Source of the DNA: Parvularcula lutaonensis
Lineage (GTDB): Bacteria; Pseudomonadota; Alphaproteobacteria; Caulobacterales; Parvularculaceae
Direction of reading: 5' to 3'
NCBI RefSeq assembly: GCF_014651915.1
Contig: NZ_BMXU01000002.1
Span: 377,507 to 441,506 of the forward strand
Length of the DNA: 64,000 nt
Positions 1 through 64,000 of this stretch are shown here, in pieces. The notes beneath the pieces are model-generated. The model saw only the letters and a program-made list of their open reading frames with translations. It was not told the origin of the DNA and did not search any database. A program made the position numbers and the translations under genes. The number at the start of each line of letters is the position of its first letter. The stretch's first letter is position 1.

Positions 1-1527
1 GAGCTGTCGGTCTCAGGCTATCCGCCCGAGGACCTGGTCTTGCGCCCGAGTTATGTCGATGCCTGCATGAAGGCAGCGGCAGCGCTGGCGCAGAAGACCG
101 TCGATGGTCCGGGCGTGATTGTGGGATGTCCGTGGAAGGACGACGGGCATGCCGATCGGCCCTACAACGCGGCACTCCTGCTTGACCGGGGCAAGGTCGC
201 AGGCGTTGCGCGCAAGGTGCATCTTCCCAATTACGGTCCCTTTGACGAGCCGAGGACCTTTGCCGCTGGTCCGAGCCCGCAGGCGCTGAAATTCCGTGGC
301 TGGCAGCTGGGCCTCATGGTCTGCGAGGACATGTGGTTCCCGCATGTGAGCCGGCGTCTGAAAGAAGCAGGCGCCGACATGCTCATCGCTCCGCATGGCT
401 CGCCCTTCCGCAGGAATGTGAAACGGGAGCGGCGCGACCATGCCGAGGCGCGCTCCTTGGAGACCGGCCTGCCCCTCTTCTTCGTCAATCAGGTGGGCGG
501 GCAGGACGAGCTGGTCTTCGACGGCGGGTCCTTCGCCGTGAGCGCGGGCCGGGTCCGAGGCCAACTGCCGCTGTTTGTCGAGAAGGTGCAGGGCTTCGAC
601 ATCGTCAAGGACGATGGCTCCTTGCAGGTCAGCAGGTCGGAATATGCCGATTGGCCCGAGGACGAGGCGCTGGTCTACGAAGCGGTTCTGGTCGGAACGC
701 GGGACTATGTGTTGAAGTCCGGGTTCCGTCAGGTTGTCCTGGGACTATCCGGCGGCATCGACAGTGCCCTCGTCGCCGCCATCGCCGTCGATGCTTTGGG
801 CGCAGCGAATGTGCACTGCGTCCGCCTGCCTTCGCGCTATACGTCCGAAGCGTCGATGACCGATGCCGAAGCCTGCGCCAAGGCACTGGGGACGCGGCTC
901 GACACCATCCCGATCGAGCCGGGGGTCGAAGCGATGACCGGGATGCTGGCGGGCATCTTCGCAGGTCGCCAGCCGGGCCTTGCGGAGGAGAACATCCAGT
1001 CGCGCCTTCGCGGGACCGCGCTGATGGCGATCTCGAACAAGCTCGGCTCGATGATGCTCACCACCGGCAACAAGTCGGAAATGGCAGTGGGCTACGCCAC
1101 GCTCTATGGCGACATGAATGGCGGCTATAATCCGCTCAAGGATGTTTACAAGGTCGATGTGTTCAGGCTCGCCCGCTGGCGCAACGCGAACAAGCCGGAT
1201 TGGGCCTTGGGCCCAGGCGGAGAAGTGATCCCCGAGGCGATCATCGCCAAACCTCCGTCAGCAGAGCTTCGTGAAGACCAGAAAGACGAGGACAGCCTCC
1301 CGCCCTACGAGGTGCTCGATGCGATCCTTCATGGCCTGGTCGAGGAAGAGGCGAGCGTCGACGCGATCGCTTCACGCGGCTTTGACGAGGAGCTGGTGCG
1401 CCGTATCCAGACGATGCTGTTCAGGGCGGAATACAAACGCAGGCAATCTGCGCCGGGACCGAAAGTCTCGACACGGTATTTCGGGCGCGACCGGCGCTAT
1501 CCGATCGTGAACCGGTTCACGGGCTGA
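1..1527 (+). CDS. nadE: NAD+ synthase, glutamine-hydrolysing (5' partial)
   Basis: Makes NAD+ from deamido-NAD+, ATP and glutamine in the cytoplasm. The reading frame is open from the first base of the window, so the N-terminus is missing. The first codon is a Glu followed by LSVSGYPPEDL, which fits the nitrilase-fold catalytic Glu of the glutaminase domain. Lys72 of the fragment (in RKVHLPNYG) and Cys108 (in MVCEDMW) complete the Glu-Lys-Cys triad. The C-terminal ATP-pyrophosphatase domain has its P-loop SGGIDS at about residues 249-254. The 508 visible residues suggest about 40-50 are missing. The next gene starts six bases after the stop, so the two are probably co-transcribed. Confidence 0.96.
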   Translation, partial: ELSVSGYPPEDLVLRPSYVDACMKAAAALAQKTVDGPGVIVGCPWKDDGHADRPYNAALLLDRGKVAGVARKVHLPNYGPFDEPRTFAAGPSPQALKFRGWQLGLMVCEDMWFPHVSRRLKEAGADMLIAPHGSPFRRNVKRERRDHAEARSLETGLPLFFVNQVGGQDELVFDGGSFAVSAGRVRGQLPLFVEKVQGFDIVKDDGSLQVSRSEYADWPEDEALVYEAVLVGTRDYVLKSGFRQVVLGLSGGIDSALVAAIAVDALGAANVHCVRLPSRYTSEASMTDAEACAKALGTRLDTIPIEPGVEAMTGMLAGIFAGRQPGLAEENIQSRLRGTALMAISNKLGSMMLTTGNKSEMAVGYATLYGDMNGGYNPLKDVYKVDVFRLARWRNANKPDWALGPGGEVIPEAIIAKPPSAELREDQKDEDSLPPYEVLDAILHGLVEEEASVDAIASRGFDEELVRRIQTMLFRAEYKRRQSAPGPKVSTRYFGRDRRYPIVNRFTG

Positions 1528-1532
1528 AAGGC

Positions 1533-1931
1533 GTGGATCCGGTCGCGCTCATCGCGAAGTTCATCGTTGCCCTCGCGATCATCTATCTCTTCGTCCTCGG
1601 TATCATAGCGATAGCCAGACCGAAGCTCGCCTGGCGATTCCTGTCAGGCTTCGCCTCCACGCCTCAGGCGAACGCGCTTGAAGCCGTCATCCGGGCAATC
1701 ATTGGCGTTGCGGTGATGGTGGAGGCAGGGAGCTTCAGGTTCGCGGCCTTCTTCTTTGTCTTCGGCGCGTTCCTCACGGTTTCGGCCATCGCCATGCTGT
1801 TCATGTACAGGCAGCATCGCAGCTTTGCGCAGAAGGTCGTGCCTCCGCTCAAACGCCTGCTCTGGCTCTATGGTTTGGCCTCGATCGGTCTCGGCATCGT
1901 TCTGTGGCGGCTCTGGAGTCCCGCTTACTGA
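1533..1931 (+). CDS. Small integral membrane protein, function unknown
   Basis: A 132-residue hydrophobic protein with about four membrane spans (roughly residues 5-27, 45-65, 68-92 and 108-128). A basic stretch, YRQHRSFAQK, lies between the third and fourth spans. It starts with GTG six bases after the nadE stop; a purine-rich GAAAGG lies just upstream. I recognise no family or catalytic motif. Proximity suggests co-transcription with nadE, but nothing shows a functional link. The chosen start leaves no other room, and a real gene is supported by continuous hydrophobic segments with normal high-GC codon use. Confidence 0.7.
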   Translation: MDPVALIAKFIVALAIIYLFVLGIIAIARPKLAWRFLSGFASTPQANALEAVIRAIIGVAVMVEAGSFRFAAFFFVFGAFLTVSAIAMLFMYRQHRSFAQKVVPPLKRLLWLYGLASIGLGIVLWRLWSPAY

Positions 1932-2002
1932 ACGTAGTCAGTAACCGTTTGGCCAGCGCCCCGAACAGAAGGGCATCAGGCTAACAACAGGATGCACTGA
2001 CC

Positions 2003-2452
2003 ATGAAAAAGTTTCTCTCGGCTGCCATTGTCGGCCTCGCAGCCGCATCATTTGTTCCGTCTGCCGCCAATGCAGCCGATCCTATTCATACCGGCCTTCT
2101 CAACAATGTCGCTGTGGGCGGCTATGATGCTGTCAGCTTCTTTGATGGCGAAGGCATCGAGGGCAGCCGCGAATTTTCGGCCACCTATCAGGGTGCGGAG
2201 TTCCGCTTCGCAAGCGCCGAGAATCTCGCGCGTTTCGAGGCAGCCCCGGAAGAATACGCCCCGCAATATGGCGGCTACTGCGCCTGGGCCATCGCGCAGG
2301 GCAAGCTTGCTCCCGGCAATCCGCGCAATGCGAATGTCATCGATGGCAAGCTCTACCTCAATTTCAATGATTCGATCGAAAAGCGCTGGCTCGCCGACAC
2401 CGATGGCTTCATCGCGAAGGCCGATGATCAGTGGCCGGCTGTTCTGAACTAG
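2003..2452 (+). CDS. YHS domain-containing secreted protein
   Basis: A 149-residue protein with a clear signal peptide: KK, a hydrophobic core, and an AANAADP cleavage region near residue 25. The mature part has a YHS-type fold signature, VGGYDAVSFF near the front and an APQYGGYCAWAIAQGKLAPG block around residues 86-105. The C-terminal half includes YLNFNDSIEKRW, as in many alphaproteobacterial periplasmic YHS proteins. YHS domains are thought to bind metal, but no substrate is known for this type. It stands alone, 71 bases after the previous gene, and converges with the DUF1217 gene downstream. Confidence 0.85.
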   Translation: MKKFLSAAIVGLAAASFVPSAANAADPIHTGLLNNVAVGGYDAVSFFDGEGIEGSREFSATYQGAEFRFASAENLARFEAAPEEYAPQYGGYCAWAIAQGKLAPGNPRNANVIDGKLYLNFNDSIEKRWLADTDGFIAKADDQWPAVLN

Positions 2453-2564
2453 GCGGATCGGCGGAGTTCCCTGCTTCTCCCCCTCGGCGCGTGACCTCCG
2501 CCATGCCTTGTTTGGAACAGGAGCGTCCTCTGGCCTGTCCCCGGCCAGGGGGCGTTCGCCATTT

Positions 2565-3305
2565 CTAGAGCAGGAGGTTGGCCCGGCTTGCTGCCGTCAG
2601 GAGCGAGAGGGCACCAGCTCCGGGCGTGCTGGTGCTCAGATTGTTCATGTCACTGAAGATGGCGAAGCGGCGGATGAACTCTTCCCGCTTTTCCGCATCC
2701 TGAAAGAACTCAAATGCGAAGCGCCGTTCGAGCTCCTGCGCGAGGCGGTCGACATCGAGGGTCTGCATCGCGTCGGGCATCTGAAGCGCCGTGAACACGA
2801 CTTCCCTCATCGGCTTGTCGGCGAGGATCTCGTACCAGGAACCCGCGTCCGGGATCTTGCGATCGAAATAGGCAGCGAGCCGCGCGCCGTTGCTTGTCTC
2901 GCCGATGCTTAGCTCTGCTGAAACCCGAGTGTAGCGGCTCTCCACCTCGGAAAGGAAGTCCGGAAGCTTGAGCTTCAGGTTGCCCGCGACTCCGAAGCCG
3001 AAGGCCTCGCTCAGCTCACGGAATTTGGCGTCCGCAAGTCGCGCGGCGGTCGAACCCTCGGCAGAAGGGTCTTCGCTCAGCACCCTCTTGACCAGGGCCT
3101 TTTGCGGAGCCGCGTCCGCAAGGTCGAAGGCCGTCATCACGTAGCGGTACAGCCGGAAGTCGGAGATCAGGTCGTCAGGCGTCTCGACCGAACCGATCCG
3201 GGAGCGAAAATAGTCAGTCTCGCGGGTGACCTTCGCCGGTGTGCGCATCTCTCCGCCGTCAAGCTGGCGATTGAATATGTCGATGGCGAGCAAGGTGCTG
3301 ATCAT
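2565..3305 (-). CDS. DUF1217 family protein (flagellum-associated)
   Basis: A 246-residue soluble protein with the DUF1217 pattern: an N-terminal block with ETDYFRSRI, alternating helices, AFGFGVAGNLKLKLPDF in the middle, and a C-terminal segment with RFAFEFFQDAEKREEFIRRF. Members of this family are commonly found in alphaproteobacterial flagellar gene clusters, and some carry two copies of the domain. Here the gene lies about 51 kb from the flagellar cluster at the right of the window, behind a sulfotransferase gene. A flagellar role is therefore inferred from the family, not from context. The gap to the gene before it on this strand is 71 bases. Confidence 0.8.
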   Translation of the reverse strand: MISTLLAIDIFNRQLDGGEMRTPAKVTRETDYFRSRIGSVETPDDLISDFRLYRYVMTAFDLADAAPQKALVKRVLSEDPSAEGSTAARLADAKFRELSEAFGFGVAGNLKLKLPDFLSEVESRYTRVSAELSIGETSNGARLAAYFDRKIPDAGSWYEILADKPMREVVFTALQMPDAMQTLDVDRLAQELERRFAFEFFQDAEKREEFIRRFAIFSDMNNLSTSTPGAGALSLLTAASRANLLL

Positions 3306-3376
3306 GGTTGCGCCTCCGGTATGGCGCGACCCTAGCGCGAGGCTGTCAATGACCAGTTAAGCGTGGCTCAGGGATT

Positions 3377-3979
3377 TTACGGGTCAAGTGCGGCGTAGAG
3401 GGCTGTGTCTTCGGGGTAGAGTGCCGCGATCCGCGCGCGGGCGTCATCACTGATGCCAATGCTTGGTGCCGCGGACGGGTTGAGGCGCGGAAGCCGTGTG
3501 CCTATGGGCCATGGGAGACCGATGTCGCGCCTCACCGCAGGAAATGCCCGGTCGAGATCCTCGAAACGGATGATCCGGGTGAGGGAAGCACGACCCCGCT
3601 TGTCGAGCAGAAGGCTCGACTGGCTTTCGGCCTGGGCTTGGTTCGCCGGTAGCCAGTCGTCGAGAAACGCCTCGAAACTCATCCCCTTGGTCGAAAGAGA
3701 GGGACGGCCGTTGAACTGCTCGTGCTGGTGGGATCGGTAAAGGCTGAGGAGGCGCTCGGCAGGCTCGCGCATTACGGCGAAGGAGAAGAAGCGCTCGAAC
3801 GGCTCCTCTGCGAAGAGAAAGCCGAACCGGTCGAGCACGGAGGTCAGGCCCATATGCTTGCCGAACCGGCTCTGCACGAGGGCGACCTCCGCATGCCTTG
3901 CGAGCACGCGTTCAATCGATGTCGAGGCTGTCTTGAGGTTCGCGATGAAAACGAAGCGGCGCTTGAGAGATATCAGCAC
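3377..3979 (-). CDS. Sulfotransferase family 2-like protein
   Basis: A 200-residue protein. Near the N-terminus, FIANLKTASTSIERVL resembles the 5'-phosphosulfate-binding loop of PAPS-dependent sulfotransferases. FAVMREPAERLLSLYRSH at about residues 67-84 matches the 3'-phosphate-binding segment (RxPxxRxxSxY). Such enzymes move sulfate from PAPS to a carbohydrate or another acceptor; the acceptor cannot be told from sequence. It follows greA by 34 bases on the same strand and may be read through from it. A polysaccharide flippase/ligase pair lies about 4 kb upstream on the same strand, so modification of surface glycan is a reasonable guess. Confidence 0.75.
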   Translation of the reverse strand: MLISLKRRFVFIANLKTASTSIERVLARHAEVALVQSRFGKHMGLTSVLDRFGFLFAEEPFERFFSFAVMREPAERLLSLYRSHQHEQFNGRPSLSTKGMSFEAFLDDWLPANQAQAESQSSLLLDKRGRASLTRIIRFEDLDRAFPAVRRDIGLPWPIGTRLPRLNPSAAPSIGISDDARARIAALYPEDTALYAALDP

Positions 3980-4013
3980 GCGGGACGCTCCCTGCCGCTT
4001 CGTCCGTGGGCCG

Positions 4014-4487
4014 TCAGATATACTCGACCTTGTCGATCTCGTAGACCCGGCTGCCGCCCGGTGCGGCGACCTCGACCGAGTCGCCTTCTTCCTTGCCGAT
4101 CAGGGCGCGGGCGATCGGCGATGAGATCGAGATCTTGTTCTCTTTGAGGTCGGCCTCGAGTTCGCCAACGATCTGATAGCGTTTCTCTTCTTCGGTATCC
4201 TCATCGATCAGTGTCACCGTCGCGCCGAACTTGACCGATGGTCCGGAGAGGGACTGAACGTCGATGACCTGCGCGCGTGAGTGCTTGTCCTCGAGGTCAA
4301 GCACCTGGCCCTCGATCCATGACTGGCGTTCCTTCGCGGCGTGGTACTCGGCGTTCTCGGACAGGTCGCCATGGGCACGGGCCTCGGCGATGGCCTGGAT
4401 GATGGCCGGACGCTCGACGGTCTTCAGGTGCTTGATGTCCGCTTCCAGCTTGATGAAGCCGGCCTTGGTCATCGGGAACTTGTCCAT
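4014..4487 (-). CDS. greA: Transcription elongation factor GreA
   Basis: A 157-residue protein with both GreA domains. The N-terminal coiled-coil finger holds acidic residues in [20 protein letters not shown] (about residues 36-55). The C-terminal FKBP-like domain ends with [23 protein letters not shown]. GreA enters the RNA polymerase secondary channel and stimulates cleavage of backtracked transcripts. It lies 52 bases downstream of carB on the same strand, an order common in alphaproteobacteria. Length and motifs are normal. Confidence 0.97.
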
Positions 4488-4539
4488 GGGAAACCTCTCA
4501 CGGGGTTACCGCGGGCGCTCTATTGCGACTGCGAAGGGA

Positions 4540-7500
4540 TCAGTGGTTGTAAGACTGCAGAGGCTTCACTTCAAGGCCGCCCCTGCGCAAGGCCTCGATA
4601 GCCCGCACGGCGGCGTGCGCACCATTCAGCGTTGTAATACAAGGGATACGCCGCTGGAGCGCAGTGGTCCTGATCGACCGTGAGTCGGCGATCGACTGGG
4701 CGGTCTCGGTGGTGTTGAAAATCATGTCGACGGTGCCGTTGATGAGCTCGTCGACGATATGCGGCTGGCCTTCGAGGACCTTGTTGACCCTGCGAACGGG
4801 CAGCCCCTTTGCCGAAAGGAATTCCGCCGTTCCGCCCGTGGCGATGAGGGAGAAGCCCATGTCGACGAGACGCTTCGCCGCCTTGGTGATGCCTTCCTTG
4901 TCCTCGTCCTTGACGGAGATGAAGACGCAACCCTCAAGCGGGACCTTGGTCCCGGCGGCGATCAGGGACTTGGCGCGGGCCTTGTCGAAGTCGGCGTCGA
5001 TGCCCATCACCTCGCCCGTGGACCGCATCTCCGGGCCGAGCACCGTGTCGACGCCTGGGAAGCGGCTGAAAGGGAAGACGACTTCCTTCACGGCCGTGTG
5101 CTGAGGCGTTTTCCTCTCGAGCTTGAAGTCGGACAGCTTGGTGCCAGCCATGACCCGCGCGCCGATCCGGGCGACAGGCACTCCCGTCGCCTTCGCGACG
5201 AAGGGCGCAGTCCGGGATGCACGCGGGTTCACTTCGATCAGGAAGACTTCGCCGTCCTTGATCGCGTACTGGACATTCATCAGCCCCTTGACGCCGAGCT
5301 CGAGCGCCAATGCCTTCGTCTGCCGTTCGAGTTCCGAAATGATGTCGGCCGAGAGAGTATAGGGCGGCAGCGAGCAGGCCGAGTCGCCCGAGTGGACGCC
5401 CGCTTCCTCGATGTGCTCGAGAATGCCCGCGATGAAGACCTCTTCGCCATCGGCAATCGCATCGACATCGCATTCGGTGGCGTTGTCGAGATAGTGGTCG
5501 AGCAGCAAAGGCGCGCTCTTCGAAAACTGCACCTTGGATTTGTCGAGATAGTTGGCCAGCGACGGCTCGTCCCGGACGATCTCCATCGCCCGGCCGCCAA
5601 GGACAAAGCTCGGGCGGGTGACGAGAGGGTAGCCGATCTTCTCGGCAACCTCGAAGACCTCCTCGCGAGTCGCCGCGGTAGCGCCGGCAGGCTGTTTCAG
5701 GCCAAGCTTCTGGACGAGGTCGTGGAACTGCTGGCGGTCCTCGGCAAGTTCGATCGCCTCGACCGGGGTACCAAGGATCGGCACGCCGAGATCGGCAAGC
5801 GGGCGTGCAAGGTTGAGCGGCGTCTGGCCGCCATACTGCACGATGACGCCGAGAAGCTCGCCTTTTTCCATTTCGCGGCGGATGAGGGCGTAGGTGTCCT
5901 CCGCCGTGAGGGGTTCGAAATAGAGCCGGTCCGAAGTGTCATAGTCCGTCGACACCGTTTCGGGATTGCAATTGACCATGATCGATTCGATGCCCGCATC
6001 CTTCAGGGCAAAAGCTGCGTGTACGCAGCAATAGTCGAACTCGATGCCTTGGCCGATCCGGTTCGGCCCGCCGCCCAGGATCACCACCTTCTTGCGGTCG
6101 GAGATGTCAGCTTCGTCCTCGCCATTCGCTTCGAAGGTCGAGTACATGTAGGGTGTCGCGGCCCTGAACTCACCGGCGCAGCTGTCGATGCGCTTGTAAA
6201 CCGGCTGCACGTTCAGTTTTTCGCGCAGTTCACGGACTTCTTCTTCGGTGCCGCCCGCGAGTTGGGCGAGACGCTTGTCGGAAAAGCCCATGGCTTTGAG
6301 CCGGTGGAGACCTTCGGCATTGGCGGGCAGGCCATCGCGTTCGATGTCCTTCTCTGCCTCGACGATCCCCTGCATCTGCTCGATGAACCAGGGATCATAA
6401 GCCGTGACGGCGCGCACTTGCTCTGTGGGCAGACCCATCCGAAGGGCCTGCGCAGCGACCCGCAGGCGTTCCGGTGTCGGAGCAGACAGCGCCTTGCGCA
6501 GCGCTGCGATGTCGTCATCTCCGCCAAGGCCCGGCACGGCGATCGGATCAAGGCCGGAAAGCCCGGTTTCAAGGCCGCGCAGGGCTTTTTGCAGGCTCTC
6601 CTGGAACGTGCGACCGATGGCCATCACTTCGCCGACGGATTTCATGGCGGTCGAAAGAAGTGGTTTCGCGCCGGGGAATTTCTCGAAGGCGAAGCGCGGG
6701 ATCTTGGTGACGACATAGTCGATCGTCGGCTCGAAGGAGCTTGGGATGACGCCGCCGGTGATGTCGTTACGCAGCTCGTCAAGGGTGTAGCCTACCGCAA
6801 GCTTTGCCGCGACCTTGGCGATGGGGAATCCTGTCGCCTTTGATGCGAGTGCGGAGGAGCGAGATACCCGCGGGTTCATCTCGATAACCACCAGGCGGCC
6901 ATTCTCGGGACTGACCGCCCACTGAACATTCGACCCTCCGGTCTCCACCCCAATCTCGCGCAGGACCTCGATCGAGGCCGTGCGCATGGCCTGGTACTCT
7001 TTGTCCGTGAGCGTCATGGCGGGAGCCACCGTGATCGAGTCGCCGGTGTGCACACCCATGGCGTCGACATTCTCGATCGCACAGACGATGATGCAATTGT
7101 CCGCCTTGTCGCGAACGACCTCCATCTCGTATTCTTTCCAGCCGAGGAGCGACTCGTCGATCAGGACCTGGCCGACCGGCGAAGCTTCAATCCCTGCGCG
7201 GACGATCTCTGCGTATTCGTCCTTGTTGTAAGCGATGCCGCCGCCCGTGCCGCCAAGAGTGAAAGCCGGACGGATGATCGCCGGCAGGCCAATCTCTTCA
7301 AGGGCCTTCATCGCGCTCGCGTAGCCCTGGATCCGGTCGTAGCCGATCAGCTTGCCGTTCTCGTCTCTGGTTTCCGGCGAGGATGCGATGGCCGAGCGCG
7401 GGTTCTCGAGGCCGATCTTCTCCATGGCGACGCGGAACTTCTCACGGTCCTCGGCCTTGTCGATCACGTCGGCGCGGGCACCGATCATCTCCACACCGTA

Positions 7501-7830
7501 CTTTTCGAGGATGCCCTGCTCGTCGAGGGCGAGGGCACAATTGAGCGCGGTCTGTCCGCCCATGGTCGGAAGGAGCGCGTCGGGCTTCTCCTTGGCGATG
7601 ACCTTCTCGACAAATTCGGGGGTGATCGGCTCGATATAGGTGGCGTCGGCGAATTCCGGATCAGTCATGATGGTCGCCGGGTTCGAGTTCACCAGTATGA
7701 CCCGGTAGCCTTCTTCCTTCAGCGCCTTCACCGCCTGCACGCCTGAATAGTCGAACTCGCAGGCCTGGCCGATGATGATCGGCCCCGCGCCGATGATGAG
7801 AATGCTCTCGATATCGGTGCGTTTGGGCAT
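4540..7830 (-). CDS. carB: Carbamoyl-phosphate synthase, large subunit
   Basis: At 1096 residues this matches full-length CarB. Together with CarA it makes carbamoyl phosphate for arginine and pyrimidine synthesis. Two homologous halves are visible: the first begins with [19 protein letters not shown] near residue 11, the second with [20 protein letters not shown] near residue 580. Each holds an ATP-grasp domain ([12 protein letters not shown] in the first half, [17 protein letters not shown] in the second). The C-terminal allosteric MGS-like domain (roughly residues 960-1096) has [11 protein letters not shown]. carA is not in the window. greA follows 52 bases downstream. Confidence 0.98.
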
Positions 7831-7917
7831 GGGTTCGGTCCTCCGGAGCGCGCGTAAACGGCTGAGCCGTTAATCAGGCCCGGCGCGCAAATCAACGGGG
7901 AATCTGATCGGCTCAGC

Positions 7918-9309
7918 CTATCCGTAAATGGCGAGGACGAGGAACCCGGCCAGTGCGGTAAGCAGCGGCAGGCGAATCTCCGTCAGGACATCGAGCTTCA
8001 TGTGCTTGGAGGCGAGCCACAGGCTCGGCGGCACCATGAACGCGCCAATCACCGCAAAGGTCAGAACCGCCGGCATCTTTCCGAACTGGTCGAAGACGTA
8101 AGGCACGAGGAAGATCACCGCGAGAGCCGCTGCGATCTTGATGAACATGAAGCTGCGGCTGTCGCCTGCCGAGAGCGAGACCTGGTTGAGGATCGTATAG
8201 GGCAGGAAGAGGAGCGCCATGGACATGAACGGCACGAACTCCGCCGCCGGTTCGAATGCGGGGGGGTAGAAGACGGTGAAGAACCATTCATGGCCGATCA
8301 GGAGCGCGGCGAACGCCCCGATGACGACGATCTCGGCGATGATGCGGAAGCGCTTGTAGACCCGCGCGACGGCAGGCCTGTCTTCGCGCATGGTGCGGGA
8401 GATTGCGGAAAAGGCGACCTGGTTGATCACCTTGTTCACGAGTTCTGCGATCGCTTTCACCCAAATGCCTGCAGTGACGTAGAGCGAGAAATCGAGGGAC
8501 GTGAAGCCTGCCGAAAAGATGAACTGGTCGCCGCGCAGGAGAACCACTTGGGCGATTGAAGCAGGGATCAGCCATTTGCCGAAGTGGAAGATCTCCCTGA
8601 ATGCCGAGCGGTCCCAGGCAAGCGCCATTTTCGGACCGCGGAAATAGGTGTGGCTGGCGATGGCGTGGACGATGGAATTGACTGTCTGGCCGATGATGAG
8701 CGACCAGGGCCCAAAACCCAGCGCCGCGAGCGTGAACATCACGGGGATATCGACGAAGCGGCTGCCGATCTGGACGACGGAGAGCCGCTTCTGTTCGAGC
8801 TTCCTGAGGGCAACGAACTTGTTGGGGGAGGCGAGGCCGTCAATGACGATCTGCACGCCGATGGCTGCCACGACGAAGGCCGTGACATCGAGTGCGTAGA
8901 TGCTGTCAGGCCCGAACCTCTCCCGATTGAAGGCAAGGATGACGGCGATCACCACGAGCGCCATTGCCATGAATAGGGAGCGGATGATCTGCACGGTCCA
9001 GATGGTGCGCAGGAAGCGCTCGTCTTCGCCGCGCGCGCTCCTGACGATCGAGGTCTGGATGCCGATGTCCGACAGCATACGGACGGCGACGACGAAGGTG
9101 CCGGCTACGGCGACGACGCCGAAGGCGAGCGGATCGAGGAGCCTCGCGAGAACGAGGTTGGAAAGCAGTCTCAGGAAGGTGAGTGCCGCCATGGTCCCGG
9201 CCACCCACATGCTCGCGGTGGCCGACATGCGCATCGCTTTGCCGACCGCGCCCTGTCCGAGGAAGCGGCGCGCGTGACTGACGATATAGGGCTGAACGCG
9301 CTGGATCAT
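7918..9309 (-). CDS. Polysaccharide flippase (Wzx/MOP family)
   Basis: A 463-residue protein with about 12-14 predicted membrane spans and the pattern of the MOP-superfamily lipopolysaccharide flippases. FLRLLSNLVLARLLDPLAFGVVAVAGTF at residues 44-71 is typical of the first paired helices, and RSLFMAMALVVIAVILAF lies further in. These transporters move undecaprenyl-linked oligosaccharide across the inner membrane. It starts nine bases after the stop of the ligase/polymerase gene, so the two form an operon. No glycosyltransferases sit beside the pair, which is unusual for a complete polysaccharide locus. Confidence 0.88.
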   Translation of the reverse strand: MIQRVQPYIVSHARRFLGQGAVGKAMRMSATASMWVAGTMAALTFLRLLSNLVLARLLDPLAFGVVAVAGTFVVAVRMLSDIGIQTSIVRSARGEDERFLRTIWTVQIIRSLFMAMALVVIAVILAFNRERFGPDSIYALDVTAFVVAAIGVQIVIDGLASPNKFVALRKLEQKRLSVVQIGSRFVDIPVMFTLAALGFGPWSLIIGQTVNSIVHAIASHTYFRGPKMALAWDRSAFREIFHFGKWLIPASIAQVVLLRGDQFIFSAGFTSLDFSLYVTAGIWVKAIAELVNKVINQVAFSAISRTMREDRPAVARVYKRFRIIAEIVVIGAFAALLIGHEWFFTVFYPPAFEPAAEFVPFMSMALLFLPYTILNQVSLSAGDSRSFMFIKIAAALAVIFLVPYVFDQFGKMPAVLTFAVIGAFMVPPSLWLASKHMKLDVLTEIRLPLLTALAGFLVLAIYG

Positions 9310-9318
9310 CGACGGATC

Positions 9319-10851
9319 TTATGCATAGGCGACCTGGCCGCCGGGGAGGGGGATCGCGTCCTCCTCCGTCCGCCGCCGGGCGCGCTCGGCGATGGTAATC
9401 CGGGCATAGGCGACGTTGAGACCGATCAGCATCCAGCCGATTTCGTCGGCAAAGGAGCGCTTTGACGTCGTCGCATAGGACAACGAGTAGGTCATCAATG
9501 CCGCAGCAAGGCTGCCGCCGATCAGCCGCCACTCGCGATCCTTGGCGTCGTCGACTTTGCGCGCGAGGCTGAGATTGGCGAAGACCGGCCGCAGGTGTGC
9601 CCAGATGTAGATCAGTGCGAAGGGCACGCCGTAGGTCATGGCCTGGCGCAGATAGTCGTTGACGACGTCGATGATACCCTCGCCCTGCCGCATCTGCTGC
9701 ATCCAGGGGGTCTCATCGAAGTCCGGATTGCCGAAGAGCGGCCAGCGCTTGATGACCTCCCACGACGCATCCATCAGCCGCTGCCGGTAGGTGACTTCGC
9801 CGACGCCCTCGGTGCCGATGAATGGCAGGTAAGCCAGGAACTCGCGCCCCGGTCCTGTAAAGGAGAAGACGAGGAGGCCCAGCGCTCCCGCTGCGAAGAG
9901 CAGGAAGAAGCTCTTCATGGGATTGGGCCGTGTCAGGATGAAGACCGGCATCGCCGCGACGAGGGCGATGATCGGTCCGCGAGAGCCTGTGACAAACCAC
10001 GCGGCGATGAAGCCGACGACGATGGCGACGCGCAGCATCGTCTTTTCGATCTTGGCGATCGCGAAAGCGGCCGCGATGAGCGCCACCATGAGGGTGGTTC
10101 CAAGGTCGGCATAGGCCCCGCCGAAGAGTCCGGCCACGCGCAGGCGTCCCGCGCGCGCCTTGTAGCGGATGAAGGTGTCAAAAAGCCGCGTGTCCTGGGT
10201 GGCGAAGAAATCCCAGTTGATCACCGAAGAGACGATCCCCACCGCCCCGGCGAGGATCGCGGCGGCAATGAAAGCCGTCAGAACCCGTTTCAGGTGCTCC
10301 CGCGACTGCACACCGCGACTGAACGCGTAATAGATACCGAGCACCTTGATGCCATTGACGAAGGTGCCGCGCAGCGCATCGGTGAAGGTCGTCGAGCGCC
10401 AGGTCAGCGCAAGGATGAACAGGAGGACGATCACCATCGCAAAGTCGACGGAGCCGAGGCCCTTCAGGGGTGACCGGCTGAAATATTTGAGCGCCACGGG
10501 CGTCAGCAGGATCATCGCGACGAGGAAGGCGAAGTTGATCCTGAGAAGGTAGTTCACCGCGGGGAGGTCGCCGAAAAGGAACAGTCCCGGCGGCAGGAGG
10601 ATCAGGAAGAACGCCCCGGCTTCAAGCCTGTCGAAATTGCGCGCGACGACCAACAGGAAGACGACGGCGAGGATCGAGAACACCAGCGGGTTTGGCGACA
10701 GGAAATAGATCGCCACCAGCACAGCCCAGTAGCCGAAGAATTTCCGCACGTCGGCGGGCGGCATCAGCTGCTTGAAGAAGGTCATCAGCACGAATGCCGC
10801 GCCGCCACAGGCGACGAGGGCATAAAAGAGGCTGACAAGGGAAAGCTTCAC
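9319..10851 (-). CDS. O-antigen ligase / Wzy-like polymerase family protein
   Basis: A 510-residue protein with about 12 membrane spans and a large periplasmic loop that contains FIGTEGVGEVTYRQRLMDAS, as in the O-antigen ligase (WaaL/Wzy/PelE-like) superfamily. A VTGSRGPIIALV motif sits before the loop. The family transfers or polymerises lipid-linked glycans at the periplasmic face. Sequence alone cannot separate ligase from polymerase. It is the first gene of a pair with the flippase, with a nine-base gap. The C-terminal 25 residues are basic and then polar, consistent with a cytoplasmic tail. Confidence 0.82.
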   Translation of the reverse strand: MKLSLVSLFYALVACGGAAFVLMTFFKQLMPPADVRKFFGYWAVLVAIYFLSPNPLVFSILAVVFLLVVARNFDRLEAGAFFLILLPPGLFLFGDLPAVNYLLRINFAFLVAMILLTPVALKYFSRSPLKGLGSVDFAMVIVLLFILALTWRSTTFTDALRGTFVNGIKVLGIYYAFSRGVQSREHLKRVLTAFIAAAILAGAVGIVSSVINWDFFATQDTRLFDTFIRYKARAGRLRVAGLFGGAYADLGTTLMVALIAAAFAIAKIEKTMLRVAIVVGFIAAWFVTGSRGPIIALVAAMPVFILTRPNPMKSFFLLFAAGALGLLVFSFTGPGREFLAYLPFIGTEGVGEVTYRQRLMDASWEVIKRWPLFGNPDFDETPWMQQMRQGEGIIDVVNDYLRQAMTYGVPFALIYIWAHLRPVFANLSLARKVDDAKDREWRLIGGSLAAALMTYSLSYATTSKRSFADEIGWMLIGLNVAYARITIAERARRRTEEDAIPLPGGQVAYA

Positions 10852-10949
10852 GTTTGATCCCTGCTTTCGGCTCCTGAAGCCCCAGCTTCCGGGGCGAACA
10901 GCGCATACGCGCGGGCGTTCGCCGGGCCCCTGGTTTTCACGCGCGCCTT

Positions 10950-11624
10950 CTAGCCACCTGCGAGTACGTGGTCAGCGACGAAGGCATTGCTCCGCCGTTC
11001 TTCGCCGAATGTGCTTAAAGGCCCGTGACCGGGAACGAAGCGGGTATCATTGCCGAGCGGCCAGAGCTTTTCGGTGATCGACCTGATCAGGGTCGCATGG
11101 TCGCCGCGGGGGAAATCCGTGCGGCCAATCGAACCCTTGAACAGAACGTCGCCGACAAAGGCGAGCCTGGCATCCTTCTGGTGGAAGATGACATGACCGG
11201 GCGTGTGGCCGGGCGTGAAATAGACATCGAAGACCACGCCGCCGATCTCCACCGTGTCGCCGTCATCGAGCCATCGGTCGGGCACGACATTCTCGCCTTC
11301 ATTCCCGATGCCGAAACGCTTCGACTGCTCGGCGATCTGGGAGAGCCAGAAGACCTCTTCCTCATGGGCCCCTTCAATCGGCGCGCCCGTGCGGCGCTTG
11401 AGTTCCATTGCGCCGGACGCGTGGTCGAGATGGCCATGGGTCAGCCAGATCTTCTTGATCGTGGCGTCCATGGCCTTGGCGGCCTCTTCGATCCTGTCCA
11501 CTTCGCCGCCCGGGTCGATCACGGCGGCGTCGCCATTGGCGGCCCGGATGATCGAGCAGTTCTGTTGGAACGGCGTGACGGGGACGATCTGGACTTGGAA
11601 CGGTGGTTCTTGGGTCATGCGCAC
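10950..11624 (-). CDS. MBL-fold metallo-hydrolase (glyoxalase II-like)
   Basis: A 224-residue metallo-beta-lactamase-fold enzyme. The metal-binding motif THGHLDHASG (HxHxDH) is at about residues 62-71, GHTPGHVIFH supplies a further His near residue 140, and FVPGHGPLSTFGEER near the C-terminus gives the last one. The short length without the glyoxalase II C-terminal domain fits the YcbL/GloB-like subgroup, whose substrates vary (S-lactoylglutathione, persulfides or others). It reads away from clc on the same strand as its neighbours but is separated by 107 bases from the MmcQ-type gene. Confidence 0.88.
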   Translation of the reverse strand: MRMTQEPPFQVQIVPVTPFQQNCSIIRAANGDAAVIDPGGEVDRIEEAAKAMDATIKKIWLTHGHLDHASGAMELKRRTGAPIEGAHEEEVFWLSQIAEQSKRFGIGNEGENVVPDRWLDDGDTVEIGGVVFDVYFTPGHTPGHVIFHQKDARLAFVGDVLFKGSIGRTDFPRGDHATLIRSITEKLWPLGNDTRFVPGHGPLSTFGEERRSNAFVADHVLAGG

Positions 11625-11731
11625 TGGCTAGCCCCCTCCAGCCATGGGTGAAAAGGGGGGTGAACGATTTTCGGCTGCCCTTGCGTGTCAGGTCCTCCAT
11701 GAATCCGGCCGGCCCTAATGGGCGGGCGGCA

Positions 11732-12127
11732 CTAGTTCCTGTCGGCCTGTTCTTCTTTCCATTTCTTGAGGAAGCGCTTGGGCGCCATCCATTCCCAGGT
11801 TTTCTGCAGGTAGCGTTTCGTCCATTCGGGGTCGAACGCGTTCTTCCTTATCAGGACCAGGTCATGGCGCTGGTAATGCGGGGTGACGAAGAACACGTCA
11901 GCAGCGCCCTCGATAAGCAGGTCGCGTTCGCCGGGTATGGTTTTCAGCACCGGGCAATCCTCTGCCGGGCTCCAGAAAACCCAGAGTTTTCCGTGCGCCT
12001 TGATTGTCGGCTGGCCCCAGCTTGTCGTCTCTTCGACACGAGGAAGACCGAGGCCGAGCGCCAGCGCGCGCAGCTGCTCCCAATCGACCGTTCCCATCTT
12101 GCCATTGTCGCTCTTTCGAGCCTCCAT
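11732..12127 (-). CDS. MmcQ/YjbR family protein
   Basis: A 131-residue protein with the MmcQ/YjbR fold signature: LPRVEETTSWGQPTIKAHGKLW at about residues 28-49, then the central WSPAEDCPVLKT, and a closing region WEWMAPKRFLKKW. The family is described as CyaY-like in fold with possible DNA binding, but no function is settled. It lies 14 bases after the clc stop on the same strand and is probably co-transcribed with it. The first nine residues are poorly conserved in character, so a start at the Met of GTVDWEQL (residue 11) is possible. Confidence 0.82.
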   Translation of the reverse strand: MEARKSDNGKMGTVDWEQLRALALGLGLPRVEETTSWGQPTIKAHGKLWVFWSPAEDCPVLKTIPGERDLLIEGAADVFFVTPHYQRHDLVLIRKNAFDPEWTKRYLQKTWEWMAPKRFLKKWKEEQADRN

Positions 12128-12141
12128 ACCAAGCTGGAACC

Positions 12142-13782
12142 TCAGCGATGGTGCTCGATCAGGCTCTCGACCAAGGCCTTGTTGTAGATCTTGAGCGCCC
12201 GACTTTCCGTCAGGATACCCACCAGGGTGTTGTCGGTCCTCGTCTTGGTGACGGGCATGGCGTCGACGTCGAGCTTGGCCATCACCGCGAGGGCCTCGCC
12301 CAGGGTCTGGTTCGCGCCGAGGCGTTCGACGCCTTCCTCGAGCGGCATCGCATCCTTGGGAACGGGGCGCATGACGTCCCGTACACGGATCGTCTGGAGA
12401 ATGACGCCTTGCGGCCCCTCGGATAGGTCATAGCCCCGCTGGTTGAGCTGGTAGTGGAACCAGCTCGATCCGAAGAAGATCTGCGTCAGGACCGTTGCGA
12501 TGCCGACGGCGATCATCAGTGCTGCCGTCATGGTGTAGTCGCCGGTCAGCTCGAAGATGATCAGTGTCGTCGAGATCGGCGCGCCGATAATGGCGCCTGA
12601 AACTGCGCCCATGCCGATCATGGCAAAGAACGCAGGCGACGCGACGAGATTGCCGAAGGCCAGGTTCATCACGATCCCGAACGCTGCCCCGGACATGGCA
12701 CCGAGATAGATCCCGCCGGAGAAGACGCCTTGGCCGAAACGGCACGAGAGGCAGAGAACGATCGCGAATATCTTCACGACAAGGAGGATTACGAGAAGCG
12801 AAAAGCTGTAGCTGCCTGCGATCGCTTCGGAGGTGGCCTGATAGCCGTAGCCCAGGACCTCCGGAAAAAAGATTCCGATCCCACCCATGCCTATGCCCGC
12901 AACGACGGGAAGGACGGCGGGCGGCAGGTGGAGTCTCGAGACGGCCCAACGGGTCGAAGAACGCCCCCACGCAGCCACCACGAGGAAGGCAATCGAGACG
13001 ATCCCGCAGATGATGCCGAGGGACCCGCCGAGCGCGAGATCGAGCGGCGCCGCGCCGCCATACTCGGGTATGACGAAGCGGTGGAGGTCTCCGAGATGAT
13101 AGCGGGCGATCAACGTGGCGATGATCGAGGAAAGGGCAATCGGCGCGAAGATCGACAGGGCATAGTTCGACAGGACCACTTCGAGAGCGAAGAGAACCCC
13201 CGCGATTGGCGCGTTGAAGGCTGCCGACACCGCCGCCGCCGCCGCGCAGCCGAGCAGCGTGCGGCTGTCCTTGGCGGAGAGGCCGAACTGCTTTGACAGG
13301 AAGACGGAAATCGACCCGCCGAGAAGGACAGCGGGTCCCTCCCGTCCCGCGCTCGACCCTGACCCGAGAGCCAGGGCACAAACGGCCGTGTTGACGAGTC
13401 CACCGCGCAGGGTGATGGCTCCCGGTGGTCTCGCCCGCGCCTCAATGACCTCCGCCACGCCTTGGCAGCGGAAGTCAGGGATCCAGCCCGAGCGCCGCGA
13501 CCACCAAAGCAGGAAGCCGACGATGGTTCCGCCAATGGCTGGCACGAGGAAGGCGCGCAGCGGGCTGAGCGCCCGGGCCCCTTCGGCCAGCATCGAGCCG
13601 GGCTCTCCATAGGCGACTTCCGTGATCCACTCGATGGCGAGGATGAAGCCGATGACCCCGTAAGCCGTCAGCACACCGAGCACAGCGGCAAGGCCCCAGA
13701 CTTTGAGCTTGGTCAGGGTGGCCGCTCGTTCCGCGGACTGCTTGAGCCAGGACCGGATCTGGATGTGGGGTGCGAAAGACAT
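12142..13782 (-). CDS. ClC-family anion channel/transporter with CBS domains
   Basis: A 546-residue membrane protein of the ClC family. The GREGP motif carries the external gating Glu at residue 149. The transmembrane domain runs to about residue 440 and contains GQGVFSGGIYLGA in place of the usual GxFxP. A C-terminal CBS region (from about residue 465) includes TIRVRDVMRPVPKD and TLGEALAVMAKLDVDAMPV. By eye, the internal proton glutamate (E. coli Glu203) is Val202 here, in FALEVVLSNY, and the anion-binding Ser107 position is Gln107 in CQGVAE. A start seven codons upstream (13803) is also possible; I chose the ATG before SFAPHIQ. Cl-, F- or another anion could be the substrate. Confidence 0.9.
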   Translation of the reverse strand: MSFAPHIQIRSWLKQSAERAATLTKLKVWGLAAVLGVLTAYGVIGFILAIEWITEVAYGEPGSMLAEGARALSPLRAFLVPAIGGTIVGFLLWWSRRSGWIPDFRCQGVAEVIEARARPPGAITLRGGLVNTAVCALALGSGSSAGREGPAVLLGGSISVFLSKQFGLSAKDSRTLLGCAAAAAVSAAFNAPIAGVLFALEVVLSNYALSIFAPIALSSIIATLIARYHLGDLHRFVIPEYGGAAPLDLALGGSLGIICGIVSIAFLVVAAWGRSSTRWAVSRLHLPPAVLPVVAGIGMGGIGIFFPEVLGYGYQATSEAIAGSYSFSLLVILLVVKIFAIVLCLSCRFGQGVFSGGIYLGAMSGAAFGIVMNLAFGNLVASPAFFAMIGMGAVSGAIIGAPISTTLIIFELTGDYTMTAALMIAVGIATVLTQIFFGSSWFHYQLNQRGYDLSEGPQGVILQTIRVRDVMRPVPKDAMPLEEGVERLGANQTLGEALAVMAKLDVDAMPVTKTRTDNTLVGILTESRALKIYNKALVESLIEHHR

Positions 13783-13950
13783 CGTGGAACCCGGCGCTAA
13801 CACCCTTCGCAGCAGGTGTCAGCGGGGTTCCGAGCCAAGTGGTGGGTAAATCCGGGAAATTTAGCGGAAAGTCTTCTCAGGGCACTTCCTCGTCTTGCGC
13901 TAAGTCGCCACAGGAAAGAGGATTACAGCATTGAATCGGGGCAATCGATC

Positions 13951-14586
13951 ATGACAAAAACCACCCTTCTGGCCGCGGCGGCTGCCGCTGGCCTCGCGCT
14001 CTCGGCTGCGCACGCGCAGGACGAAGCCTTCAAGCCTTCGACCTATTATTCGATGGGCGTTGGCGCCTTCTCGCTCGCATCAGACGATGTGGAGTATCCG
14101 AACGGCGCAACGACCACCAACGAAGTCAGCACACGGACGTCGCTGTTCCTTGCCGTTGGCCGCCGCATGAGCGAGCAGTTCTCCCTGGAAGGCGAGGTCG
14201 GCGTCTATACCGCGAAGTGGGATGGCTTCTCGAACGGTGCGATCAGCTTCTATTGCCCGTCGGGCGAGGACTGCATCGACCAGATCATCCGCACCACGGC
14301 ACTGACCATGAACGCGGTCTATTCGGCGCCCGCTGATGCGCAGGTCCGCCCTTATGCAGGCATCGGGGCCGGACTGATGATTACGAGCTACAACCTCGAG
14401 GACGTCGACAATGACACGGGCTTCGGTTTCATCGGCAAGGCCGGGGCCGACGTCAAAGTCGGCTAGACGAGCCGCGTTGGGCTGCAGTACAATTACCTCG
14501 CCTCACCGGAAGTCGAGTTCAATGACAGCGTCACCTTCGAGACGAGCGGTCACTCGGTGATGCTGACATTCACGGCTGGTTTCTAA
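13951..14586 (+). pseudogene. Outer-membrane beta-barrel protein interrupted by an amber codon
   Basis: Starts at ATG 13951 with a good signal peptide ending in SAAHAQ at about residue 23. The mature part alternates as in a small OmpA/Opa-like barrel: SMGVGAFSLAS, STRTSLFLAVGRRMSEQFSLE, ALTMNAVYS, VRPYAGIGAGLMITSYN. A TAG at 14464-14466 stops it after KAGADVKVG. Reading on in the same frame gives TSRVGLQYNYLASPEVEF and a proper barrel C-terminus, HSVMLTFTAGF, ending at TAA 14584-14586. The last two strands are thus cut off by one base. It may be a recent pseudogene, a read-through case or a sequence error. Residues before the ATG are not coherent. Confidence 0.85.
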
Positions 14587-14610
14587 GCCGGTTCAGCCAT
14601 CCGCACTGCG

Positions 14611-14645
14611 GCCCCGCTTCCTCTATCGGGGGAGCGGGGCTTTTC
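14611..14645 (+). terminator. Rho-independent terminator after the beta-barrel gene
   Basis: An eight-base stem, GCCCCGCT (14611-14618) pairing with AGCGGGGC (14633-14640), with extra pairs at the top, is followed by TTTTC. It lies 25 bases after the outer-membrane protein stop codon and separates it from cpoB. Confidence 0.85.
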
Positions 14646-14735
14646 TTTGCCCCACGAGCGTTTCTGTCCTCGTTGGAACTACGCAAGCGCCGCGGGCTGT
14701 GTTAACCGCGGCGAGATCATTCCGGAGGGCGTAGA

Positions 14736-15617
14736 ATGAAACGAGTTTTCTGGGGGCTGGGCGCCCTTGCGCTGGCAGTCACGAGCATGCCGGTCGAGGC
14801 CGATGCCCAGGACCGCCGCACGCGTGAGCGGCTGCAACGTATCGAACAACAGCTCCAGGACCTGCAGGGCGTGGTCTTCGGCGAAGACGGCGAGGCGGGC
14901 GCGCCCGTGCGCTTCCAGGGCGCGAACCCTGATGGTGCCGGCGCGCCGACCGTGCTCAGCGCCGATGCCAATGCCGACGTCCTCGTTCGCATCGGTGCCC
15001 TGGAGGCGGAGCTCCAGCGCCTCACCGGCGAGATGGAGCGCCTGAGCTTCCAGATGCGCCAGCAGCAAGAACAGATGCAGCGGCTCGTCAGCCTCGCCTA
15101 TCCCGAATATGAAGGCGATATCGGCCTAGGCGCGCAAAGCGCTCCGAGCGCAGGGATCGAATCCGGCGGCCTCGATCCCGTGGGTGGCCCGGTGGACCTC
15201 GTCAGCGGCACGGAGGGCGCCGTCACGGGCTATGCCAGTGCAGAGACCGCCTATGCTTCTGGCAGGTCGGCACTGCTCGAAGCGCGCTATGCCGATGCCG
15301 AACGCGCTTTCCTTGCCGTGAAGGAAGATTTTCCGGACTCGGAGCGTGCAGGGGACGCGACCTACTATCTTGGCGAGACCTATCTTGCCCAAGGCGACCT
15401 CGGCGCGGCAGCGCGGACCTTCCTCGACTTCATCCGCAACTATCCCGAGAATGACCGGGCGGCCGAAGCGCATCTCAAGCTCGGCCAGGCCTTCGCGCGG
15501 GCGGACAAGACGACCGAGGCCTGCCGCGTCTGGCAACGCGGGTTGCAGCAATACTCCGCCATGGACGCGACGCTCCGGCAACGGATGGTCGCGCTGCGTG
15601 AGGCGACCTGCAACTAA
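14736..15617 (+). CDS. cpoB: Cell division coordinator CpoB (YbgF), Tol-Pal system
   Basis: A 293-residue periplasmic protein. It has a signal peptide (to about residue 23, VEADAQ), an N-terminal coiled coil (RRTRERLQRIEQQLQDLQ and EAELQRLTGEMERLSFQMRQ), a linker, and a C-terminal TPR region (residues 165-290) with repeats such as GDATYYLGETYLAQGDLGAAA. CpoB links peptidoglycan synthesis to Tol-driven outer-membrane constriction. tol and pal genes are usually just upstream in this class, but here the neighbour is a beta-barrel gene, so the tol-pal operon is elsewhere. tilS follows after 14 bases, as in many alphaproteobacteria. Confidence 0.94.
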   Translation: MKRVFWGLGALALAVTSMPVEADAQDRRTRERLQRIEQQLQDLQGVVFGEDGEAGAPVRFQGANPDGAGAPTVLSADANADVLVRIGALEAELQRLTGEMERLSFQMRQQQEQMQRLVSLAYPEYEGDIGLGAQSAPSAGIESGGLDPVGGPVDLVSGTEGAVTGYASAETAYASGRSALLEARYADAERAFLAVKEDFPDSERAGDATYYLGETYLAQGDLGAAARTFLDFIRNYPENDRAAEAHLKLGQAFARADKTTEACRVWQRGLQQYSAMDATLRQRMVALREATCN

Positions 15618-15631
15618 GAGACGACTTCTCT

Positions 15632-16918
15632 TTGGATTGGCCGCTGCCTCCCGGTGAGGCGGCGGCCATTGCCGTTTCTGGAGGCGCGGACAGTTTCGCG
15701 CTCCTCCACTGGGCCTGGAAAGCAGGCCACCCGGTCGTTGCACTGACGGTGGATCACCAGTTGCGCAAGGGCTCCGCCGCCGAGGCGCAGGCGGTCAGGA
15801 CCTTCTGCAGCGAACGGAATATCCCCCACGAGACCCTGATCTGGCGCGGCGAGAAACCGTCGACGGGCATTCAGGCGGCTGCCCGCGAGGCACGCTACCG
15901 CCTCCTCTGCCAAGCCTGCGAGCGCATGGGGATCGAGCATCTCCTCACCGGCCACACCGCTGATGACCAGGCCGAGACCGTCTTCATGCGCCTCCGCCGC
16001 GGCGCGGGCCGGGGCCTCGCCGGGATGCCGGCCGAGCGAAAGATCGCGGCAGGGCCGGGAGAGCTCATCACCCTCCACCGCCCGATGCTCTCCGTGCGGA
16101 GGGCTTTGGCGCGGGCCTATGCGGAGACGCAGGGACTGCCCTTCGTCGATGATCCGTCCAATGAGGACGAGCGGTTTGAGCGGGTTCGGGTGCGAAAGTT
16201 GCTGGCAGAGCTTGAGGACCGGGAGCTGCTCACGGCCGCTGCTCTATGCCAGACTGCCGACAAACACGCAGTGAACCGCTTCGCAGATCTCGAGACCCAA
16301 GTGCACTGGAACATGCCTTACGAAAAGCGGGACGGAGCCTTTGAAGCGGTTCACGCCGATGACGACAACGTCTTGAGGCGAGCACAACGTGCCGTCGGCG
16401 CTATTGGTCCGATCGACCCGGAGGCGATCACCTTCGACGAACCTGTCCTCGACACCCCTGACGTCCGGTTTGGAGCCATGATTGTCGCCGGGGTGCAGAG
16501 CGGTCGCGAGTATGTCGATGTGGTCTATCGCGAACCCGCCGCTCTCCTCGGCCGCGCCGACGGCACCCCCGGCTTCGAACCGATCCCGGCACCGCCCAGC
16601 TCAAAGCACCTCTACGACCGCCGTTTCATCGTCGAGGTCCCCGATGACGCCCCCTCGGGCCTCCATCTCCGCCCGCTCGGCCAGCTTCTGCCGCGGGACA
16701 TCGCCACCTCCACCCTGGCCCGGCAGCGCATCTCCACGCTGCCCAGCCTCGCGGAGGGCAGCGTTTTGACCCATTTACCCGAACAGGCCACGGGTGCTGT
16801 GACGGAAGCGCTCAGCGGTTGGAAGCAATGTGACAGCTTCTTATCTACGGTGAGCGGCACGTTCCGGGCACGCTCGCTGTTGGCTGAGCGTTTCTCCGGG
16901 GACGTGATCAGATATTAA
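15632..16918 (+). CDS. tilS: tRNA(Ile)-lysidine synthase
   Basis: A 428-residue enzyme that converts C34 of the tRNA-Ile CAU anticodon to lysidine. The P-loop SGGADSFALLHW is at about residues 16-27. LLTGHTADDQAETVFMRLRRG at about residues 108-128 is the TilS signature. The C-terminal half is poorly conserved, as usual. I see no ATG near the front; TTG 15632 gives the usual short lead into the P-loop, and the frame stays open into cpoB, so the exact start is uncertain. It sits between cpoB and ftsH, a common alphaproteobacterial order. Confidence 0.93.
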   Translation: MDWPLPPGEAAAIAVSGGADSFALLHWAWKAGHPVVALTVDHQLRKGSAAEAQAVRTFCSERNIPHETLIWRGEKPSTGIQAAAREARYRLLCQACERMGIEHLLTGHTADDQAETVFMRLRRGAGRGLAGMPAERKIAAGPGELITLHRPMLSVRRALARAYAETQGLPFVDDPSNEDERFERVRVRKLLAELEDRELLTAAALCQTADKHAVNRFADLETQVHWNMPYEKRDGAFEAVHADDDNVLRRAQRAVGAIGPIDPEAITFDEPVLDTPDVRFGAMIVAGVQSGREYVDVVYREPAALLGRADGTPGFEPIPAPPSSKHLYDRRFIVEVPDDAPSGLHLRPLGQLLPRDIATSTLARQRISTLPSLAEGSVLTHLPEQATGAVTEALSGWKQCDSFLSTVSGTFRARSLLAERFSGDVIRY

Positions 16919-16965
16919 GTGACAGCGCGTAGACCGATACGCCTGTCTTGAAGGGACAATGCCAT

Positions 16966-18870
16966 ATGAATGGTCGCCATTGGATGGTCTGGGGCTTGAT
17001 GCTCGTCGTCGCCCTGATGCTCATCTACTTCTTCTCGTCCGCGACCCCTGCGCAGAGCGTGACCCAGCTGAGCTACAGCGATTTCCGCACTAAGGTGGAA
17101 GCCGGCAATGTGGAGCAGGCGCGCATCGAACAGGACACCGTGACCGGCGTCCTCGACAACGGCACGCGCTTCGTCGTCAATGTGCCTTCGGGCGCCTCCG
17201 CAGCCGAGCTCCTCTATCAGAGCGACGTCTCGGTGGACGTGATCCCCGAGCAGGAGGCCCCGCTTCTCCTGCAGGTGCTTATCAACCTGCTGCCTGTTCT
17301 CCTCATCCTCGGCATCATTTTCTTCGCCATGCGGCAGATGCAGGCGGGGAGCGGCAAGGCCATGGGCTTCGGCAAGTCCAAGGCGAAGCTCCTGACCGAG
17401 AAACAGGGCCGCGTGACGTTTGATGACGTCGCGGGCATCGACGAAGCCAAGGAAGAGCTCGAGGAGATTGTCGACTACCTGCGCGACCCGATGCGCTTCC
17501 AGCGCCTTGGCGGCAAGATCCCCAAGGGCGCGCTGCTCGTTGGCCCTCCGGGGACCGGCAAGACGCTGCTGGCGCGCGCCATCGCTGGCGAAGCCGGCGT
17601 GCCCTTCTTCACGATCTCCGGTTCGGACTTCGTTGAAATGTTCGTCGGCGTCGGGGCGAGCCGTGTTCGCGACATGTTCGAGCAGGCCAAGAAAAATGCG
17701 CCCTGCATCATTTTCATTGACGAGATCGACGCTGTCGGTCGCAGCCGTGGCGCAGGCCTCGGCGGTGGTAATGACGAGCGCGAGCAGACCCTGAACCAGC
17801 TCCTCGTCGAGATGGACGGCTTCGAGGCCAACGAGGGTATCATCCTCATCGCCGCCACCAACCGTCCGGATGTTCTCGACCCGGCGCTCCTGCGCCCTGG
17901 CCGCTTCGACCGTCAGGTCGTCGTGCCGAACCCGGACCTCGTTGGCCGCGAGAAGATTCTCGGCGTCCATATCAAGAAGGTGCCCCTCGGCCCCGACGTC
18001 AAAATCCGCGACATCGCGCGCGGTACGCCCGGCTTCTCAGGCGCGGACCTCGCCAACCTCGTCAACGAGGCAGCGCTCCTCGCCGCACGCCGCGGCAAGC
18101 GGATCGTGACGAACAAGGAGTTCGAGGACGCGAAAGACAAGATCATGATGGGTGCCGAGCGCCGCTCCACCGTCATGACTGAGGAAGAGAAGGCCCTGAC
18201 CGCCTATCACGAGGCCGGTCACGCCATCGTCGCCCTCAACGTGCCGAAGACCGACCCGGTCCACAAAGCGACGATCATCCCGCGGGGCCGCGCCCTCGGC
18301 ATGGTCATGCAGCTGCCTGAGCGCGATCGCTTCTCGATGTCCAAGATCGAAATGGAGAGCCGGATCGCCATCATGATGGGCGGGCGCGTCGCCGAAGAAC
18401 TGAAATTCGGCAAGGACAACGTCACCTCGGGTGCGTCCTCGGATATCGAGCAGGCGACCAAGCTGGCCCGGGCCATGGTCACGCAATATGGCCTGTCCGA
18501 CAAGCTCGGCCCGATTGCCTATGCCGAGGACGACGGAGAGGTTTTCCTCGGCCAGTCGATCGCGCGTTCGAAATCGATCTCGGGCGACACGGCCAAGGTG
18601 ATCGAGGAAGAAATCAAGCGGATCGTCAATGACGGCTATGAGTATGCCCGCAAGATTCTCGCCGAAACCAATCACGACGATTGGATCACGCTGTCCGAAG
18701 GGCTTCTCGAATACGAAACGCTGACAGGCGAAGAGATCAAGGCGCTCCTGAGGGGCGAGCGGATCAACCGCGACGAGCCGAGCGAGCCGAAAGGCCCGCC
18801 GCCGAGCTCGGTACCAACCGCTGGCCATCGCCATGGCCCGGTCGGTGGCGCAGAACCCCAAGGGGCCTGA
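16966..18870 (+). CDS. ftsH: ATP-dependent zinc metalloprotease FtsH
   Basis: A 634-residue inner-membrane AAA+ protease. Membrane spans lie at about residues 5-23 and 100-121 around a small periplasmic domain. Walker A GPPGTGKT is at 193-200, Walker B is IIFIDEID, and the zinc site HEAGH is at 415-419. It degrades unassembled membrane proteins and regulators such as LpxC or sigma-32 in other bacteria. I chose ATG 16966, which has AAGGGA nine bases upstream, over a TTG six codons earlier. The C-terminus is acidic then proline-rich, with His-Gly pairs. A terminator follows at once. Confidence 0.98.
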
Positions 18871-18893
18871 GCTTCCCCACACCAGTTCTGTTC

Positions 18894-18920
18894 AAGGCCA
18901 GCCCTCGGGCTGGCCTTTTT
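18894..18920 (+). terminator. Rho-independent terminator after ftsH
   Basis: GGCCAGCC (18896-18903) and GGCTGGCC (18908-18915) form an eight-base stem with a CTCG loop, followed by TTTTT and preceded by AA. It ends the cpoB-tilS-ftsH transcript 26 bases after the stop codon. Confidence 0.92.
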
Positions 18921-19199
18921 CTTCCCGGCGGAGCGCAGCAAGCGGGTTCTGCAAGCATGGATAATGGTTCGGGCCGCTCAAGACCAGCGGCATGGCAGCT
19001 CCACATGAAGCGTGACTTAGACGGGATTAGCGCGGTTGCCCTGCCCCTCATCCCATGGCTTCCTTCGTGATCCCGCCTCTCAATGAGCCATTTCCGGACG
19101 AAAGCGTTAGCCAATCGCGGCTTAGCGGTTTTCAATCACACTTCGCGATGTTAACGGAACGTTAGCAGGCGCAATCGCGAAATCCGGGGGCTGTGGGTG
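18921..19199 (+). other. Intergenic region without a recognisable gene
   Basis: This stretch after the ftsH terminator holds no coherent reading frame. Near its end is TTAA-N7-TTAG (19151-19165), which is one base off a CtrA-like TTAA-N7-TTAA half-site, 35 bases before the next ATG. The stretch probably contains the promoter of the coiled-coil membrane protein gene. I see no tRNA or stable terminator here. Confidence 0.5.
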
Positions 19200-20537
19200 A
19201 TGGATAGAAAAGTTCCGGTCGTTGGAACGGCCGTGGAAGCATTCGTTTTCGGCTTCAGAGAACTCGGGAATGTCATCCGGGTGGGCTGGTTCCCGCTCCT
19301 CGTCACCATTGCCCTCTTTGCTGGCGGCGTGGTTTCGCTCGGCACCGGCATGGAAGGGCTGGCCGAGCATCTCAAGGAGATCGAGGCAGAACTCGAGCGA
19401 GAATTCGAAGAGTTCGAGCGCGAGATGGAGGAACTCGACGAGCGCGTCGATGAGTTCGAGGAATATGAACTCGACCTCAGTGACAGCGTCAGCGCCAAAT
19501 TCCGCACCGCGGTGAAGACGATCGCCGCGCTCCCCTGGCCTTCGATCGAAGCAGGCGACGCCGCCACGGCGCAGATGATGATCTTTGGCGGATTTTCCGC
19601 CGGCATTATCCTGATGTTCCTCGCCTTTTTCGCGCTGACCCCGGTGGTGACCGTTATCTACGAGGTGTCCGCCGGACGCCGCTCCTGGCCGTCGGGCTTC
19701 CTCTATTTCCGCTTTGGCGGACGCGAGCTGCGCACCATCGCAGGCTCCTACATCCTCGGCGTCCTGATCCAGGCCTTCGTGCTCGGTATTGCTGGCCCGA
19801 TCATCCTCTTTGTCCTTCTCGGCGTCTCGACGATGAACGAAGTGGTCGCCGTGACGACCATCGTCTTGGGCTACCTGACTTTCATCCTCGCGACGATCTG
19901 GGTCAGCCTGCGCACCATCGCCATCGTTCCGGCAATTGCGGCCGAGAACCGCCTCATCTTTATCGAGGCGTTCAAGGCGACCCGAGGCAATGCATGGCGC
20001 ATCTTCTTCAGCCTGGTTGTGTTCTCGGTCCTCCTCGCTCTTCTCTACGGCGTCTTCATGATCGCATTCGTTGCGGTCTCGGCGCTTGGTGCCGTGCTGC
20101 CCGAAGGCGGACAGGTGGTCTTCGGCATCCTTCTCGCGGGGCTTGCGGCCGTTGCCTACGTGATCATCCTGTCGATGGAGCTCGCGTTTGGCGGCCTGAT
20201 CTGGCGCGCGGTCCGCGGCAACGTCATGGAAGATGACGACCTGCCGCCGGCCGAAGCGGCTGTTGCCGACGCTCTCGACGAGTTCGAGGAGCAAGAGTTT
20301 GGCGGCGAAGCTGTCGAGGAAGCACCAGCCGAACCGGCTGAGCTAGACGAGGTTGCCGAAGAGCCTTCCGCTGAAGCGCCTGACTATGACTACGCGGAGC
20401 AAACCGCACGCCGGGACTTCGTGGACCGTGCGCCGCCACGTCGTTTCCTTGAAGACATCCCCACGGATGAGGCACGAACCCCGCAACGCGAAGGCGACAG
20501 GCGCTCGATCGACTTCGTCCGCCGCCGCTTCCGCTAG
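19200..20537 (+). CDS. Multi-pass membrane protein with charged coiled coil and acidic tail
   Basis: A 445-residue protein of unknown function. Residues 30-50 form a membrane span. They are followed by a very charged helix (about residues 55-95) rich in Glu and Arg, such as EIEAELEREFEEFEREMEE, which should form a coiled coil. About five more spans follow (residues 120-350), with LRTIAIVPAIAAENRL in a cytoplasmic loop. The last 100 residues are acidic and proline/alanine-rich, then turn basic at the very end (SIDFVRRRFR). ATG 19200 follows a GGGGG run; a GTG one codon earlier is equally possible. folP follows after 26 bases, so they may share a transcript. Confidence 0.75.
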   Translation: MDRKVPVVGTAVEAFVFGFRELGNVIRVGWFPLLVTIALFAGGVVSLGTGMEGLAEHLKEIEAELEREFEEFEREMEELDERVDEFEEYELDLSDSVSAKFRTAVKTIAALPWPSIEAGDAATAQMMIFGGFSAGIILMFLAFFALTPVVTVIYEVSAGRRSWPSGFLYFRFGGRELRTIAGSYILGVLIQAFVLGIAGPIILFVLLGVSTMNEVVAVTTIVLGYLTFILATIWVSLRTIAIVPAIAAENRLIFIEAFKATRGNAWRIFFSLVVFSVLLALLYGVFMIAFVAVSALGAVLPEGGQVVFGILLAGLAAVAYVIILSMELAFGGLIWRAVRGNVMEDDDLPPAEAAVADALDEFEEQEFGGEAVEEAPAEPAELDEVAEEPSAEAPDYDYAEQTARRDFVDRAPPRRFLEDIPTDEARTPQREGDRRSIDFVRRRFR

Positions 20538-20563
20538 ACGCTCGCGCCGTCTAGGCGTTGGCG

Positions 20564-21361
20564 ATGCAGATCTTCGGCATCGTCAACGTCACGCCTGACA
20601 GCTTCTCCGATGGTGGAGAGACTCTCGATCCGGGCCGTGCCATCGCGCACGGCCTCTCCCTGGTCGAGGAGGGCGCAGACGTTCTCGATATTGGCGGTGA
20701 AAGCACCCGTCCGGGCGCGGAGCCGGTCCCGGTGGAGGACGAACTCCGCCGCGTCATTCCTGTCATCGACGGCCTGGTCCGGGAGGTTGGGGTCCCCCTC
20801 TCCATCGATACGCGAAAGCCGGAGGTGGCCGAGGCCGCCATCGGCGCGGGGGCCAGCATCTGGAACGACGTCACCGCCCTTCGCTTTGGCGGCGAGAACG
20901 CACCGCTGGCTGCGAAGCTCGGCTGCCATGTCTGCCTGATGCATATGCAGGGCGAGCCTGGCACCATGCAGCAGGAACCCCGTTACAACGATGTCGTTTC
21001 GGAGGTGTATCGGTTTCTCGAAAGTCGGATCGCCACCTGCGCGCGGGCCGGTATCCCCAAGGAGAGGATCATTGCCGATCCGGGCATCGGCTTTGGCAAG
21101 ACGCTTGAGCACAATCTCGCCCTGTTTCGCGAGATGGAGCGGTTCGCAGAACTGGGCACACGCACCCTTCTGGGGGCCAGCCGCAAGCGTTTCATCGCCG
21201 CGCTGGACCGGGATGGCCCCGCATCGGAGCGCCTCGGCGGCAGTATCGCCGCCTCCTTGCGTGGACTGGAGGCCGGTTTCACCTACACCCGCGTCCATGA
21301 CGTCGCGGCGACGCGGCAGGCCCTCGCGGTGGCCCGTGCCCTGAAGAGAAACGCGAGTTGA
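20564..21361 (+). CDS. folP: Dihydropteroate synthase
   Basis: Condenses 4-aminobenzoate with hydroxymethyl-dihydropterin pyrophosphate in folate synthesis; the target of sulfonamides. At 265 residues the length is normal. Motifs: GIVNVTPDSFSDGG at the N-terminus, DIGGESTRPGA near residue 46, and LLGASRKRFIAALD near residue 204, with a C-terminal ...TYTRVHDVAATRQAL that holds the usual RVHD. ATG 20564 fits the family start (MQI.GI.NVTPD) better than TTG 20558. glmM follows 63 bases downstream, as in many proteobacteria. The folK gene is in this window too, about 4 kb away. Confidence 0.97.
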   Translation: MQIFGIVNVTPDSFSDGGETLDPGRAIAHGLSLVEEGADVLDIGGESTRPGAEPVPVEDELRRVIPVIDGLVREVGVPLSIDTRKPEVAEAAIGAGASIWNDVTALRFGGENAPLAAKLGCHVCLMHMQGEPGTMQQEPRYNDVVSEVYRFLESRIATCARAGIPKERIIADPGIGFGKTLEHNLALFREMERFAELGTRTLLGASRKRFIAALDRDGPASERLGGSIAASLRGLEAGFTYTRVHDVAATRQALAVARALKRNAS

Positions 21362-21424
21362 TCCGGCGTTCTTCTAAGCTTCACGGCTTTGGTTTATAGG
21401 CGTCCTCCCGGACAACGAGAGAGA

Positions 21425-22792
21425 ATGATGCGCGGCGACGAGACTCCCAGGGAACGCAAGGTCTTCGGCACGGATGGCGTGCGAGGGATGTCGAACCAGG
21501 GCGCGCTGACGCCGCAGGGCGTGATGAGCCTCGGCATGGCCGCGGGCAAGATCTTCCGCCGCGGAGAGCATCGCCACCGGGTTGTCATCGGGAAAGACAC
21601 CCGCCTTTCGGGTTACATGATCGAGCCCGCTCTCTGCGCGGGCTTCGTTGCCGCGGGCATGGATGTCCTGATGCTCGGCCCGGTGCCGACTCCGGCCATG
21701 GCCATGCTCACCCGCTCCATGCGTGCCGATCTCGGAGTGATGATCTCGGCCAGCCACAATCCGTATCATGACAACGGCCTCAAATTCTTCGGACCCGATG
21801 GCTACAAGCTGTCCGACGATCTCGAGCTCGAGATTGAGGCCCTCATGGAAGAGGGGGTGACGGACGGCCTCGCGACGCCGGAGAAGCTAGGGCGAGCCAA
21901 GCGGATCGACGACGCTGGCCCCCGCTATATCGAGTTCGCGAAATCGACCCTGCCCCGTCGCCTGAGTCTCGAGGGTGTTCGCGTGGTCCTCGATTGCGCC
22001 AATGGTGCCGCCTACAAGACTGCGCCAGTGGTCCTTTGGGAGCTGGGTGCCGATGTGAAGGCGATCGGCGTCGAGCCGAACGGCTTCAATATCAATGACG
22101 GGTGCGGATCAACGCATCCCGAGAAGATGCAGCAGGCGGTCCTCGAATACCGCGCCGATATCGGGATTGCTCTCGACGGCGATGCAGACCGCGTGCTGAT
22201 TTCCGACGAAAAGGGCAACCTGATCGACGGCGACCAGATCCTCGCCACGATTGCCACGTCGCTGCAGCGCCAGGGCAAGCTGCGCGGCGAAGGCGTCGTC
22301 GGCACGGTCATGGCCAATATGGGCTTCGAAAAGTTCCTTGGCGAACATGGCATGAGCCTCGTACGGACAAAGGTCGGTGACCGCTATGTGGTGGAGGCCA
22401 TGCGTGAGAGAGGCATGAATGTTGGCGGTGAACCGTCAGGACACGTCATTCTTTCCGACTATGCCACCACCGGGGACGGCCTCATCACGGCGCTCAATGT
22501 CCTGCGCGTCGTGGCGGAACAGGACCGGCCCGTCTCGGAGGTCTGTGACAACTTCGACGCCTTCCCGTCGATCCTTGAGAATGTCCGGTTTTCGGGCGAA
22601 AACCCTCTCAAGACGGACGACGTCAGGAAGGCGATCGACGCAGGCAACAAGGCCCTCGCCGACAAGGGCCGCACCGTGATCCGCAAATCGGGTACGGAAC
22701 CACTGATCCGGGTCATGGCGGAGGGCGAGAACGAGCAGCTCGTGCGCAAGGTCGTCGACGACATCTGCAGCGCCGTCAGAAAAGCACTCTGA
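21425..22792 (+). CDS. glmM: Phosphoglucosamine mutase
   Basis: Converts glucosamine-6-phosphate to glucosamine-1-phosphate for UDP-GlcNAc, the precursor of peptidoglycan and lipid A. At 455 residues it is typical. FGTDGVRG opens domain 1, the phosphoserine loop ISASHNP places the catalytic Ser at about residue 110, DGDADR is the metal-binding loop, GGEPSGH is the sugar-binding loop and [12 protein letters not shown] is the phosphate-binding loop. Start at ATG 21425 or the adjacent 21428, after GAGAGA. It follows folP and precedes thiD by four bases. Confidence 0.97.
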
Positions 22793-22796
22793 CAGA

Positions 22797-23597
22797 ATGA
22801 AAGGCCGCGTCCTGATCATCGCGGGATCGGATTCCGGTGGGGGCGCGGGCATTCAGGCTGACATCAAGGCGGTGAGCGCGATGGGCGCCTATGCCGCCAC
22901 GGCAGTGACCGCGGTGACAGTGCAGGACACGACGTGTGTTCATGCCGTGCACGATGTCCCTCCCGATATCATTCGTAGGCAAATTGAAGTCGTCCTCGAC
23001 GATATCGGCGCTGATGCCATCAAGATCGGGATGGTCGGCAGCGTCGCCGCTGGCGAAGCCATCCTTGCTGGCCTTGCCGATGCGCCAGGCGTTCCAGTCA
23101 TCGTCGATCCGGTCCTGGTGGCGACCAGCGGCGACAGCCTCGGGAGAGGCGAGGTGGCAGATTTCCTCAGGGAACAGCTTATCCCGCTTGCCAGTGTTGT
23201 CACGCCCAACCTGCCGGAGCTCGAAGCGCTCAGCGGGCTGAAGCTTGGAGGTGATGAAACGATCAAGAAGGCAGCCAAAGCGCTCTTGGATCTCGGCGCA
23301 CAGGCCGTCCTCGCCAAGGGCGGTCATGGCGACGGGCAGACCCTGACAGACCTGCTTGTGGAGGCTGACGGGAAAGCGGTGACGTTCGAGAACCAGCGCA
23401 TCGCGACGATGAGCACCCACGGCACCGGTTGCACCCTATCGAGCGCGCTGGCCGCTGGGATCGCGCAGGACATGCCCCTCTCGAAGGCGACGGGCAGGGC
23501 CATTGCCTATGTCCACGAAGCGATTGCTTCGGCCCCCGGTTTCGGTCGCGGCCACGGTCCGGTGAACCATCTCGTAAGGTCCAGTTTTTCCGATTGA
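22797..23597 (+). CDS. thiD: Hydroxymethylpyrimidine/phosphomethylpyrimidine kinase
   Basis: Phosphorylates HMP and HMP-phosphate for thiamine synthesis. A 266-residue ribokinase-fold protein: IIAGSDSGGGAGIQADIK at the N-terminus, KIGMVGS near residue 76, and the C-terminal anion hole GTGCTLSSALAAG near residue 209. It starts four bases after the glmM stop, so it is probably co-transcribed. It is far from thiC at 48.9 kb and shows no TPP riboswitch of its own, so its control probably differs from that of thiC. Confidence 0.96.
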   Translation: MKGRVLIIAGSDSGGGAGIQADIKAVSAMGAYAATAVTAVTVQDTTCVHAVHDVPPDIIRRQIEVVLDDIGADAIKIGMVGSVAAGEAILAGLADAPGVPVIVDPVLVATSGDSLGRGEVADFLREQLIPLASVVTPNLPELEALSGLKLGGDETIKKAAKALLDLGAQAVLAKGGHGDGQTLTDLLVEADGKAVTFENQRIATMSTHGTGCTLSSALAAGIAQDMPLSKATGRAIAYVHEAIASAPGFGRGHGPVNHLVRSSFSD

Positions 23598-23629
23598 CGA
23601 TAAAGTTCCTTGCCTGCCATGCTGATGAC

Positions 23630-24315
23630 ATGATCGCGCTCGTCTTCAACATCCTGTCCGCCGACCCGCTTCTTGCCTCAGCCGCCGAGCGTCCGGAGGT
23701 TCCGGAATTTCAGTGTGCTGTCGATGTGCTGATGAACTTCGCGACCCCCGACGGGGAAGAGTCGCAGCGCCTTCGCATTGATCCCGAGACAAAGAAAACC
23801 ACGCGGCTCGATGAAGATGGCAACCCTGTCGAAGGAGAAGGTGCCGCTTCCGCCGACGACGGTGGGGCGGATAAGGGGGACGATGAGGGCGGCTCCAACT
23901 CCGTCTCCCTTGACGCCACACCTATGAGACTGTGCGTGCGAGGCTTGAGCTACCGTTGGAGAAGGTGAGTGAGGAGGGGGCCATCACTGTCTACACGCTG
24001 TCTGGCCTGCCGAAGAACTCCATCTCGCTGGCTGACAAGGACATCTCGCGGCATACCAGCATCACCCTGACCGTAAGGGACGATGGTAACGGGCCTTACG
24101 TCTCTCATTATACGGAGAAACTCGAAAAGCCTGTCCGTATGAAGATGGTCGCGAAGCTCAATGCCTATGAGAAGGACGTTCGTTTCGGCCTCGTCGAAGG
24201 CCAGCCGCGCCCCCTGTCAGAAGAGCTGCGCTTTGCGATCTCTGTTTTCGGGTCGGACCAGAACATGCGGTTCGACGTGCACTACGATTATCCAACCTGT
24301 GACGTGGACGCCTGA
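23630..24315 (+). pseudogene. Unknown protein, reading frame broken by a single-base shift
   Basis: Two adjacent reading frames look like one gene of about 229 codons with one base missing. The first (from ATG 23630; or TTG 23594, overlapping the thiD stop) gives an N-terminal half with AERPEVPEFQCAVDVLMNF, then a linker rich in Asp, Gly and Glu, and becomes nonsense near 23918-23925. The other frame then gives YETVRARLELPLEKVSEEG and a well-formed C-terminal half to the stop at 24313-24315. I know no family. It abuts the convergent glycosylase gene with no spacer. A true mutation, programmed -1 frameshifting and sequence error are all possible. Confidence 0.6.
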
Positions 24316-24981
24316 TCAGCGGATATCCTCGGCACACTTTGCGATGACATCGTCGAACATCTCTTGGGTGAGGCGCCCGGTCGAGGTGTTGTACCGGCTG
24401 CAATGGTAGCTCGATCGCAAGAGGAGCGGGCCGTTCGGCCCTTCGATTTCATATGCGGTGTCATGCCCGAACGGCATGGCCGCCACCCTCTGGCCCAGTG
24501 TGCGCAGCGTGGAGTCGTGGCTGATCTTGCCAAGGCACAAGATCGTCCTGAGGTTCGGCAAGTTGTCGATCCGTGAGCGGAGGAAGGGCCGGCAATTGTT
24601 GACCTCCTTGCCCACAGGCTTGTTCTCCGGTGGCACGCAACGCACGGCGTTGGTGATCATGGTTCGCTTGAGAGAGAGGCCGTCATCGGGCCTCTTGTCA
24701 TAGCACCCTTCGGCCAGCCCGAACCTGCACAGGGAGTCATAGAGGAGGTCTCCGGCCCAATCGCCGGTGAAGGGGCGGCCGGTCCTGTTCGCCCCCGTAC
24801 GTCCGGGTGCGAGTCCGATAATCAGGAGGCGGACAGCCTCCTCCCCTCCTTCGGGCGCGAAACTAGGCACGGCGCCATTGAACCAGTCAGGTTCGAGCCG
24901 CGCATTCTCGAGGCGGTATTCGACGAGGCGGGGGCACAGCGGGCAGTCCTGTGGAGCCTCAGGCGGTGGTGCGGCTGTCAC
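24316..24981 (-). CDS. Uracil-DNA glycosylase, family 5 type (Fe-S)
   Basis: A 221-residue DNA repair enzyme. GLAPGRTGANRTGRPFTGD at residues 56-74 is the motif A of family 5 (UDGb), which can act on uracil and other deaminated bases. SYHCSRYNTSTGRLT near residue 193 matches the second active-site motif, although the usual HPS is here HCS. Cys13, Cys16, Cys115 and Cys130 are placed to bind a 4Fe-4S cluster. The GTG start overlaps the stop of the NYN nuclease gene upstream by four bases (GTGA), which indicates translational coupling. Its stop is directly next to the stop of the convergent gene. Confidence 0.88.
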   Translation of the reverse strand: MTAAPPPEAPQDCPLCPRLVEYRLENARLEPDWFNGAVPSFAPEGGEEAVRLLIIGLAPGRTGANRTGRPFTGDWAGDLLYDSLCRFGLAEGCYDKRPDDGLSLKRTMITNAVRCVPPENKPVGKEVNNCRPFLRSRIDNLPNLRTILCLGKISHDSTLRTLGQRVAAMPFGHDTAYEIEGPNGPLLLRSSYHCSRYNTSTGRLTQEMFDDVIAKCAEDIR

Positions 24982-25562
24982 GCGTCCTCGTCATCCTGTT
25001 CGCTCTTTTGCGGCGCGTTCTTCCTCGCGATGACGTCTTCGAGTTCGGTGAGGTCAACGAACTGATCCGCCTGGCGGCGGATATCGTCCGAGGCCATGGG
25101 CGGCTGGGTTTCCACGGTGGAGACACAGATGACGCGGCAGCCCTGTTCCTGCGCCCGCTGGATTGCGTGACGGAAATCGCCATTGCCGGTGAAGAGCACG
25201 ATGCAATCGAGCTTCGAGGCCATCATCACCATGTCGACCGCGAGCTCGATATCCGTCGAGCCTCGATAGCGCTTGCGGCCATCCTGTCCGACAAACTCCC
25301 GCGCCGTCTTCGTGACCATGGTGAAGCCGTTATAGTCGAGCCAGTCGACCAAAGGCCGGAGCGGCGAGTAATCGGCGTCCTTGTCCTCGGGCATGGCCGT
25401 GTAATAGTGCGCACGGACGAGACGGGTTTCGCGCTTCAACCGCGCCAGCAGGCTCCGGTAATCAATGTCGAAGCCCAAAGTCTTGGCAGTCTTGTAGAGA
25501 TTGGCACCGTCGATGAAGACTGCCGTCCTGTCATCCGGATCAAGGCCCATCCAGTCCGTCAT
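24978..25562 (-). CDS. NYN (LabA/DUF88-type) domain protein
   Basis: A 194-residue protein with the NYN/PIN-like nuclease fold. TAVFIDGANLYKTAKTLG near residue 13 has the first catalytic Asp, RGSTDIELAVDMVMMA the second, and IVLFTGNGDFRHAIQRA the third acidic site. The C-terminus is acidic and polar. I start it at ATG 25562, before TDWMGLDPDD; the frame stays open upstream but there lies antisense to folK. It is first in a pair with the glycosylase gene (four-base overlap). RNA or DNA cleavage is likely, but the substrate is unknown. Confidence 0.87.
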   Translation of the reverse strand: MTDWMGLDPDDRTAVFIDGANLYKTAKTLGFDIDYRSLLARLKRETRLVRAHYYTAMPEDKDADYSPLRPLVDWLDYNGFTMVTKTAREFVGQDGRKRYRGSTDIELAVDMVMMASKLDCIVLFTGNGDFRHAIQRAQEQGCRVICVSTVETQPPMASDDIRRQADQFVDLTELEDVIARKNAPQKSEQDDEDA

Positions 25563-25631
25563 GCAATACCGCCCGAGAGTTATCACAAATGGAATCAATA
25601 TCGGCTGCGAAACTAGCAAGGGGGTCGCGAC

Positions 25632-26141
25632 ATGACAAACGCGCTCAGATTGGCGCTGGTCGGGCTGGGGTCGAACAAGCCTTGGCGCGACATGCCGAGC
25701 CGCGAGATCCTGATGCGTGCTGCCGAGGAACTGAAGGGTCTGGGGCGAGCGGTGTCGCTCTCGCCGCTCTACCGGAGCCCGGCCTGGCCCGATCCGGCGG
25801 AACCTGAATACACCAACGCCGTAGCCGCGGTGGAGACGGCGCTGATGCCGCTCCCGTTTCTCCATGGCCTGCAAGCAATCGAGACGCGATTCGGGCGGGT
25901 CCGTTCGGAGGATCCCAGGCTTCGCTACGCTCCGCGCACGTTGGATCTCGATCTTCTCGCCATGGGCGATGAGGTGGTGGAGAGCGAGGAGCTGGCCCTG
26001 CCGCATCCCCGGATCGCGAAAAGGGATTTCGTCCTCCTGCCGCTCAGGGACCTCGCGCCACGGTTCCGCCACCCGGCGACCGATGCGAGCGTGGCGGAGA
26101 TGATCGCTGCGCTCCCCGAAATCACCGCGAAACCGCTTTAG
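25632..26141 (+). CDS. folK: 2-amino-4-hydroxy-6-hydroxymethyldihydropteridine diphosphokinase
   Basis: Adds pyrophosphate from ATP to the dihydropterin just before the FolP step of folate synthesis. A 169-residue protein: LVGLGSNKPWRD at the N-terminus, SPLYRSPAWPDP near residue 43, and RYAPRTLDLDLL near residue 98, which is the HPPK signature with the two Mg-binding Asp. It is divergent from the NYN gene with 69 bases between them, and serS follows after 57 bases. Confidence 0.96.
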   Translation: MTNALRLALVGLGSNKPWRDMPSREILMRAAEELKGLGRAVSLSPLYRSPAWPDPAEPEYTNAVAAVETALMPLPFLHGLQAIETRFGRVRSEDPRLRYAPRTLDLDLLAMGDEVVESEELALPHPRIAKRDFVLLPLRDLAPRFRHPATDASVAEMIAALPEITAKPL

Positions 26142-27473
<1,332 letters not shown>

Positions 27474-27475
27474 GG

Positions 27476-27754
27476 CTATTTGCCGTAGCCTGCGAGGCGC
27501 TTGGCGTTCTTGCGCAGCGTCTTGCGGCCCGGCTCGGCGAATTTTCCGGCCGGGTCCTGCCAGCTCTTCGCGTCGCCAGTCATCAGGCCGGCTGCAAGGC
27601 CCCAATAGCCCTCGGTCGCGGCTTTCACCTTCTCCGTGACCATCCGCTCCAACTCGCGGCTTGATCCGGGGTGTCCGCTGGCCACGCGCCACATGCGCGA
27701 GGACACCACGAGACCCGACAGCATCAGGTCTTCAAAGCTCTTCTCGTCGAACAT
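27476..27754 (-). CDS. Small hypothetical protein
   Basis: A 92-residue protein, helical and mildly basic, ending in RKTLRKNAKRLAGYGK. It begins at the ATG before FDEKSFEDLM; an upstream start at 27832 would add 26 residues of lower quality. The composition recalls short phasin-like or granule-associated proteins, but I see no firm motif, so this is only a resemblance. It lies on the minus strand between serS and surE, with its stop two bases from the serS stop. I think it is a real gene because the frame is clean and its codon use fits. Confidence 0.55.
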   Translation of the reverse strand: MFDEKSFEDLMLSGLVVSSRMWRVASGHPGSSRELERMVTEKVKAATEGYWGLAAGLMTGDAKSWQDPAGKFAEPGRKTLRKNAKRLAGYGK

Positions 27755-27905
27755 CAGCGGTCTCCAAGGTATGGGGCGACGATATGGGGATTGTCCTGCG
27801 TCCTCCGCAAGGCCGAATTTGGCCCAAGGCAAGGCGGTTTATGCCACCCTTGCGCAGCCTGCGCGGTGAGTGGTTAACGAGGCTTCAAGCGACGAAGGAC
27901 GGCCC

Positions 27906-28658
27906 ATGCGCATTCTCTGCTCCAATGATGACGGCATCAACGCACCGGGGCTTGAAGCCCTCGAAGAGATCGCGCGCCAGCTCTCGGACGATGTCTGGAC
28001 CGTCGCGCCGGAGGTCGACCAGTCAGGCATGGCCCGCTCGATCACCCTGACCCGGCCCTTGCGGATCCGGAAGGTCGCGCCCCGGCGTTATGCTGTGGAT
28101 GGCACGCCGACGGACTGCGTCCAGCTCGGTGTCGAGCAGCTCCTCAAGGACAAAAGGCCCGACCTCATTCTTTCGGGGGTCAACAACGGCCAGAACCTTG
28201 CCGAAGACGTCACCATGTCGGGCACCATCGCCGTTGCCTTCCAGGGCATGACCATCGGCATTCCTTCGGTCGCGCTCAGCCAGGCACGGGCCGACCGCAA
28301 CAAGGCCCCCTTCGGAACGGCGACCGCGCTGGCTCCGGACATCCTGCGGAAGCTCCTGGACAAGGGTTGGGACGACAATGTCGTCATCAACATCAATTTT
28401 CCCAACTGCCCTCCGGAGGAGGTGGCCGGGGTCAAGCTTGCGCGACAGGGGCGGCGAGAAAACCTCGAGCTTTTCGTCGAAGAGCGGATGGATATGCGCC
28501 AGCGCCGCTACTACTGGTTCGGTTTCGGCGGGAAGCCTGGCGAGCCGCTTCCTGACACGGACCTGCACGCAGTCTGGACCAAGCACGTGGCGATCACGCC
28601 GCTCCATCTCCAGCTCACGGACGAGCGGACGATCGACCGCCTGCGCGACGCTTTCTGA
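27906..28658 (+). CDS. surE: 5'/3'-nucleotidase SurE
   Basis: Hydrolyses nucleoside monophosphates and short polyphosphates; linked to survival in stationary phase. 250 residues. ILCSNDDGINAPG at the N-terminus carries the metal-binding Asp pair, EVDQSGM near residue 37 the Ser, and LSGVNNGQNLAEDV near residue 90 the Asn. The C-terminal part is the swapped dimer arm. I start it at ATG 27906 rather than the GTG 36 bases upstream. The pcm gene often found after surE is absent; trxB follows on the opposite strand. Confidence 0.96.
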   Translation: MRILCSNDDGINAPGLEALEEIARQLSDDVWTVAPEVDQSGMARSITLTRPLRIRKVAPRRYAVDGTPTDCVQLGVEQLLKDKRPDLILSGVNNGQNLAEDVTMSGTIAVAFQGMTIGIPSVALSQARADRNKAPFGTATALAPDILRKLLDKGWDDNVVININFPNCPPEEVAGVKLARQGRRENLELFVEERMDMRQRRYYWFGFGGKPGEPLPDTDLHAVWTKHVAITPLHLQLTDERTIDRLRDAF

Positions 28659-28698
28659 GGAAGCGGCGGCGCAGAGGTTTCCGCGCAACGCGACCCGA

Positions 28699-29685
28699 TC
28701 ACTCGGCGACGTGCTGTTCCACCGCCGCAGGCTGACCGAGCTCCTCCTGCGCCGCGAGGAATTTCTCCGCTTCGAGCGCCGCCATGCAACCCATGCCCGC
28801 AGCCGTCACCGCCTGCCTGTAGGTCTCGTCGGTGACGTCGCCCGCCGCGTAGACACCGGGCACGGAGGTCGCGGTCGAGTCGGGCGCGGTGATGATGTAG
28901 CCACTGTCTTTCATCTCGACCTGGCCTTTGAAGATGTCCGTCTGCGGCGCATGGCCGATGGCAATGAAGACGCCGTGGCAGTCAATCTCGATGGTGTCTT
29001 CGCCCACGGTCGACTTGAGCCGCAGCCCGGTGACGCCGCGCGGCTCTTCCTCGCCCAGCACTTCCTCCACCTCGCGGTTCCACAGCACCTCAACCTTGGG
29101 ATGGTTGAGCAGGCGCTGCTGGAGGATTTTTTCGGCGCGCAAGGAGTCGCGGCGGTGGATGAGCACGACCTTTTCCGCGAAATTGGTGAGGAAGAGGGCT
29201 TCCTCCACGGCCGTGTTGCCACCGCCAACGACAGCGACTTTCTTGCCGCGGTAAAAGAAACCGTCACAGGTCGCACAGGCCGAAACGCCGAAACCCTGGA
29301 AATGCTGCTCGGAGGGAAGCCCGAGCCATTTCGCCGACGCACCGGTGGCGATGACGACAGCATCGGCCGTGTAGGTGTCGCCGCTGTCCCCTTTGAGGGT
29401 GAAGGGCCGCTTGGAAAAGTCAGCTTCGATGATGACGTCGTTGATCATCTCGGTGCCCACATGCTCAGCCTGCTTTTGCATCTGCTCCATGAGCCACGGC
29501 CCCTGGATGACCTCGGCGAAGCCCGGATAGTTCTCGACATCCGTGGTGATGGTCAGTTGCCCGCCAGGCTGCAGGCCATGGACGATCGTCGGCTCCAGCA
29601 TGGCGCGCGCCGCGTAGATCGCGGCGGTGTAGCCCGCCGGACCGGAACCGATGATAAGGAGTTTGCGGTGCTTGGTCTCTGCCAT
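28699..29685 (-). CDS. trxB: Thioredoxin-disulfide reductase
   Basis: A 328-residue NADPH- and FAD-dependent enzyme that reduces thioredoxin. It shows the N-terminal FAD motif [18 protein letters not shown], the redox-active disulfide ACATCDGFF near residue 143, the NADPH motif [15 protein letters not shown] near residue 160, and the C-terminal FAD motif [20 protein letters not shown] near residue 280. The C-terminal extension is polar. I start at ATG 29685 before AETKHRK, as the family begins there. It converges with surE (40-base gap) and is divergent from the TonB receptor gene. Confidence 0.97.
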
Positions 29686-30133
29686 GGTCAGCCTCGAATT
29701 CGTCAAGACCGGCTATGTGAAGGCAGGGTGCGATTCCTTCAAGCGGCTGAAACGCGCAATGGTGATGCCCGACGGTGCCCTGCCGCCTTTGCCGATGGCC
29801 CGCGTGGCCGCGATCGGTTCGAGGGAGTGGGGCGATCCCGGAAACTGCTATCCGCAGGGCGCTCTGGTGCGGCGCAGCGTGAAGTGCAGCCGTCTGCTAT
29901 TTTTACGGCAGAGTGCGCTATAATCCGCTGCTTTAGATTTCGTGTCTTTAATGCAACAGATTGTCAGGAAGGCGCAGCCAGGTGCTCCGCGGCGCAGCAA
30001 AAGCCTTGCGCGTTAACCCCGCGCTCTCGTTACATGACACCAACGTGACCTTCGGTCCGGGGTAGGTTGGGGCGCGCACCCGCGCGTCCTTCCTGCGGCC
30101 ATTGGTCACCAGAACGGTGGAAGGACTATCCGT
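29686..30133 (+). other. Long intergenic region upstream of the TonB-dependent receptor
   Basis: A 448-base gap between divergent genes, with no convincing coding frame. It has a perfect TATAAT at 29919-29924, but I cannot find a good -35 element 16-18 bases before it. Closer to the receptor is an AT-rich stretch (29930-29955) that could also be a promoter. The rest, from about 29985 to 30130, would be a long 5' leader. Both promoters of the divergent pair are probably here. Confidence 0.45.
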
Positions 30134-33100
30134 ATGAAAATGCTTCATCTCGGCGTCGCAGCCAGTGCCATCGCCATCGCGACGGCATCGACCGCGATCG
30201 CGCAAGACAACCAAGACGATGTGGACGATAGCGACGTTATCGTCGTCACGGGTTCGCGCCTTGCAACCGACGGCACGCTCGAGGCCTCCGGCCCGGTTGT
30301 GGCCTTCGGCGGCGGAGACATCCGTGACTCGGGCCAGATCGACATTGCCGCCCTGCTGCGTGAATCGCCGCAGCTGCAGGCTTCGCTTCCGGGTTCATTC
30401 TCGGCCTTCAATGGCACCCCGCTCGGTGCATCGCTTCTCAACCTCCGCGCCCTCGGTGAAGAGCGGACCCTGGTTCTCGAAGACGGCCGCCGCCACGTGG
30501 CCGGCATCGAAGGCACCGCCGCTGTCGACGTGAACACCATGTCCACCGCGCTGCTCGGCGCTGTAGAAGTGTCGACCGGTGGTGCATCGTCGATCTACGG
30601 TGCAGACGCTGTTTCGGGCGTCGTCAACTTCGTCATGCGCGACGCCAGCGATTTCGATGGCCTCGAAATCCGTACCCAGGCCGGCGTGACCGACGATGGT
30701 GACGCGGAAGAAGTCTTCCTTTCGATCGCCAACGGCTTCGAAACCGCCGACGGCCGCGGCTCGACAGTCTTTGCGGTTGAATACCAGCAGACCGAATCGA
30801 TCCTCGCCGGCGACCGCGACTTCGCAGGCTTCGGCCGTGGTTGGCTCGCTCCAGCGACCGGCGACGCTGCTGACCCGACCTTCAGCAATGTCTGGCTCGT
30901 TGACCAGCGCCTGCCGATTTCCTCTTCGGGTGGCGTGATCGCTCTCGGCGATGGCAACACGGCCGGTTTCTCCAGCGCCTTTGTCGAGGTCGTCAGCAGC
31001 GGTGGCCAGGATGGTTGTAGAACCATCGGTTCGCAGAACATCCCGACCTGTCAGTTCTATGAGCGCTCGACTGGCGTTCTGCGCGCATTCGATGTCGGCG
31101 AAATCTACGCAGGGCCGTTTGATGCCCAGGGCGGTGACGGTGTTTCGGCCGAGCCGGATGACGAGATCCTGCTGCCGCAAAGCAACCGCGTGCTTTTCCA
31201 GACGCGTTCCGAGTACGAATTGCTGCCTTGGATGAACGCCTTCTTCGATGCCAAGTTCGTCACCACGCGGACCCAGGAATCGAACCAGGTCAACGGCTTC
31301 AACGACGATATCCCGATCGATCTCGCGAACCCGTTCATCCCTGCTCCGCTGCGCGCCCAGATCACACAGCTGCAGAACGAGGGCATCGACCCGATCCTCG
31401 TCATGTCGCGTGACGTCCTTGACGCCACCACCCGTTCGAACCCGGTTGCGCGTCGCCAGACCTTCCGGATCGTCGGCGGCATCGAAGGCGCCTTCGAAGA
31501 CCTCAACATGAATTACGAGGTCTCGTTCAACTACGGCCGTACGGATGCGGACATTTCGTCCTTTGCCCGTGTCGAGGACCGTTATTTCGCCGCGATCGAC
31601 GCTGTCGTCGATCCGAACACCGGCGACATTGTCTGCCGTTCGGACATCGATCCCAACGCCGTGGTCCCGCCGGCCTCGCCGTTCCCGGCCCAGAACTCGA
31701 ACTTCCAGATCTCGACCTTCGAGCCGGGCGATGGACAGTGTGTTCCGGTCAACCTGTTTGGCGACAACTCCATCACCCGTGCAGCGGCGGACTTCATCTT
31801 CCAGGAAGTTGTCGACCGCAACGACATCGAGCAGCGTGACTTCCTCGCGACGCTCGCTGGTGACTCGGAGCCGTGGTTCACGCTTCCCGCTGGCCCGATC
31901 CAGTACGCCATCGGTTACGAATGGCGCGAAGAGCAGTCGAGCTACACGCCTGACGCGCTGACCCGTGCTGGCCTGACCTTCGGCACCATTGGTTCGAATG
32001 GTGGTCCGGTGAACCCGTCGGGCGGCGAGTACGACGTCAACGAATTCTTCGGCGAAATTCGCGTTCCTGTCGTTGAAGGCCTTCCGTTCGCTGAGCGTAT
32101 CGAGGTCAATGGCGCGTATCGTTACTCCGACTACAGCGCGTTTGATGAAACCGACACCTGGAACGTCGGTGCCCGCTGGTCGATCTTCGAGAACCTGACC
32201 CTTCGCGCAACGCAGTCGCGTGCGGTCCGTGTCCCGAACATCGGCGAAGCGTTCGCTCCGACCTTCACGGCCTTCATCGGCGCTGGTGACGATCCGTGTA
32301 ACCCGCAGTTCATCAACGCCGGTTCGCAGTTCCGTGCTGCCAACTGTGCGGCGCTGATCCCGAACATCGGTTCGTACAACTCCACCAACTTCGTCTCGGC
32401 GCGTATTCCGGGTCAAAGCGGTGGTAACCCGAACCTCGCTCCGGAAGAGGCTGATACCTTCACTGTCGGTGCGGTCTGGCAGCCGGCCGGTGAGTTCGGC
32501 GGCGCGCTGGACGGCCTGATCGTGACCCTCGACTACTACGACATCGAGATCGAAGGTCTGATCGACTCGCTTTCCGCGTTCCAGATCGCTTCGAACTGTG
32601 TTGACCTTCCGGACTTGAACAACCCGTTCTGTGACGCCATCGATCGTGACCCGACCAATGGCTTCATCACGGGCTTCCGCTCGGGCCTCATCAACCTCGG
32701 CTCGGTGGAGACTTCGGGTCTCGACTGGCGCGTCGATTACTCCTTCGATACGCCCGATGTCGGCGGCATGGCCTCGTCGGTCCGTGTCAGCTCGCAAGGC
32801 ACGCATTTCCTCAAGAATGAGGAAGTTCGCGACCCGGCGCAGCCCGACGATGTCTTTGACGTCCTTGGCGAGGCGACGCGTCCGGAATGGATCGTCAACT
32901 TCAACGCTGACTGGGATCTCGGTGAAAGCCTGACCCTCGGCTGGCGCGGTCGTTACGAGAGCTCGCAGCTCCTGGTCGGTATCACGAACCGTGACATCGA
33001 AAGCGATCCGAACTTCGCCAACATCATCGAAAACGACGGTGCCTTCGTCCACGACTTCTCGGTCAATTACGAAATCAGCGATCGTTTCGAAGTCTATGGC

Positions 33101-33205
33101 GGTATCAACAACGCCTTCGAAGAAGAGCCGTATCTCGGCTCGCTGTCGCGCCCTGCTGGTCCGCGCGGCCGCTTCTTCTTCATCGGCCTGAACGCCAACC
33201 TCTAA
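30134..33205 (+). CDS. TonB-dependent receptor
   Basis: A 1023-residue outer-membrane receptor for active uptake of a substrate I cannot name. It has a signal peptide to about residue 24 (ASTAIAQ), a TonB-box-like DSDVIVVTGSRL, a plug domain (residues 45-170) with ALGEERTLVLEDGRRHV and ASSIYGADAVSGVVNFVMR, and a large beta-barrel that ends in GRFFFIGLNANL. The length and the negatively charged, low-cysteine extracellular loops resemble receptors abundant in Caulobacter- and Sphingomonas-like bacteria. No Fur box or other regulator is visible. It is a single-gene unit with a strong terminator behind it. Confidence 0.95.
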   Translation: MKMLHLGVAASAIAIATASTAIAQDNQDDVDDSDVIVVTGSRLATDGTLEASGPVVAFGGGDIRDSGQIDIAALLRESPQLQASLPGSFSAFNGTPLGASLLNLRALGEERTLVLEDGRRHVAGIEGTAAVDVNTMSTALLGAVEVSTGGASSIYGADAVSGVVNFVMRDASDFDGLEIRTQAGVTDDGDAEEVFLSIANGFETADGRGSTVFAVEYQQTESILAGDRDFAGFGRGWLAPATGDAADPTFSNVWLVDQRLPISSSGGVIALGDGNTAGFSSAFVEVVSSGGQDGCRTIGSQNIPTCQFYERSTGVLRAFDVGEIYAGPFDAQGGDGVSAEPDDEILLPQSNRVLFQTRSEYELLPWMNAFFDAKFVTTRTQESNQVNGFNDDIPIDLANPFIPAPLRAQITQLQNEGIDPILVMSRDVLDATTRSNPVARRQTFRIVGGIEGAFEDLNMNYEVSFNYGRTDADISSFARVEDRYFAAIDAVVDPNTGDIVCRSDIDPNAVVPPASPFPAQNSNFQISTFEPGDGQCVPVNLFGDNSITRAAADFIFQEVVDRNDIEQRDFLATLAGDSEPWFTLPAGPIQYAIGYEWREEQSSYTPDALTRAGLTFGTIGSNGGPVNPSGGEYDVNEFFGEIRVPVVEGLPFAERIEVNGAYRYSDYSAFDETDTWNVGARWSIFENLTLRATQSRAVRVPNIGEAFAPTFTAFIGAGDDPCNPQFINAGSQFRAANCAALIPNIGSYNSTNFVSARIPGQSGGNPNLAPEEADTFTVGAVWQPAGEFGGALDGLIVTLDYYDIEIEGLIDSLSAFQIASNCVDLPDLNNPFCDAIDRDPTNGFITGFRSGLINLGSVETSGLDWRVDYSFDTPDVGGMASSVRVSSQGTHFLKNEEVRDPAQPDDVFDVLGEATRPEWIVNFNADWDLGESLTLGWRGRYESSQLLVGITNRDIESDPNFANIIENDGAFVHDFSVNYEISDRFEVYGGINNAFEEEPYLGSLSRPAGPRGRFFFIGLNANL

Positions 33206-33213
33206 GCGGGACC

Positions 33214-33234
33214 GGGCGGAGCCTCGCTCCGCCC
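33214..33234 (+). repeat. Inverted repeat directly after the TonB receptor gene
   Basis: GGGCGGAGC (33214-33222) and GCTCCGCCC (33226-33234) pair perfectly around CTC. There is no T-run behind it, so it may protect the mRNA 3' end or act together with the terminator 27 bases downstream. Confidence 0.7.
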
Positions 33235-33260
33235 GTCCTTCTCCCGAGGACCGCACAACA

Positions 33261-33296
33261 AGAAAGCCCGGAAGCGATGCTTCCGGGCTTTCTTTG
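33261..33296 (+). terminator. Strong, probably bidirectional terminator
   Basis: A 15-base perfect stem: AGAAAGCCCGGAAGC (33261-33275) and GCTTCCGGGCTTTCT (33279-33293) around GAT, followed by TTGTG. On the opposite strand the stem ends in a T-rich TTTCTTGTTG, so it can also serve the convergent ELM1-like gene, which ends 24 bases beyond it. Confidence 0.93.
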
Positions 33297-33316
33297 TGTC
33301 TTGTTCGCAGCGGGCG

Positions 33317-34390
33317 TCAGGCGCCCGGTTCGATCACCCCGCGGAGCGTGAGCTTCTTGACGATCTCGTCGGCCACCCGGTCGGTTTCTCTCAGGGGCGG
33401 GTAGGTCCAGGTCTCGCCGAGCGTCGCATTGGGTCGCAGCACGCCGCGGGCCACGAGGCCCTCATGGAAGCGGCGCCATTTCGCACCACCGCCCGGCAAT
33501 GGCAGGAGATGCACCGGCTTGCCGGTGAAAGCTGCCTCGGTAATCATGTTGGCGCTCTCCTCCGTGACGAGGATCCTTTCGGCAAGGCCGAGCATCCCGA
33601 AATAAGGATTGTCGATCGGTCCCACCGGTTCGCCGTCCCAAAGCCAGAGCTTTGACGGCTTGAAGCTGTAACGGAGCCGCTCGACAAAGGATTGCGGCGT
33701 CCGGCGCGAGGTCGTTGCGAGAACGAAATGCCCGGCCTGGATCGCTGCGGCGATGCCGCCGACGATGGCATCCTCGGCGGCACTGTTCCAACGATAGGCC
33801 TTGGAGGGACCCCCGATCAGGGCCGCGCAATAGGGCGTCTTGAACTGGATGTCCCGGGGCAGGGACATGTTGAGGAGCTGGCCTTCCAGCTTCAAGCGCT
33901 CTTTCGACAGCCGGTTCGGGCTGCCTTGGATCGGCATGACGCCTTTGCCCTTGAGCCGGTCGTGGGCTGGCGGGACGACAAGGCCAAAATGTTCGGGATT
34001 GGACCGCGGATCCTGGGTCTGCACGGTGAAGCAGTGCTGCTTGAGAGCCTTCGCGAAAGGCACGACACGGCGCCCGCAACCGATGAAGACGTCGGGCCAG
34101 GGCGCGGTCAGCTTGTCGCTGTCCTCGGTCAGGCGTTCGAAAGGGTTGCCCCACATGAAGTGGGGGAGGTTCTCGAACTTGGGGTCGATCTCGATCCGCT
34201 TGGTAACGATTGACGCGGGGATGCGGCGCTGGATCGCTTCGGCAATGCCCAGCACCTGATTCTCCATCCCGGCGCGGCCATCACTGACGGCCCAGACGAC
34301 GATGCGGCGCATATCGGTCACGGAAACCCTGCGTTTGCGCGGCGTCTGTTCCGCAGCGCGTCCCTTCTGAAGCCCAAGTTTGTTCTGCAC
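33317..34390 (-). CDS. ELM1/DUF1022-like protein
   Basis: A 357-residue protein of the mitochondrial fission ELM1-like family (glycosyltransferase-B-like fold). Features: VVWAVSDGRAGMENQVLG near residue 31, DVFIGCGRRVVPFAKALK, TVQTQDPRSNPEHFGLVV, and a C-terminal LVTEESANMITEAAFTGKPVHLL, which resembles the nucleotide-sugar-binding end of GT-B enzymes. Bacterial members have no proven role. GTG 34390 is the best start, because GGGAGG lies six bases before it; an ATG at 34312 would begin at the conserved domain but lacks a site. It is divergent from holC. Confidence 0.83.
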   Translation of the reverse strand: MQNKLGLQKGRAAEQTPRKRRVSVTDMRRIVVWAVSDGRAGMENQVLGIAEAIQRRIPASIVTKRIEIDPKFENLPHFMWGNPFERLTEDSDKLTAPWPDVFIGCGRRVVPFAKALKQHCFTVQTQDPRSNPEHFGLVVPPAHDRLKGKGVMPIQGSPNRLSKERLKLEGQLLNMSLPRDIQFKTPYCAALIGGPSKAYRWNSAAEDAIVGGIAAAIQAGHFVLATTSRRTPQSFVERLRYSFKPSKLWLWDGEPVGPIDNPYFGMLGLAERILVTEESANMITEAAFTGKPVHLLPLPGGGAKWRRFHEGLVARGVLRPNATLGETWTYPPLRETDRVADEIVKKLTLRGVIEPGA

Positions 34391-34494
34391 GAGGCGCCTC
34401 CCGTTCCAACCCGTCCGGTGCCCTTGCCCGGTCGGTCGCCATTGTTGATAGACCTAAAAGGAAGCGAAGCCGTTAACTCTAACGCGGATTTACC

Positions 34495-34929
34495 ATGAGC
34501 GAGGTCTTCTTTTACCATCTCGAGCGCTCCTTGCCTGCAAAGGTGTTGCCGAGCCTTCTCGAGAAGACGTTGAAACGGGGCTGGCGGGCACTGGTGAAGT
34601 GCCGCGACCAGGCAGCGATGGAGGCATTGGATGAGGCGCTTTGGACCTATCGCGACGAGAGTTTCCTGCCGCACGGGACAAGCGGTGCGGAGGAGCCCGT
34701 CCTGCTGACCACTGGCGATGAAGCCGAAAATGGTGCTGATGCGCTTTTCCTCACGCCGGGCACCGACATGGCCGCCGAGGGCATGAAGCGTTTCCAGCGT
34801 TCGGTGCTCCTGTTCATGGCGGAGGATGCGCCTGAGGCGCGGGAACGCTGGAAGTCCCTGAAGGCCGAAGGGTTTGTGGTCACCTATTGGCGGCAGTCGC
34901 CGGAGGGACGGTGGGAACGGGCGGGATGA
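34495..34929 (+). CDS. holC: DNA polymerase III chi subunit
   Basis: A 144-residue protein of the clamp-loader complex that links it to SSB. EVFFYHLERSLPAKVLPSLLEKTL at the N-terminus and the central LDEALWTYRDESFLPHG are the HolC pattern. SFLPHG and PVLLTT are well placed; the length is normal. Its last 50 bases overlap, tail to tail, the 3' end of the lytic transglycosylase gene on the other strand. Confidence 0.94.
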   Translation: MSEVFFYHLERSLPAKVLPSLLEKTLKRGWRALVKCRDQAAMEALDEALWTYRDESFLPHGTSGAEEPVLLTTGDEAENGADALFLTPGTDMAAEGMKRFQRSVLLFMAEDAPEARERWKSLKAEGFVVTYWRQSPEGRWERAG

Positions 34930-37072
34930 GCCCTTCTGCGCGGACCAGCGCCATCGGGTGACGGTCCAGCTGAGGCTGCGTGATGATCGGCGGGCCCGAG
35001 ACATCGGCAGCCAGCCACAGATTGGGTGCAGGGACCGGTTGGCCGATCGAAGCGAAACTCGACGCGCTGCCTCGGGTAAGGTCTTCCGTCAGCTGAAGGC
35101 CAAGCGGCAGGTCGGTGATCCGTGAGCGGTAGACTTGGGTGTTTTCGAGAACCCGCATGACGTAGTTCCGGGTTTCGGAAAAGGGAATCAGTTCGACCCA
35201 GTCGATCGGATCCACGGACGGATCGCGCGGATCGCCATAGGTTTCGACCCAGTCATCGACCCTGTGCGGCCCGGCATTGTACGCAGCCAGAACCATGACA
35301 TAGCTGCCGCCGAAACGGTCGAGGAGGTGGCTGAGATGCGCCGCTCCGAGTGTCATGTTGTACACAGGGTCCGTGAGCAGACGATCCCGTTCCCAGGGGA
35401 TCCCTTCCTTCCGTGCCGTGATCCGCGCCGTCGAATCGAGAAGCTGCATCATCCCCTTCGCGCGGGCGGAGGAGTAGGCATCGACCTTGAATTCCGATTC
35501 CTGCCGGCTGAGGCCAAGGATCAGGGGTTCCTCCACGAAGGCCGTCGCCGTCTGGGGCACCGGGACGAGGGGGTAGACGACCTCGGCGACCCCGGCACCA
35601 TTGCGGCGGCTCGTCTTCCCTGCACGGACGATCAGGTCGAACTCATGCGCCTGCCGGACAAGTTCGGCATAGGCGCGAACCTCGCCCTCGTTTTCGAGCT
35701 GGTCATCGAGCGCCAGTGCAAAGCGCCGGAAGGTTAGGTTCTGGTCGATATGGTCGAGAATGCGCATCGCCCGGGCGAGGTCACGGTCGTCGAGGGCCTT
35801 CCGGTCGGCATCCGTGACGGGGACCGCCTCGGGAAACGCGAAGACCGGCGCCGCCGAGCCAAGCGTCTCGATCGCCATCTGGCCATAGAATGTATAGGGA
35901 TAATCTGCCGCCACGAGATAATGTGCCCGTGCCCGGACCTCGTCGCCCATGGCCGAGTAGGCACGGCCCAGCCAGTAGTTTCCGCGGGCGAGGCTGATCG
36001 GCGAAGTCACGCCTGAAGTCAGGAAATCGAAATGTGCCCGTGCCCGTGCCGGGTCGTTGAGGAACCGCAGCGCTGTCCACCCGGCCATGAATTCCGCCTC
36101 GGCGAAGTCCGCTCCCTGTTCGAGGCCGGAATAGGCTGACAGGTTGTAGGCATCCGCGAACCGGCCCTCTTTAAGGGCCCAACGCGCAAGCAGCTTGCGT
36201 TCATAGAACCACCCATCGGGATCACGCAGTTTTTCGGGGTTCAGTGGGGCGAGGCCCGCAAGCTCGATCGCCTCTTCCTCGAGATCGGCCCGCCGCAGGT
36301 AGCGGACGATGGCATGCAGCACACCTGAATCGCGCTGGCTCTGCGGCGGCAGGGCCTCGAACAGGATCACGCCGTGTCGCCGCCCGCGGATCAGTTCGTA
36401 GCGCGCCTGCACCTCCTTGGCGCGGGTCTCGCTGAGCAGGCCGCGGACATCTTCGACTCCGCCCGTCGAGCGGCGGAAAAGCGCCCGGTCGGCCTTAGCG
36501 AAATGGTCCTCTTCGGTGAGGTAACGGCCATAGCGCTCGAGGATCTGCTGGCTGTCGGATGTGTTGAAGTTATGCTCGATCCAGGCTTTGCGGATATAGT
36601 CCCGGGCGAGGTCCTCGCGCCGCAGATCGAGCAGTGCACGGGCAAGATGCACCTTGCCGAAACCGGTGATCGGGTCCCGCGTGTCGAAGAAAGTGAAGAT
36701 CGTCGAGGTCGGGGTCTCGTCATCCAGCATCCGCTCGGCCTTGCGCTGCAGGGTCAGCGGGTTCGGCCAGCCTGGATGCGCATCGAGGAAGACATCGATC
36801 TCCTCGATCGTCGTCGTCTCATCGTTGGAATGCAGGATCGCCCAGGTCGCGATGGTGCGGGCCAGTGGATCGGTGATCCCGATCCGGGCCGCTCGGGCCG
36901 CCTCGTACTGGCGGTCGTCGAGGTTCTCGAACACGGCCCGCAGGCGTTGCGCCTGGTCCTGCGCGATATAGGGAGACACGGGCGCTGGAGGCTTGAGCGA
37001 GGGCGCAGGGGCCGCCGCGGCAGCGCCCAGGAACAAGATCGCGAAAGCGGTGACGAGATGCCTCAAGCTCAT
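34880..37072 (-). CDS. Soluble lytic murein transglycosylase (Slt70-like)
   Basis: A 730-residue periplasmic enzyme that cleaves peptidoglycan between MurNAc and GlcNAc. It has a signal peptide (LVTAFAILFLGAAAAAPA), a long alpha-helical, TPR-like superhelix, then a C-terminal lysozyme-like domain. The catalytic Glu is residue 525 in SRQESEF, followed by GMMQLLDSTA and VLAAYNAGPHRVDDW. ATG 37072 has GGATGG upstream and begins a good signal peptide; an upstream start would add 13 residues. The last 17 codons overlap the 3' end of holC. It is divergent from dapA. Confidence 0.95.
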   Translation of the reverse strand: MSLRHLVTAFAILFLGAAAAAPAPSLKPPAPVSPYIAQDQAQRLRAVFENLDDRQYEAARAARIGITDPLARTIATWAILHSNDETTTIEEIDVFLDAHPGWPNPLTLQRKAERMLDDETPTSTIFTFFDTRDPITGFGKVHLARALLDLRREDLARDYIRKAWIEHNFNTSDSQQILERYGRYLTEEDHFAKADRALFRRSTGGVEDVRGLLSETRAKEVQARYELIRGRRHGVILFEALPPQSQRDSGVLHAIVRYLRRADLEEEAIELAGLAPLNPEKLRDPDGWFYERKLLARWALKEGRFADAYNLSAYSGLEQGADFAEAEFMAGWTALRFLNDPARARAHFDFLTSGVTSPISLARGNYWLGRAYSAMGDEVRARAHYLVAADYPYTFYGQMAIETLGSAAPVFAFPEAVPVTDADRKALDDRDLARAMRILDHIDQNLTFRRFALALDDQLENEGEVRAYAELVRQAHEFDLIVRAGKTSRRNGAGVAEVVYPLVPVPQTATAFVEEPLILGLSRQESEFKVDAYSSARAKGMMQLLDSTARITARKEGIPWERDRLLTDPVYNMTLGAAHLSHLLDRFGGSYVMVLAAYNAGPHRVDDWVETYGDPRDPSVDPIDWVELIPFSETRNYVMRVLENTQVYRSRITDLPLGLQLTEDLTRGSASSFASIGQPVPAPNLWLAADVSGPPIITQPQLDRHPMALVRAEGLIPPVPTVPPATAANR

Positions 37073-37199
37073 GACCCCATCCTGAATCAAATCTTGCGCC
37101 AACGCATCCATTTCTTCGCATCAAACTCCGGAGAACTTGCGGGGAAAGGCTGGCGGGCGTAGCCCTCGCCCCGCGCGCGTTCCGCGGAAGGAGAAACAC

Positions 37200-38081
37200 A
37201 TGACGCCCGAATGGCTTTCCGGCTCGATGGTCGCCCTCGTTACCCCGTTCTCCGGCGACAAGGTGGACGAGAAGGCCCTGAAAGCGCTGATCGAACGCCA
37301 GATCGCGGGCGGCACCAAGGCGCTCGTCATTGCCGGCACCACGGGTGAAGCCGCCACGATGACTGAGGAGGAACATATCGGCGTGATCGGCATGTCGGTG
37401 GACATCGCCGCTGGCCGGATCCCCGTGATCGCGGGCGTCGGCGCCAATGTGACGCGGGACGCGATCACCCTCGCCAAGGAAAGCCTGCGCGTCGGTGCGC
37501 AGGCGCTGATGGCCACCACGGGCTACTACAACAAGCCGTCACGGGCTGGGCTGCTGGCCCACTACACCAAGCTGGCCGAGGCCACCGACCTGCCGCTCAT
37601 TGTCTATAACGTGCCCAGCCGCACGGCATCGGACCTCAAGGAGGACCTGATCGCCGAGCTTTCCAGGCTGCCAACCGTTGTCGCGCTCAAGGATGCGTCA
37701 GGCGACCTCGCGCGCATGGCGCGGCACCGGATCACCTGCCCCGAAGACATGGTCTTCCTGTCCGGCGAGGACATCACCGCCGTCGGCTTCAACGCCATGG
37801 GCGGGAAGGGCTGCATCTCGGTCAGCGCCAATGTCGCGCCGGCCCATTGCGCCCGGATGCAGGATGCCTGCCTGCGCGGTGACTATGCGGAGGCGCTGAA
37901 AATCCAGGACCAGCTCACGCCGCTCCACGACGCGATGTTCTCCGATGCTTCGCCAGCACCGGCGAAATATGCACTGGCAAAGCTCGGGCTTCTTGAAGAG
38001 GAGCTGCGCCTGCCGCTGGTCCCGGCCAATGAAAAAGCGCGCAGGCTGGTTGACGAGGCGCTGGCCACGCTCGATCTCTGA
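37200..38081 (+). CDS. dapA: 4-hydroxy-tetrahydrodipicolinate synthase
   Basis: First enzyme of the lysine/diaminopimelate branch; condenses pyruvate with aspartate semialdehyde. 293 residues. VALVTPFSG at the N-terminus, GTTGEAATMTEEEH near residue 46, IVYNVPSRT with the catalytic Tyr near 136, and VALKDASGD with the Schiff-base Lys at about 164. AAGGAG lies eight bases before ATG 37200, which excludes the upstream GTG frame extension. smpB follows after six bases. Confidence 0.97.
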   Translation: MTPEWLSGSMVALVTPFSGDKVDEKALKALIERQIAGGTKALVIAGTTGEAATMTEEEHIGVIGMSVDIAAGRIPVIAGVGANVTRDAITLAKESLRVGAQALMATTGYYNKPSRAGLLAHYTKLAEATDLPLIVYNVPSRTASDLKEDLIAELSRLPTVVALKDASGDLARMARHRITCPEDMVFLSGEDITAVGFNAMGGKGCISVSANVAPAHCARMQDACLRGDYAEALKIQDQLTPLHDAMFSDASPAPAKYALAKLGLLEEELRLPLVPANEKARRLVDEALATLDL

Positions 38082-38087
38082 CGCCTG

Positions 38088-38573
38088 ATGGCCAAGAAAA
38101 CCGAACCCACGCGCAAGCTCATTGCCGAGAACAAGAAAGCCCGTTTCGAGTACAAGCTCGACGACGCGATCGAGGCCGGCATCGTCCTGACCGGGACCGA
38201 GGTGAAGGCCCTGCGTGAAGGCAAGGCGAACATCGCCGAGAGCTACTGCGCGCCGGAGAACGGCCCCAATGGCCCCGAGATCTGGCTCATCAACGCCAAC
38301 ATACCCGAATATTCAGGCGGCAACCGGGAGAACCACGAGCCCAAGAGGAACAGGAAGCTCCTCCTTCACCGCCGCCAGGTGAACCAGCTCGTCGGCGCGG
38401 TCGAGAAGCAGGGCCGGACCATCGTCCCCCTACGGATGGTCTTCGACAAGAACGGCCGCGTGAAGCTCGACATCGCTGTCGCCGAAGGCAAGAAGCTCCA
38501 CGACAAACGCCAGACCCAGAAAGACCGCGAATGGGGCAGGCAGAAACAACGCCTGCTGAAGGATTATGGGTGA
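38088..38573 (+). CDS. smpB: SsrA-binding protein SmpB
   Basis: A 161-residue protein that delivers tmRNA to stalled ribosomes. [20 protein letters not shown] and [20 protein letters not shown] at residues 11-50 are the OB-fold signature, and the C-terminal tail [16 protein letters not shown] is basic as expected. It lies six bases after dapA and overlaps the next gene by eight bases. No ssrA gene is recognisable in the window. Confidence 0.97.
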
Positions 38574-39309
38574 GAAGACGCTTCTCGACCTTGGGATCGT
38601 CGGTGATGGTGACGACGCCGATCTCGTGAAGGACGTCGAGAAGGCTTTCGGCTTCGAGTTCGGTGACGACGATTTGCTCGAAGCTGTCACGGCGGGTGAT
38701 TTCTTTGCAGCCACACAGAAGGCCTGCCGCGATTCCGGCAGAACTGATCCGGGGTGGGAAGAGTTCGCAGAAGTCCTCGCGGAAAATGGCGATACGCGGC
38801 GTGGACGTATCGAGCTGCATACGCTTCTGTTCAGGACCTCCACTGCGGGTGCGATCACGCGCTGGGCCAAGCGATTTCTGGTCGCACACAGGCGATCCAA
38901 ACCGACCCCCGACGACATCATCCGAGCTCTCGGTCTCCAGCCCCACCCCGAAGGCGGCCATTTCGCTGAGACCTTCCGTGACCCGCGCGCTGTAGACGGA
39001 CGATCCGTCGGAAACGCGATCTACTACCTCCTCCGCAAGGGCGAGCGCTCGCACTGGCACAGGGTCGATGCTGCAGAGATCTGGCACTACTATGCAGGCG
39101 CGCCGCTCATCTTGCGGATCGGTGACGAGGACATCCGTCTGGGCCCGGACATTCTCAAAGGCGAGCGCCCCCAGGCTGTCGTGCCCGCTGGCGCATGGCA
39201 GGCTGCCGAGAGCACCGACGCGTGGACCCTCGTCGGCTGCACCGTGGCGCCGGGGTTCGAGTTTTCAGGCTTCGAGATGGCGCCCGAGGGCTTCAATCCC
39301 CGCGCTTAG
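38566..39309 (+). CDS. ACP-like domain fused to a Cupin_5 (DUF985) domain
   Basis: A 247-residue protein in two parts. Residues 1-60 ([20 protein letters not shown], then [21 protein letters not shown]) resemble an acyl-carrier-protein-like helical bundle of the DUF1493 kind, but the DSL serine needed for phosphopantetheine is absent (GDDADL instead). Residues 115-245 form a DUF985/Cupin_5 domain: [20 protein letters not shown], then [19 protein letters not shown], and a C-terminal PEGFNPRA. The Cupin_5 function is not settled (sugar-binding or isomerase-like fold). It overlaps smpB by eight bases; its stop overlaps that of the convergent gene by three bases. Confidence 0.75.
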
Positions 39310-39674
39310 TTTGGCTTGAAGACCACACGCCAGACAGCACGGCCCGTGCTCTCCCGGATCGTCGCCCTTGCTCCGAGAGAGAATCGCAACTCTGGCTCAC
39401 CGGCCACTTCGCAGGGGTCGGATCCCGGCGCGCAGATTTCCATCACCGCCAGCACCTCGCCTCCCTGCAGCTTGACCTCACCAGAGAGGAGGGGTCCCTC
39501 TCCATTGGCAGGGTCAGGCACCTCGAAGGAGCCATCGCGCAGGTCAATCTCCTCGCTCACCTGGTAGGTGCGGCTCAGCAGGAACCGTTTTTCCTGGTAG
39601 AGAATTTCGACCGTGTAGTCCGTGGGCCCCTGCGCCGTCAGCGCGAGAGCGGCTGCGAGAGTCGTCGTCAGCAT
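39306..39674 (-). CDS. Secreted hypothetical protein
   Basis: A 122-residue protein with a short signal peptide (LTTTLAAALALTAQ) and a beta-rich mature part, including ICAPGSDPCEVAGEPE with a likely disulfide pair near residues 82-89 (Cys82 and Cys89, counted approximately) and ending in WRVVFKPN. I know no family. It converges on the cupin gene, with stops overlapping in TTAG, and sits downstream of the aldehyde dehydrogenase gene on the same strand with a 63-base gap. Confidence 0.6.
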   Translation of the reverse strand: MLTTTLAAALALTAQGPTDYTVEILYQEKRFLLSRTYQVSEEIDLRDGSFEVPDPANGEGPLLSGEVKLQGGEVLAVMEICAPGSDPCEVAGEPELRFSLGARATIRESTGRAVWRVVFKPN

Positions 39675-39737
39675 CGAATCTGCCTCCCCGATGTCCGGCG
39701 CGATCCTAGAGGCCGCGCCGCCGGGCGCAACAACAGG

Positions 39738-41120
39738 CTACAGCCCGCTGATGGTCACGGTCTTCTTGTTGACGAGCGCCATCATGCCGTCCTTCGCCAA
39801 CTCCCGTCCGTAGCCTGAGGTTTTCACGCCACCGAAAGGCAGCCGCGGATCAGACGCGACGATGCGGTTCACCGCTGTCGCGCCCGCCTCGAGGCGCCGT
39901 ACCGCGTGGGTGACTTCGCTTTTCTCCTTGGTGAAGATGGCGGAGCCGAGACCGAAATCGCTGTTATTGGCAAGCTCGATGGCCTCGTCGAGGTTTGGTA
40001 CGCGGAACATCAGCGCGACAGGGGCAAAAATCTCGTCCCGATAGGCAGGCGCATTCTCAGGAATGTCTTCCATCATCCCCGGCGAGAACCAGGCGCCGTT
40101 GGGGAAGCCGTCGACTTCCACCTTCTCCGCGCCGAAGGAGAGCTTCGCGCCAGCATCGATGCTTTGCTTGACCTGTTCGAGGATATCGTCCCTGGCATCG
40201 GCAGAGACGAGAGGCCCGATATCGGTATCTTCCGCCATCGGATCGCCGATCTTCAAGCTCTTCAGCCGCTCGGCGAACTTGTCGCGGAACCCGTCATAGA
40301 CCTCCGTATGAATGATGAACCGCTTCGCGGCGATGCAGCTTTGACCATTGTTCTGGGTTCGCCCTGTCACGGCAGCCTGCGCTGCCGCATCGAGGTCAGC
40401 CGATGGCATGACGATGAAGGCATCGCTGCCACCGAGTTCCAGCAGCGACGGCTTGATCTCCTCGCCAGCCAGTGCAGCCACGGCGGATCCCGCAGGTCCC
40501 GAGCCTGTGAGCGTCGCGCCGCGCACCCGCTTGTCACGGAGCACTTTCTCCACCTTGTCCGAACCAATCAGCAGCGTCTGGAAGCTGCCCTTCGGGAAAC
40601 CCGCCGTCCTGATCAGATCCTCTATCGCCAGCGCACACTGCGGGACGTTCGAAGCGTGCTTCAGGAGGCCGGGATTTCCCGCTACCAGCGCGGGCGCGGC
40701 AAAGCGGAAGACCTGCCAGTAGGGGAAGTTCCAGGGCATCACCGCGAGGATCGGGCCCAGCGGCAGGTGCGCGACATAGGCCGACCCCTCGTCGATCTGG
40801 ACAGGGTCATCGCGCAGGAACTCGGGTCCATGCTCGGCGTAGTAGCGGCAGACCCAGGCGCATTTCTTCACTTCGGCCTTCGCGGCGGCGAGGGTCTTGC
40901 CCATCTCCATCGTCGCGATTGTCGCGAGATCCTCGCATCCTTCCTCCAGGAGGCCTGCCAGTTTCTCGAGCAGCCTCGCCCGGTCTTTCACGGGCAGGAG
41001 GCGCAGCGCCTCGGCGCCCTCCGCGGCGCGGGCGATCTTGTCCTCAATGGCATGGTCTGAAAGGGCGCTGAAGGTTTCCAGCACCTCTCCGGTGGCGGGG
41101 TTGCGGCTTTGAATGCTCAT
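39738..41120 (-). CDS. NAD(P)-dependent aldehyde dehydrogenase (succinate-semialdehyde type)
   Basis: A 460-residue aldehyde dehydrogenase. LLELGGSDAFIV holds the catalytic Glu near residue 230 and NNGQSCIAAKR the nucleophilic Cys near 266. PWNFPYWQVFRFAAPALVAGN is the Rossmann entry, and LPFGGVKTSGYGREL is the C-terminal signature. The short N-terminus (SIQSRNPATGEVLETF) and overall length fit the Sad/GabD-like succinate-semialdehyde dehydrogenases; the true aldehyde is not certain. I start at ATG 41120, as the family begins there; GGAGGAAGG lies 13 bases upstream. Confidence 0.9.
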   Translation of the reverse strand: MSIQSRNPATGEVLETFSALSDHAIEDKIARAAEGAEALRLLPVKDRARLLEKLAGLLEEGCEDLATIATMEMGKTLAAAKAEVKKCAWVCRYYAEHGPEFLRDDPVQIDEGSAYVAHLPLGPILAVMPWNFPYWQVFRFAAPALVAGNPGLLKHASNVPQCALAIEDLIRTAGFPKGSFQTLLIGSDKVEKVLRDKRVRGATLTGSGPAGSAVAALAGEEIKPSLLELGGSDAFIVMPSADLDAAAQAAVTGRTQNNGQSCIAAKRFIIHTEVYDGFRDKFAERLKSLKIGDPMAEDTDIGPLVSADARDDILEQVKQSIDAGAKLSFGAEKVEVDGFPNGAWFSPGMMEDIPENAPAYRDEIFAPVALMFRVPNLDEAIELANNSDFGLGSAIFTKEKSEVTHAVRRLEAGATAVNRIVASDPRLPFGGVKTSGYGRELAKDGMMALVNKKTVTISGL

Positions 41121-41256
41121 GGTTTCTACATACCCTTCCTCCCGTGCCCGCCCAGCGCCTTTGCCAGCGCCCGGCGGCACGCCGGCATCCCTATCCTGTC
41201 CACTCAGTCATTTTCGGGTGTTGGAACCGTCATGGTTCTTGGTGCAGAACGCTCCG

Positions 41257-41946
41257 ATGACCTTGTGGGAACGAATTGCCGCCATTCTTGAATCGGCGAG
41301 GGATGCGACCCTCAGCGCCGTCATGGATGCGATCGAAGAAAGGAAGCGCCGTCGCGATGCCGCCGTCTTCTCGATCGCGCTTATCGCCCTTTCCGCCAAG
41401 ATGGCGAAGGCGGACGGCATTGCCACGGAGGACGAGTTCGCGGCGTTCCGTGACTTCTTCGAGGTCCCCCCAGCCGAAGAGCACAAGGTCCGCTTGGTCT
41501 ACGATCTCGCCAAGGCCGATGTGGCTGGCTATGCGAGCTACGCCAAGCAGGTCGGACGCCTCTTCCGCGGCGAGGAGGCTGTGCTCGAGGACGTGCTCGA
41601 TTGCCTGTTCCACGTCGCGATGGCCGACGGCGTGCTGCATCCGGGCGAGCTTGAGCTCCTGCACCGGATCAAAGATGCCTTCGGCATTTCCGAAGCCTGC
41701 TTCCGCCGCGTGAAAGCTGCCCATGTGGGCCTTGACGAAGACGATCCCTATGCGGTTCTCGGCGTTGCACATGATATGCCTACGGATGAACTCAAGAAAA
41801 GCTATCGCCAGCTTGCCAAGGAGCATCACCCCGATGCCATGCTTGCCCGCGGGGTGCCCGCAGAGCTCGTCTCCATTGCCGAGCACCGCATGGCAGCAAT
41901 CAACGAAGCCTATGAAAAGGTCATGGCAGAGCGTGAAGCGGCATGA
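41257..41946 (+). CDS. DnaJ/TerB-domain co-chaperone (DjlA-like)
   Basis: A 229-residue protein. Residues 35-145 form a TerB-like helical domain (FSIALIALSAKMAKADGIAT, then FHVAMADGVLHPGELELL). Residues 160-229 form a J domain with the HPD tripeptide in AKEHHPDAML, where it stimulates the DnaK ATPase. It lacks the N-terminal membrane span of E. coli DjlA, so it is probably cytoplasmic. I start at ATG 41257 before TLWERI; a longer frame reaches back to 41113 but its sequence is not protein-like. It overlaps the phzF-type gene by four bases (ATGA). Confidence 0.9.
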   Translation: MTLWERIAAILESARDATLSAVMDAIEERKRRRDAAVFSIALIALSAKMAKADGIATEDEFAAFRDFFEVPPAEEHKVRLVYDLAKADVAGYASYAKQVGRLFRGEEAVLEDVLDCLFHVAMADGVLHPGELELLHRIKDAFGISEACFRRVKAAHVGLDEDDPYAVLGVAHDMPTDELKKSYRQLAKEHHPDAMLARGVPAELVSIAEHRMAAINEAYEKVMAEREAA

Positions 41947-42728
41947 CGGAGCATGAATTCACCGTCGTCGATGCGTTCACGGACAAAGCCTTCGCAGGCA
42001 ATCCTGCCGCCGTCATGGTGCTCGACCGGTTCTACGATGACGCCACGCTCCTGAAGATCGCGCAGGAGCATAACCTCTCCGAAACCGCATTCCTCGTTCA
42101 GCGTGAGCACGCTTATTACGACCTTCGCTGGTTCACGCCCGGTGGAGAGGTTCCCCTCTGCGGCCATGCCACCCTCGCGTCGGGGTTCGCTCTTTTCACG
42201 GAACATGGCATCGAAGCCGAAAGCATCCGTTTCGAGACGAAGTCGGGGACACTGGCGGTGGGCCGTAAGGGCGAGAGCTATTCGCTCGACCTGCCCGCCA
42301 ACATGCCCAAGAAGGTCGAGAATCCGCCCAGCCTCGCGGATGCCATTGGAACCGAGCCACTCGAGGTTCTTGAAGGCCAATTCTGGCTCGCCGTTCTTCC
42401 CACCGAGGAGGATGTCCGCGCCGTCCGGCCCAACATGGTTGCGATCGAAGCGTTGCCGGTGCCCGAACTGGGGATCACGGCGCCGGGGAAGAAGACCGAT
42501 ATCGTCAGCCGTCTCTTCGCGCCTAAGCTCGGCATCCCCGAGGACCCCTTCACGGGATCTCTCCACGCCATGCTGGTGCCTTACTGGTCAAAAAAACTCG
42601 GCAAGACCGAGATCACGGCCCATCAGGCATCCGCCCGCGGCGGAGATGCCTCCTGCCTGCTTTCCGGTGACCGCGTTTTTCTGTTCGGAAATGCCGTTGT
42701 GACAATGCGCGGCACGATGGTCTTCTGA
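41943..42728 (+). CDS. PhzF family isomerase/epimerase
   Basis: A 261-residue protein of the PhzF/diaminopimelate-epimerase-like fold. The N-terminal VDAFTDKAFAGNPAAVMVLD with the catalytic-loop Glu in NLSETAFLV (near residue 46) and RWFTPGGEVPLCGHATLAS (near 62) are the family signature, and GIPEDPFTGSLH near residue 198 is the second-lobe match. Its substrate is unknown; the name does not imply phenazine synthesis. It starts within the end of the DnaJ gene. Its last 106 bases overlap the 3' end of the exporter gene on the opposite strand. Confidence 0.92.
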   Translation: MTEHEFTVVDAFTDKAFAGNPAAVMVLDRFYDDATLLKIAQEHNLSETAFLVQREHAYYDLRWFTPGGEVPLCGHATLASGFALFTEHGIEAESIRFETKSGTLAVGRKGESYSLDLPANMPKKVENPPSLADAIGTEPLEVLEGQFWLAVLPTEEDVRAVRPNMVAIEALPVPELGITAPGKKTDIVSRLFAPKLGIPEDPFTGSLHAMLVPYWSKKLGKTEITAHQASARGGDASCLLSGDRVFLFGNAVVTMRGTMVF

Positions 42729-43630
42729 AGCCTTGCGAAGGCGTTCTGGGTCAGCGCGATGCCGGTCAGGATCGTCAGTAGGCCGAGGACCTGATAAAGG
42801 TGAAGCGGCTCTGAAAAGAACAGGATCCCGAAAAAGACGGCCAGCACCGGAGAGGCATAGGCGCTTGTCGACAGGAAGGCGGCACCGGCCCGCCTGACCG
42901 TGGCGACGATCAGGATCGCGTTGATCCCTGTCGGCACGATGCCGAGATAGGCGATGGCCGCCCAGCTTGCGGCAGAGATGCCTTCGAGGTCCGAGATGAA
43001 GATCGCCGGCGTCGACATGATCGCCGCCGCCAGCATCATCATCGCGGCGAAGCTGCGCGCCGGAAACTCCGGTGCCCGCCGCATGATGACGCCGAGCGAC
43101 GCGTAACCGAAGACGGCCATGAGCAGCATCACGATGCCCGCCACGGTTCCGCTGGCCCCGCCGAGCAAGGCAGGACCGATCAGGAAAAGGACCCCTGTCG
43201 AGCCGACCAGCACGCCGGTGAGCGACCGCCTGGTCATGGGCTCCCCGGCAAAGGCCGCAGCCATGATGACTGCCATGACGGGCAGGAATGCCATCACGAT
43301 CCCGGCCATGATCGAGCTGACTTGGAGCTGGGCGTAGGGGAACAGGAGGAACGGCATGGCGTATCCCATGAACCCCGCCGCGATGGCGTAGAGCCAGACC
43401 GAACGGCCCTCTTTCGAGAGCGGCGAGGCCATCGGCCTTCCGGTTGCCAAGATGTAGACCAGAAGCAACGCCGCTGCGGACCAGAGCCTGACCGTCGCGA
43501 CCACCGTCGGCGGTGCTGTCTCGATGGCAAGATTGATCGCCGAGGGCGCGGACCCGCCGCCGAGCGCCACCATACCCCATCCGAACCAGTCGGCGCGGGT
43601 CGGTTTCGAGATGGGAGCGGGTGCGGCCAT
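42623..43630 (-). CDS. EamA/DMT family transporter
   Basis: A 335-residue protein with ten predicted membrane spans in two EamA repeats. GMVALGGGSAPSAINLAIETAPP begins the first repeat; GYASLGVIMRRAPEF begins the second. The family exports metabolites such as amino acids or nucleobases. The core ends at about residue 300 (LTQNAFARL); the last 35 residues are hydrophilic and basic, and their DNA overlaps the phzF gene by 106 bases, so the tail may not be under selection. The substrate is unknown. Confidence 0.88.
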   Translation of the reverse strand: MAAPAPISKPTRADWFGWGMVALGGGSAPSAINLAIETAPPTVVATVRLWSAAALLLVYILATGRPMASPLSKEGRSVWLYAIAAGFMGYAMPFLLFPYAQLQVSSIMAGIVMAFLPVMAVIMAAAFAGEPMTRRSLTGVLVGSTGVLFLIGPALLGGASGTVAGIVMLLMAVFGYASLGVIMRRAPEFPARSFAAMMMLAAAIMSTPAIFISDLEGISAASWAAIAYLGIVPTGINAILIVATVRRAGAAFLSTSAYASPVLAVFFGILFFSEPLHLYQVLGLLTILTGIALTQNAFARLQKTIVPRIVTTAFPNRKTRSPESRQEASPPRADA

Positions 43631-43756
43631 CCGCGCCAGCTAGGCCGCGCGGGTGCACTGCACAAGCTGCCGCATCCGCGCATGACAGGGCTTTAGCTGT
43701 TCCCCGGAGCAAAGAGTGTTACGCCGCTTTTCCGAAAGTTCCCGCGGGAGGGCGGT

Positions 43757-45403
43757 ATGCGTTTTGTGATGCTGGGCACGGCGGCGATGGCTCTCGCCGC
43801 CTGTTCGGAGCCAGCCCGGCCTGATGCGGAGCCTGCAGTCATCGAGATGGCCGAAGACGAAAGGTGGCCCGGAGCCGAGGCGAGGCTCGAGGCGGATGTC
43901 CGTTTCCTCGCCGATGACCTCCTCGAAGGACGTGAGGCAGGCACCCGCGGCCATGAGCTCGCAGCCCTCTACATCGCCCAGCGCTTCCTCGCTTTGGGCC
44001 TCGACCCGGTCTCCCAGGCCGAGGGCTACTATCAAAAGGTGCCGCTGCGCAGGTTCTCATCCAATCTCGATGGCGGGGCGGAGTTCTCGGTGGACGGAGA
44101 GCCATTCGAGCCGCGCTTCGAGTTCGTCGGCCTGTCCCGGACCGAGCAGGCTTCGGTCGAGAACGCCCCCGTCGTCTATGCAGGTTTTGGCCTCGTTTCC
44201 GATCGTCACGGGCGCAATGACTATGAAGGCATCGAAGCCGAAGGTGCCATCGTCGCCGTGTTCCGCGGCGCGCCGTCCTTCCTCGGCAGCGAAGAGCGCG
44301 CCACCTTTTCTCGCATGCAGGCCCGCACGGCAGCGGAGCAGGGTGCCCTCGGGCTGGTCCAGATCCTTACTCCGGAATACGAAGAGAACGTCCGGAATTT
44401 CGATCGGTATGCTGAGGGTGCTCTTTCGGAGGACCCCGTCACCTGGGTCGGTGCTGGCGGCCGGGCCTGGACCGAAGCCCCCGGCCTTGCGGGGACCATC
44501 GTGATGGGCGCGGAAGGTGGCCGCAAGCTCTTCGAGAGGGCAGGCCATGACTGGGAGCAGGTGACGGCCGGGATCGCCTCGGAAGAAGCTTTGGTGGAGG
44601 CCGTCAATCTCGGCATCGAGGCCTCGATGCGCTTCGACAACACGGTCTCCGATTTCGAAAGCCCCAACGTCATCGGTATCCTACCGGGAACGGACGCCCA
44701 GCTTGCCAACGAGATCGTTGTCGTCACCGCGCATCTCGACCATGTGGGCATGAAACCCCAGCCCGATGGCAGTGACGGCATCTACAACGGTGCGATGGAC
44801 AATGCCGTCGGCGTTTCAGCGCTCCTCGAAGCCGCCCGCGAGCTGGCGGCGAACCCGCCCAAGCGCACGGTCATGTTCGCAGCGCTGACGGGGGAAGAGA
44901 AAGGCCTTCAGGGCTCGGATTATCTCGCCCGCAATCCTGTCCTGCTGGGCAAGGAGGTCGTGGCCAACATCAATCTCGACATGCCGGTCCTGACGTTCCC
45001 CTTCGTCGATCTCGTGGCGTTCGGCAGCGACCGCTCCTCCCTCGGCCCCATCGTGGCGCGGGCAGGGGAGGGGCTCGGCATCCCGCTCGTCCCCGATCCG
45101 ATCCCGGAGCAGGGCATCTTTACACGATCCGACCATTTCAGCTTCGTCAAGCAGGGCGTGCCGTCGGTCTTCCTTTTCACCGGCTTCGGCGGCGAGGGGG
45201 CGGAGGAATTCCCCAAGTTCCTTTCCACCCATTACCATCAGCCCTCTGACGAGATCGATCTCGTCATGTTTGACCAGCTCGCCCTCTTCGCTGCGCTCAA
45301 CACGGAGGTCATTCGCGGTGTTGCCGATGTCGAGCAGACGCCTGTCTGGAACACAGGCGACTTCTTTGCCGAAACCTTCGGCGGCCCGATGGCTGAAAAG
45401 TAG
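43757..45403 (+). CDS. M28-family zinc peptidase, lipoprotein
   Basis: A 548-residue exported protein with a lipobox (MALAAC) near residue 15, so it is anchored by lipid. A PA-like insert (residues 125-250) precedes or interrupts the catalytic part. Zinc ligands are visible: VTAHLDHVGM (His, Asp), GAMDNAVGVSALLEAAR, ALTGEEKGLQGS with the catalytic Glu, NINLDMP, and YHQPSDEID near the C-terminus. M28 peptidases are mostly aminopeptidases; the substrate is not known. GGGAGG lies six bases before ATG 43757. Confidence 0.92.
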   Translation: MRFVMLGTAAMALAACSEPARPDAEPAVIEMAEDERWPGAEARLEADVRFLADDLLEGREAGTRGHELAALYIAQRFLALGLDPVSQAEGYYQKVPLRRFSSNLDGGAEFSVDGEPFEPRFEFVGLSRTEQASVENAPVVYAGFGLVSDRHGRNDYEGIEAEGAIVAVFRGAPSFLGSEERATFSRMQARTAAEQGALGLVQILTPEYEENVRNFDRYAEGALSEDPVTWVGAGGRAWTEAPGLAGTIVMGAEGGRKLFERAGHDWEQVTAGIASEEALVEAVNLGIEASMRFDNTVSDFESPNVIGILPGTDAQLANEIVVVTAHLDHVGMKPQPDGSDGIYNGAMDNAVGVSALLEAARELAANPPKRTVMFAALTGEEKGLQGSDYLARNPVLLGKEVVANINLDMPVLTFPFVDLVAFGSDRSSLGPIVARAGEGLGIPLVPDPIPEQGIFTRSDHFSFVKQGVPSVFLFTGFGGEGAEEFPKFLSTHYHQPSDEIDLVMFDQLALFAALNTEVIRGVADVEQTPVWNTGDFFAETFGGPMAEK

Positions 45404-45472
45404 CCAGGAGGCTTCTTTCATTCCGTGCGTGATCGGCCTAGGGCGCAGGCGACTGATAGGAGTGGCGAAACA

Positions 45473-46765
<1,293 letters not shown>

Positions 46766-46851
46766 CTTCAAGCTATAGGTGAACTTTTCGCCGCCGGGTT
46801 CAGTAGCGATTAACGCTCCTCTGCAACATTAGAGTGTCGAGGAGAGGACCG

Positions 46852-48636
46852 ATGTCTGGGGACCAGGGCAGCAGCAACCGGGAGCTGGAACGGCTTTCCA
46901 GTCTCAAGGCAACGGCGCGCGCCCGTGAAGCGCAGCTGCCGACCCGCATCATTATCGCGGTCATCGGCTTCGGCTTCGTAAGCCTCAGCTTCGGATGGAA
47001 GATTCCCGCGATCGGGCTGGGTATCCTCTTGGTCAGCCAGGCTTTCGACACAATCCTTCGTCGCCGTATCCTGCCGGAGTTTCGCATCAAGCCGGTGTCC
47101 ACCCGGGAGATGGTGATTCTATGCCTGTCGAATATCCAGGCTTCGTTCATCTACGGCAGTATTGGCGTTCTTGCATGGTTCAGCCCCGATCCGGGGTTCA
47201 AGATTTTCGCCGGTTTCTGGCTGTCGGGCTGCATGGTCCACGTGATGCTCCACATGCATCACGAGACCACGACATTCTACTCGAGCTTCCTTCCCCACGC
47301 GATCACCACGGTAACTCTCCCACTGCTGGCCTTTTTCGGTGGTCCGCAGGTCTCGCTCGCCACGACGGGCTCGCTTCTTTTTGCGACCGCGGTCTTCATC
47401 GGCCATTTCGCCGTGGCCTTCCGCACCTACCAGAACACAAGCCGCGAGCTGCGCAACGCGCAGTTCGAAGCTGAACAGCGCCGCAAGGTCGCCGAGGCGG
47501 CAAGCGCCGCAAAGACCAACTTCCTCGCCACCCTCAGCCATGAGATCCGTACCCCCATGAACGGCATCATCGGCATGGCTGCCGCACTCGAGGAGGCAGA
47601 GTTGGACGAGGATGCCAAGGTCAAGATCAAGGTCATGCAGCAGGCCTCGGACCTCCTCCTTGTCCTTCTCAACGATGTCCTCGACATGTCGAAGATCGAG
47701 GCTGGCCGCATTGCCTTCGAAGCCGAGGCCTTCTCGCTCCGTCACGTGGTTGAAAAGGTTTCCGCGCTCTACGCCGCCGAGGCGCAGCGCAAGGGGCTCG
47801 ACCTTCGTGTGGAGGTCGACAATCGGTTTCAGGACCGTCGCATCGGCGACGAGCACCGTCTCGTTCAGGTCCTGCACAATCTCACTGGCAATGCCGTCAA
47901 ATTCACCGAATCCGGGTCCATTACCCTCCGGGTGGAAGAGCGCGGGACCAATGATGTCCTCATCACCGTCGAGGACACGGGCATCGGGATGACGCCCGAG
48001 GAAGCCGAGCGCGTTTTCGAGCCCTTCACCCAGGCTGACAGCTCGACGACCCGCCGTTACGGCGGCACCGGCCTCGGTCTCACGATTACGCGCGGCCTCG
48101 TGGAAGCGATGGGTGGCACCCTGCGGGTCGAAACGAAGAAGGGCGAGGGCTCGCGCTTCATCATCGACCTCGCCCTGCCGGTGGCGAAAAGGGAGTCCCT
48201 GGCCTCGGTGCCGGAGGCTACGGACGAAGACCCCAGCGAGCCCCTCGATGGCTGCCGTATTCTCGCGATCGACGACAATGCGGTGAACCTCAAGGTGCTG
48301 GAGACCCTGCTGACGCCGACCGGCGCCAAGATCGCGACGGCGTCCTCGGGCCTCGATGGGCTCGAGCTGTTCCAGGCGACCGAGTTCGACGTCGTCCTCC
48401 TCGACATCTCGATGCCCCAGCTCGACGGCCCCGAAGTCCTCGCCCGGATGCGTGCCATGCGCGGCGAGGACAAGATGCCCCCGGTTCTTGCAGTGACTGC
48501 CCACGCCATGCCCGAGGACGTCGAGGCTTTCCTCGGTGTCGGTTTTGACGGCTATGTCGCCAAGCCGGTCCGGCGCAGCGAACTCCTGAGCGCGGCAGCG
48601 CGAGCGGTCCGCCTCGCGAAGGCCGCCGCCGCATAA
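46852..48636 (+). CDS. Hybrid sensor histidine kinase with receiver domain
   Basis: A 594-residue membrane protein with about six spans (residues 30-195) and no recognised periplasmic sensor domain, then a HisKA domain with the phospho-accepting His230 in LSHEIRTPMNG, an HATPase domain (NLTGNAVKFTESG, then GGTGLGLTI), and a C-terminal receiver with phospho-accepting Asp518 in VVLLDISMPQLDG. The N-terminal architecture resembles hybrid kinases of Caulobacter-like bacteria. ATG 46852 follows GAGGAGAGGACC closely. No response regulator gene is adjacent, so its partner is elsewhere. Confidence 0.93.
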   Translation: MSGDQGSSNRELERLSSLKATARAREAQLPTRIIIAVIGFGFVSLSFGWKIPAIGLGILLVSQAFDTILRRRILPEFRIKPVSTREMVILCLSNIQASFIYGSIGVLAWFSPDPGFKIFAGFWLSGCMVHVMLHMHHETTTFYSSFLPHAITTVTLPLLAFFGGPQVSLATTGSLLFATAVFIGHFAVAFRTYQNTSRELRNAQFEAEQRRKVAEAASAAKTNFLATLSHEIRTPMNGIIGMAAALEEAELDEDAKVKIKVMQQASDLLLVLLNDVLDMSKIEAGRIAFEAEAFSLRHVVEKVSALYAAEAQRKGLDLRVEVDNRFQDRRIGDEHRLVQVLHNLTGNAVKFTESGSITLRVEERGTNDVLITVEDTGIGMTPEEAERVFEPFTQADSSTTRRYGGTGLGLTITRGLVEAMGGTLRVETKKGEGSRFIIDLALPVAKRESLASVPEATDEDPSEPLDGCRILAIDDNAVNLKVLETLLTPTGAKIATASSGLDGLELFQATEFDVVLLDISMPQLDGPEVLARMRAMRGEDKMPPVLAVTAHAMPEDVEAFLGVGFDGYVAKPVRRSELLSAAARAVRLAKAAAA

Positions 48637-48707
48637 GCCCGCCGCGCCCTGTCGCCCTGGCACTGGCGGCTGACAGTCGCATTTGCTTCCCGCTGCGCGA
48701 AGCGCTA

Positions 48708-48790
48708 CTCCCCGCACTCGCCGAGGGGCACCCCACTCAGGGGTTGAGACGCACCCTTAGAACCTGATCCGGTTAAGACCGGCGGAGGAA
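48708..48790 (+). promoter_or_regulatory. TPP riboswitch (thi-box) upstream of thiC
   Basis: Consensus elements in order: GAGGGGCACCCC (48723-48734), TTGAGAC (48744-48750), ACCCTTAGAACCTGAT (48753-48768), and a GGTTAAGACCGGCGGAGG segment (48771-48788). The closing stem P1 can form between CTCCCCGC (48708-48715) and GCGGAGG (48782-48788). The latter contains a Shine-Dalgarno sequence (GGAGG) seven bases before an ATG at 48796, so ligand binding should hide it and block translation. Confidence 0.93.
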
Positions 48791-48795
48791 CGGCC

Positions 48796-48924
48796 ATGAT
48801 GGACCAAGCCGCGCAGCCTTGCGCGACATTCCGGGGCACTCCCCCGTTCCCTCTGTCTTGGGGCAGAGCGGCGCTTCTCGCCGCCTGCGGCACGACCTTC
48901 ACCACTTTCTCAGACCACGCATAA
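48796..48924 (+). CDS. Putative 42-residue leader peptide between TPP riboswitch and thiC
   Basis: An ATG seven bases behind the riboswitch-embedded GGAGG opens 42 codons that end in TAA (48922-48924), 12 bases before the thiC ATG. The product begins MMDQAAQPCATFRGT and ends GTTFTTFSDHA, with no known family. Its stop overlaps AAAGGGG, the likely ribosome-binding site of thiC, so translation of the leader could be coupled to thiC. A six-base hairpin (GCGGCG-CTTCT-CGCCGC, 48868-48884) lies within it. Whether it is translated is unproven; the position is the main evidence. Confidence 0.55.
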   Translation: MMDQAAQPCATFRGTPPFPLSWGRAALLAACGTTFTTFSDHA

Positions 48925-50811
<1,887 letters not shown>

Positions 50812-50854
50812 GTAAGAGGATTGACCTGCGTTCGTGTTTTGTTTCTAACGGGCC

Positions 50855-51721
50855 ATGGCCCAGAAACCTTTCGGCGGAACGCATACATCTAGAAAACTCA
50901 ACGCTATCGCTGAGTACCTTAAGGTATACAATATTGCGCTCAAGAATCAGAGCTTTTCTAGGGTCTATTTCGATGCTTTCGCGGGGTCTGGAGAAATTCC
51001 CTCGACGGCTGATGAGCCCGCACTGCTCCGCGACGTTTTAGACAAGGACGACGTGATAGAGGGATCGGCAGAGCGGGCACTGCAAACACGCCCGGCGTTC
51101 GATCGATACGTGTTCTCTGAAAAGAACGGCCGGAAACTGACGGCGCTCAAGCAGCGTGTCGATGACGTTGGCTTGTCGGAAAAAAGCACCTTGCTCAGGA
51201 AAGACGCCAATGAAGCTGTCCGTGATTTCTGTCAAAGCACTGATTTCAGGACGACAAGAACTGTTATGTTCTTCGATCCGTATGGGAATCAGATTTCGTT
51301 CGAAACCCTGGAGATGATCGCTGACACCAAGGCGATCGATCTTTGGTACCTGTTTCCAGCGGGCTTGGGCGTTTTTCGTCAAGTGTCCCGTGATGGTCAG
51401 ATCCATCCCACTCACGTGGACTCGCTGAACTCTCTATACGGAACTTCTGACTGGGCTGAGCGTTTCACGCGAGAATCGCAGGTTGAGGATTTGTTCGGAT
51501 CTGTTAACCAGTCCGAAAGGCTCGTAACGCCAGACTCAGCAACTGAGTATATGCTTGAGCGTATACAGAGCAAATTCTCGGGCTATGTCCACGATGGCTG
51601 GCTACCGCTTGGTCCTAATGGACGGCATTGGTACTCATTGATTTTTGCCTCGGCGAATCCGGAACCGAAAGCCATTGGACTTTGTCGAAGACTGGTCAGT
51701 GCAGTCTATAAGAACGCGTGA
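50855..51721 (+). CDS. tcmP: Three-Cys-motif partner protein TcmP-like
   Basis: A 288-residue protein that matches the three-Cys-motif partner family by pattern. RVYFDAFAGSGEI near residue 41 resembles motif I of class I SAM-dependent methyltransferases, and TVMFFDPYGNQISFETLEMI near residue 136 resembles a catalytic DPPY-type motif. LWYLFPAGLGVFRQ follows. The stop and the start of the next gene overlap in TGATG, so translation is coupled. Codon and base use are clearly poorer in G+C than the surroundings (25 GC of 60 in 51241-51300, against 45 of 60 in 50461-50520), suggesting horizontal transfer. Methyltransferase activity is inferred only. Confidence 0.78.
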   Translation: MAQKPFGGTHTSRKLNAIAEYLKVYNIALKNQSFSRVYFDAFAGSGEIPSTADEPALLRDVLDKDDVIEGSAERALQTRPAFDRYVFSEKNGRKLTALKQRVDDVGLSEKSTLLRKDANEAVRDFCQSTDFRTTRTVMFFDPYGNQISFETLEMIADTKAIDLWYLFPAGLGVFRQVSRDGQIHPTHVDSLNSLYGTSDWAERFTRESQVEDLFGSVNQSERLVTPDSATEYMLERIQSKFSGYVHDGWLPLGPNGRHWYSLIFASANPEPKAIGLCRRLVSAVYKNA

Positions 51722-52479
51722 TGGCAACGATATCTGACATTGAGTGGACTGAAGTTACTTGGAACCCGGTGACAGGCTGTTCGATCATGTCGGCGGGATG
51801 CACCAACTGCTACGCGATGCGGATGGCGGCAAGATTGCAGTCGATGGACCATCCAAGTTATCGTAATCTGACAAGAAAATCTGGTCGGCGACATGTTTGG
51901 ACCGGAAATGTCAACCTAGTCGAGCATGCGCTCGAACTGCCGCGTTCGTGGAAAAAGCCGCGGATCGTGTTCGTAAATTCGATGTCAGATCTGTTCCATC
52001 CGAATGTCCCATTCGAATTCATCGAACAGGTGTGGTCAGTCATGGAAGTTGAAAGCCGCCACACATTCCAGCTTCTAACCAAGCGGCCAGACAGAATGCG
52101 TGAGTTTCTGATTAGCCGACAACGCGCAGTCGCGCGCAACGTCTGGATAGGCACTTCGGTAGAAGACGCTCGTGTGAAAGATCGCATTCGTTTTCTTCGC
52201 CAATGCCCTGCAGAAGTGCGGTTCGTTTCCTTTGAGCCACTGATCGGGGATGTTGGGCGTGTAAGCCTCAGCGGAATCGATTGGGCAATTGTTGGTGGCG
52301 AGTCGGGCCCCAACTCCCGCCCAATGAGTGAGGCTTGGGTCAATCGAATCTACGACTTGTGCCGAGCGTCCGGGGTGAGCTTCTTTTTCAAGCAATGGGG
52401 TGGCGTGAACAAAAAGAAGACTGGTCGGGAGTATCGAGGCCAAACTTGGGATGAGATGCCTGTGCGTGAATTCGCTTGA
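51721..52479 (+). CDS. Gp37/Gp68-like (DUF5131) three-Cys-motif protein
   Basis: A 252-residue protein. Near the N-terminus, WNPVTGCSIMSAGCTNCYAM has Cys20, Cys27 and Cys30 in a C-x6-C-x2-C arrangement that resembles a radical-SAM cluster site. IVFVNSMSDLFHPNVPF, TFQLLTKRPDRM, VRFVSFEPLIGDVG, WAIVGGESGPNSRPM and FFFKQWGG are the family blocks, seen in phages and bacteria, where it commonly sits next to TcmP. Iron-sulfur or SAM chemistry is an inference from motif shape. It overlaps tcmP by one base and shares its lower GC content. Confidence 0.82.
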   Translation: MATISDIEWTEVTWNPVTGCSIMSAGCTNCYAMRMAARLQSMDHPSYRNLTRKSGRRHVWTGNVNLVEHALELPRSWKKPRIVFVNSMSDLFHPNVPFEFIEQVWSVMEVESRHTFQLLTKRPDRMREFLISRQRAVARNVWIGTSVEDARVKDRIRFLRQCPAEVRFVSFEPLIGDVGRVSLSGIDWAIVGGESGPNSRPMSEAWVNRIYDLCRASGVSFFFKQWGGVNKKKTGREYRGQTWDEMPVREFA

Positions 52480-52544
52480 GCGGCCCCTCTGGTAGCAAAT
52501 TTCAGCTAGAAGTCGTTCGCAGCGACTAATCCCCGAGTAATAAC

Positions 52545-52556
52545 TTATCCCCGCCC
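52545..52556 (+). repeat. TTATCCCCGCCC motif, copy 1
   Basis: Identical to 53072-53083. At the same distance downstream (14 bases after the motif) both copies have a TA-containing hexamer, TATTCT here, which could be a -10 element. This copy lies 36 bases before the structured segment at 52592. Confidence 0.55.
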
Positions 52557-52591
52557 CACCAACCTGCGCTATTCTCCCAGTGTCAGCAGGA

Positions 52592-52721
52592 GCGGGGTTC
52601 GGCGGATACGCCGGAGGGGTCCCTTTCTCCTTGTTCGCCTGCTGGTCCATGAGCCCAACTCAGGCACGGCGTGCCGGCGGGGCGGACAAGAGGGGGTCAT
52701 CCCCCTCGAGGCCGAACCCGC
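52592..52721 (+). ncRNA. Candidate structured RNA between the TcmP cassette and DUF167
   Basis: An unusually strong set of paired segments: GGGTTCGGC (52595-52603) with GCCGAACCC (52711-52719) as the outer stem; a 10-bp stem CTTGTTCGCC (52630-52639) with GGCGGACAAG (52681-52690), extended past a bulged G by TGCTGG/CCGGCG (52640-52645, 52674-52679); GAGGGGG-TCAT-CCCCCTC (52690-52707); and smaller hairpins TGAG-CCCAA-CTCA (52650-52662) and GGCAC-GGC-GTGCC (52663-52675). I match it to no riboswitch, 6S, SRP or tmRNA. The strand is unknown. It could also be a leader of the DUF167 gene 43 bases further on. Confidence 0.5.
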
Positions 52722-52763
52722 CGGGCTCTGGCCTGGCGATTGTTGTTGCCGTAGGGACCCGCC

Positions 52764-53051
52764 ATGGCTGCCCGTCTTCTCCCCGTCCGTGTCACGCCCG
52801 GTGCGAAGAGGCCTTCCGTGGGCGGATGCTATGATGCGCCCTCCGGCGCGCGACTGATCGTCCGGGTAAGCCAGCCTCCCGAGGGCGGCAAGGCGAACAA
52901 GGCCGTCTGCGCGGCTGTGGCCGAGGCGCTGGGCCTGCCGCCGCGCGCCGTCACCGTCGCCAGGGGCCAGACCTCCCGCGACAAGACCCTCGCCATCGAC
53001 GAAGCGCCCCCAGACTTCGACGCGCGTGTGCAGAGGCTCCTCGACGCCTGA
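52764..53051 (+). CDS. DUF167 (YggU) family protein
   Basis: A 95-residue protein with the DUF167 core: LLPVRVTPGAKRPSVGG at the front and QPPEGGKANKAVCAAVAEAL in the middle, then VTVARGQTSRDKTLAID. Structures of this family are known but a function is not. The start at ATG 52764 has no strong Shine-Dalgarno sequence. A structured, probably transcribed element lies upstream. No yggT or proC-type neighbour is present, which is unusual. Confidence 0.9.
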   Translation: MAARLLPVRVTPGAKRPSVGGCYDAPSGARLIVRVSQPPEGGKANKAVCAAVAEALGLPPRAVTVARGQTSRDKTLAIDEAPPDFDARVQRLLDA

Positions 53052-53071
53052 GCGACCTATACGCGCAAGAG

Positions 53072-53083
53072 TTATCCCCGCCC
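53072..53083 (+). repeat. TTATCCCCGCCC motif, copy 2
   Basis: Second copy, 52 bases before the spike-base start codon. Downstream at the matching distance stands TAGGCT. Possible promoter or operator element of the head-spike operon; function not shown. Confidence 0.55.
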
Positions 53084-53135
53084 GATCCAGCGCAGTTAGG
53101 CTGTGTGCCGACGAAGATTTTAGCAGGGATAACCT

Positions 53136-53396
53136 ATGACCGACCTCACAACCCTCCGGCCGGGCCTCGAGAGTCCGCCCAGCCGTGCTTTCAGTGTGGG
53201 CCCCGACGACGCCGCTGACCTCATCACGCCCATCCGTGGCTTGATGGTCACGACCGGCGGTGACGTTTCCGTGATGACGACGGGCGGTGACACTGCCACC
53301 CTTCCGAGTCTCCAGTCAGGTGTTCAGTACGCTGTTCTAGCCACGCGAATCCTTGCCACAGGAACGACCGCGACAGGTATTGTCGGCCTCGCGTGA
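53136..53396 (+). CDS. Head-spike base protein, RCAP_rcc01079 (GhsA-like)
   Basis: An 86-residue protein that resembles the spike base family: DDAADLITPIRGLMVTTGGD near residue 24, then GGDTATLPSLQSGVQYAVLATRILATGTTATGIVGL with the last block typical of the family. In Rhodobacter capsulatus, the homologue rcc01079 (GhsA) attaches spikes to gene transfer agent heads, and the genes lie outside the main GTA cluster. Here too no capsid genes are near. It has a GCAGGGA Shine-Dalgarno sequence. Its stop overlaps the next ATG in TGATG. Confidence 0.85.
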   Translation: MTDLTTLRPGLESPPSRAFSVGPDDAADLITPIRGLMVTTGGDVSVMTTGGDTATLPSLQSGVQYAVLATRILATGTTATGIVGLA

Positions 53397-54172
53397 TGCG
53401 CCTTGGACTGACCCACGGGTTCAGCGCTGGCCGAGGCCTGCCAACTGCCGCTCCACCCCCGCCTCCCCCAAATCCGTTCTTCCAGAATGGCGAGACGGGC
53501 GTCTGGTACGACCCTTCAGATCTCTCCTCCATGTCGATTGCGCGCGACGGATCCGGGCCCTCGCCGCAAGTCGGTGACGTGGTCGGACTGATCCGCGACC
53601 TTTCTGGAAACGGCCTCGATGCGCGGGCCGGAAGCGATGCGGCGCGACCGCGGCTCGAGGTTATCGGTGGCCAGGTCGGACTGCGTTTTGACGGCGTAGA
53701 CGACACGCTGGTGACGGACCCGTTGCCAATGGGACCGGAGTTCTCGATTTTTGTAGGTATGCAGCGCTTTGGCAACGGCGTGATGCTGGGTGCCATGGAC
53801 AGCGGGCAACCGTCCATGGGTTATTTCGCCCGATCGAACCCGAATTGGTCCATGTACACCCCGATGACCAACGGCTCGAGCAGCTTCCTGAGCTCCTCGG
53901 CGCCGTCTGATAATGCCAGTCTGACGGTTCGCTGCTCGCTTACCCACCAGCACCTCTCCGTTGCAGGTGGTGCATCGAAGCAGAAAGCCCTGGCAGCACC
54001 CGTCCCGACACGGACGACGAAGCTTGTGATCGGTGACCAGCGGGTGAGCCCGAACAAGAAGATCGATGGGGCGCTCTTCGGCCTTGTCATGTTTTCGACG
54101 ACAGACGCGCCTGCGGTCCTGCGGGACGACATCGAGGCGTGGACCCAGTCAAGGACGGAGCCAACGGCATGA
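53396..54172 (+). CDS. Head-spike fibre / phage-like tail protein (GhsB-like candidate)
   Basis: A 258-residue protein. It starts with a short conserved piece and a proline run (APPPPPPNPFF), then GVWYDPSDLSSMSI, DVVGLIRDLSGNGLDARAG and ARPRLEVIGGQVGLRFDGVDD. This is the concanavalin-like lectin-fold pattern of phage and GTA fibre proteins. Such a protein could bind surface polysaccharide, as GhsB does in Rhodobacter; the specific match to GhsB is an inference from position. Coupled to the spike base by TGATG and to the next gene by ATGA. Confidence 0.75.
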   Translation: MRLGLTHGFSAGRGLPTAAPPPPPPNPFFQNGETGVWYDPSDLSSMSIARDGSGPSPQVGDVVGLIRDLSGNGLDARAGSDAARPRLEVIGGQVGLRFDGVDDTLVTDPLPMGPEFSIFVGMQRFGNGVMLGAMDSGQPSMGYFARSNPNWSMYTPMTNGSSSFLSSSAPSDNASLTVRCSLTHQHLSVAGGASKQKALAAPVPTRTTKLVIGDQRVSPNKKIDGALFGLVMFSTTDAPAVLRDDIEAWTQSRTEPTA

Positions 54173-54498
54173 AGTACGCCAAGTCCTTGGTCGCGATCGC
54201 CGCTTCGGCAGATCTTCCCAAGATCAACCAGTTGTCTCGTCGCTTCAGGCATACGGAAGTTGATTTCTCGGTCCCCTTGTCACCGGATGGTTCCTTGCCG
54301 ATCACCCATTACGGTCTCCATGCCTGGGTAACCGATCCTTGTACGAATCGATTGGCCCGAGGCCAACCGAGTGGGATGACCGTCGGGGCGACAAGGGCAG
54401 CCCGGAAGAATCTCACCTTCAGCCTCCGCGATTCGGCAGACAACCACTTCGACGGCGTGATCGGCCAGGCTCGCCTCGTCCGGGTGGTCATTCCATAG
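54169..54498 (+). CDS. Third gene of the spike operon, function unknown
   Basis: A 109-residue protein that starts inside the stop of the fibre gene (ATGA). It contains SRRFRHTEVDFSVPL, then ITHYGLHAWVTDPCTNRLA, and a C-terminal FDGVIGQARLVRV. It lacks a signal peptide. I know no family. The coupling argues for a role with the spike proteins: assembly, chaperoning or a further fibre part. Its 3' end overlaps that of fliG by 11 bases on the opposite strand. Confidence 0.6.
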   Translation: MKYAKSLVAIAASADLPKINQLSRRFRHTEVDFSVPLSPDGSLPITHYGLHAWVTDPCTNRLARGQPSGMTVGATRAARKNLTFSLRDSADNHFDGVIGQARLVRVVIP

Positions 54499-55576
54499 CT
54501 TCGTCGGGAGGCGGTTTGAAGGTGAAGCGATCCTCCTCCGCCCACCTGATAAGTGTACGCATGATCTCGGTCTGCGCTGCTTCGCCCTCAGCGGGCGGGA
54601 CTGGCGGCAGTTCCTCGACGCGCTCCCTGATCTGCTCGGCGAGACGTTGGGAGATGCTGGCCAGCAGGAACTCCGCTGTATCCGGATGGTGTTGCAAGGC
54701 ATGTTTGAGCGCCTTGTCGATGACCTTGTCGTCGATTTCGCGGAAGATGGTCGGCACGACGGTTTTTGGCAGGCGTTCCTGCAGGATGGCAAAGCGCAGG
54801 AGGCGGTTCTCGAGCTTCTGGGTCAGGTCTGGCAGGTCCTGGCGCAAAGGCTGGAGGATCGCATCCTGCGCCGCTGCGGGCATGGTGTTGAACGCTTCGG
54901 CCAGCTCCCGCGTTGCGTCGCGTGCTTCCTCCACAGGACCCGTGATCCTGTCGGCCTGTCGTTTCAGGACATGGGCGATGGCGTCATATGTCCGCGGGGC
55001 GGGTGTCCTGCCGTCAATGATCAGGCGGACGACCTCCGTGGCGACAGCAGGATCAAGCGTCTCGAGAACCGTGCCAGCGGCGAGGCGGCTGACGCGCTGC
55101 AGGACCGCAGCGAGAAGGGCAGGCCGCTCCCCCTTGAGCAGCGCCGCGAGCTGCTCTGGCGAGAGCTGCCGGACATGTTGCCACACGGCCTCGGCGTCGG
55201 AAGCATCGGCCAGGGAACCTTCGAGCTCCGGCTTGTCGAGTTGCTTTGCCTGCGGATCGTCCTCATTGGCCGCGGTCAGGGCGTTTGCGAGGGCGCGGGC
55301 TTTCTTCTGGCCACCAGCCACCACCGGGACAGGTCCATCAAGTGCGGCTATGAACTGCGCAACGGTTTCGAGGAGATCGCGCTTGGCCACCATGCCCAGG
55401 CTTTCGAACGTCGCCACAGCGCGCTCGATACGTCCCTCATCGAAATGGGCGGCCAGTCCGCGCGCCACTTCCGGCTCGAGCAGCGACAGGATGACGGCGG
55501 CGCGCTCCGGTCCGCGTAGAATGGTGCCGGGAACAGCGCTTCGCTGGGGCTCGGCAGGAAGGGATGTCTCGCTCAT
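54488..55576 (-). CDS. fliG: Flagellar motor switch protein FliG, divergent
   Basis: A 362-residue protein that aligns by eye to FliG along its length. N-terminal GPERAAVILSLLEPEVARG at residues 22-40, a middle domain with LKGERPALLAAVLQRVSRL (150-165; usual EHPQ motif altered to ERPA), and a C-terminal domain with IFREIDDKVIDKALKHALQ (277-295). The torque-helix positions that are usually Asp-Asp are Pro270-Lys271, while Arg279 (E. coli Arg297 position) is kept. It is last in fliF-fliN-fliP-fliG, with a four-base overlap to fliP. FliG couples FliF to the MotAB stator. Confidence 0.8.
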   Translation of the reverse strand: MSETSLPAEPQRSAVPGTILRGPERAAVILSLLEPEVARGLAAHFDEGRIERAVATFESLGMVAKRDLLETVAQFIAALDGPVPVVAGGQKKARALANALTAANEDDPQAKQLDKPELEGSLADASDAEAVWQHVRQLSPEQLAALLKGERPALLAAVLQRVSRLAAGTVLETLDPAVATEVVRLIIDGRTPAPRTYDAIAHVLKRQADRITGPVEEARDATRELAEAFNTMPAAAQDAILQPLRQDLPDLTQKLENRLLRFAILQERLPKTVVPTIFREIDDKVIDKALKHALQHHPDTAEFLLASISQRLAEQIRERVEELPPVPPAEGEAAQTEIMRTLIRWAEEDRFTFKPPPDEAME

Positions 55577-56316
55577 GGCAGGTATCCTCTCAACAATGCC
55601 TCAGTGATGTTCACCCAGCCATCAGCCAAAACGAAGAAGGCAAGCTTGAAGGGCAGGGCGACAACGGCGGGCGGTACCATCATCATCCCCATTGCCATCA
55701 GCACCGATGCAACGACGAGGTCGATCACCAGGAACGGAAGGAAGATGGCGAACCCGATCTGAAAGGCCCGCGTGATCTCCGACAACATGAAGGACGGGAT
55801 GAGCAGGGAAAGATCAGCAGAAGGAACGTCTGCTATGGGGCGTTCGACCGCATCAGCCAGTCGGAAGAGCGTGTCCTCGGATACGCGCGTTTCCATGAAA
55901 TCCCTAAACGGAACAATAGCAATGCCGGCGGCGTCCATCTCGTTCAGCTCCCCGTCGAGCGCGGGTTTCACCGCGGTGGTCCATGCGTCGGAAAAGACTG
56001 GCTCCATGATGAAATAGGTCAGGAAAATAGCGAGGCTGGTCATCATCATGGCGGGCGGCGCCGTCTGCAAACCCAGCGCCTGACGCAGGAAGGAAAAGAT
56101 GATCGCGATAAACGGGAAGCATGTGATCATCATGGCGATGCCCGGCGCGACCGACAGCAGCGTCACCAGGGCTACAGTCGGGATCAGCGTCTGCCTCAGC
56201 GACCGGCTGTCTTCAATGAACGCTTCGACCTCGGATGCCACTGGCTGGCTCGCTTCCTGCGCGTTTGCTGTCCCGACAGCGAGTAACGCGAGAATGATCG
56301 GCAGGAACCACCTCAT
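55573..56316 (-). CDS. fliP: Flagellar export gate protein FliP
   Basis: A 247-residue inner-membrane protein of the flagellar type III secretion gate. It has a signal peptide (LPIILALLAVGTANAQE) and four spans. The family blocks are visible: MMITCFPFIAIIFSFLRQALG, SLLIPSFMLSEITRAFQIGF and VASVLMAMGMMMVPPAVVALPFKL. Both ends overlap neighbours by four bases (fliN before, fliG after), so all four genes of this operon are coupled. Confidence 0.96.
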   Translation of the reverse strand: MRWFLPIILALLAVGTANAQEASQPVASEVEAFIEDSRSLRQTLIPTVALVTLLSVAPGIAMMITCFPFIAIIFSFLRQALGLQTAPPAMMMTSLAIFLTYFIMEPVFSDAWTTAVKPALDGELNEMDAAGIAIVPFRDFMETRVSEDTLFRLADAVERPIADVPSADLSLLIPSFMLSEITRAFQIGFAIFLPFLVIDLVVASVLMAMGMMMVPPAVVALPFKLAFFVLADGWVNITEALLRGYLP

Positions 56317-56597
56317 TGTCTCGGAAACCCTTTCGTTTCAGTGATCCTCAGTCTCAAGCCCTCGCCATTCTCGGCCTCTTCCAGTTCGCCTCGGGCAATG
56401 ACGTGGCCATTGGCGCAGAGCTCCAGCGGACGATCCGCACTTTCCCGAAGGGCGACCACGGCACCTTCCGACAGCGACGTCAGGTCACGGAGGGACATGA
56501 CGCTCGTCCCTACCCGGACCGAAAGCTCAATCTTGAGGCTGGAGATGTTCTCCGGGAGTGCAGGGGTTTCGGGAGCGGGGTTCGGTTCAGCAGTCAT
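56313..56597 (-). CDS. fliN: Flagellar motor switch protein FliN
   Basis: A 94-residue protein with a single SpoA/FliN C-terminal domain: SSLKIELSVRVGTSVMSLRDL, then SEGAVVALRESADRPLELCANGHVIARGEL. FliN forms the lower ring of the C-ring and binds CheY-P with FliM. It overlaps fliF by four bases upstream and fliP by four bases downstream. fliM is not in this window. Confidence 0.93.
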   Translation of the reverse strand: MTAEPNPAPETPALPENISSLKIELSVRVGTSVMSLRDLTSLSEGAVVALRESADRPLELCANGHVIARGELEEAENGEGLRLRITETKGFPRQ

Positions 56598-58072
56598 GCG
56601 GCTTCCTCCTTGTCGTCGAGCCAGGCATTGAGAAGGGTGGCTGCAGCATCGGGCCGCTCAGCGCTCCGACTACGGAGGAGAAGGAGCGGGTCCTGCTCGG
56701 CCGAGGAGGGCCTCTCGAAGTCCAGCTCGCCAGCGATGATCTCAGCAGATGCGGATCCTCCGGGTTTCGTCATGATCGGCTTCAGGACGAACAGGCCGAA
56801 GGCGAGGAGGGTCAGGCTGGCCGCGCCGATTTCCACCATGCGGGAGACCGGCAACTGTGCGAGCATTCCGGGGGCTTCGACGGGTTCGTCCAGAACAGGA
56901 GCCTCGAAAGGGAGTGAACGGACGGTCAGAGTATCGCCCCGCTGTTCGTTGATCCCGGCAGCAGCTTCAACCAATGCTCTCAGGGCATCGACTTCCTCCG
57001 CAGAGCGTGGAAGCGGTTCGCCGTTTTCGTCCACGGGCTGGTTGATGAGGACTGCGACCGACAGGCGCTCAATACCGCCAGGCATGAGCTCGATGCGCCG
57101 ATCCGTGGAGCTCACGGCGAAGGCGACCTCCTCGCGGAGTTCCTGGTCCACCGATGCCTTGGTTTCGGGTTCCACAACGTCCTCGGGCAGGTCGGATGCG
57201 ACGGTGACCGGGCCATTGCGGTTTTCGTCGGTACTGCGCGCTTCCTCGCGACTGCGCGCAGTCACGACGGCGCTGTCGGGGTCATAGGCGCGTTCTTCGA
57301 TCTCTTCGCGCCGCCTGATGATGTCCATGGCTACGCTCACCCGTGCATTGCCTGGTCCGACACGGGCTTCCAGGAGGGCAAGGAGGCTCCGCTCGAGCTC
57401 GTCGGCGCGGCGATCCGAGCCAGAAGCGACCTCGGCATCATCCGTAGTTAGAAGGCCGCGGGCCACGTCGATCACTGCGACATCGCTCGCGGCAAGTTTC
57501 GGCACAGCGAGAGCCGTGAGGTAGCGGATGGCCCTCACCTGCCCGTCTGAAAGGCCGCCGGGCGCGGTGAGGGTGACAGATGCCGTCCTGTTGTCATCAC
57601 GGCGGCCGAAAGCCCCGCGCTGGGGTGTGCCGATATGAACGCGCGCGGCCTTGACGCCGGGAATAGTCATCAGTGTGCGGGCGATCTCGCCCTCCTTGGC
57701 GCGCCAGTAGGTTGCGGAGAACATCTCGGAGGTCGTGGAAAAGCCATCGAGACTGTCGAGGAGTTCGTAGCCTTCGTTCGCCGGGGCGGGCAGGCTCTGC
57801 TGGGCGAGCGTCAGACGAAGGCGGTCGCGGTCCTTGGCGGGCACGTAGATGCTGCCATTCCTGACATCGTAGTTTGTCCCCGCAGCGTCGAGCGCGGCGA
57901 CAATGTCACCGGCCGCCGCGTCGTCAAGGCCTGCGTAGAGGAGAGCCATGTCCGGCTTGCTGACCATGCGCACCATGACAGCAACCAGGACCAGCGCGAC
58001 GCTTGCCCCGGCAATGGCGATAATTCGTTGGCGGAGAGTCCAGCCTTTGAATCGTTCGAGGAGAGTATCCAT
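56594..58072 (-). CDS. fliF: Flagellar MS-ring protein FliF
   Basis: A 492-residue inner-membrane ring protein, somewhat shorter than the usual 540-560. An N-terminal span (IIAIAGASVALVLVAVMV) is followed by the ring-building motif YVPAKDRDRLRLTLAQQSLPAP, EGEIARTLMTIPGVKAARVHI and VAVIDVARGLL, then a disordered region and a second span near residue 420 (IGAASLTLLAFGLFVLKPI). The C-terminal tail, EQDPLLLLRSR to LLNAWLDDKEEAA, should bind FliG. First gene of fliF-fliN-fliP-fliG; start at ATG 58072 before DTLLERFKGW. Confidence 0.96.
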   Translation of the reverse strand: MDTLLERFKGWTLRQRIIAIAGASVALVLVAVMVRMVSKPDMALLYAGLDDAAAGDIVAALDAAGTNYDVRNGSIYVPAKDRDRLRLTLAQQSLPAPANEGYELLDSLDGFSTTSEMFSATYWRAKEGEIARTLMTIPGVKAARVHIGTPQRGAFGRRDDNRTASVTLTAPGGLSDGQVRAIRYLTALAVPKLAASDVAVIDVARGLLTTDDAEVASGSDRRADELERSLLALLEARVGPGNARVSVAMDIIRRREEIEERAYDPDSAVVTARSREEARSTDENRNGPVTVASDLPEDVVEPETKASVDQELREEVAFAVSSTDRRIELMPGGIERLSVAVLINQPVDENGEPLPRSAEEVDALRALVEAAAGINEQRGDTLTVRSLPFEAPVLDEPVEAPGMLAQLPVSRMVEIGAASLTLLAFGLFVLKPIMTKPGGSASAEIIAGELDFERPSSAEQDPLLLLRSRSAERPDAAATLLNAWLDDKEEAA

Positions 58073-58116
58073 ACCCTGAGCACCTTCAACCTGAGGTGGA
58101 TATGGTCACCAAATTC

Positions 58117-58136
58117 TTAAGAGAGTGTTTACCTAT
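58117..58136 (+). promoter_or_regulatory. Candidate CtrA site between divergent fliF and fliL
   Basis: TTAA-N7-TTTACCTAT at 58117-58136 is close to the CtrA consensus TTAA-N7-TTAACCAT: 11 of the 12 fixed bases match if one base is allowed to slip in ACC(T)AT, and TTTA replaces TTAA at one base. It is the only good match in the 101-base intergenic space. CtrA directly controls fliF and fliL-type genes in Caulobacter, so a role here is plausible but not shown. Confidence 0.5.
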
Positions 58137-58173
58137 GGTTGCAATACCGGCATGGTGAACAGGTGAGGTTGCC

Positions 58174-58659
58174 ATGTCCGAAGAGGCCGAAATCGACGAA
58201 CCCAAAAAAGGCGGAGGCTTGATGAAGCCGCTCCTGTTCGGCCTTCCGCTCGTTGCTGCGGCGGCGGGAGCGGCGTTTTACTTCGACGTTCCCGGCATGA
58301 TCGCAGGCGGCGAGCCAGCCGGTGAAGAGGTGATTGTCGAGGCGGAAGCGAAAGAACAGGTCGCGATCGTCAACCTCGACGTCTTCGTCGTCTCACTGGC
58401 TGATAGTCGGGACATCCGCCCGGCCCTGCCCAGGCTCAACATTGGCGTGGCGGTGATGACGGTGGATCCTGACACAGCGGAGCAGTTGAAGCCTGTTCTG
58501 CGCAACGATTTCATCGCGGCGATGCGGGTCATCGACGCGGCCGCGCTCCGGTCGACCGAGGGTCTCCCGATGATCCGCTCGGCCCTTGAATCCCGGGCCC
58601 AGGATGTCCTCGGCGATGCCTACCGCGGCGTGCTGATTACCGAATTTATTGTTCTTTGA
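58174..58659 (+). CDS. fliL: FliL family flagellar protein
   Basis: A 161-residue protein with an N-terminal cytoplasmic segment, a span (LFGLPLVAAAAGAAFYF) and a periplasmic domain with NLDVFVVSLADSRDIRPALPRLNIGVAV and a C-terminal ALESRAQDVLGDAYRGVLITEFIVL pattern of FliL. FliL forms rings around the stator and supports torque. It is first in a unit with the DUF6468 and MotE-like genes; the next start is eight bases after its stop. fliM is not beside it. Confidence 0.85.
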   Translation: MSEEAEIDEPKKGGGLMKPLLFGLPLVAAAAGAAFYFDVPGMIAGGEPAGEEVIVEAEAKEQVAIVNLDVFVVSLADSRDIRPALPRLNIGVAVMTVDPDTAEQLKPVLRNDFIAAMRVIDAAALRSTEGLPMIRSALESRAQDVLGDAYRGVLITEFIVL

Positions 58660-58667
58660 GGTTGGTG

Positions 58668-59210
58668 ATGGAACAGAACTTCGCTCTTTACACGGACGCA
58701 ATTCTTGTCATGGCGTCTCTCGGCGCGGCGCTCTATTGCCTGCGCCTCCACCAGCAGCTCAAGCGGTTCCAGCGCGCCGATCGCGGCGTGGGAGAGGCGA
58801 TCAAGCGCCTGACAGAGGCGACCAGGCTCTCCCAGAGCGCGGCAGCGGAGATCCGGGACCAGGTGAAGGAAAGCCTAGCCGCTCTCGATGCCCGCTATGG
58901 TGATCTCCAGGTCAAACGCCAGGAGGTGGATGATCTGCTCGATGCGATCGAGGGGCAGATGGGGCAACACATGCGGCGCTGCACCGAAGCCCGTCAGCTC
59001 ACGGAACAGGCACTCACGCCTCTGGTCCACAAGGCTGAAATGGAAATCCACGCCCTGACGAAGGCGCTGGAGGTGGCGACCAGGCTCCGTCGCCTGCATG
59101 GCGAGGAAAGCCCGGTGGATAGCGGGTTGAACCTGCGCACGGCCCCTGACGCTGCGTCCGCCACCGGCTCGCTTTCCAATAACCCGTTCCTGAGGGCTGT
59201 CGGTGAATAG
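58668..59210 (+). CDS. DUF6468 domain protein (flagellum-associated)
   Basis: A 180-residue protein. An N-terminal membrane segment (LYTDAILVMASLGAALYCLR) is followed by a long helical, coiled-coil domain (KRLTEATRLSQSAAAEIRDQ, then EVDDLLDAIEGQMGQHMRR), as in DUF6468 proteins that sit in alphaproteobacterial flagellar clusters. A GAGG site lies seven bases before ATG 58668; an upstream TTG at 58656 would overlap the fliL stop. Its stop overlaps the next gene by eight bases. Confidence 0.8.
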   Translation: MEQNFALYTDAILVMASLGAALYCLRLHQQLKRFQRADRGVGEAIKRLTEATRLSQSAAAEIRDQVKESLAALDARYGDLQVKRQEVDDLLDAIEGQMGQHMRRCTEARQLTEQALTPLVHKAEMEIHALTKALEVATRLRRLHGEESPVDSGLNLRTAPDAASATGSLSNNPFLRAVGE

Positions 59211-59709
59211 GCCGGATATCCTCGCTATTATCGCGGCGCTCTTCATCGTGGCTGCGGTGAGTCACCTCGGCGGACCCCTGCGAATGGCAGGTATTCTGAT
59301 GGGTAAGCCTGCGGCGAGCGAACCCTATGTCGAAATAAAGATTGATCCCTCTCCCGAAGGTCGGCCTACAGAGGATCGATCTGGCAGAGTAACCCTTGCG
59401 GCGCCTGCCCGTGTCACACAGCCTCGCGTCACGGAAAAGGACGGGCCTTCGGAAGCGGATGCTGCACAGCGCCGGAAAATCCGGTCGATGGCGGCTTCCA
59501 TGCCTCCCCACAAGGCCGCGCGCTTTCTCGAAGCTCTCCCGGTCAGCGAGGCCGCGGCTGTCTTGTCCGAACTTCCTCCGGCGACGGCGGGCATGATCCT
59601 TGCGGAAACATCGGACGAGGGATCCGCGCGCCTCGCGCGTGCGCTCGCCGAGCCGGTGTCGCCTACCGGCATCATGGCCTCCGGAGCGAACGGCGCCGAA
59701 GGCCGCTAG
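59203..59709 (+). CDS. MotE-like flagellar protein
   Basis: A 168-residue protein with an N-terminal membrane span (ILAIIAALFIVAAVSHLGG), a proline/arginine-rich linker, and a C-terminal MgtE-N-like helical domain with MAASMPPHKAARFLEALPVSEAAAVLSELPPATAGMIL. This is the MotE pattern: in Sinorhizobium, MotE is a periplasmic chaperone for the motor. The match is by domain architecture. It overlaps the DUF6468 gene by eight bases and converges with ahpD. Confidence 0.72.
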   Translation: MNRPDILAIIAALFIVAAVSHLGGPLRMAGILMGKPAASEPYVEIKIDPSPEGRPTEDRSGRVTLAAPARVTQPRVTEKDGPSEADAAQRRKIRSMAASMPPHKAARFLEALPVSEAAAVLSELPPATAGMILAETSDEGSARLARALAEPVSPTGIMASGANGAEGR

Positions 59710-59727
59710 GCGGGAGGGCCTGAACCG

Positions 59728-60261
59728 TCAGCCGGCAAGGGCCTTCTCACCCTCGATGATGGTGCTCGCGGCCTGAACCACCGCTGCGATCCGGACGGCT
59801 GCCTGGATTTGTTCCGATGTCACGCCTGCCTTGCGCACGATCGCTTCATGGGAATCGACGCACATGAAGCAGCCGTTGATCGAGGAAACAGCGAGCGACC
59901 AGAGCTCAAAATCGACCTTGTCAACTCCGGGATTACCAATGATCGTCATACGGAGCTTTGCGGGCATGGTCTTGTAAACTTCGTTCCCGGCTTCGTGACC
60001 GAAGCGGTAGAAGACGTTGTTCATGGCCATGATGCCGGCAGCGGCCTTTGCGGCGCGGACCGCCTCGGGCGAGAGCCTGGATTCGGCCTCGGCCGCGATA
60101 GCCTTGATCACGTCCGGACTCCGGCCCGTGATGGCGCAGGACAGGAACGTACCCCAGCGCTTTTGCTCGTCAAGGATGTCTTCGCTGGCGAGATTGCCGA
60201 GATTGAGTTTGATGTCTTTGGCGTAGTCAGGGAGCTGCTCACGCAGGGCTTCGAGCGACAT
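59728..60261 (-). CDS. ahpD: Alkylhydroperoxidase AhpD
   Basis: A 177-residue protein. DFELWSLAVSSINGCFMCVDSHE near residue 111 has the redox CxxC (GCFMCVDS), the preceding Glu and the following His that relay protons in AhpD. In mycobacteria AhpD passes electrons to AhpC. Here it follows ahpC on the same strand with 144 bases between them, a space that holds a 14-base inverted repeat. Confidence 0.93.
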   Translation of the reverse strand: MSLEALREQLPDYAKDIKLNLGNLASEDILDEQKRWGTFLSCAITGRSPDVIKAIAAEAESRLSPEAVRAAKAAAGIMAMNNVFYRFGHEAGNEVYKTMPAKLRMTIIGNPGVDKVDFELWSLAVSSINGCFMCVDSHEAIVRKAGVTSEQIQAAVRIAAVVQAASTIIEGEKALAG

Positions 60262-60297
60262 GTGTCACCTCCAGGAAAACGTGTGTGAGAGGGGGGC

Positions 60298-60347
60298 AGC
60301 GCTGGCCCGGACATCAGGGCAGGGGGGAAGGTATCCGGGCCAGCGCT
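60298..60347 (-). repeat. 14-base inverted repeat between ahpC and ahpD
   Basis: AGCGCTGGCCCGGA (60298-60311) and TCCGGGCCAGCGCT (60334-60347) match perfectly with a 22-base loop. There is no T-run on the minus strand after it, so it is not a simple terminator. It may stabilise the ahpC transcript or weaken readthrough into ahpD. Confidence 0.8.
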
Positions 60348-60405
60348 CAGAACCGGGCTCGCTAAGGGGCAGGGCAGGTGCGAACCGGTCTATGGCTTCA
60401 GAGGG

Positions 60406-60963
60406 TTAGAGCGTCTCACCGCCGACAGGGCGGTTGCAGGGACAGAGCTCGTCCGTCTGAAGTGCATCGAGAACGCGCAGAGTGTCCTGCGGGTTCCGTC
60501 CGACATTGAGATTATTCACATAGACATGGTTGATGATGCCATGCGGGTCGACGATGAACGTCGCGCGAAGGGCAACGCCTTCCTCCGAGCGGATGCCGAG
60601 GCCATCGATCAGGCTGCCAGTGGTGTCGGCAAACTGATAGGCCGGGTGCTCTGCGAGGTCCGGGTGGTCACGGCGCCATGCGAGCTTGACGAATTCGTTA
60701 TCCGATGAGCCGCCCATCACCACTGCGTCACGGTCTTCGAATTCCTTCGCCAGACGGCCGAACTCGGCAATCTCGGTCGGGCACACGAAGGTGAAGTCTT
60801 TCGGGTAGAAGTAGATGACTTTCCACTTACCCGGGAAGCTGTCCTGGGTGATGTCCTCGAAGGCGCTCTCACCGTTTTCTTCGTGATGCATGAATTTCGG
60901 CTTCACGCCGACGACTTTGAAGTCAGGGATGCGGTCACCAACACCGAGCATTCGGGTCTCCAT
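60406..60963 (-). CDS. ahpC: Peroxiredoxin AhpC
   Basis: A 185-residue 2-Cys peroxiredoxin that reduces hydrogen peroxide and organic peroxides. The peroxidatic Cys is in FVCPTEIAEF near residue 61; the C-terminal ELCPCNRP holds the resolving Cys. FYPKDFTFVCPTE and the GGSSDNEFVKLAWRRDH block are typical. The gene pairs with ahpD rather than ahpF, the mycobacterial-style arrangement. It is divergent from oxyR with 130 bases between them, which points to OxyR control. Confidence 0.95.
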   Translation of the reverse strand: METRMLGVGDRIPDFKVVGVKPKFMHHEENGESAFEDITQDSFPGKWKVIYFYPKDFTFVCPTEIAEFGRLAKEFEDRDAVVMGGSSDNEFVKLAWRRDHPDLAEHPAYQFADTTGSLIDGLGIRSEEGVALRATFIVDPHGIINHVYVNNLNVGRNPQDTLRVLDALQTDELCPCNRPVGGETL

Positions 60964-61093
60964 TATGATTGCGCTTTGATTGCGTTCGTTTCGGGGCCGA
61001 CGCTGCGCCGACCCGTGGCCATGAAATGGTCCAAGCGGGGGCGAGAGGCAAATTGATATTGCTGTCCCACTTCATCGGAATTATCGATAGCGC
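60964..61093 (+). promoter_or_regulatory. Divergent ahpC-oxyR intergenic region
   Basis: 130 bases between two divergent start codons. The oxyR-proximal end (about 61045-61093) is AT-rich and includes the near-palindrome TTATCGATAG and a T-N11-A type arrangement, expected for a LysR-family operator. Direct OxyR control is inferred from the gene arrangement; I cannot fix the exact site. Confidence 0.5.
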
Positions 61094-62002
61094 ATGCAGC
61101 ACCTGCCGACCCTTCGCCAACTCCAGTTTTTCGAGGCACTCTGCCGCACCGGGAGCTTCAGCCGGGCCGCAGAGGCGTGTTTCGTCTCGCAGTCCACCTT
61201 GTCCTCGGGGATCAAGGAACTGGAGGCGACCCTCGAAACCACGCTGGTCGATCGCTCGGCCAAAGGCTTTGCCCTGACCCAGGCCGGGGAGGCGGTGCGC
61301 CGCAAGGCAGAAGACCTTCTTGCCGATGCCCGTGAGCTGGTCCGCGCCGCCTCCACCACGAAGCCACTGCTGGAGGGAGACTATCGCTTCGGGCTGATCC
61401 CGACGATCGGGCCGTTCCTCCTTCCCGATGCGATGCCCGCGATCGAAAAAGCGTTTCCGGCGTTGAAACTCTTCCTGCGCGAAGATCTGACAGCGAACCT
61501 GGTGGAGCTCCTTCGCACCGAGCAGCTGGATACGGCCGTCCTGGCCCTGCCGGTGGAAAGCGAGGGGCTCGACTGCCGCGTCTTTGCCGAGGATCCGTTC
61601 TACCTCGTCTGCAGGAAAGACCATCCGCTTGCGGACCGTGAGAAGGTGGTGACGAATGAACTTTTGGGAGAGCCGCTGATGCTGCTCGAAGATGGCCATT
61701 GCCTGCGCGACCACGCGCTGTCCGCCTGCAGGTTGCCCGAGCGGCAGGCAGGGGGCGCATTTGCAGCGACCTCTCTTTTCACGCTTGTCCAGATGGTGAA
61801 GTCGGGGCTTGGCATCACCCTGCTCCCGAAACTCGCCCTCGACCAGGGTTTGGCCGAAGGGCTGGCCATCGTGCCGATCCGCGATCCCGACGGTTCTGTC
61901 CCTTCGCGGGATCTCGGACTTGCCTGGCGCCGGTCAGAGCGTAGGGCGGCGGAAGCGGAGGCCTTGGCCCCGGTGTTGAGCGAGGCGGTGTCCCGTGACT
62001 GA
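61094..62002 (+). CDS. oxyR: Hydrogen-peroxide-sensing regulator OxyR
   Basis: A 302-residue LysR-family regulator. The N-terminal winged HTH has TLRQLQFFEALCRTGSFSRAAE and SQSTLSSGIKELE. Cys203 and Cys212 in GHCLRDHALSACRL sit nine residues apart, as do the sensor Cys199 and Cys208 of E. coli OxyR. On oxidation they form a disulfide and switch the protein to activation. It is divergent from ahpC. The next gene starts inside its last eight bases. Confidence 0.95.
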   Translation: MQHLPTLRQLQFFEALCRTGSFSRAAEACFVSQSTLSSGIKELEATLETTLVDRSAKGFALTQAGEAVRRKAEDLLADARELVRAASTTKPLLEGDYRFGLIPTIGPFLLPDAMPAIEKAFPALKLFLREDLTANLVELLRTEQLDTAVLALPVESEGLDCRVFAEDPFYLVCRKDHPLADREKVVTNELLGEPLMLLEDGHCLRDHALSACRLPERQAGGAFAATSLFTLVQMVKSGLGITLLPKLALDQGLAEGLAIVPIRDPDGSVPSRDLGLAWRRSERRAAEAEALAPVLSEAVSRD

Positions 62003-62750
62003 CAGGAAAACGACGGAGCTGCTGGGCATCCCCTTCGACCACCTGTCGGGCGAGGCCATCTGTGAACGGATCGCCGAAGCTGCCGCGAGGAAAGATAGGC
62101 TGTGGATCTCCACCGCCAATCTCGACTGGGTCGTGTTGGCGCGGGCCAATGAGGATTTCAGGCGAACACTGATGAATTCGGACCTGGTCACCTGTGATGG
62201 TGCCCCGGTGATGATTCTCTCCCGACTCGCCGGGAAGCCTCTCCCTCACCGGGTGACGGGGGTCGAGATCTTCGAGCGACTGATGGCCGGCGAAGGCGGC
62301 GCTTTGCGGATCGGCTTCTTCGGGGCGGAGAATGACGAAGCCGTCAGGGCATCTGAGGCTCTCAACCGGTCCGAGACGCCGCTGATCGGTGCGGGAGGGT
62401 ACAATCCGGGTCATGGATCAGTCGATGACCTGAGTGCTGACCGCCATATCGAAGCCCTGAATGCCATGGAGGCGGACATGCTCGTCCTCGCCCTCGGTGC
62501 CGTGAAGGCCCAAGCGTGGATCGAGCGCAATCTCGACAGGCTCAACGCTCCGGTCCTGGCCCATCTCGGCGCGGTGGTCAGGCACGTCTCCGGCGATACG
62601 GTCCCCGCGCCGAAGATCCTCTCAAGAACCGGCTTTGAGTGGGCATACCGGGCGGTGAAGGAACCTGCCGTGCGGTCGCGCTATCTCAGCAACTTCGCGG
62701 CGCTTCCCGGCCTGACCCTGGCGGCGCTGGGTGAGCGCCGGGACGCCTAG
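61995..62750 (+). CDS. WecG/TagA/CpsF family glycosyltransferase (GT26)
   Basis: A 251-residue enzyme. WISTANLDWVVLARANEDFRR near residue 36, DLVTCDGAPVMILSRL near residue 63, LRIGFFGAEN near residue 105 and ADMLVLALGAVKAQAWIERN near residue 155 are GT26 blocks; this family adds sugars to lipid-linked acceptors of capsule or teichoic acid. It starts at GTG 61995, eight bases inside oxyR. The pairing with oxyR is unusual. Its stop overlaps the stop of the convergent transporter gene by four bases. Confidence 0.88.
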   Translation: MTDRKTTELLGIPFDHLSGEAICERIAEAAARKDRLWISTANLDWVVLARANEDFRRTLMNSDLVTCDGAPVMILSRLAGKPLPHRVTGVEIFERLMAGEGGALRIGFFGAENDEAVRASEALNRSETPLIGAGGYNPGHGSVDDLSADRHIEALNAMEADMLVLALGAVKAQAWIERNLDRLNAPVLAHLGAVVRHVSGDTVPAPKILSRTGFEWAYRAVKEPAVRSRYLSNFAALPGLTLAALGERRDA

Positions 62751-63877
62751 CGGCTCTCGCCGCGCTTGAGCGGTTCGACCTCGCCATCGTCCGAGAGAAG
62801 GATGGCCACGGGGCGGGTCGCGTCAAATTGCGCCAGGATGATCATCATCGCGACCGTCATCGGTACGCAGAGGAACATCCCGGCAATCCCCCATAGGGAG
62901 CCCCAGCTTGCAAGGCTGAGGAGGATGACAAGCGGCGAGAGGTTCAGCGACCGCCCCATCATCCTGGGCTCGATCAGGCTGCCGACGACCTGCTGTGCCG
63001 TGGTGAGCAGCACACCAGTGAGGATGAACAAGGTCACCCCGCCACCTGGCTGCACCAGCGCCAGGACAGTCGGCAGCATCACGGCAATGATCGAACCGAT
63101 GACCGGGATGAAGTTGAGCGCAAAGATCAGTAGCGCCCAGAAACCTGCAAAGTCGATGCTCAAGAAGGTCATGATGATGAAGGAGATCATCGCGACCATC
63201 AGACTTGTGAGCGTCTTCACGGAGATATATTCGCGGACGAGGCGGCCGATATCGTCAATGACATCCGAGACCAGGCGTTCGGCACCGTGCGGGCCTGCGA
63301 TCCGCGTGACTTTCTTCATGAACTGCCCCCGCTCGACCAGCATAAAAGCCGTGTAGAGGAGAACGGTGACCAGGCTGCCGATTGCACCGCTCGCAATCGA
63401 AGCGAAATTGCCGAGATAGCCCTGGACGACCGCTATTGCGTTATCCTGCAGAGTGTCGAGGGCGCTTTCGAGATCCGGGCCGATGCCAGGCAGGCTCATC
63501 GCATAGGCGTTGAACCCCGACCAGATCTCGACCAGGCGGGCATTGTAGCTCGGTGCTGCCGCGATGACCGCCTCGATATTGGTCCTGATGATTGCAACCA
63601 GCACGAAAAGCACGAACACGATCGCGGCGAAGGCCAGTGTGAAAGCTGCGCCTTCCGGCAGCAGTGCGCCGAGCACCGGGAGGCGTTCGATGCGCCTCTT
63701 CACGGTAACGATCAGGAAGCTGAGGAAAGCAGCAATGACCAGGGGGATCAGGACGCCCTGCCCGATCCAGAGGACAAAACCGACCATGACGAACAGCCCT
63801 GCGCCGTTGAACAGCGCAGGCAGGGAACGGCGCGGCTTTGCGCCGGTCTCGACGCTTCCGACGACGGGGGTGGTCAT
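62747..63877 (-). CDS. AI-2E family transporter
   Basis: A 376-residue membrane protein of the AI-2E/PerM family with about eight spans. The N-terminal VMVGFVLWIGQGVLIPLVIAAF and the C-terminal LTGVLLTTAQQVVGSLIEPRMMGRSLNLSPLVILL with LFLCVPMTVAMM are typical. The family name reflects a proposed autoinducer exporter; most members lack a proven substrate and some act as sodium antiporters. Its start overlaps the stop of the upstream gene in ATGA, so they form an operon. Confidence 0.92.
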   Translation of the reverse strand: MTTPVVGSVETGAKPRRSLPALFNGAGLFVMVGFVLWIGQGVLIPLVIAAFLSFLIVTVKRRIERLPVLGALLPEGAAFTLAFAAIVFVLFVLVAIIRTNIEAVIAAAPSYNARLVEIWSGFNAYAMSLPGIGPDLESALDTLQDNAIAVVQGYLGNFASIASGAIGSLVTVLLYTAFMLVERGQFMKKVTRIAGPHGAERLVSDVIDDIGRLVREYISVKTLTSLMVAMISFIIMTFLSIDFAGFWALLIFALNFIPVIGSIIAVMLPTVLALVQPGGGVTLFILTGVLLTTAQQVVGSLIEPRMMGRSLNLSPLVILLSLASWGSLWGIAGMFLCVPMTVAMMIILAQFDATRPVAILLSDDGEVEPLKRGESR

Positions 63878-64000
63878 GCGGTCTCAGGCTCCGGCGCAAC
63901 GATCTCCTTGGGCGGATAGCGTTTTTGGAGATGCGCGACGAGGATCACGAGCAGTCCTGCGGGGATGGCGTAGCTTGCGGTGAGAAGGAAGAAATTCACC
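63874..64000 (-). CDS. C-terminal end of a membrane protein (partial)
   Basis: Only the last 41 or so codons are in the window. They give a final membrane span (FFLLTASYAIPAGLLVILV) and a short hydrophilic tail ending PEPETA. The stop overlaps the AI-2E transporter start by four bases (ATGA). In this class the neighbour is often a CDP-alcohol phosphatidyltransferase, but too little is visible to say so here. Confidence 0.6.
   Translation of the reverse strand, partial: VNFFLLTASYAIPAGLLVILVAHLQKRYPPKEIVAPEPETA

Follow-up and report, generated by a model that had tools for sequence, protein, structure and literature searches.

A candidate small RNA gene under a gene transfer agent promoter in Parvularcula lutaonensis, and structured RNA families dispersed behind the same type of promoter

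Gene transfer agents (GTAs) are tamed virus-like DNA couriers, and they have so far been studied as protein machines. The closest described systems are the RcGTA regulon (activator GafA) and the CcGTA regulon (GafY and GafZ), which have in common with the system described here a DnaA-like activator (here a candidate), an activated promoter before TerS-TerL, and accessory spike and DUF2793 genes that are located elsewhere in the genome. GafY of Caulobacter is homologous to domain IV of DnaA and binds many operon promoters (PMC9632790), and the DNA-binding domain of GafA from R. capsulatus is likewise DnaA-like (PMC9638019). The GTA promoter that GafYZ drives in Caulobacter is followed by an untranslated leader of 229 nt, and a strong terminator of GC-rich repeats with inverted repeats is passed by RNA polymerase with the help of GafZ (PMC11150451). 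The papers found on these two regulons describe no structured non-coding RNA as a target, whereas most of the promoter sites considered here appear to drive such RNAs. Furthermore, a literature search, with subscription papers and preprints mostly outside its scope and hence not proof of absence, found no non-coding RNA tied to any GTA regulon.

The window (the whole 64,000-nt stretch of Parvularcula lutaonensis DNA that was analysed) contains the features collected in Table 1. The original prediction described a base-paired element in a non-coding gap between a TcmP cassette and DUF167, and both parts of this placement hold: the DUF5131 gene lies on one side and DUF167 on the other, and the 284-nt gap between them (52480-52763) contains no plausible gene. 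The interval from thiC to the spike-base gene is a variable site, occupied here by the TcmP/DUF5131 pair and in Parvularcula maris (L151:1415-3441) by a type II-A retron reverse transcriptase and an NDT effector; a TPP riboswitch is found 5' of thiC (window 48714-48807; Rfam RF00059, 69.9 bits). Parvularcula mediterranea has a related spike-base locus.

Table 1. Features in and around the focal element (positions in the window)
Feature	Position	Strand	Details
TcmP/DUF5131 pair	50855-52479	same strand as element	PADLOC candidate defence system PDC-M41
GTA-type promoter	52543-52575	+	box ACTTATCCCCGCC at 52543-52555, -10 TATTCT at 52570-52575; layout ACTTATCCCCGCC-N14-TATTCT
Predicted structured RNA, ~160 nt	52582-52748	+	folded with and without terminator; ends inferred from promoter and terminator
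5' hairpin P1	52584-52590 with 52638-52644	+	CAGCAGG with CCTGCTG; predicted in full transcript; competes with the long arm first proposed
Focal element as first delimited	52592-52721	+	folded segment between DUF5131 gene and DUF167
Outer stem	52592-52602 with 52711-52721	+	forms in the prediction only if the RNA begins at 52592
Loose match to type-1 core hairpin	52650-52665	+	TGAGCCCAACTCAGGC; regular-expression match, C.A mismatch, no outer stem
7-bp hairpin with TCAT loop	52690-52707	+	kept in all folds
Intrinsic terminator	52719-52748	+	CGCCGGGCTCTGGCCTGGCG then ATTGTTGTTG
DUF167 (YggU family) gene	52764-53051	+	PF02594, E 2e-22; directly 3' of element
Second GTA promoter copy	53070-53102	+	AGTTATCCCCGCC ... 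TAGGCT; precedes spike-base gene
GTA head-spike base protein gene, RCAP_Rcc01079 family	53136-53396	+	NF048002 (NCBIfam), E 1e-24

The strongest feature of the element is its promoter, recognized from the outset as a promoter-like motif and now assignable to a class. The box is present in 9 copies in this genome and in 19, 18 and 8 copies in three other Parvularcula species, versus no copies in the reversed control of these Parvularcula genomes, and it is frequent in parts of the remaining family, with up to 26 copies in one genome. A TAnnnT sequence lies exactly 27 bases from the start of the box at 79 of 142 Parvularculaceae sites, with 0.13 expected per position, and when up to two mismatches were allowed 30 promoters were found in this genome as against 2 in the control. 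From the spacing of its parts, transcription is predicted to start at ~52582-52584.

The arrangement ACTTATCCCCGCC-N14-TAnnnT is common to GTA structural genes, with the box preceding TerS-TerL, DUF2793 and spike-base genes; both the class of the promoter and its link to GTA genes are computed results. In this genome one copy lies 5' of a small TerS-like ORF with the large terminase next in line, and another is embedded in the prohead protease gene, which has the portal and capsid genes on either side; the TerS/TerL and portal-protease-capsid genes with these promoter copies are the GTA cluster. DUF2793 genes with the promoter in front were seen in other genomes. A GTA promoter within the prohead protease coding sequence occurs in three genomes (L052:1001-1033; also L026 and L030), and this promoter includes a TTA codon, which is unusual for such GC-rich genes. 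A candidate activator is also present. Besides DnaA, this genome encodes a second protein with DnaA domain IV (PF08299), 131 aa in length (L153:1447-1842) and ~17 kb from the GTA cluster, which agrees with GafY as described (PMC9632790) and is likely the GafY of this genome. The promoter box resembles a DnaA box, and the GafY-like protein would be expected to bind it. Directly behind the promoter in two genera are similar small proteins with an ALGGPLA motif (L220, which has no NCBIfam match, and L087), which are possible GTA accessory genes.

The class of the promoter also bears on whether the RNA is part of the TcmP/DUF5131 cassette. The candidate defence genes of this cassette are adjacent to the element and on the same strand, but the promoter belongs to the GTA regulon and such an association is highly improbable; the link is largely refuted by six DUF5131 relatives in the family that have no such promoter downstream, the best match being 11/16 versus 16 here.

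Downstream, an intrinsic terminator was computed, the region holding 2 terminator-like sites where 0.3 would be expected, and promoter and terminator together bracket a non-coding stretch in the layout of an sRNA gene. The terGTA sequence of Caulobacter crescentus is alike in that a GC-rich sequence rich in inverted repeats, together with a terminator, lies downstream of a GTA promoter, yet terGTA is built from three direct repeats of 150 bp that come after the main cluster's first gene (PMC11150451), whereas the focal element is intergenic, consists of one RNA and ends in an intrinsic terminator ahead of DUF167.

Folding adds less than the flanking signals do. The complementary segments of the original prediction are all in place, and the comparison with shuffled sequence that it proposed gave, for 52592-52721 on the plus strand, -71.0 kcal/mol and a z-score of -3.05 against dinucleotide shuffles, equalled by 1 of 200; the minus strand was unremarkable (z -1.37). 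In a scan of the 64 kb, -71 kcal/mol was reached by 0.1% of the 984 130-nt windows and a z-score of -3.05 or better by 2.1%, and because so many windows match the z-score the fold alone is no proof of an RNA. The nested fold first proposed is obtained when 52592-52721 is folded; it does not survive inclusion of the predicted 5' end, since the transcript is predicted to start at ~52582, not 52592, and from there the outer stem and the 16-bp long arm give way to the 5' hairpin P1. The stem of P1 alone is not significant in the focal RNA (78/300 shuffles as good), and its position is near that of a stem in many other RNAs behind the GTA promoter. The transcript predicted from ~52582 has a z-score of -2.96 if the terminator is included and -1.9 if it is left off. 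The latter value, and the 2.1% of windows that reach -3.05, speak for GC-rich intergenic DNA with a chance fold and no function as RNA; however, composition does not explain an exact regulon-type promoter and a terminator, and we regard chance folding as distinctly unlikely. The focal element appears credible through its surroundings, the promoter and the terminator, with folding alone being weak evidence.

Behind many other copies of the promoter there is no gene but a non-coding stretch of 300-500 nt, beyond which the next gene may lie in either orientation. These stretches hold dispersed RNAs of ~300 nt that are structured, show strong covariation, number up to about 20 per genome, and form at least two families, termed type 1 and type 2. 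Within one genome the RNA parts are near-identical, and the spacer between box and -10 is often variable. The core hairpin of type 1 (stem-NGA-GCYR-loop-YGGC-stem, or NGA-GCYR-N4..8-YGGC) was found in 43 of 141 downstream regions, versus none of 141 upstream or reverse-complement controls. Across 16 distinct type-1 sequences, 26 cells were changed on both sides, and the covariation score of 0.520, compared to 0.153 in shuffles, was attained by none of 500 shuffles; additional type-1 copies in this genome were recovered by a relaxed promoter search. Type 2 is marked by a conserved core, CGAGRGYTTnAAGYGCT...GGCCYCTCG, and a search of 62 genomes of the family with its model, R2, gave 14 copies in this genome and 11, 6, 5 and 2 in four other Parvularcula genomes, with no hit in the remainder. 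A 170-nt domain from another genus comprises 51 pairs, of which 19 show compensatory changes (0/500 shuffles as good); model R3 (g7 RNA, 170-nt 3' domain) had hits in only two of 249 genomes of the order, with 11 copies in either one, at 83-198 bits. The 34 representative loci behind the promoter that were compared with Rfam match no family.

An independent check on the promoter is provided by 30 RNA copies that were found by the RNA models without use of the promoter. A candidate promoter is present upstream of every one, mostly 120-126 nt from the core, with scores of 12-15 of 16; sequence downstream of the same copies scores 9-12, and shuffles have a mean of ~10 and a maximum of 13. Four of the 30 score 12 and overlap with the best controls, and the others exceed their own downstream control. 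Promoter and RNA belong together.

Dispersed copies were located at many sites in this genome (L010, L018, L024, L029, L034, L166-L175, L197, L205, L210, L212, L216), several of them with partly common flanks, as if a DNA unit had been duplicated, and in other Parvularcula (L003, L009, L012, L020, L031, L002, L021). A second genus of the family (G015 and G033; L096-L107, L110-L118) has 11 copies of a version of its own, whose well conserved fold spans >250 nt and combines a 5' hairpin with a long 3' stem that carries an AU-rich loop. In one further genome (G021; L069-L094), many of the 26 box copies are followed by a different repeat with TCGTTCGAAA and GCGATTCGCG palindromes. Ten exact promoter sites occur in a genome from another family of the order (G176), and half of them lie within 200 bases of the end of a contig, which fits a repeat of high copy number. 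Non-coding stretches behind the promoter in other genera (L132, L134, L139-L142, L145, L147) carry the boxA-like GCTCTTTGACA or a similar sequence; boxA is an antitermination element of rRNA leaders, and the resemblance could link GTA promoters to Nus-factor antitermination.

The dispersed RNAs are like REP/MITE-like repeats in their many similar intergenic copies per genome, and differ from them in that the copies have a promoter of the regulon type and an RNA fold with covariation; terminal inverted repeats and target duplications are not established here. In the focal RNA, the pair of 3' hairpins bears a weak likeness to the SorX sRNA (RF02784) that is at chance level, scoring 18.4 bits against a gathering threshold of 46.6.

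How the focal RNA relates to these families is a separate question. The original prediction assigned it to no known RNA class, and the Rfam search that it recommended is in agreement, as Rfam 15 at gathering and relaxed thresholds gave nothing above chance. No tRNA or tmRNA was detected in the focal sequence, BLAST against plasmids and phages gave no match, and among 61 genomes, from collections with one genome per species, BLASTN found, besides the element itself, the promoter stretch only, in two, and no homologue of the focal RNA. The covariation that the original prediction called for is seen in the other RNAs behind the promoter. Model R1 (type 1) has no match in the focal RNA, 52650-52665 included, where the core with its outer stem is absent. 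The best R2 score is 6.2 bits, without the conserved core, compared to 42-85 bits, and one of 33.5, for other copies; the best R3 score, 6.6 bits, is likewise no match. Pairwise alignment of the focal RNA to six type-1 copies was no better than to shuffles, and alignment to type-2 copies was not significant. Membership in the dispersed families is unproven given the lack of a match to R1-R3 and a loose likeness to one type, and the formal test leans to no. What stands of the proposal that the element may be a new structured RNA is thus a regulon-type promoter, a terminator and the lack of an Rfam match; the exact fold, with the predicted 5' end, does not.

The loose likeness is to type 1, and it is possible, if on the doubtful side, that the focal RNA is a diverged or shortened type-1 copy with the same promoter and P1 position, a degenerate core and its own terminator. 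P1, the loop motif GGATnCGYC and a GAGCY-N7-GGC core occur jointly in 1 of 6000 shuffles, and P1 with the core at none of 54 other promoter sites, although these features were chosen after looking at the sequence; 2 of the 6 type-1 copies of this genome pass the same test. Shortened copies are known from relatives, for example L060, but the missing R1 match, the alignments at shuffle level and the core without an outer stem count against a type-1 origin. Such an origin is compatible with the preferred reading of the element as a small RNA gene, and would make the focal RNA a decaying or specialised copy. A locus in another Parvularcula genome, L019, was dropped as a close analogue; the gene behind it encodes a GDT1/UPF0016-like transporter, and the L019 box is palindromic with the left flank.

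The main rival to a small RNA gene is a leader with a conditional terminator, in which transcription would normally end at the terminator and only polymerase loaded with the GTA anti-terminator GafZ would continue into DUF167, perhaps as far as the spike genes. The promoter comes first, then the structured RNA, the terminator, DUF167 and the spike genes, all on one strand, in an outline that by analogy would resemble that of Caulobacter, and a leader role is possible because DUF167 starts ~15 nt after the terminator tail; if polymerase passes the terminator, the DUF167 transcript is possibly shared with the focal RNA. However, the spike genes have a promoter copy of their own (53070), DUF167 is not among the known GTA genes, and DUF167 relatives in two other Parvularcula genomes lack such a leader, for which reason a link of the focal RNA to DUF167 was rejected. 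Nor can a leader role be general, because most other copies of the RNAs are intergenic with the next gene in either direction. We consider the leader unlikely.

The reading that we prefer, and hold to be somewhat probable, is that the focal element is a small RNA gene of the Parvularcula GTA regulon. In cells switching on GTA production, we infer, a GafY/GafA-type activator would bind the DnaA-box-like sequence at the -35 position, and RNA polymerase would then make a GC-rich, strongly folded RNA of ~160 nt that extends from ~52582 to the terminator. This RNA would be one of ~20 loci in the genome where the promoter drives a non-coding structured RNA and not a protein, and it would most likely act in trans in GTA-producing cells.

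What is new here is mainly the set of promoter-linked RNA families, computed from the genomes, to which the focal element led. More tentatively, and with less than even confidence, GTA production in the Parvularculaceae may have an RNA arm, comprising up to ~20 dispersed genes per genome for large structured RNAs, in at least two new families, that one promoter type would switch on together with the GTA, with the focal RNA a divergent member. With the promoter rule and the covariance models, this can be tested directly in strains that are in culture, for example Parvularcula mediterranea. If such an arm exists, its RNAs could have a part in packaging, in lysis or in taking over the host, or they could be selfish elements living off the GTA, and if most GTA-promoter sites make structured RNAs, a major route of gene transfer in the alphaproteobacteria would have an RNA side that is still unexplored.
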